IMG/VR virus record: IMGVR_UViG_3300025697_000177
Span: 1-21,072 of that record
Reading direction: 5' to 3' (one strand)
Source of the DNA: a virus
DNA length: 21,072 bases
The notes under the pieces were generated by a model that was not told where the DNA came from, searched no databases, and saw only the letters and a list, made by a program, of their open reading frames with translations. Below are positions 1 to 21,072 of the stretch, one piece after another (positions within the stretch are counted from its first letter, which is position 1; each line of letters opens with the position of its first letter). The translations under genes were made by a program, and so were the position numbers.

Positions 1-1599
1 AGAAATACTAGGACTTAAACTTTCGCTAATTGAAGGACTTAAGCTCTCGCTTATACTTGGCGAAAACGAAGGACTAATGCTAAAAGATAATGATTCTGAG
101 ATTGAAGGACTTAAGCTCTCTGAAATACTTGGAGACAGCGATGGACTTAGACTTGGACTTAGGCTCTGACTTGGTGATACAGAAGAACTAATTGACGAAC
201 TTATGCTTGGCGAAAGGCTTGGAGAAAGAGAAATGCTTAAACTTGGACTAAGAGAAAGCGATATTGAAAGACTTATGCTAGGACTTAAACTAGGACTAAT
301 CGAAGCACTGGGAGAAACAGAAGGGCTTATTGAAAAAGATATACTAGAACTTAAAGATGGCGAAATTGATAAAGAAATTGAAGGACTTAGTGATGGACTT
401 AATGATATTGATAATGAAGCACTAAGACTTGGAGAAAGTGATTGGCTAGGACTTACAGAAGACGAAATGCTTTCACTAATTGAAGGACTCAAGCTTAATG
501 AAAGACTTGGAGATAACGAAGGGCTAAGTGATATTGATAAACTTGGAGATAAGCTCGGACTTATAGAAATACTTATAGAAGGCGAGAGCGAAGGACTTAG
601 ACTTTGACTTGGCGAAGTTGATGGAGAAATACTCTCGCTAATGCTTTCACTTAAACTTGGCGATAAAGAAGGTGATAAGCTCTGGCTAGGAGAAACAGAA
701 GGAGAAATACTCTCGCTTATTGAAGGACTCAACGATGGCGAGAACGAAGGTGAAATAGATTGACTAGGTGATGCCGAAAAAGAAATCGAAGAAGAAATAC
801 TTGGCGATAGACTAGGACTCAATGAAATACTAAATGAAGGAGATAAGCTCGGAGAAAGACTCTCGCTTAAACTTGGGCTAATACTTGGGCTTATAGATTG
901 ACTAGGGCTAACGCTTGGTGATATTGAAAATGATAACGAAGACGAAAGGCTAGGGCTAAGACTTTCAGAAATACTAGAGCTTAAACTTTCTGAAATCGAA
1001 GGTGATAATGATGGACTCAAGCTTGGAGAAATACTCTGGCTTGGAGATACGGAATGACTGATGCTCTCACTAATACTTTCGCTTAAACTAGGTGATAACG
1101 AAAGACTAATACTAGGACTTAATGAAGGAGATAATGAAGAAGAGATTGAGGGCGATAAACTCGGACTTAAGCTTTGGCTAGGTGAAACTGAAGAACTGAT
1201 ACTTTCACTTAATGAAGGACTTAAACTAGGAGAAATACTTAAGCTTATTGAAGGCGATAAAGACGGAGATAAACTAATAGATAAAGAAGAGCTAATACTC
1301 GGAGAAATCGACTGACTAGGACTTTCGCTAGGAGAAATACTTGAAGATATTGAAACACTAATACTCGGAGAAAGACTTTCACTTAAACTGGGCGATATAG
1401 AAGGACTTTCTGAAAGTGAGATAGAAGAGCTTATGCTCGGACTTAGCGAAAGAGAAAATGATGGGCTTAAAGATGGACTAGCGCTTGACGAAATACTAGG
1501 ACTTAAACTTGGCGAAATGCTTGTGCTAGGAGATTCTGACGAAGATATGCTAGATGAAATACTTGAACTAATGCTTGGTGAAAGAGAAGGCGAATTTGA
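1..1599 (-). repeat. Ser-X dipeptide / S-[PES]-S-[ILFV] tetrapeptide repeat
   Basis: This is the coding repeat of the protein starting at 2682, about 533 residues (133 tetrapeptides) within the window. Ser occupies every even residue from 362 onward wherever I translated it. The odd positions alternate between a Pro/Glu/Ser/Gln class and an Ile/Leu/Phe/Val/Thr class. At the DNA level the repeat is not exact: Ser codons switch between AGT, AGC, TCA, TCT and TCG from unit to unit, so there is no long identical tandem unit. A low-complexity, extended, hydroxyl-rich stalk is the natural reading; whether it is glycosylated is inference. Confidence 0.9.
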
Positions 1600-2682
1600 A
1601 CCTGCTTCTGCTGTATAGGTGGCGTAGATGGAGTATTTTTCGGTACTATGGTTAGCATCTGTTGGGTTTATTGGAGAACTATAATTATTACTCGTATCAA
1701 TATGTCCTTGATTTGTATCTCCTGTATCATAATAAAAATTCGGTCCTCCGAAATTACCATAAGTAACTATCATCAACACGTAATCCGTAGATGCAGAAAG
1801 AGTAGGACTAGTTCCAAAAGTAGCCGTATTCCATTGGATATTGTATGGGACTGCCTTCACACCCGTGACACCATTCTCAATAATATTCAAATTACTATGT
1901 AAAACAATTACGCCCTTGATATTGTCATCATATCTTGTATAAAAAGTCAAAGACGTAGCAATACCCGCATCTACTGGCGAAGTAAAGACGCTTCCTCCCA
2001 TATTATCAGCGGGAAAATTATGGCCACTTTCACCTTCTTCTTTGTACCCAAAATCATCATTACTCCTAATCGGATAAACAGCTTTGTCTAAAAACTCCTG
2101 TGGAATTTCTACCGAATAAATACCATTTTCTATATGTAAATCTCCCCACGCTTCTAATCCATTACTATCGTATAGATGTGGTCTATATATATGTCCAAAC
2201 TTTCCTGCTTTATATTCTTTGCCACCAACCCAGTTAGTGCCTGGGTTCTCCATATAAACAGCATAAGAACCAACTACATTTTCAGGTCTTGAACAACCAT
2301 CATCCTTTTCTTTCTGAGTTAATTCTGGCTGATAATAAAACTTTAATCCTTTACTTTGTATGGTAAATTCTACTTTATTTGATTTGGGTTTTTCTTTTAG
2401 ATACCAAACCATTTTATGAGCATTTTCTACGTCATAAAACTCTACCTTTAATTCTGGTTTATCATAAATAACCTTTTCGCCAATCTTTGAAAAAGAACCA
2501 GTATTATCGTCAATTAAACGAATACTAAAATTACATTGATTGTCCCAACGCATTATCTTCGTCTGTGGTTTGAAATCGGGTTGCTTGCTATCTCCAACTT
2601 CTACTTCAATTCTATCTTTCCAATCATCTTTGGGAGTAACCTTATAGGTTGTGTCGTTTAGTTGTTGTATTTCTTCTGGCAT
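1..2682 (-). CDS. Phage surface/tail-type protein with long Ser-X repeat, C-terminus outside window
   Basis: Open without a stop from ATG at 2682 to the left edge: 894 codons seen, 3' end missing. Residues 1-361 look like an ordinary secreted or virion structural domain, beta-rich, with Trp/Gly/Tyr-rich stretches such as NMGGSVFTSPVDAG and a carbohydrate-binding-like run of aromatic residues. From Ser362 onward every second residue is Ser, in the tetrapeptide pattern Ser-(Pro/Glu/Ser)-Ser-(Ile/Leu/Phe/Val), continuing to the edge. There are no Cys residues in the repeat and no signal peptide at the N-terminus (MPEEIQQLND), which fits a virion protein released by lysis rather than an exported host protein. 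It lies at the downstream end of a sugar-transferase cluster. Tail fibre, tail appendage or capsid decoration are all possible; I do not recognise the family. The frame was checked at several points and has no in-frame stop. The plus-strand ORFs here are only its mirror image. Confidence 0.85.
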   Translation of the reverse strand, partial: MPEEIQQLNDTTYKVTPKDDWKDRIEVEVGDSKQPDFKPQTKIMRWDNQCNFSIRLIDDNTGSFSKIGEKVIYDKPELKVEFYDVENAHKMVWYLKEKPKSNKVEFTIQSKGLKFYYQPELTQKEKDDGCSRPENVVGSYAVYMENPGTNWVGGKEYKAGKFGHIYRPHLYDSNGLEAWGDLHIENGIYSVEIPQEFLDKAVYPIRSNDDFGYKEEGESGHNFPADNMGGSVFTSPVDAGIATSLTFYTRYDDNIKGVIVLHSNLNIIENGVTGVKAVPYNIQWNTATFGTSPTLSASTDYVLMIVTYGNFGGPNFYYDTGDTNQGHIDTSNNYSSPINPTDANHSTEKYSIYATYTAEAGSNSPSLSPSISSSISSSISSSESPSTSISPSLSPSISSSASPSLSPSFSLSLSPSISSSISLSESPSISPSLSESLSPSISVSISSSISPSESPSQSISPSISSSLSISLSPSLSPSISLSISPSLSPSLSESISSSVSPSQSLSPSLSPSISSSLSPSLSPSISLSLSPSLSESISESISHSVSPSQSISPSLSPSLSPSISESLSSSISESLSPSLSSSLSFSISPSVSPSQSISPSISPSLSESLSPSLSPSFSISLSPSLSPSISSSISFSASPSQSISPSFSPSLSPSISESISPSVSPSQSLSPSLSPSLSESISESISPSTSPSQSLSPSLSPSISISISPSLSPSLSISLSPSLSPSLSLSLSPSISESISSSVSPSQSLSPSLSASLSISLSPSLSPSISLSISPSLSSSISFSISPSVSPSASISPSLSPSISLSISLSLSPSLSISLSPSLSPSISSSISSSVSPSQSLSPSLSPSLSPSISESLSPSISESLSFSISPSFSPSISESLSPSISESLSPSIS

Positions 2683-2762
2683 TATTTATTCTGGGTTTCT
2701 CAACCCGTTTTTTGTTAAAGAACAGACGGGTAAGAGAAAATTATTGTTCTCTATTGCCCACA
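2683..2762 (-). promoter_or_regulatory. Structured leader of the Ser-rich protein gene, with competing hairpins
   Basis: Between the HNH gene end and ATG 2682 the transcript can form GGGTT-GAGA-AACCC (2706-2693), a five-base-pair hairpin with a GNRA loop 10 bases before the start codon. Its GGGT arm can instead pair with an upstream ACCCG (2731-2727 with 2707-2703), so the two structures exclude each other. A third hairpin, AGAGAA/TTCTCT, lies further upstream (about 2733-2752). No strong Shine-Dalgarno is present; the start is preceded by AGAATAAATA. This could tune expression of the abundant downstream protein. No convincing promoter was found here. Pairing is seen in sequence; regulation is inference. 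Confidence 0.35.
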
Positions 2763-3548
2763 TTATTTTAAATTAATTTTCTTTTCTTCTTCTTTTAGTT
2801 TCTGTAAATCTTTATCTGACCAACCATTAACAGGCATAAGCTTTTTAAAATATGAAATCCAGTAATCTCTATTAAAGTTAGTTTTAGAGTGACAACTATG
2901 ACATAAAGTTATAAGATTCTCTGAATTACAATTTTTCTTATCATAGTCTATATGGTGAACATGGACTGCTGGCTCTTTGCCACAAACCTGACAAGTATAA
3001 TAATCTCGTTGCCTAATACTTCTTTTTAATGTTCTAGTCCAATCTAATGAATACGGTTCAAAAGATATTCCGTCTTTCCACATATAACTTTTTTCACCCT
3101 TAAGAGCCTCGCTTCTTTTCTTCCTTTGAATATCTGCCTTATCTCCATATATTTGTTCATAAGTCTTGTCCTTAGTTGCTAATCCAAGCTTTCTTCTCCA
3201 TTCTTTTGAAAATGGTTTTCTTTTTTTACCCCTATGGGCTTCACTGTTTTTTCTATTATGCTCTTCTGATTTAGGTATTCCTCTTTGTGCATCTCCTATT
3301 TTTCTTCTTATTTCTTCTGCCTTATCTCCATATATTTGTTCATAGGTTTTATCTTTTAATCTCTCGGTTGTTCTTTTAGATAATCTTTGTTTCTTTAATA
3401 ATCCCTCTGGAGTTTTCCAAAACTTTTCAATAGATTCGCTTTGTTTTTTCTTGGTTTCTTCAGATACTATACGTCCTTTATTATATCCCTTAAGTCCTTT
3501 ATTCCATGAAGTTCTTTTATTTACTATTTTGTCCTTGTTGTTTTTCAT
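2763..3548 (-). CDS. HNH homing endonuclease with NUMOD-type repeats and a glycosyltransferase-derived tail
   Basis: A 261-residue free-standing endonuclease. The N-terminus carries NUMOD3-like DNA-binding motifs (SWNKGLKGYNKG, residues 14-25), followed by two copies of KDKTYEQIYGDKA (65-77 and 126-138). The C-terminal HNH domain has CQVCG (186-190), VHHIDYDKKN (197-206), the N-NL element (207-212) and CHSC (216-219), a zinc-stabilised HNH fold that nicks or cuts DNA. Residues 239-256 (PVNGWSDKDLQKLKE...) match the C-terminus of the glycosyltransferase encoded just upstream, which is foreign to HNH enzymes. The start overlaps the end of that glycosyltransferase by 32 bases, and the Ser-rich gene follows. 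I infer a selfish homing gene that inserted at the 3' end of the glycosyltransferase gene and carried or captured a copy of its tail. Confidence 0.88.
   Translation of the reverse strand: MKNNKDKIVNKRTSWNKGLKGYNKGRIVSEETKKKQSESIEKFWKTPEGLLKKQRLSKRTTERLKDKTYEQIYGDKAEEIRRKIGDAQRGIPKSEEHNRKNSEAHRGKKRKPFSKEWRRKLGLATKDKTYEQIYGDKADIQRKKRSEALKGEKSYMWKDGISFEPYSLDWTRTLKRSIRQRDYYTCQVCGKEPAVHVHHIDYDKKNCNSENLITLCHSCHSKTNFNRDYWISYFKKLMPVNGWSDKDLQKLKEEEKKINLK
3133..3344 (-). repeat. In-frame 29-bp duplication inside the HNH gene (two copies)
   Basis: An identical 29-base stretch occurs at 3133-3161 and at 3316-3344, offset 183 bases (61 codons) and in the same frame. It encodes most of the KDKTYEQIYGDKA motif twice in the endonuclease. 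Identity at the DNA level, with diverged sequence between the copies, suggests recent internal duplication or gene conversion of a DNA-recognition module. Confidence 0.8.
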
Positions 3549-4512
3549 ATTCTTTAAGTTTTTTTAAGTCTTCTTCCTTCCAACCATTTACGGGCCAGAA
3601 ACGAGAAATGAGCCAGCTAACTGGATAAACCTGATTAGGGTGTTTAAAGTTCCAAAATTTATCTCTGATATATCTTTTCGTTCTTTGAACATCTCTGCCT
3701 GATTGATGGTATGGAAAACTGAAATCGCCTCCTTGAGTTCTAAATAAATGAGCAAACCATGTATTCATGTTCACAATAACTTTATGTCCTGTGAGCCAGC
3801 TACTCAATGAAACTTCTATACCCTGATTACCCCAGCTTCCAGCCCTTTCATCACATACCTCCCAATCCCAGTAATTCTTACGAGTTAACATCCAGCAACT
3901 CCCTTGTAGCGACATTGTTTCAGTGAATCCGGTTTTCTTATCTGTTATATATGGTTCTCTGTGTTTATAATCTTCAAAATATTGAAAATGCGGTCTAGTA
4001 TCAAAAGAAAAAGAGGTACTCTGAGGATTATGTTTTCCAATCCAGCGCATTCTGTGTCTAATTTTATCTGAAGTACCACAATCGGGGCATATTTTTGGTG
4101 TAGGACCTTGATATTTTGTCCATCCGCATCTGTGACATTTCCAATCAAAGGCGTGTAAATTTCTCATAATTGGAACAGCCGTTACATCGTCGCCTGTTTT
4201 TTTAAATCCTTCTATCATTTTTCTATCGAACCCTTTGTCGAAACTACAATGTGCGTCAATTTTCATCACATAGTGAGCCCGAGATAGTTTACATAACTGA
4301 TTTGTCATTCCACGTTGACCTATAGAAACTGGGGAATAATAAATATTTACATCTGGATGCTGGGGAATAGGAGGATTAGCCCAATCACCATCTAAACCAA
4401 CAAGAATTTCAGTTTTGGCTTCCTTGTTTTCAAGAATATCCTGAATAGTTCGAGCCAAAAACATTTCTGACCTTGCAGGAATTAGAATTGAAAGTTCATA
4501 ATTATTCTTCAT
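3517..4512 (-). CDS. GT2-type glycosyltransferase with an internal zinc ribbon
   Basis: 331 residues, GT-A fold. The N-terminal ELSILIPARSEMFL is the usual first beta-strand, VGLDGDWAN the nucleotide-sugar region, and KIDAHCSFDKGFD (84-96) supplies the DxD-like metal and UDP-sugar site (D86, H88). Residues 126-146 hold CHRCG...CPDCG, a four-Cys zinc ribbon inserted into the catalytic domain, which is not part of ordinary GT2 enzymes. The second half (MSLQGSCWMLTRKNYW, WGNQGIEVSL) is the acceptor-side subdomain seen in many phage-encoded family 2 enzymes. The C-terminal 25 residues (PVNGWKEEDLKKLKEYEK...) are repeated at the end of the next gene. Translation start ATG 4512 overlaps the stop of the upstream HNH gene. 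Likely cytoplasmic, transferring a hexose to a protein, glycan or DNA; the acceptor is unknown. Confidence 0.82.
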   Translation of the reverse strand: MKNNYELSILIPARSEMFLARTIQDILENKEAKTEILVGLDGDWANPPIPQHPDVNIYYSPVSIGQRGMTNQLCKLSRAHYVMKIDAHCSFDKGFDRKMIEGFKKTGDDVTAVPIMRNLHAFDWKCHRCGWTKYQGPTPKICPDCGTSDKIRHRMRWIGKHNPQSTSFSFDTRPHFQYFEDYKHREPYITDKKTGFTETMSLQGSCWMLTRKNYWDWEVCDERAGSWGNQGIEVSLSSWLTGHKVIVNMNTWFAHLFRTQGGDFSFPYHQSGRDVQRTKRYIRDKFWNFKHPNQVYPVSWLISRFWPVNGWKEEDLKKLKEYEKQQGQNSK

Positions 4513-4972
4513 ATTACATGATATTTTAATTCAGCTTGTTTCCTAGCCAATATAGCGTCTTTAATGTCAAAAAATCTACCGAGAGGGATTGCTCCGCCAT
4601 TAATATGAATATACGCACACCATTTTTTTCTTTCCTTAGACCAACTGACTCCTTTTGTTCCAGAAGTATTGGCTTTATTTAAACTGGCGTTAAAAGCATT
4701 TTGCTGATTAGTTACACTTCTTAAATTAATTCTTCTGTTATCTAGTTGATTATGATTAATATGGTCAGTTTGTAGATTATCTGGAGTGTTATTAACAACT
4801 CTATGCATATAAACTTTTTTCATTTTATATTTTTTAAAACCCAGTTTTGTATATTTAGTTCTAATAGCATATCCATTATTATTAATATACCATTTCCATT
4901 GATTCAAATACTCGAAATCATCATTATCTACTGTGGCAAACGTACCTTTGTTTAGTTTTATTTTCTTCATAT
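4505..4972. repeat. 10-bp direct repeat bracketing the AP2-HNH gene
   Basis: TTCTTCATAT on the plus strand (ATATGAAGAA in the sense of the genes) is present at 4505-4514 and 4963-4972. Each copy includes an ATG: the start of the glycosyltransferase and of the endonuclease. Collapsing the repeat would remove the endonuclease and leave a normal leader and start for the glycosyltransferase. The repeat is AT-rich and short, so coincidence of start-codon contexts is possible. Confidence 0.45.
4509..4970 (-). CDS. HNH/AP2-domain homing endonuclease
   Basis: 153 residues. Residues 54-84 (YMHRVVNN...DHINHNQLDNRRINLR) are the compact HNH motif of the phage type, with the catalytic His pair and the Asn-Arg-Asn segment. 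Residues 103-146 (SGTKGVSWSKERKKWCAYI...LGRFFDIKDAILARKQAEL) form an AP2-like DNA-binding domain. The combination is typical of free-standing homing endonucleases in phages. The gene fits exactly between two copies of a 10-base sequence (4505-4514 and 4963-4972) that covers its own start codon and that of the downstream glycosyltransferase, and its stop overlaps that start as ATGA. I infer an insertion that left the downstream gene intact and translationally coupled. Confidence 0.88.
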   Translation of the reverse strand: MKKIKLNKGTFATVDNDDFEYLNQWKWYINNNGYAIRTKYTKLGFKKYKMKKVYMHRVVNNTPDNLQTDHINHNQLDNRRINLRSVTNQQNAFNASLNKANTSGTKGVSWSKERKKWCAYIHINGGAIPLGRFFDIKDAILARKQAELKYHVI

Positions 4973-4974
4973 AT

Positions 4975-5709
4975 TTATTTTTCTTTTGGTAGATTGAACA
5001 AACCCCTCAAGTCCCAATAGGGTATTTCTTCTATTGGTTTTTCATCCCAGTTCTCCGGTTTGTGCTTAAATGACTCTAGAGTAATCTTTGGTGCGGAAAA
5101 TGTACCAGGATGACGAATGTCTATATTAGGAAACTCTGACCTTCTCTTGATGTGGTCTTCATCTGTAATTCCACCTCGTCTTCTTTTTTTTGAGCCAGGT
5201 TCGTATCCAAACTTCCTTGCCCATCTCGGTTCTCTACTACGAATCTTATCTAATCCCCATTCTTCTATTCTTTTTAATCTATATTTATAATGTTTAATTG
5301 CTAATTCACGATTGCAACACAATCCTGATAATGAAGTTAATCCGTCATAAGTAATAGCTGTATCGTGTCCAAACCACCAACGCCAGTTATTTACATTATA
5401 ATAATATATATCATCTCTTGGTGGAATAAAGTCAAAATGAGATGGTCCATACAAAATGTCATGTTCCAGAAAGAAAACATAATCAGTCTTACTAGCTTCA
5501 AGTGCCATCAATATCTGTAATGCCATTGTAGGATAGCTTCTTTCTCTATTTTCTAAAACAATATTTTTACCAAAACTCATTGGTCTAAGAGTAATAGAAA
5601 CTATCTTGTTCTCATCAAAAACCTTTCTTAATTGCTCTTGACAAGCATTTAAAATTCTTTTATTTAGACGATTATCCGAATAATAAATTCCACCAACGGT
5701 TTTATTCAT
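4975..5709 (-). CDS. Putative GT-A-fold glycosyltransferase-like protein
   Basis: 244 residues. No named family is certain, but the layout is that of a small GT-A nucleotide-sugar transferase: a beta-strand start (TVGGIYYSDN), an ALEASKTDYVFFLEHD segment (70-84) in which LEHD resembles the metal-binding DxD site, then aromatic-rich acceptor regions (YYYNVNNWRWWFGHD) and a basic GSKKRRRGG turn. It is clearly paralogous to the protein at 6815-7462: both have A-(A/S)-KT-x-Y, an acidic (E-x-D) triad, a P-x-x-(F/Y)-x-F pattern and the N-x-x-W element at equivalent places. Its ATG overlaps the stop of the upstream methyltransferase (ATGA), so the two are probably translationally coupled. The role is likely sugar transfer in the same modification pathway; the acceptor is unknown. 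Confidence 0.65.
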   Translation of the reverse strand: MNKTVGGIYYSDNRLNKRILNACQEQLRKVFDENKIVSITLRPMSFGKNIVLENRERSYPTMALQILMALEASKTDYVFFLEHDILYGPSHFDFIPPRDDIYYYNVNNWRWWFGHDTAITYDGLTSLSGLCCNRELAIKHYKYRLKRIEEWGLDKIRSREPRWARKFGYEPGSKKRRRGGITDEDHIKRRSEFPNIDIRHPGTFSAPKITLESFKHKPENWDEKPIEEIPYWDLRGLFNLPKEK

Positions 5710-6263
5710 TTTTTAATCCAAAGCCAAGACAAATATTTATCTTTACCCTTGCCAATTACATATTTTTTAACTTTAAAAATCTTTTCAAAAATATCTACTG
5801 CGTATTTTACATGACATATTCTAATCCAATACGGATTATGATTATTTAAGAAATAATCGTGTCCCGAAATACATCCACCTACTTTAACTTTTTTATTCCA
5901 CTCATAAATATCTGAAACAATATATGGCAACGAGTGATTTCCATCAATATATATGAAGTCTAGGCTACCATCTGATATATCTCTAAGAGCATCCATTGAA
6001 GTTTTTTTAATTAATTTACCACCATAAGATTCTAATATCTTCTTAGACATTTCATACATTACTTCATAATCCATCTCTTTTGGATGTTTTCGATAATTCT
6101 CATAAACTATATATGGGTCAATGCCATATATTTTTAATCCTGCCTTACATAATTTTTCTGTATATTCTCCTTTATATACGCCGATTTCTGCTCCAACCTT
6201 ATATCCCATTTCGGTAAAAAACTTAGGCAAATCATCTCTTGATTTTATATCTTCAATATTCAT
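5706..6263 (-). CDS. Class I SAM-dependent methyltransferase
   Basis: 185 residues, Rossmann-type methyltransferase. GAEIGVYKGEYTEKL (24-38) is motif I binding S-adenosylmethionine, IYGIDPY (45-51) carries the acidic residue for the ribose hydroxyls, FIYIDGNHS (103-111) is motif IV, and GGCISGHDYF (129-138) follows. The IDGNHSY-like motif with a later GHDY is characteristic of the Methyltransf_24 type enzymes found among glycan O-methyltransferases. In this neighbourhood it most likely methylates a sugar or sugar-modified product, which is inference. It overlaps the downstream glycosyltransferase-like gene by four bases and follows another methyltransferase after 20 bases. Confidence 0.8.
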   Translation of the reverse strand: MNIEDIKSRDDLPKFFTEMGYKVGAEIGVYKGEYTEKLCKAGLKIYGIDPYIVYENYRKHPKEMDYEVMYEMSKKILESYGGKLIKKTSMDALRDISDGSLDFIYIDGNHSLPYIVSDIYEWNKKVKVGGCISGHDYFLNNHNPYWIRICHVKYAVDIFEKIFKVKKYVIGKGKDKYLSWLWIKK

Positions 6264-6283
6264 AGCTTTGATAAGTCTTTATT

Positions 6284-6808
6284 TTATAATATTTTATCTA
6301 ATGGAAAAAAATTGCTAAATATAGAGGTGTGTGGATAAGCCTTAGTGTAATTATAACGATATTTATATTTATCAAAATTATTTGAATAATGATAATGCCA
6401 ATCGCTATTTGGTTCTGTATCGTGAACTACTACATAATCTGCATTATTAGCAACCCTTGCCATTTCTACATTTCTTCTTTTACCTGGAGCGTGGTCAATA
6501 AATACCATTCCCCAATGTTGAGATTCAATATCTATTTTATCCCAACCACCTAATGTTTCTACATTATGAACTCCGTGATAATCGCAACGATAATTTCTCG
6601 CTGCTAAATAAAACATTTCGCTTGACTCATAAGATTCAATGCGTCTTTTGCTTTCATTACATAACCAATGAATAACTGCTGTTGAGTTCATACCTGTGCC
6701 TAATTCTAAAACTGGACCTTCTGATATACTAAGTATCTTTATTAATACTGGAATATGAGAACCTTCGCTTGCTTTTAGTGACCTTACATTAAGTTTAAAA
6801 TCTGCCAT
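6284..6808 (-). CDS. SAM-dependent methyltransferase-like protein
   Basis: 174 residues. VLELGTGMNST (33-43) matches the SAM-binding loop, ESYESSEMFYLAARN gives the motif II acidic region, and MVFIDHAPGKRR with the later VVVHDTEPNSDWHYH are typical of small phage/bacterial methyltransferases encoded in glycan clusters. Unlike the neighbour at 5706-6263, it has no N-terminal extension, and the conserved D-H-A-P motif replaces D-G-N-H. Start ATG 6808 is preceded by an AT-only leader with no Shine-Dalgarno. Substrate unknown; a sugar hydroxyl is a reasonable guess from context. Confidence 0.7.
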   Translation of the reverse strand: MADFKLNVRSLKASEGSHIPVLIKILSISEGPVLELGTGMNSTAVIHWLCNESKRRIESYESSEMFYLAARNYRCDYHGVHNVETLGGWDKIDIESQHWGMVFIDHAPGKRRNVEMARVANNADYVVVHDTEPNSDWHYHYSNNFDKYKYRYNYTKAYPHTSIFSNFFPLDKIL

Positions 6809-6814
6809 ATATTT

Positions 6815-7462
6815 TTAATTTATAAATATTTTTTTAATTTCTCTAATATTACCCCAAGGAGCTAACTCTTTAGTTTTACTATTGTCATCAAATGTAGTTT
6901 TATTACTAACGCCATTACCGGTCTTAAATGAAAGAACTGGGTCTCCTGTCCACTCTTTTCTCTTTGAAAATATCTTTGAAACCAATAAATTTTCTATTGT
7001 TCTAGGAAAGATAACCCATTCTTCGGGTAAAAGCGGTTCAAGCCGTTTAATCCAATACTCTCTATCACATATTTGAGCACCTTCACAATAACCGTGTTTC
7101 CTATAAAAGCCATTGTGTCTTTTCCAAACCATCCAAATATTCTTATAGTTATACATCATATTCTCTTCTTTAGGCGTGAAGGTAAAATATTCAGGTGGAT
7201 ATAAACAATCGGATTCTGCTGCTATACAATATTTTGTCTTAGCTGCTTTTAATCCAATTAATAATTGCTTCCATTCACTAGTATAACTAACTGGTTTCTC
7301 TCCAACGCAAATGTTTGTTCCTAAGTCAATTGGCTTGCGAGAAACGCTTATAATTGGTATATCGCCTGCCTTCTTTTTAAGGTCGTCAATTATTCTTTGT
7401 TCAAATACCGGGTCTTCAGTACAACCAGTATAATAAATTATAGTTCTATCGCTTAAATCCAT
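6815..7462 (-). CDS. Putative GT-A-fold glycosyltransferase-like protein (paralogue of 4975-5709)
   Basis: 215 residues. The N-terminus (RTIIYYTGCTEDP) is a beta-strand like that of GT-A enzymes. AAKTKYCIAAESDCLYPPEYF (73-93 region) aligns with the LEHD-containing segment of the protein at 4975-5709, and the acidic ESD is the likely metal-site counterpart. YNYKNIWMVW follows at the same spacing as in the paralogue. Positional similarity throughout the first 120 residues argues for duplication within the cluster. The 7446-8174 gene upstream overlaps its start by 17 bases, implying coupling. I cannot assign a sugar or acceptor. Confidence 0.65.
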   Translation of the reverse strand: MDLSDRTIIYYTGCTEDPVFEQRIIDDLKKKAGDIPIISVSRKPIDLGTNICVGEKPVSYTSEWKQLLIGLKAAKTKYCIAAESDCLYPPEYFTFTPKEENMMYNYKNIWMVWKRHNGFYRKHGYCEGAQICDREYWIKRLEPLLPEEWVIFPRTIENLLVSKIFSKRKEWTGDPVLSFKTGNGVSNKTTFDDNSKTKELAPWGNIREIKKIFIN

Positions 7463-8174
7463 GTTTATTAAAAATTTTAATTAATCTTTTCGGTACTAAT
7501 GACATATTTAATTTGTTCTTGCCTTCTATATAAAATTCGTACTTGTCAGGAGTTAAATGGAAATGGGCTACTCGTATCGGTTTCTTAGTAGTCTTATATG
7601 TGGGTATAATATTAAACTTATGAAAGGCGTATGTCGTATTTACCATTTTAATTTGCTCTCTTAATGGACTATCTTCTCCATAATATATTCTCATAAGCGC
7701 TCTTTCTTCATTTATCTTATCTTTATCAATCTCTTTCTTCATCTGTTTAAAGACATCTTCTGCTTTATTATTAAAGAATATGCTGGCTGAACATAATCTT
7801 GGTCTTTGACAATAATTACTAACTCCAACGCTACATGAACCCATTTCCTGTTTTACTTCTGATTCAATTATCTTATTTAACTCATAACAGTCGAAATCGT
7901 GATACCAATATAATTCTTCTTCAATTAATCCTTTCTTAAAAAGCCTAACAATGGTATATAATTTTGTTGTTGGATAGAAGAAGTCGCAATAAACATCGTC
8001 TTCAATTAAGATAGCTTTAATTTTTCTATATTCATATTCAAAATTAGTTACTAGTATTATGTCGCTAGATTTCCAGCCTAAAGACAAACTATTATCAATT
8101 TGTATTTTAACTAATCGTTTATGGTCACTATTAAAACTCTTATCTGGACTTATATATATTAATAAATTCTTCAT
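7446..8174 (-). CDS. Putative glycosyltransferase-like protein with a DxD motif
   Basis: 242 residues, no firm family. The N-terminal NLLIYISPDKSF and the SSDIILVTNFEYEYR segment look like the first strands of a GT-A fold; YWYHDFDCYEL (89-99) contains a D-F-D metal-binding motif preceded by aromatic residues, as in several phage-encoded sugar transferases. The middle part (GVSNYCQRPRLCSASIFFNN) is an acceptor-side loop. Its ATG overlaps the stop of the radical SAM gene (ATGA) and its end overlaps the next glycosyltransferase-like gene, so it is a link in one co-translated run. Function is inferred from the DxD motif and the neighbours. Confidence 0.55.
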   Translation of the reverse strand: MKNLLIYISPDKSFNSDHKRLVKIQIDNSLSLGWKSSDIILVTNFEYEYRKIKAILIEDDVYCDFFYPTTKLYTIVRLFKKGLIEEELYWYHDFDCYELNKIIESEVKQEMGSCSVGVSNYCQRPRLCSASIFFNNKAEDVFKQMKKEIDKDKINEERALMRIYYGEDSPLREQIKMVNTTYAFHKFNIIPTYKTTKKPIRVAHFHLTPDKYEFYIEGKNKLNMSLVPKRLIKIFNKHGFKR

Positions 8175-8953
8175 TCTATGTTCTGATTACAGCGCCGACA
8201 AGGTTCCATGCTGTAGTCGAGATTTCTATGTTTATCTCTTAGCCATTTAGAATTATGCCAAATCTCTGTTAATGTGTTTTTATTTACATCTCCTAAAATT
8301 AATTTACCGTCATAATCTAAACAACATACAACAACTCTGCCGTCCCACAATATATTCATGGTTTGAGTTGATGAATAACATACTGTTCTTTTCCCTGTTC
8401 TTTCTAACTTATCATGTCTTGCTCCTCCCCAGTTTTTAAATTCACCGAATATGGCATTTTTACCCCATTGTTTTTTAAACATTTCTTTCTCATGTATATT
8501 CGCTTCAACTTCAACCATTGAAGCCCATACACCTGCTGGAAGATTCGCTTTTTCAATTAACTCTCTTACGTTTTTAGTTACTTTATTAAAATCTGGACCT
8601 CTCGTTATCTTTCTATGCGTTTCTTTAGTAGCTGCATTTACGCTACAACAGATAAGTCTAATATTCTTATATTTAAGAATTCTATCAACGTCCATTAATT
8701 CCGCATTTGTATATAAATGAACTTTTACATTCTCTTCTTGCATATAATCAAGCCATTTCCAAATCCTCGGAAATACGAATGGCTCTCCATTTAAAAATGG
8801 TACAAAGAATGAATATTTAATCTCTTTACCTTCTTTTATTATTTTATGAAATAACTCATCGCTCATTTCGCCTCTTGGTCTGGTCATATCATACCTTGGA
8901 CAAAAGGTACATCTAGCATTACAAGCCGTTGTGGCTTCAAGTTGAATCTTCAT
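8171..8953 (-). CDS. Radical SAM/SPASM enzyme
   Basis: 260 residues from ATG 8953, which overlaps the upstream stop as ATGA and is preferred over the GTG at 8965. CNARCTFCPR (11-20) is the CxxxCxxC motif that binds the SAM-cleaving 4Fe-4S cluster. NGEPFVFPR (GGEP-like) and CCSVNAA fit the radical SAM barrel. The C-terminal third (TVCYSS, VVCCLDYDGKLILGDV, LTEIWHNSKWL, EPCRRCNQ) is a SPASM-type region with enough Cys for an auxiliary Fe-S cluster. Family members activate peptides, sugars or other substrates by radical chemistry. It sits between a GT2 gene and a glycosyltransferase-like gene, so a role in making or modifying the sugar, or the protein that receives it, is plausible but inferred. 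Confidence 0.88.
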   Translation of the reverse strand: MKIQLEATTACNARCTFCPRYDMTRPRGEMSDELFHKIIKEGKEIKYSFFVPFLNGEPFVFPRIWKWLDYMQEENVKVHLYTNAELMDVDRILKYKNIRLICCSVNAATKETHRKITRGPDFNKVTKNVRELIEKANLPAGVWASMVEVEANIHEKEMFKKQWGKNAIFGEFKNWGGARHDKLERTGKRTVCYSSTQTMNILWDGRVVVCCLDYDGKLILGDVNKNTLTEIWHNSKWLRDKHRNLDYSMEPCRRCNQNIE

Positions 8954-9765
8954 AAATTTACCCACTTAGGTTTTATTTCTTCTTCCCAATATTTTTCCCA
9001 AATACTTAAAGAATACATCCAGCCACTTTTTGCATTAGCGGGATTTTCTTTAGTCCCCATATTGTGGGTTCTAGAGAAGCTTCTGTGCTTATGCGCGTAC
9101 CATACTTTTTTATTGTAATATAATTTTCCACCATTTTTCCAAGTTTTAAATACGGCCTCATGGCTATCGCCATAATGAGGACCATATCCTTCTGTTTCTA
9201 ATTCAACTATAGATTTGTCCCAATTTTCTCTAGAAGTAATCCAAAAACTCCCTTGCATGGCTTGAGCTTCTATGATTGATTCATCTTTTAATTCTTTAGC
9301 TCGGCTATTCCACCGTTGTCCAGCAAATTTGCGAATACCACTACCACAATCTTGAATTACTAGTTTTTCACAATCAATCGGTGGTAATTCTTTCATAATC
9401 TCCCATTTTTCGGGATTAAGAAAATACCTTCGTGCTGTCATTATATCCTTATGACTACACGAATCAGTTAAAATTTTATCATATCCTGGAGAAAACATAA
9501 TATGCTCATCACAACGCCCAATGTATTCACCCCTTGCTATTGCTACACCAGCATTAATCGCACCTCTCATGCCCCGATTTTTTCCTAGATGAACATACTT
9601 AACTCGCGAATCTTGTATAATATCTGAAGAATCTGCATAATATCCATCCCAAACAGCTATAACTTCCAGTTGTTCGCCTAATTGTGAATTACTTAAAAGA
9701 CTATCTATAGTTTTCCATAAAAATTTATCTTTATAACTTGGAATTACGACTGAAAGTTTAATCAT
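8950..9765 (-). CDS. GT2-family glycosyltransferase
   Basis: 271 residues. LSVVIPSYKDKFLWKTIDSLL (4-24 region) is the classic start of family 2 transferases; VIAVWDGYYAD gives the nucleotide-binding Asp, GKNRGMRGAINAG (61-73) the conserved loop, and IGRCDEHIMFSPGYD (82-96) the DxD-like metal site (D86-E87-H88). QGSFWITSREN and the C-terminal THNMGTKENPANAKSGW belong to the acceptor half. It is the first gene of the modification run after the capsid module and is separated from it by a 200-base non-coding region. Length is normal for a single-domain GT2. Its stop overlaps the radical SAM start. Related in fold to the GT2 at 3517-4512 but without the zinc ribbon. Confidence 0.88.
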   Translation of the reverse strand: MIKLSVVIPSYKDKFLWKTIDSLLSNSQLGEQLEVIAVWDGYYADSSDIIQDSRVKYVHLGKNRGMRGAINAGVAIARGEYIGRCDEHIMFSPGYDKILTDSCSHKDIMTARRYFLNPEKWEIMKELPPIDCEKLVIQDCGSGIRKFAGQRWNSRAKELKDESIIEAQAMQGSFWITSRENWDKSIVELETEGYGPHYGDSHEAVFKTWKNGGKLYYNKKVWYAHKHRSFSRTHNMGTKENPANAKSGWMYSLSIWEKYWEEEIKPKWVNL

Positions 9766-9825
9766 TTATATAAATATAATGTTTTTACAAATTCGCCTAT
9801 GGCGTTTAATTTCGATTCTACGGAA

Positions 9826-9852
9826 GAAACTACCCTATCACGTACCAGTTTC
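9826..9852. repeat. Inverted repeat GAAACT/AGTTTC in the intergenic region
   Basis: A six-base-pair perfect inverted repeat, 9826-9831 with 9847-9852, has a 15-base loop. It lies between the GT2 start (9765) and the candidate small RNA. It may be an RNA hairpin in the leader of the GT2 transcript or a protein-binding site. A second mini-palindrome, CGCC-TAT-GGCG, is at about 9794-9804. Confidence 0.35.
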
Positions 9853-9886
9853 AGAGCATTACAGTCCAAAATGGTATAATATAGCC

Positions 9887-9964
9887 TTATAAATACATAT
9901 CGACGCTTTGTTCCCGAATTACTTCTTGTATGGATAACGCAGTCGTCGATATATATCTTTTTTT
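9887..9964 (+). ncRNA. Candidate small RNA with long-range stem and T-run
   Basis: The 200-base gap 9766-9965 has no ORF worth calling and is less AT-rich than its surroundings. On the plus strand an extended -10 (TGGTATAAT, 9872-9880) is followed by ATATCGACG (9897-9905), a 38-base loop, its perfect complement CGTCGATAT (9944-9952), a short ATATC, then seven T (9958-9964). That order promoter-like box, closing stem, T-run suggests a short transcript opposite to all genes. The -35 region is poor, and the stem is five bases from the T-run, so an intrinsic terminator is not textbook. The same inverted repeat could instead be a leader structure of the minus-strand mRNA or a DNA site. Confidence 0.3.
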
Positions 9965-9965
9965 A

Positions 9966-10205
9966 TTATTTTGTAGAATAACCTTGTCTTCTCTTTGGAT
10001 TCATTTCTTTAGTTGCCTTTCTTTTAGCTTCTTTTTCTATCTTAGCTAATCTAATTTCTTCTTTCTTAATAGTTTTTCTAGGGTCTTCTGCCCATTCTGC
10101 TCTTTTAAGTGCAACTAATTGTTCTGCTTTCTCTTTGTCTGTCTCATAAATGGTTCCAGCAGAAACATTTTTATAAGACGTAATTAACTTAACTTTGAAT
10201 AACAT
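9966..10205 (-). CDS. Small phage protein following the capsid gene
   Basis: 79 residues. The N-terminal half (VKLITSYKNVSAGTIYETDK...AEQLVALKRAE) fits the widespread small proteins next to phage capsid genes that begin with a Lys-rich strand, then AGTIYE, then an Ala/Leu/Arg helix ending in -AEW. These are usually unassigned; possible head-tail joining or decoration roles have been suggested for such positions. The C-terminal half is strongly basic (KKEEIRLAKIEKEAKRKATKE), predicted helical. It follows the major capsid gene after about 80 bases. Confidence 0.65.
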   Translation of the reverse strand: MLFKVKLITSYKNVSAGTIYETDKEKAEQLVALKRAEWAEDPRKTIKKEEIRLAKIEKEAKRKATKEMNPKRRQGYSTK

Positions 10206-10247
10206 AATTTTTATGTTTACAATTTAGTTCAAATCTTTGTTGCCCGC

Positions 10248-10270
10248 CCTCTGGTCGCAAGACCCCCAGG
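10248..10270 (-). promoter_or_regulatory. GC-rich hairpin between capsid gene and the 79-residue gene
   Basis: Within an otherwise AT-rich window the stretch 10240-10275 is GC-rich. It holds GGTC (10253-10256) and GACC (10261-10264) around a four-base loop, extended by CCT/AGG across an internal loop. In the gene sense the loop is TTGC; on the plus strand it is a GCAA tetraloop. It lies just after the capsid stop, so it may stabilise the 3' end of the capsid message or partially terminate it. No T-run follows in the gene direction, so it is not a standard intrinsic terminator. Confidence 0.35.
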
Positions 10271-10285
10271 ACGAGCTCAAAAACT

Positions 10286-11521
10286 TTAACTAATTCCTGT
10301 GTTTGTCAATTCGTAACCTGCTCTGATGTCGACGTTTTCGGCATCAACTCTTTCTTCAATCCTAATTGCCTTCAAATTTCTTTCCCATAGGTTTTCACCT
10401 GCAACAGTAGCTTCTTTGGCCATTTCAATTTTCATAGGATGTTTGATACCAATCCAATATTTGGATAGGTCAATGAAGAAAATCTTATCTGAACCAATGT
10501 CGTTTTGTTCAAGAACTGGTCGTCTCTTCAATGCTGGGAAACCGGGTTCCGTAACAATGCCTTCTTCAAGAAGAAGTGGTCTATTGGTCGTATCTTTCAG
10601 ATTAGCAATATGCTCAATAGCTCTTGAATTCATTAGCCAATAACCTTTACTTCTATAGGATTGTCCTAGTCTAAAGTAAGCGGTTTGGATATGGTCAAGA
10701 TTCATTGCGCCTCCACAATCAGTAGATGCCCACGCATAGGCATCAATTCCTGTTGGTTGTGCTGCACCTGTTCCTACTGCAAATACTCTGTCTTCTTCTT
10801 TGGTAATAGCATCAGCTAATTCTGCACTTACTAATTGAACTATATTGAATGGACTATCTTCGATTAATTCATCGGTGATAGTTACAATAGCAGCTAATTT
10901 GTAAGGAGTAAGAGCTTGTTGCTTGAATTCCATTGAAGAAGTAGATTTTGCACTTTTCTCTGATGTCCAGCTAACTCTAGGTTTTGAAGCAATACCGCTG
11001 ATATTCAATTGATTTGTCTTCATACCTGACATATCAATTATTCTGGCACGAGGTTTAATAACAGCTTCGTCTTCTTGCCACTTAACAATTACATTATAAA
11101 GAAGTGTTGGAACTAAGTATCCACCTTCTGCGGCAGTCGTTTCATTAAGAGGTTCGTGCTTTTGGAAGTATTCCATTGCAGCAGATTTATCGTCTCTGAA
11201 GAATGCTTTAAACCATGATGTTAAACCATCGATTTCGCTATGCTTTAAGGAAATATCTTTCCCAAGGCGAGTCTTTAAGATTTTTTCGTCACGGTCAATT
11301 AACTTAACCTCTTTATTTTCAATCACTTTTTCTTTCTTTTCTATGTCGGCTTCTTTTACCTTGGTTAAATTGGCAATCTTTTGAGCGATACTTTCCGCAA
11401 TTTTTTCAACTGACTTTTCTTCATCAGTTACTTCTTCTTCCTCTTCTTCTTTCACAACCTTTGTTGGTTCTGTTTTAATGTAATGTTTCTTTCCGTTTAT
11501 AAGAATGTATTTTTTACTCAT
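10286..11521 (-). CDS. HK97-family major capsid protein
   Basis: 411 residues, the expected length for a capsid precursor with a scaffolding N-terminus. Residues 1-90 are highly charged and helical (KEEEEEEVTDEEKSVEK...), the delta-domain that is usually cleaved by the prohead protease. The core begins near LTSWFKAFF (100-108) and shows the HK97 gp5 signatures: ETTAAEGGYLVPT (127-139), PRARIIDMSG, VTITDELIEDSPFNIVQLV, and EEDRVFAVGTGAAQPTG, followed by RSKGYWLMNSRAIEHIANLKD and the P-domain/A-domain region. It forms the icosahedral shell. It sits directly after the protease gene (4-base gap) with a recognisable AAAGGA ribosome site upstream of ATG 11521. Confidence 0.95.
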   Translation of the reverse strand: MSKKYILINGKKHYIKTEPTKVVKEEEEEEVTDEEKSVEKIAESIAQKIANLTKVKEADIEKKEKVIENKEVKLIDRDEKILKTRLGKDISLKHSEIDGLTSWFKAFFRDDKSAAMEYFQKHEPLNETTAAEGGYLVPTLLYNVIVKWQEDEAVIKPRARIIDMSGMKTNQLNISGIASKPRVSWTSEKSAKSTSSMEFKQQALTPYKLAAIVTITDELIEDSPFNIVQLVSAELADAITKEEDRVFAVGTGAAQPTGIDAYAWASTDCGGAMNLDHIQTAYFRLGQSYRSKGYWLMNSRAIEHIANLKDTTNRPLLLEEGIVTEPGFPALKRRPVLEQNDIGSDKIFFIDLSKYWIGIKHPMKIEMAKEATVAGENLWERNLKAIRIEERVDAENVDIRAGYELTNTGIS

Positions 11522-11525
11522 TTTT

Positions 11526-12746
11526 TTATTTTCCTTTCTCTGTTAAGATGAGATGTTCAATATCTCTATCTATTCTCTTCAAAGCCTTTAAGACAGTATT
11601 GTCTTTTTTAGCTATTGAAGGTTGGCCGACCTCTTTCTCGCCCTTAGGTGGTTCAGTTACCTTGAGCAACCCCTCTAAGGCGATTGACGCTTCTTTAAGC
11701 GTCGAAACAGTGTTCCTAATTAATATTCTATTTTTTTCTGATACAATTCTTCCTTCTTTCTCAGCTTTAGTTTCTTTCTTAATTTCTTTATTATCTATTT
11801 TTGGCAATTCCCTTATCTCTTCTTTAACCTCTTTAGATTTACAAGGCTTACTACACATACTAAATGCCATTGCTATTGCTTGTTTCGGTAAAGTTCCTTC
11901 TTTTATAATCTCAGGAATCTTTCTAGCAACGCACTCTTTCTCGGTTTCATCTTTTTGCCGACAAGCAGGACTTTTTGTTTCTATTTCTTTCTTAATTTCT
12001 GCCTTAACTTCTTTCTTTACCTCGGTATCTTTTTTAATTTCTTTTACTTCTTTCTTAATCTCTTTCTTGGCTACCTTTTTAACTTCTTTCCCTGGACCCG
12101 GTCTTTCAACTCTTCTCATTTCTCCTCCACATTCTGGACAGGAAACATCCTTGCAATGCTTATCTGTTTTAAGTTTGTGTCCACATTTTATGCACTCGCA
12201 ACTAAATTCTTGCTTCTCTTCTGTTTTTTTAACTTCCTTAGCTTCTTTAACTTTTTTAACTTCTTTTGTTTTTGCCTTTTTTTCAATTGACTTAACTACT
12301 TTCTGAAAATCTTTAAACGCCCTAGAAACTTCTGCATCTGTATTAGCAGGAACATTTACTACCGAGATTTCCAATAATTCTTGTTTAGTGAATTTATCGC
12401 CATCTCTTTGTTTAGGCAAAAATCCTACCGAGAAGGTATTTAGATATCCTCCGGTAACAAGTTTTGATACTTTAGCAGCAAAATCATTTTCTTCTACTGC
12501 AAATTGAGCATTAAATACAAGAGAATTTTTAACTCTCTTTATATTAGTTACCTTTCCAATTGGTAATGCTCTCGAATCATGTCCCCAAAGTAAAACGGGA
12601 TTCTTGATAAAATTATCGAGCTCCCATCCGTCAATGGATAAGATTTCACCATCTCTGTCTGGTGAATCAGTTGTTGCAACTGCCCCAACAATAATACCGC
12701 CCTCTTTTATTTCTTTAACTTGCGCGCTTATATACTGTTTTTTCAT
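11526..12746 (-). CDS. HK97-type prohead protease with a long charged, zinc-ribbon tail
   Basis: 406 residues from ATG 12746; the GTG at 12779 lies in a hairpin and lacks support. Residues 20-145 are the S78-type prohead protease: VATTDSPDRDGEIL, LLWGHDSRALPIGKV with the catalytic His56, and GGYLNTFSVGFLP with Ser106. The protease normally ends around residue 150. Here about 250 extra residues follow: Lys/Glu coiled-coil stretches, a CxxC...CPECGGEM zinc ribbon (183-210), a second Lys/Glu stretch, then ECVARKIPEIIKEGTLPKQ..., a motif I associate with phage prohead proteins, and a final helical region. The extension may serve as a scaffold fused to the protease. It is the first gene after the promoter at 12852-12824. 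Confidence 0.9.
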   Translation of the reverse strand: MKKQYISAQVKEIKEGGIIVGAVATTDSPDRDGEILSIDGWELDNFIKNPVLLWGHDSRALPIGKVTNIKRVKNSLVFNAQFAVEENDFAAKVSKLVTGGYLNTFSVGFLPKQRDGDKFTKQELLEISVVNVPANTDAEVSRAFKDFQKVVKSIEKKAKTKEVKKVKEAKEVKKTEEKQEFSCECIKCGHKLKTDKHCKDVSCPECGGEMRRVERPGPGKEVKKVAKKEIKKEVKEIKKDTEVKKEVKAEIKKEIETKSPACRQKDETEKECVARKIPEIIKEGTLPKQAIAMAFSMCSKPCKSKEVKEEIRELPKIDNKEIKKETKAEKEGRIVSEKNRILIRNTVSTLKEASIALEGLLKVTEPPKGEKEVGQPSIAKKDNTVLKALKRIDRDIEHLILTEKGK

Positions 12747-12791
12747 ATTTTTTATAAATAAATAACGAACAATTTCCACGGTTGGAAGCTT

Positions 12792-12852
12792 GCTCGTTGT
12801 GTAGTCAAGTTCTAGGCTGTGTTTATATATAATTCGCTCGTCTTGTAGTCAA
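12792..12852. repeat. Two 17-bp direct repeats, possible operator pair
   Basis: GCTCGTTGTGTAGTCAA (12792-12808) and GCTCGTCTTGTAGTCAA (12836-12852) differ at two positions and are 44 bases apart, about four helical turns. In the gene direction each begins TTGACTACA. The upstream copy covers the -35 box of the promoter described next; the other lies near or just downstream of the expected start of transcription. This placement suits a repressor or activator binding two sites on the same face of the DNA. Confidence 0.5.
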
Positions 12853-12911
12853 ATTATATATTATTTTATTTAATTTTTATTAGATTTTATTAGATTTTTA
12901 TTAGATTTTTT
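12824..12911 (-). promoter_or_regulatory. Promoter for protease-capsid genes with phased A-tracts
   Basis: In the gene direction, TTGACT (12852-12847) and TATATA (12829-12824) are spaced by 17 bases, a good sigma70-like promoter. Just upstream (12873-12911) three copies of TCTAATAAAA-type sequence recur at 10- and 11-base intervals, so the A/T tracts are in phase with the helix, as in UP elements or intrinsically curved DNA. A leader of about 70 bases follows with a TTCCA/TGGAA hairpin (12770-12786) before ATG 12746. The element would give strong, separately controlled expression of protease and capsid within the longer operon. Confidence 0.55.
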
Positions 12912-13074
12912 AGGTTTGATTTTTACTTACCTCAAGTAATAATTTGAATAATTTCTTCTCTGTTAATTCTTCTTTTTTATATAGTAAATATAATATTTCA
13001 AACCAAAAATCAATACTTAATTTTCTTTTAAACTTTTTAATTACCTTTTTATATAATTCTTCTTTGCTTAACAT
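12910..13074 (-). CDS. Small Lys/Leu-rich hypothetical protein
   Basis: 54 residues, beginning at an ATG that shares its A with the stop of the upstream head-morphogenesis gene (TAATG), a sign of translational coupling. It starts MLSKEELYKKVIKKFKRKL and continues as an amphipathic, basic, helical protein with an aromatic patch (IDFWFEILYLLYKK) and an LLLEV end. No cysteine and no membrane span. Function unknown. Its stop lies at the edge of the phased A-tract region of the next promoter. Confidence 0.6.
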   Translation of the reverse strand: MLSKEELYKKVIKKFKRKLSIDFWFEILYLLYKKEELTEKKLFKLLLEVSKNQT

Positions 13075-14207
13075 TATTTTATAGTTGTTATATTTTTTGG
13101 ATTAAAGATAACATAATAATTACTATCTTTTACCACAATAGCATCATAGTTCTTCCCTAGTTTCTTGTTAAATCTAAGGAGAGCTTTGTTTGTTGTCTTA
13201 ATATTCATTACTTTTTTAAATTTAGAAAGTTCTTTGTCGTAAACACCCTGATTTTTAAATCTTTTAATTCTTTTAATATTAGTTCTTAAATTTAAAACTG
13301 CTGGCTTCTTCTTTCCTCCTGTTGCCATTGTTACAAGTTGAGAATATACAGTAGCTCCTTTACGGTCTGGTGTAAGATAAACTCCTCTACCAAATGCTCC
13401 AGATTCGCTAATTCTAAATCCTCCTTTTGCTATGCTTTTAGCAGCATCGCTATTAGTTCCGTGATAAATAGGTTTTTTAAACTTACTATCTTTAGTCCAT
13501 TTATCTGCTCGAGCTTGTGTCATAGATGGTTTCCATTCTATGGGCTTTGTAGTAGGTTTAATAGAAGTAGGTATGTCGCCTTCTTTTAATACAGGCAAAA
13601 CAAGGCATTGGCAATTTGGATGCGTGACGTTAGGAGGGTCTCCGCCAAGACTAAAGCTTTCGTTTATTCCTACTACTTCTCCGTGCATACTTGAACACAA
13701 ATCGCAGGTATTTTGCGAAAATTCTGTCAGCCATTCCTTTCCTTTTACAACCTTACTTTGTTTATATCCCTCAACTGTGGCAAATACCGACGCTCTTGCA
13801 ACTTCTGTTTTCGCTATTGTCATTGCTCTCGTAGTAGAAGCTTGTTTATATACATTTCTTACTCTATTTCTTATACCTACAATACTTTCTCCCGCATCTA
13901 CTCCATCAGCTATTGCACTTGATATTCTTGTCTTAGTTGTTTTATTTATTCCTTTAGCGAATTCTAATCCATCTTTTTTTAAAAAGCTTCTTACGTTATT
14001 GGTATTATTATCAAATCCAGTTAATCCTAAAAACGCAAATGCTTCATCTCCATACTTAGCTACAACGTCTTTTATAAATGGAGTAAAATCCATCTTGGCT
14101 TTTGTCGTTTCTTTTGCTAAGTCGAAATTAAAATTAACTTCACTTTTAACGGTTGGTAAAACTCTTTTTTCTTGTTTTTTAAAATACTTTCTTATTAGAA
14201 CAAGCAT
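13074..14207 (-). CDS. Head morphogenesis protein (SPP1 gp7-like) fused to an ADP-ribosyltransferase-like domain
   Basis: 377 residues. Residues 90-205 match the phage Mu gpF/SPP1 gp7 minor head protein domain: helix with TRAMTIAKTEVARAS (126-140), KEWLTEF (157-163), TCDLCSSMHGE (167-177) and PPNVTHPNCQCLVLP (191-205). After a Pro/Lys linker (210-245) the C-terminus resembles the ADP-ribosyltransferase fold: PIYHGTNSDAAKSIAKGGF (246-264) with the NAD-binding YHGT, then GAFGRGVYLTPDRKGA (270-285) with the conserved Tyr, and a beta-rich end. The catalytic Glu of the H-Y-E triad is not obvious to me. The minor head protein is packaged in few copies near the portal, so a fused enzyme could be delivered into the host. 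It follows the portal gene by 29 bases. Confidence 0.85.
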   Translation of the reverse strand: MLVLIRKYFKKQEKRVLPTVKSEVNFNFDLAKETTKAKMDFTPFIKDVVAKYGDEAFAFLGLTGFDNNTNNVRSFLKKDGLEFAKGINKTTKTRISSAIADGVDAGESIVGIRNRVRNVYKQASTTRAMTIAKTEVARASVFATVEGYKQSKVVKGKEWLTEFSQNTCDLCSSMHGEVVGINESFSLGGDPPNVTHPNCQCLVLPVLKEGDIPTSIKPTTKPIEWKPSMTQARADKWTKDSKFKKPIYHGTNSDAAKSIAKGGFRISESGAFGRGVYLTPDRKGATVYSQLVTMATGGKKKPAVLNLRTNIKRIKRFKNQGVYDKELSKFKKVMNIKTTNKALLRFNKKLGKNYDAIVVKDSNYYVIFNPKNITTIK

Positions 14208-14236
14208 TTTCTTTTCGTCTTGTTCTTTTTTATTTA

Positions 14237-15712
14237 TTACCCATTTCCAATATGCTTCTTTGTGTCGTTCAGTAAAGCCGGAAGGGCTAATTTTTTCTTT
14301 TTTTTTACTTGTTTCTTTGATTTGTTCTTTATAGATTTATCTTTTACATCCTTTTCTATAAGATTAAGAACTTTATTAATTTTATTCTTGTCTATTTTTT
14401 TAAGTTCTTTTTTAATTATATCTTTACGTACTTGAGTTTTTGTTCTTCTCTTTCTGTCTATTCGAGGTTTAATTGTTTTAACAGGTTCTGTTTCAGCTAT
14501 TGGTTGTACATTTAAAGGAAGATAAAGACTATCTGCTCCTTTTACTATCTTTAATCCTTCTGCTATCCTTACTTCGTTAATAGACATCCATCCATTTTTA
14601 ATTGCTTTTTCGTAATAAGAAATAACTTGTTCAGTGTTTTTAATGGTTGGGTCTTTATAGTCAAAATACATATCTTCAGTATCATCATAAAGCGGAAGAA
14701 GAAATTCATTAAGGGCAGATACAAACTTCTTTATCTTTGGTTCAATTGTTTCTTCTATAAATGTTGCTTTAGCAGTTTCGGCGACTGCTCTATTAGAGCT
14801 TTCTGAAACAACAAGTCCCATTGGAATACCAAATATCATTAATATTTCTTCTCTACTATATTTACGTTGTGCAAGAAAATCCATGTCTTTTTGAGTTACT
14901 CCAAGCGGAGCACTTATTTGAGCTCCACCTTCTAATATAGCAAGCTTATGAGAATTATCTGTTCCTTTATAAGCTGCTTCCCATTGTTTATGAATTCTAT
15001 CAAATTGTGTTTGAGTTAAAGTTCCGTCAAGAGAAATAGCAACATCAGGACGAGCAGAATTCTTAAAGAACCTCCAATTCCATTTAGATGATTCTCGGTC
15101 TGTTGCAATAGCTAATTCTGTTGCTCTAACCGTTGATAATCCTCTATAAGGATTCAACGGGTCTATATATTTAAAATGAATTATTTCATCTGTACTAAAA
15201 GGAACTTTCTCGCTTGTTCCTGGTTTATTATAAGTATATCCAGCAACAAATTCTTCTCTATCGCCAGGTATAACATCCATTCTATCTGGAGATAACCACG
15301 GAATAATCTTTAATATATCACCGCTTTCGTTTCTCCATAACCACCAAAAGCATTCCCCTGCTGTTTCTGTTAAAATACTATAATGTTCTACTAAATCATA
15401 AAAGGTCATTACGTCATTTGCTTTTTCAAGTAAATCAATAACATCATGTTCAGGAACTTCTTCTATCTTATCTCCGGTCTTTTTAAGTAATCTTAATTTA
15501 ACATTAGCTATATTGGAAGCAATTTTTCTTACGCTAAAATTCACCCAAGAATAATAATATGCTTCTATCTGAGCTCTTTGTGTGAGTCCACCGGGTTCAG
15601 CTTGTCCGAAAGCACCGGGAACGGTAAAAGCAACGTTTTTATCTTCAGATTGTTTAACTTGTTTCTTAATACCGATTAATTTTTGAATTATAGTTTGAAA
15701 TTTATTTGGCAT
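14237..15712 (-). CDS. HK97-family phage portal protein
   Basis: 491 residues from ATG 15712; the upstream TTG at 15727 would add five residues without support. Signatures of HK97-type portals occur in order: YYSWVNFSVRKIASNIANV (wing), PEHDVIDLLEKAN, GECFWWLWRNESGDILKI, IIHFKYIDPLNPYRGLSTV, KWNWRFFKNSARPDVAI, LGVTQKDMDFLAQRKYSREEI, IFGIPMGLV and ATFIEETIEPKI, ending with a crown-type domain. The last 80 residues are very Lys-rich. Twelve copies form the ring through which DNA is packaged and ejected. It is the first structural gene after the promoter at 15826-15799, preceding the head morphogenesis gene in the usual phage order. Confidence 0.95.
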   Translation of the reverse strand: MPNKFQTIIQKLIGIKKQVKQSEDKNVAFTVPGAFGQAEPGGLTQRAQIEAYYYSWVNFSVRKIASNIANVKLRLLKKTGDKIEEVPEHDVIDLLEKANDVMTFYDLVEHYSILTETAGECFWWLWRNESGDILKIIPWLSPDRMDVIPGDREEFVAGYTYNKPGTSEKVPFSTDEIIHFKYIDPLNPYRGLSTVRATELAIATDRESSKWNWRFFKNSARPDVAISLDGTLTQTQFDRIHKQWEAAYKGTDNSHKLAILEGGAQISAPLGVTQKDMDFLAQRKYSREEILMIFGIPMGLVVSESSNRAVAETAKATFIEETIEPKIKKFVSALNEFLLPLYDDTEDMYFDYKDPTIKNTEQVISYYEKAIKNGWMSINEVRIAEGLKIVKGADSLYLPLNVQPIAETEPVKTIKPRIDRKRRTKTQVRKDIIKKELKKIDKNKINKVLNLIEKDVKDKSIKNKSKKQVKKKKKLALPALLNDTKKHIGNG

Positions 15713-15798
15713 GTTTATACAAAGCAAATAGGCAAGTAAATATTACCCGCTCATCTCTATGGTTAAATAAATGTTTTCTATTTTAATTTTAATAATCT

Positions 15799-15836
15799 AT
15801 TATATTACATCATTTAGAAAAATCAAGTGTGGATAA
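15799..15836 (-). promoter_or_regulatory. Promoter of the portal-capsid operon with an adjacent DnaA-box match
   Basis: In the gene direction TTGATT (15826-15821) and TATAAT (15804-15799) are 16 bases apart, giving a strong predicted promoter whose transcript would start near 15792 and enter the portal gene after an AT-rich leader. Directly upstream, TTATCCACA (15836-15828) is an exact match to the consensus DnaA box. A nine-base match has a modest chance of occurring in a window of this size, so binding by the host DnaA is only suggested. There is no second box nearby that I saw, so this is not an origin. Confidence 0.5.
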
Positions 15837-15838
15837 CT

Positions 15839-16054
15839 TTAATCTTCTTCTAAAGGAATATCTTTTGAATAAGTTCTATCGTCATTAATATCAAAACGTA
15901 TTGATTTCAAAGAATGCGTTGTCTTTTGAGGTTGTCCTTCTGCTATAATAAGATTGACTTCTCCATATCCAAGTCTTCTAGTAAATTCTATAAACCGATA
16001 TTCCTGTTCTGTTATTTTGGTTGTAATAAACCTTACTGTCTTTTCTCTTCGCAT
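15839..16054 (-). CDS. Small conserved-looking hypothetical protein
   Basis: 71 residues. After a basic start (MRREKTVRFITTKI), residues 17-45 (EYRFIEFTRRLGYGEVNLIIAEGQP) form a helix followed by a beta-hairpin with YGEV and EGQP, then a strand ending SIRFD and an acidic tail. This helix-hairpin layout resembles the small DUF2292/YezD-like proteins, which share a YG-V-...-DG-... core; the match is weak. Its start overlaps the end of the upstream glycosyltransferase by 22 bases. Function unknown. Confidence 0.6.
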   Translation of the reverse strand: MRREKTVRFITTKITEQEYRFIEFTRRLGYGEVNLIIAEGQPQKTTHSLKSIRFDINDDRTYSKDIPLEED

Positions 16055-16890
16055 ATTTTAATTATATCTTTAAACTGTTTAATCGTTTGTTCCATTGAAT
16101 ATTTTTCTTTTACCTCTTTCAATCTCTTGCTGGCTTCTTTCTTCCGTTCTTCTGGATTCATAAATCTTTGCAAATCACTTAATGTATCTGCAACAGGTAT
16201 TCCCATAGCCCAAGAAATGATAGTTTTATTATTAGATTTATATTTAAACTTCTTTAATCTAATTGGTCTAGGATTCATAACTATATCACAATCTAACATG
16301 TCATATATAAATGTATCCCAGATAAATGGTCTATTTTCAACTTCTACATGCGCACTTTCTTTTGGCTTATAATCGCTATTAGAAACAACCATTAATTTAA
16401 GTCCTAATTTACTTATAGAACTTAAGACCTGCGGTAATACAACCTTAGCGTTATGATGATATCCGAACCACCCAACGGTCTTAGCAAGATTGGTATGTTC
16501 TTTTTGTTTATTGATTATATCTAGATTAACTCTATCAGGAACATAATAAACTGGCTTAACTGCTATTTGTTTTATAAATTTATATAGTTCTTTGGAAGCA
16601 CAGGTAACTGCGTCTATATGTTGTTCTAATTTCTTAAACTCAAGGTCACTAGACAAGAAATCCGGGTCACACAAATCCAAGATTTTAATTCCCTTATAAT
16701 CCTGTACATAGTCTATCCAATATACTTTCTGAAAGATTATAGCATCAAACTTCTTACCTTCTGTGAATACCTCTGCTTCTTTCCATTTATCTGCTAACCA
16801 TTCACCTCTTATAACAGAAGAACCAATAGTTCCTCGTGGTCTCCCGTTCTTTTGAGCAAAAGTCATTATTCCTATTGTTTTAGTTTTCAT
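16033..16890 (-). CDS. GT4-like glycosyltransferase
   Basis: 285 residues, GT-B type. The N-terminal domain (IGIMTFAQKNGRPRGTIGSSV) contains the Gly-rich acceptor/donor loop, FDAIIFQKVYW and ILDLCDPDFL follow, and SKELYKF is the hinge-side helix. In the C-terminal domain TVGWFGYHHNAKV (138-150) is the start of the donor-binding Rossmann domain, and KSNNKTIISWAMGIPVADT (218-236) occupies the place of the E-x7-E motif and donor loop found in GT4 enzymes. It is short for a GT4 but the order of motifs is intact. It lies between the intein-bearing glycosyltransferase and the head module, so two GT4-type enzymes precede the structural genes while GT2-type ones follow them. Confidence 0.78.
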   Translation of the reverse strand: MKTKTIGIMTFAQKNGRPRGTIGSSVIRGEWLADKWKEAEVFTEGKKFDAIIFQKVYWIDYVQDYKGIKILDLCDPDFLSSDLEFKKLEQHIDAVTCASKELYKFIKQIAVKPVYYVPDRVNLDIINKQKEHTNLAKTVGWFGYHHNAKVVLPQVLSSISKLGLKLMVVSNSDYKPKESAHVEVENRPFIWDTFIYDMLDCDIVMNPRPIRLKKFKYKSNNKTIISWAMGIPVADTLSDLQRFMNPEERKKEASKRLKEVKEKYSMEQTIKQFKDIIKICEEKRQ

Positions 16891-16909
16891 GATTATTTAT
16901 TTCAATATT

Positions 16910-17029
16910 CTACTTGGTAAACATAAAATAAAATCCAATTAAACCACCTAAAATTCCAGATATTGGATATCCCGCCTTTGATAAAGCTAAACTTGCTAGA
17001 AGAATGGTTGCTCCGAATAATATTCTCAT
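16910..17029 (-). CDS. 39-residue membrane mini-protein
   Basis: MRILFGATILLASLALSKAG followed by YPISGILGGLIGFYFMFTK. There are two hydrophobic segments (about 3-16 and 22-37) split by a short KAGYP turn, no long loops, and a positive C-terminal Lys. It starts 9 bases after the end of the glycosyltransferase at 17039 and ends shortly before the next gene. It might be a membrane anchor for the sugar machinery, a mini-holin, or an unrelated toxin-like peptide; nothing in the sequence decides this. Confidence 0.55.
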   Translation of the reverse strand: MRILFGATILLASLALSKAGYPISGILGGLIGFYFMFTK

Positions 17030-17038
17030 GATTTATCT

Positions 17039-19348
17039 TTATATCTTTAAAATATCGTGAATAAAGTTCATCCAATCTTCCCTATAACGCTTATAATTAA
17101 ACATTTTCTTAGCCGTTTCTTTTCCTTTCTGTCCTATCTCTATACAATCTTTATAATGATTTTCTATTAAATCAACTAATAACGCAGCTATCTCTCTTGG
17201 TTCATTATCTACAAGTATCATATTCTCTCCCTCTTTAATAAATTTATCTAAATCGTGAGCTCCTTTAACTTGAACAACACAACAACCAGAATTATGCGTA
17301 ACTAATCCATTAACTAAATAATTATGTCCATCAACAGCCAAATCATATATCTTGCCATTATATCTTTCTTTGGTTATCTCTTTAATTGGATAGAACCAAA
17401 GTTTATCATTTTTCCAATAACTATTGTATTTACATTCCAAGCTGTCATCTAAAACAAATCTCTCAGCAATGCCCTTGATTTTATCTCTGTGTCCACCATA
17501 ACTTCTAATAACATAACTATCACAAGACATTCTTTCTCTCTGTTTTCTTCTCTTTATTGAACCATGTATCATTAGCTTTTTCAGAACAAAATAAACCTGA
17601 TATGCCAATATAGATGAAACAGTAGTATAATTGGTCTCATCGTTGCCTAAATATCCATCTCCTCTATATAGTCCAGCCAATAAATGTATCAAGTTCTCTC
17701 TATCAGAATTCATCAACTCCAACGATATTCTTTTGTTCTTACATCCTTTTCCGCATGAATTCTCCAAAAATTCAGCAATTAGCATATTGTTAAAGACAAC
17801 CTCTGCTCTATTGTTAATCCTGAAAACAATCTTGGCATCAATTCCAAACAAATCCTTAACTAACCGCACAACATCTTTATGATATTCACTTTCTTTCTGA
17901 TGAAAACATAATTTGACAGTACTCCTTTGAGTATATCCTTCTGCTATATAATATCCAATAAATCTACTTAATTTTGATGTTATTTTTATCTCGTCTTTGA
18001 AAAATCCAATATCAGCATATCCGCCATCTTTTAAATAAGACAAAAACTGCATGCTCTTTTTTCCTGGCCACCTATTTTTTCTCAAACACTCTTTAATCCA
18101 ACCATAACTACGCCCTTGTTTTCTACAAACTTCTACTAAATTATTATGACAACCCTTCCACCTAATATAGCCATCTCTTTTAACTATCTTATCTCCAGAA
18201 ACATAATCAGATATCTTAATAATATCATCCTTATCATTTTTAAGAAAAGAAACAGGACTAACAAGGAAGTCATCTCTTTTTAGATTCTGTGCTTCAATCC
18301 ATTGCAATTTATAATCTTTATAGTATTTCTTAGAACATCTTTGTATACAGTTCGGTCTACAAATCATTCCATTACCAGTATGGCATTGCTTCGTCTTAAT
18401 TGCCAAAAATTTATGTTTACCAGAACATTCAATAGGTTCATGCCCAGATGCCTTAATGTGATAAAAATCTTCATTAGTATTCTTACTATAAACTTTTAAC
18501 ACCGTTTTCTTTTCACCATTCTTGTCTATTACCTTATCGTTTTCTTTTACATCTTTGATATCCTTATAACTAAAATCATTAGCCATTATAACCCTACTAT
18601 TGGGTTTAAGGCACATCATTGCTTCTGTCCTTGCTCTATTCATTGGCGTTCTAAAAGAAGTATCTAAATAAATTAAACTCGCTCCTAAGAAATTCTTATA
18701 ATCTTCAACCTTATGTCCCGTATCTACGTTTACTTTAGCCCACCATAAGTTGTATCCATATTTATCATTAAGAATATAAGATACATCATTCATTGCTTCT
18801 CTGTTATAATAATGGTCACAACCTCCCGGAGATAATGCTGTAAATATTCTTGGTTCTTTCGGTAAATCTACCCAATCTTTAGGATTCATGCCGTGCAGAA
18901 TAGGATAACCCCAGCCCCATTCTCTTTCTGTAGCTGATTCATAAGAATTAACTATCATGGGATTATCTCCTACAAGTTTTTTAATTTCAGCAATAACTAT
19001 CTTTTCGGCGTCTTTATAAGACATATCTCCTAATTTACAATATTCAGGATAAACTGGCGTTCCATGATTTATAACTACCTTAGGAATATCTTGTATAAGA
19101 TTATTCAAGTCAACATATATCTTTCTTTTACCAATATCTTTATTTACTAATTGTTGGTCAACGTCAAGTATAGCAAAATCGTATTTGCCCTTTTCATAAT
19201 ATGGAACGAAGTGTGCGTTCTTTGGAAGTGGTCTTGTATTTAGATACCATATTTTATTTGTATTGTGGCATAGATAGAATTCGCAATCATTCTTTAGTGC
19301 GCTGAAGAGGTCGAAAAAGTGCATTGTCACTTTCCCTAAGTATGCCAA
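17039..19348 (-). CDS. GT4-type glycosyltransferase interrupted by an intein
   Basis: 769-residue precursor; the joined exteins give about 328 residues. N-extein (1-245) includes IWYLNTRPLPKNAHFVPYYE, KYDFAILDVDQQLVN, KVVINHGTPVYPE, VNSYESATEREWGWG and PRIFTALSPGGCDHYYNRE, a GT-B fold of the kind found in phage clusters. RTPMNRARTEAMM (233-245) joins across the intein to SGCCVVQVKGAHDLDKF, recreating the TEAM-x-G-x-x-VV motif around the donor-binding E of GT4 enzymes. The annotated start is TTG 19348; ATG 19324 (MHFFDLF) is a better codon. Immediately upstream, in another frame, ATG 19395 with an AGGAGG ribosome site encodes KYKVFSTAWHT, which looks like the missing first strand, so the N-terminus may be frameshifted. 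If so, the functional enzyme needs a -1 shift or the gene is damaged. Confidence 0.85.
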   Translation of the reverse strand: MAYLGKVTMHFFDLFSALKNDCEFYLCHNTNKIWYLNTRPLPKNAHFVPYYEKGKYDFAILDVDQQLVNKDIGKRKIYVDLNNLIQDIPKVVINHGTPVYPEYCKLGDMSYKDAEKIVIAEIKKLVGDNPMIVNSYESATEREWGWGYPILHGMNPKDWVDLPKEPRIFTALSPGGCDHYYNREAMNDVSYILNDKYGYNLWWAKVNVDTGHKVEDYKNFLGASLIYLDTSFRTPMNRARTEAMMCLKPNSRVIMANDFSYKDIKDVKENDKVIDKNGEKKTVLKVYSKNTNEDFYHIKASGHEPIECSGKHKFLAIKTKQCHTGNGMICRPNCIQRCSKKYYKDYKLQWIEAQNLKRDDFLVSPVSFLKNDKDDIIKISDYVSGDKIVKRDGYIRWKGCHNNLVEVCRKQGRSYGWIKECLRKNRWPGKKSMQFLSYLKDGGYADIGFFKDEIKITSKLSRFIGYYIAEGYTQRSTVKLCFHQKESEYHKDVVRLVKDLFGIDAKIVFRINNRAEVVFNNMLIAEFLENSCGKGCKNKRISLELMNSDRENLIHLLAGLYRGDGYLGNDETNYTTVSSILAYQVYFVLKKLMIHGSIKRRKQRERMSCDSYVIRSYGGHRDKIKGIAERFVLDDSLECKYNSYWKNDKLWFYPIKEITKERYNGKIYDLAVDGHNYLVNGLVTHNSGCCVVQVKGAHDLDKFIKEGENMILVDNEPREIAALLVDLIENHYKDCIEIGQKGKETAKKMFNYKRYREDWMNFIHDILKI
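17291..18613 (-). mobile_element. Intein with LAGLIDADG homing endonuclease
   Basis: 441 residues, protein positions 246-686 of the glycosyltransferase precursor. It starts with Cys1 (CLKPNSRVIM), the Hint block A; block B is ECSGKHKFLAI (308-316 region) with the conserved His; it ends YNGKIYDLAVDGHNYLVNGLVTHN followed by Ser+1, the standard block F/G with terminal His-Asn. Two LAGLIDADG motifs, FIGYYIAEG (463-471) and LLAGLYRGDG (556-565), form a homing endonuclease of the dodecapeptide type. A four-Cys insert (C322, C330, C334, C338) near the start may bind zinc. All splicing residues look intact, so the intein is probably active. It interrupts the E-x7-E region of the host enzyme, a conserved active-site motif as inteins prefer. 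Confidence 0.95.
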
Positions 19349-19395
19349 GCGGTACTAAATACCTTATATTTTCTTTTTTTATGCTTGGACATCAT
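19336..19395 (-). pseudogene. Displaced N-terminal reading frame of the glycosyltransferase
   Basis: A 19-codon ORF with the strong ribosome site AGGAGGTGGTG before ATG 19395 (overlapping the HNH stop as ATGA). It encodes MMSKHKKRKYKVFSTAWHT and then TAG at 19338-19336. KYKVFSTAWHT looks like the first beta-strand and loop of the GT-B glycosyltransferase whose remaining frame opens at 19348. The two frames overlap between 19354 and 19339, and one extra base there (or a -1 shift) would join them into one protein. No canonical slippery heptamer is seen. It may be a true frameshift mutation, a sequencing error or programmed frameshifting. Confidence 0.5.
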
Positions 19396-20132
19396 GGGGA
19401 CACCACCTCCTCTAAATTCAATGCTATATTATACATAGTTTGAAAATAATCTTTCCAATGATTACGATTTCCGTTTGTCAATAAATGACAATCATGACAA
19501 AGCGCAATTAAATTGTTTGGATTATTGTTTTTTTTATTGTAATCAATATGATGAACATCTAATTCTCGACCGTTTGTATCTTTATCTTTTCCACATATAC
19601 TACAAATATTTCCACTTCTATCTCTAATGCGTTTCTTCAGTTTATAATTGAAATCTCTACTATACGCTTCAAAAGATTTTCCGTCTTGCCAATTCGGATT
19701 ATTCACACCAATCATACCTTTATGCCCTTCTTTATATTGTGATTTAGTCTTATTGCCTTTCTGAAATCCCTTAGGCTTACCAGTTCCTTTCTTTTTTCTT
19801 TTAATAGTTTTGATAGTGTATACGCTATAAGACTTAGTCCATCCCTTCAAATTTTTGTTCCAAGGCTCTCTACCAACATTAATCGTGTGTCCTATCTTAA
19901 AAATATAATCATTACCAATTCTATCTTTTGCCATACATTCTTGACTACAATAAATTCTTTTTTCAAATGCCTTGCCATAAACACTAATGTCTTTCTTTGT
20001 AAAACTTTTCCCACAAATAGGACAGATTTTATATAGTTCTTTGTTTGTATCATAAAAAATATACTTTTCTCTTTTATTAAAATAAGTTTTAGCAATTTTT
20101 CCAACTCCCTTATATTTCTTCTGCTTAGTCAT
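19392..20132 (-). CDS. HNH homing endonuclease with N-terminal zinc finger and NUMOD3 motif
   Basis: 246 residues, preceded by a near-perfect ribosome site (AAGGAGGTGGTG, then ATG 20132). CPICG...YCSQEC (37-66) is a zinc-finger-like segment, GREPWNKNLKGW (87-98) a NUMOD3 DNA-binding motif, and NNPNWQDGKSFEAYSRDFNYKL aligns with the same part of the HNH enzyme at 2763-3548. The nuclease domain carries CSICG (177-181), DVHHIDYNKKN (192-202) and LCHDC (211-215). The final residues LEEVVSP are encoded by a second copy of the ribosome-site sequence, so the gene seems to have inserted in front of the glycosyltransferase with duplication of that site. Free-standing, non-intron-bound. Confidence 0.88.
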   Translation of the reverse strand: MTKQKKYKGVGKIAKTYFNKREKYIFYDTNKELYKICPICGKSFTKKDISVYGKAFEKRIYCSQECMAKDRIGNDYIFKIGHTINVGREPWNKNLKGWTKSYSVYTIKTIKRKKKGTGKPKGFQKGNKTKSQYKEGHKGMIGVNNPNWQDGKSFEAYSRDFNYKLKKRIRDRSGNICSICGKDKDTNGRELDVHHIDYNKKNNNPNNLIALCHDCHLLTNGNRNHWKDYFQTMYNIALNLEEVVSP

Positions 20133-20147
20133 ATCGCACCACCTCCT
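19401..20147. repeat. 11-bp direct repeat (ribosome-site sequence) bracketing the HNH gene
   Basis: CACCACCTCCT on the plus strand, i.e. AGGAGGTGGTG in the gene sense, occurs at 19401-19411 and 20137-20147. The upstream copy is the ribosome site of the HNH gene; the downstream copy lies in its last codons and would serve as ribosome site for ATG 19395 of the glycosyltransferase. Deleting one repeat unit with the HNH gene would put that site directly before the glycosyltransferase start. Confidence 0.7.
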
Positions 20148-20180
20148 TCAAGTTTTTTGTTTTTTATCATATTTATTCTT

Positions 20181-20297
20181 TTAATAAATTAATGAAAATA
20201 TTGCCCATATAAACATAATGATTACAAAAATTGCAATAGATATCCAAATTAGAAAACTTATTATAAGCTCTATTGTTTTTAACGTTACTTTTTTCAT
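20181..20297 (-). CDS. 38-residue single-pass membrane protein
   Basis: The protein begins MKKVTLKTIE and continues as one long hydrophobic stretch, LIISFLIWISIAIFVIIMFI, ending in WAIFSLIY and a stop at 20181. Positively charged N-terminus and a continuous span of about 28 hydrophobic residues indicate a single transmembrane helix with N-in topology. It starts 5 bases after the stop of the 79-residue gene, with AAAAAG before the ATG. Possible roles are holin or membrane anchor; no family is recognised. Confidence 0.6.
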   Translation of the reverse strand: MKKVTLKTIELIISFLIWISIAIFVIIMFIWAIFSLIY

Positions 20298-20302
20298 CTT
20301 TT

Positions 20303-20542
20303 TTAAGCTGTGGAATTCGTGGACTTTAGAATTGGATAAAATAACATTTCTGCACTAACATCTCGTTTCTCTTTATTGGGTAATTCAATAAGATAAAATA
20401 CATGAAGCTCCTTATTTCCATCTTCGTTATATAGAAAGACAACTCTTTTTCCAATGATTGTTGCAGGTATATATTTCCCTTTATAACGATAATATACTTT
20501 ATCTGCGTTTTCTAATATATCTAATATATCTTGTTGGTCCAT
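20303..20542 (-). CDS. Hypothetical protein, 79 residues
   Basis: The sequence starts MDQQDILDILENADKVYYRYK and then KYIPATIIGKRVVFLYNEDG, a small mixed alpha/beta protein with an SH3-like or OB-like beta pattern, ending in LFYPILKSTNSTA. No signal peptide, no Cys. The first gene of the tight pair with the 38-residue membrane protein. Function unknown. The tRNA-like element lies just upstream on the other strand. Confidence 0.6.
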   Translation of the reverse strand: MDQQDILDILENADKVYYRYKGKYIPATIIGKRVVFLYNEDGNKELHVFYLIELPNKEKRDVSAEMLFYPILKSTNSTA

Positions 20543-20572
20543 ATTATTTTTTTAACAAATCATATCTAATAT

Positions 20573-20740
20573 GCCCCCATGGCTCAATGGATAGAGCGAG
20601 TCTCCACTAATATTTGACATAAATATGGTTGCGAGTTCGAGTCCCGTCCCTTTTTCTTATATCGAATGAAAATGAATGAAATTAAATTACTAAATTAAAG
20701 CGATGGTCTGCTAAGCCTTAGGTAGTCGCATATCGGGGGC
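20573..20740 (+). other. tRNA-like element with scrambled domain order
   Basis: The plus strand starts with GCCCCCA TG GCTC AATGGATA GAGC G, a good acceptor 5' half and D-arm (A-box TGGCTCAATGG exact). The matching acceptor 3' half is GGGGGC at 20735-20740, 168 bases away, not the usual 75-90. In between come a T-arm-like segment (GCGAG TTCGAGT CCCGT, 20631-20647) and then, after an AT-rich spacer, an anticodon arm resembling a serine GCU tRNA (GGTCTGCTAAGCC, 20705-20717). In a normal tRNA the anticodon arm precedes the T-arm. If the two segments are exchanged, a molecule of about 86 nt, class II size, results. A long-range pairing ATAT(GGTT)GCGA (20623-20634) with TCGCATAT (20726-20733) supports folding of the present order. 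Could be a permuted or degraded tRNA. Confidence 0.4.
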
Positions 20741-20779
20741 ATGTTAGGTATAATTTATTATTAATTACAAAGTAATGAA

Positions 20780-20977
20780 CTAAAAAATAAGAAAGTTTTT
20801 ACCACCAGCAAGATATCGTTCTAAATCGTGAACATATACTCCTTCAAGATAAGAAGCTTGTGCTTCCATCCACCCCATAAATTCCTTATATCTTTTTTTC
20901 CCAAAAACTCTTTCAAGTTCTTCCCAAGAAATATATCTTTTAATTTGAAAATCATTTATTGTAAGCTCTTTTTTCAT
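20780..20977 (-). CDS. Hypothetical protein, 65 residues
   Basis: The core ISWEELERVFGKKRYKEFMGW is a helical WE-E-x-x-V-F-GKKR motif seen in small hypothetical proteins of many phages, followed by GVYVHDLERYLAGGKNF. The length and layout are those of a complete small protein. ATG 20977 lies just after the stop of the partial upstream gene (20980). Function unknown. Confidence 0.65.
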   Translation of the reverse strand: MKKELTINDFQIKRYISWEELERVFGKKRYKEFMGWMEAQASYLEGVYVHDLERYLAGGKNFLIF

Positions 20978-20979
20978 GA

Positions 20980-21072
20980 TTATAATTTATTAATCTTCAT
21001 ATATAAATTTGTTAGTCGTGATGTGGGCGTTCCTTCTTTTCGTGCCATGAGAAGCTCATCTACTACTAGCTT
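20980..21072 (-). CDS. C-terminal end of an unidentified gene (5' part outside window)
   Basis: Open from the right edge; 30 codons ending KINKL and TAA at 20980. The visible part reads KLVVDELLMARKEG and then TPTSRLTNLYMKI, a short basic helix-rich tail. It is in the same direction as the structural genes and ends 2 bases before the 65-residue ORF starts. Nothing in the fragment identifies it; by position a terminase or other packaging protein would be possible but this is a guess. Confidence 0.5.
   Translation of the reverse strand, partial: KLVVDELLMARKEGTPTSRLTNLYMKINKL

Follow-up and report, generated by a model that had tools for sequence, protein, structure and literature searches.

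The question raised by this locus is how a working enzyme can be made from an interrupted glycosyltransferase (GT) gene. The gene lies on a 21,072-nucleotide stretch of uncultured phage DNA (IMG/VR virus record IMGVR_UViG_3300025697_000177, positions 1 to 21,072; hereafter, the window). According to an earlier note, made from the sequence by eye, its 769-amino acid (aa) open frame is a GT4 glycosyltransferase with an intein in the active-site motif. This identification was borne out by Pfam profiles, by intein-free relatives and by the behavior of the exteins. The precursor gave no GT match in a Pfam profile search, while the joined exteins matched Glyco_trans_1_4 (E=1.7e-5) in an alignment spanning the junction, where intein-free relatives are continuous; this is in line with the note's claim that the exteins rejoin into the donor-binding motif. 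An intact homologue, L015 (L-numbers denote loci of relatives in other uncultured phages), was predicted to adopt a GT-B fold of the GT4 type (AlphaFold pLDDT 94.2). Foldseek returned 221 PDB matches to this model at E<=1e-3, and the best among the matches listed were the GT4-type enzymes BshA, MshA, HepE and PimA. In the donor motif E-x7-E, the second Glu (EAM) is invariant and the first position is Ser or Thr in the window GT family. A tblastn search of 50,697 phage records with the window extein gave no match, nor did two intact homologues used as queries against phage records, and the gene was found in no cultured phage. A single-sequence search of genome contigs gave one Gammaproteobacterial match, which was spurious. 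Searches of the window with Rfam and ARAGORN detected no RNA family and no tRNA, respectively.

The intein occupies residues 246-686 of the 769-aa frame and matched Pfam Intein_splicing (PF14890; E=6e-13, 49 bits against a cut-off of 35.8) and LAGLIDADG_3 (PF14528; E=9e-12); its nearest PDB sequence was the homing endonuclease PI-PkoII (E=3.8e-7). Each of the splicing and nuclease residues named in the note was present. Cys1 is the C of CLKPNSRV (window position 18613); block B, HEPIECSGKHKFL (CSGKH), retains its His, with Ser where Thr is usual (TxxH type); block F reads YDLAVDGH; the C-terminus is THN followed by S, that is, the terminal His-Asn and then Ser+1; and both LAGLIDADG motifs, LSRFIGYYIAEG and LLAGLYRGDGYLG (GYYIAEG and LYRGDG), carry acidic residues. 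Judged from these features, the splicing and nuclease motifs are almost certainly intact and the intein very probably splices; it may have spread by homing. Joining the exteins gives RTPMNRARTEAMM followed by SGCCVVQ, and the predicted junction was found in dozens of intein-free relatives, which read R(S/T)PMxRxRTEAM(M/L) and then SGCCVVQ with no insert; L013 and L015-L018 are among those with TEAM(M/L)SGCCVVQ. The same intein-bearing gene was located in a near-identical phage (99.9%), IMGVR 3300025736_001708. Another contig, L003, begins 10 nt away from the intein junction, and alleles with and without the intein may thus be mixed in the source.

The insertion lies in the most conserved donor-side motif of the family, where the E-A-M-x-S-G positions show little or no variation in the intact-homologue alignment. 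From what is known of GT4 enzymes, we therefore infer that splicing must precede GT activity, in support of the note. Conserved functional sites are the rule for intein insertion (PMC2814812). The note's further suggestion, that splicing could act as a control point for glycan synthesis, was not supported. Insertion in a catalytic motif does make splicing obligatory, and some inteins splice in a condition-sensitive manner, but a regulatory switch is improbable here: no sequence feature points specifically to regulation or makes it a better account than plain selfish insertion, the default expectation for a LAGLIDADG intein in a conserved site is that it is selfish (PMC2814812), and the intein is absent from relatives. 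Phage class 1 LAGLIDADG inteins, such as those in TerL, RecB-like and portal genes (PMC5050341), likewise contain Hint blocks A, B, F and G and two LAGLIDADG motifs, and likewise occur sporadically among relatives in conserved active-site motifs. The difference is in the host, which is here a GT4 glycosyltransferase, with GT genes struck at two sites. The second site is in the neighboring GT gene (predicted GT-B/GT4 fold, pLDDT 94.7; best Foldseek match, PimA), whose L008 and L064 homologues are interrupted by an intein between ILD(L/I) and C; this site is empty in the window. The hosts in the mycobacteriophage intein survey are mostly nucleic-acid enzymes, and "glycosyl" appears nowhere in its text (PMC5050341), in agreement with the note's view that a GT is an unusual host; sugar transferases are rarely reported in this role. 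The range of known intein hosts is extended to glycosyltransferases by the window intein and those of L008 and L064, which occupy two distinct sites.

The earlier note was right about the intein, but missed a broken N-terminus, its recurrence in relatives and an HNH gene upstream. Its 5′ end of the gene, at TTG 19348, was wrong, because the first 19 codons lie in another frame, at 19395-19339, with an SD-like GGAGG upstream of the 19395 start. The coordinates are given in the table below. The WHxxH motif divided by this break is near-invariant (W16, H17 and H20 among 39 intact homologues) and comes directly after strand 1 of the GT4 fold in the intact-homologue model; the body alone therefore lacks part of the enzyme. 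The proposed take-off and landing codons in the window, ACT and ACA, are synonymous, not identical.

Table. Features of the GT locus in the window (all on the minus strand).
Feature	Position	Strand	Remarks and basis
GT4 gene as first listed	17039-19348	(-)	Open frame; first listed start TTG; 769 aa
N-extein body, MHFFDLF...RTPMNRARTEAMM	18614..19324	(-)	67 viral homologues; GT4 fold of intact homologue
Class 1 intein, 441 aa	17291..18613	(-)	Cys1...His-Asn, LAGLIDADG endonuclease domain; Pfam and intein-free homologues
First LAGLIDADG motif, LSRFIGYYIAEGYT	17930..17971	(-)	Sequence; LAGLIDADG_3 and PI-PkoII alignment
Second LAGLIDADG motif, IHLLAGLYRGDGYLG	17645..17689	(-)	Sequence; Pfam
C-extein, SGCCVVQ...DILKI	17042..17290	(-)	Stop codon at 17041-17039
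True N-terminal segment, MMSKHKKRKYKVFSTAWHT	19339..19395	(-)	Different frame; first strand and W-H of WHxxH; homologues KIFTTPWHTMHFYDLF etc.
Stem-loop 5′ arm, ATGTCCAAGC	19383..19392	(-)	Fold -11.9 kcal/mol, z -2.8 (57-nt segment)
Stem-loop 3′ arm, GCTTGGCAT	19342..19350	(-)	Ends directly before take-off codon
Proposed take-off codon, ACT (Thr)	19339..19341	(-)	Last sense codon before in-frame TAG
14-nt gap, TAGGGAAAGTGACA	19325..19338	(-)	Opens with stop TAG directly after take-off codon
Proposed landing codon, ACA (Thr)	19327-19325	(-)	End of gap, before MHFFDLF
Free-standing HNH endonuclease gene	19392..20132	(-)	Pfam HNH 6e-5; PHROG HNH endonuclease 4e-15
Second glycosyltransferase gene	16033..16890	(-)	Intein-free here, ILDL-CDPDF

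The frame was broken at the same WHxxH motif in 19 of the 77 family members compared (the window gene and 18 relatives), and in 18 of these 19 a stop codon directly follows the last sense codon (take-off). The gaps measure 14, 8, 7, 7, 7, 6, 7, 25, 9, 11, 8, 8, 5, 7, 6, 7, 7, 8 and 8 nt (range, 5-25 nt) and represent all three phases, so that one fixed frameshift is excluded. Programmed -1 frameshifting and stop-codon readthrough are both commoner than bypassing, and the window gene and L013 do resume in the -1 frame; against either stand the mixture of phases, the lack of a slippery heptamer in the window and the extra residues that would be placed inside WHxxH (LGKVT in the window), which were never found in intact homologues, and we regard both as very unlikely. 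If, instead, the intein were the only interruption, the GT would start at TTG 19348 or ATG 19324, and the codons in the other frame upstream would have no role. The listed frame is open, and ATG 19324 stands at the resume point with an AGGGA-like sequence upstream. A resume-point ATG is common to the window gene, L013 and L019, and internal initiation is therefore possible in those three. This reading is nevertheless unlikely: strand 1 and the near-invariant W-H would be lost, most other gapped genes (L031, L046, L047, L052, L054, L055, L062, L147, L155 and others) do not resume at a start codon, and the stop position, codon matching and stem-loops would be left unexplained.

Frame breaks in metagenomic sequences are often errors or pseudogenes. 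Gene decay or misassembly at a fragile site is, however, scarcely credible for 19 breaks at one codon position, with bodies that remain open and with highly non-random codons and stems. The window gap was seen in two metagenomes, as was the gap common to L102 and L104. The bodies are under purifying selection (dN/dS 0.02-0.19 overall): dN/dS was 0.14 for the window gene and L013 and for L031 and L052, pairs in which both members are gapped, and 0.02 for L034 and L033. The gaps of the window gene and L013 differ by 6 nt, which keeps the frame. When gapped genes were sought by a pattern with an HQYEL context, only the contig of L031 was returned, and a tblastn scan of the loci for other frame-broken genes yielded mostly gene pairs that form a single fused gene in one phage but stand apart in another.

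In 13 of the 19 gapped genes, the codon just before the resume point specifies the same amino acid as the take-off codon (five identical codons and eight differing at the third base only). None of 50,000 shuffles reached this number (mean, 4.3; permutation P<2e-5), and other offsets near the landing site gave 0-2 matches, apart from +7, with 4 matches, and +9, which falls on the conserved His. The landing codon is non-cognate in L031, L034, L047, L054, L063 and L152; in five of these six genes, re-pairing would be possible 9 nt downstream, on the conserved His, but with the loss of three residues. The five identical pairs, as triplets flanking 4-5 nt, could also be footprints left in the DNA (short target duplications) by a transposon or hairpin element, without any hop; the tree pattern is insertion-like, and small transposable elements also have inverted repeats. 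We consider this quite improbable, because the eight other pairs differ at the third base only and so appear to have been selected as codons, because a stop opens nearly every gap, and because the inverted repeats sit within sequence that is recoded yet conserved in amino acids. Moreover, genes carrying mere footprints would be dead, yet purifying selection is seen.

These inverted repeats form stem-loops that end at the take-off site. The mean z was -4.9 (-24.2 kcal/mol) in the 19 gapped genes versus +0.25 (-6.5 kcal/mol) in 56 intact genes (P=3e-10), and in a control stretch lying 200 nt further downstream gapped and intact genes did not differ significantly (P=0.27). In every gapped gene, pairing stopped 0-3 nt short of the take-off codon's end. 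The window stem-loop is among the weaker ones, with those of L013, L019 and L155; its z of -2.8 for the 57-nt segment weakens to approximately -1.1 to -1.4 when frames of 70-75 nt are folded. Among the 19 gapped genes, a T4-like hairpin inside the gap was found only in L052 (CCCCC-GCAA-GGGGG). In an unbiased scan for hairpins before stop codons, the GT gaps ranked top, with many low-value matches in GC-rich contigs. A loose unbiased scan detected the same design in the GDP-mannose 4,6-dehydratase of L147 and L164 (ITGQ-TGA-CAA-DGSYL; stem, -24.5 kcal/mol; Pfam 7e-69). A second match to this dehydratase pattern, L165, was due to chance, being non-coding with a stem z of about 0.

The HNH gene of the window is directly upstream of the GT gene, and in the sequence ATGA its stop TGA shares nucleotides with the start codon of the GT. 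Such a gene is found directly upstream in 7 of 16 gapped and 2 of 44 intact genes (Fisher P=8e-4). We rejected the HNH gene as the T4-style maker of the gap: about half of the gapped genes have no adjoining HNH gene and two intact genes have one, and the association is therefore statistical only. The gapped trait is scattered over the tree, with 16 changes needed, as many as with shuffled labels, and at least 15 of these 16 are forced by starred branches. In the near pairs L062/L059, L047/L073 and L054/L160, 530-590 extra nt with an HNH gene are bounded by homologous flanks on either side; in the window, the HNH gene is present but there is no clean upstream flank for this comparison. On balance, these patterns slightly favor a gap that travels as an HNH-linked mobile cassette.

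The reading that we consider probable is that mobile translational-bypass ("stop-hop") elements, like those of T4 mobA/gene 60, are combined here with an ordinary intein. The window GT gene would encode a working enzyme and have taken up two inserts, one in each of its two most conserved motifs, and the intein between EAMM and SG would be removed post-translationally by ordinary protein splicing. At the other motif, an HNH-associated element would have exchanged the initial ~60 coding nt for a recoded copy, which forms an mRNA stem-loop ending at the take-off codon and is followed by a stop and a short untranslated gap. That gap is likely to be crossed by translational bypassing. The ribosome would translate MMSKHKKRKYKVFSTAWHT until the stop codon entered the A site, and the stem-loop may re-form behind it; peptidyl-tRNA-Thr would then leave ACU, slide 14 nt, re-pair with ACA and resume at AUG-CAC. 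The hop product, ...AWHT-MHFFDLF, would be the exact family sequence, and the spanning peptide predicted for the window contains STAWHTMHFFDLF.

T4 gene 60/mobA (PMC3014915, PMC5009743) likewise has a stop directly after take-off, a matched landing codon, upstream mRNA structure, an adjoining HNH gene and an insertion in a gene that is continuous in relatives. Unlike the 50-nt gap of gene 60, the gaps described here are 5-25 nt, and the matched codons are often synonymous instead of identical. The take-off stem-loop of gene 60, with its tetraloop, lies in the gap, whereas here it is 5′ of the gap and ends at the take-off codon. A T4-type nascent peptide was not recognized, and the arrangement recurs in 19 or more genes of a single family and in a GDP-mannose dehydratase gene. 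Given its 14-nt gap and 5′ stem-loop, the window element is therefore not classed as T4-type, although it would work like one. In synthetic E. coli "stop hops", nine nt of codon-stop-codon are decoded as one residue (PMC5009743). L046 (CAC-TAA-CAT), L138 (CAC-TGA-CAT) and L164 (CAA-TGA-CAA) have the same form, but are natural genes and not constructs; a 2016 review knew of no natural in-frame stop hop, and expected shorter-distance counterparts of bypassing with matched codons (PMC5009743). The mitochondrial byps of Magnusiomyces capitatus are also numerous short translated-over inserts with sometimes imperfect codon matches, but operate on mitochondrial ribosomes and, per the review, independently of context (PMC5009743), in contrast to phage genes with one position and a strong 5′ stem-loop. 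The candidate terminase bypass of Streptomyces phage Hau3 similarly concerns a short coding gap in a phage gene (PMC5009743), but is based on a UUA codon, with no HNH gene or recurrent stem described. Some CPR lineages lack ribosomal protein L9 (PMC7304191), and we speculate that the hosts' ribosomes may be unusually hop-prone, e.g., through its absence.

To our knowledge, T4 gene 60 is essentially the only bacterial or phage gene on which efficient bypassing has been studied. The present family provides 19 diverged natural candidates, many with an intact near relative as a control, and a second family provides one more. Since each of stem, stop, gap length and codon match varies on its own, the rules of hopping can be tested by swapping natural variants. 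On this reading, automatic annotation mis-starts or splits the gapped genes. It seems somewhat more probable than the contrary that a widespread group of uncultured phages harbors HNH-linked, site-specific "translational introns" at a conserved codon pair, with the upstream codons recoded as a stem-loop, which would be skipped by a short cognate-codon hop over a stop, in at least two gene families and including natural in-frame stop hops. The window gene would then hold two inserts, one skipped in translation and one, the intein, removed afterwards. Such elements may form a third class of mobile insert that conceals itself, beside introns and inteins.

The GT4 glycosyltransferase (GT) gene of the window, here called W, is broken near its start. 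The N-termini of its homologues read (K/R)hhhTxPWHTMHFYDLF, and in W the N-terminal segment is followed by a 14-nt gap, opened by TAG, behind which MHFFDLF resumes. A near-identical contig (L004/L014) is broken as in W, and so is the N-terminus of L013, a related viral locus without the intein and 71% identical to W. Since the gaps of W and L013 differ by 6 nt, their frame relation is kept. In two homologue collections, 19 distinct gapped genes were found, every break lying at the WHxxH motif. Identical gaps occurred across separate metagenomes for W and also for L102/L104.

Features of the window and of related viral loci (L numbers), and gaps of the 19 gapped GT genes
Feature	Locus	Coordinates	Strand	Take-off codon	Sequence, gap or site
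N-terminal segment, frame differing from body	W	19395-19339	minus		MMSKHKKRKYKVFSTAWHT
Intein, 441 residues, insert within frame 17039-19348	W	18613-17291	minus		CLKPNSRV...VNGLVTHN
Intein in second GT gene (neighbour; homologue of window 16033-16890)	L008	429-2399			ILDL/C
Intein in second GT gene, same site	L064	7151-9079			ILD[LI]/C
Dehydratase interruption	L147 = L164	4690-4720 = 4696-4722			GITGQDG; CAA-TGA-CAA
Two HNH endonuclease genes	window	2763-3548, 4509-4970	minus
GT2-type GT between them	window	3517-4512
Start regions of HNH gene and GT, apparently alike	window	20090-20150, 19370-19410	minus		GGAGGTGGTG ... ATG ... AAATATAAGG
Mu F-like head protein fused to ART-PolyVal ADP-ribosyltransferase domain (Pfam 9e-8)	window	13074-14207	minus
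Radical SAM/SPASM protein among GT genes, downstream of capsid gene	window	8171-8965	minus
Methyltransf_24 protein among GT genes, downstream of capsid gene	window	5706-6263	minus
tRNA-like stretch, no ARAGORN or Rfam call	window	~20570-20665	plus		GCTCAATGGATAGAGC ... GTTCGAGTCCCGTCCC
Gap	W			ACT	TAGGGAAAGTGACA
Gap	L013			ACT	TGAAGACG
Gap	L019			TGT	TAAATGC
Gap	L031			CAC	TGACCTT
Gap	L034			CAC	TAGTCAA
Gap	L046			CAC	TAACAT
Gap	L047			CAC	TGATCTC
Gap	L052			GCT	TGACCCCCGCAAGGGGGATTGGGCA
Gap	L054			TGG	TAACCCAGC
Gap	L055			CAC	TGAAAAAGCAT
Gap	L062			CAA	CGGCTCAA
Gap	L063			CAC	TAGTTCCC
Gap	L068			ACT	TAACA
Gap	L102			CAC	TGATCAC
Gap	L138			CAC	TGACAT
Gap	L144			CAT	TGACCAT
Gap	L147			TGG	TAACTGG
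Gap	L152			CAT	TAGTCCAA
Gap	L155			CAT	TAGTGCAT

The resume point was fixed from the family alignment, independently of any codon match; the sole exception was L062, which has no stop behind its take-off codon (the last sense codon before the gap) and was positioned by the match itself. Take-off and landing codons (the latter being the last three gap bases) specify the same residue in 13 of 19 genes (12 of 18 minus L062), with identical codons in five, and 13 matches were reached in none of 50,000 permutations. Other offsets gave 0–2 matches, apart from +7 (4) and +9 (11); offset +9 is where the conserved His of WHxxH lies. Six of the 19 genes lack a cognate landing codon, and in five of these a His codon follows 9 nt further on. 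It is very unlikely that the matched codons are transposon footprints, from which codon-level matching with third-base freedom is not expected.

The 70 nt up to and including the take-off codon were folded, and 56 intact genes were treated alike at the corresponding position. Folding energy averaged -24.2 kcal/mol (z -4.9) for the gapped set versus -6.5 (z +0.25) for the intact one (P=3e-10), whereas a control region 200 nt downstream was alike in both (P=0.27). The last paired base lay 0–3 nt short of the end of the take-off codon in all gapped genes, and example stems folded alone reached -28 to -34 kcal/mol; the W stem was weaker (-11.9 kcal/mol, z -2.8, 57 nt).

The simplest single account, and probably the correct one judging from these sequence comparisons, is that the gaps are crossed by translational bypassing. 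A stop codon would occupy the A site, the stem would re-form behind the ribosome, and the peptidyl-tRNA would release the take-off codon and re-pair with the next cognate codon 5–25 nt on. The six genes that lack a cognate landing codon are not explained by this account. One fixed frameshift, or readthrough, is a highly improbable substitute for hopping, because the gaps occur in all three phases and readthrough should insert residues absent from every intact homologue. A start codon at the resume point is absent in most gapped genes.

That the gapped genes are simply decaying is scarcely credible, given the kept W/L013 frame, the same gaps in separate metagenomes and the low dN/dS of the downstream frames (0.14 for W/L013 and for L031/L052, all four gapped; 0.017 for L034/L033), which are subject to purifying selection. 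On a quickly built tree of 77 such frames (LG+G4), the gapped state requires 16 changes, at least 15 being forced by well-supported branches, close to the number for random labels (mean 17.1), and the closest relatives of gapped genes were often intact. In the pairs L062/L059, L047/L073 and L054/L160, the gapped member carries 530–590 extra nt holding an HNH gene, flanked by upstream and downstream homology; the extra DNA of L062 and of L047 extends as far as the gap. An HNH gene lies directly upstream of 7 of 16 gapped versus 2 of 44 intact genes (P=8e-4), as called by profile (W, L054, L062, L155, L102) or motif reading (L047, L144). The stop codon of the window's HNH gene and the start codon of W share bases (ATGA), and the start regions of these two genes look similar, as if the initiation region had been captured by the HNH gene. 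Two further HNH genes flank a GT2-type GT, so the sugar-gene region is crowded with genes of the homing type.

A loose scan of the fetched loci, which combined a stem, a stop, a cognate landing codon and a long frame as search features, gave one convincing case outside the GTs, the GDP-mannose 4,6-dehydratase of L147/L164 (Pfam 6.7e-69). Its nucleotide-binding motif GITGQDGSYL is coded ...GGT CAA TGA CAA GAC..., preceded by a stem of -24.5 kcal/mol, and the interruption is of the same design in a different family. T4 gene 60 likewise has a stop after take-off, a matched landing codon and an adjoining HNH gene, mobA, but its gap is 50 nt with the stem inside (PMC3014915, PMC5009743). Synthetic stop hops, whose form L046, L138 and L164 match exactly, have been reviewed, no natural in-frame case being known then (PMC5009743); no later report was found in the open-access literature, subscription papers and preprints being outside the search.

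The earlier note had placed an intein in the active-site motif of W and assigned the host to GT4, and both proposals held. The open frame 17039-19348 on the minus strand was confirmed. Pfam detected Intein_splicing (6e-13) and LAGLIDADG_3 (9e-12) in the insert, the best PDB sequence match was PI-PkoII, and the full set of class 1 splicing residues is present. The unspliced precursor gave no GT match, and the joined exteins matched Glyco_trans_1_4 (1.7e-5) across the junction. Plasmid GTs of Aminobacter and Azospirillum (25% identity to the joined exteins) and a 64-kb phage contig carry RSPMPRxRxEAMM followed directly by xG. Their alignment retrieved 67 viral loci, among which L013 and L015-L027 (50-71% identity) show TEAM(M/L)SGCCVVQ uninterrupted, so the predicted junction TEAMM-SGCCVV is correctly placed. 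The fold of intact homologue L015, predicted from an alignment with 38 other intact homologues (pLDDT 94.2), had the GT4 enzymes BshA, MshA, HepE, PimA and sucrose-phosphate synthase as Foldseek neighbours. The intein is genuine and its host of a rare kind.

A near-identical phage of another metagenome carries the same intein. Some contig ends fall at insert borders: that of L003 (99.7% identical, other metagenome) lies 10 nt away from the C-terminal junction of the intein, and L004/L014 open where the HNH gene starts. Such ends suggest mixed alleles within populations. W, L008 and L064 all carry inteins in GT genes, so GTs have been hit repeatedly by inteins among these phages. The second GT, intein-free in the window, has a predicted GT4-like fold (pLDDT 94.7; best match PimA). 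When related contigs were scanned with Pfam, portal/MuF-type, helicase, nuclease and terminase genes also proved to contain inteins (L079, L081, L082, L085, L086; the nuclease and terminase assignments are by likeness). No report of GT intein hosts was found in the open-access papers searched, which does not prove absence. The intein is a new member, in a GT, of a known kind; of greater weight are the candidate hop elements of W and its relatives, for which the comparative evidence is strong.
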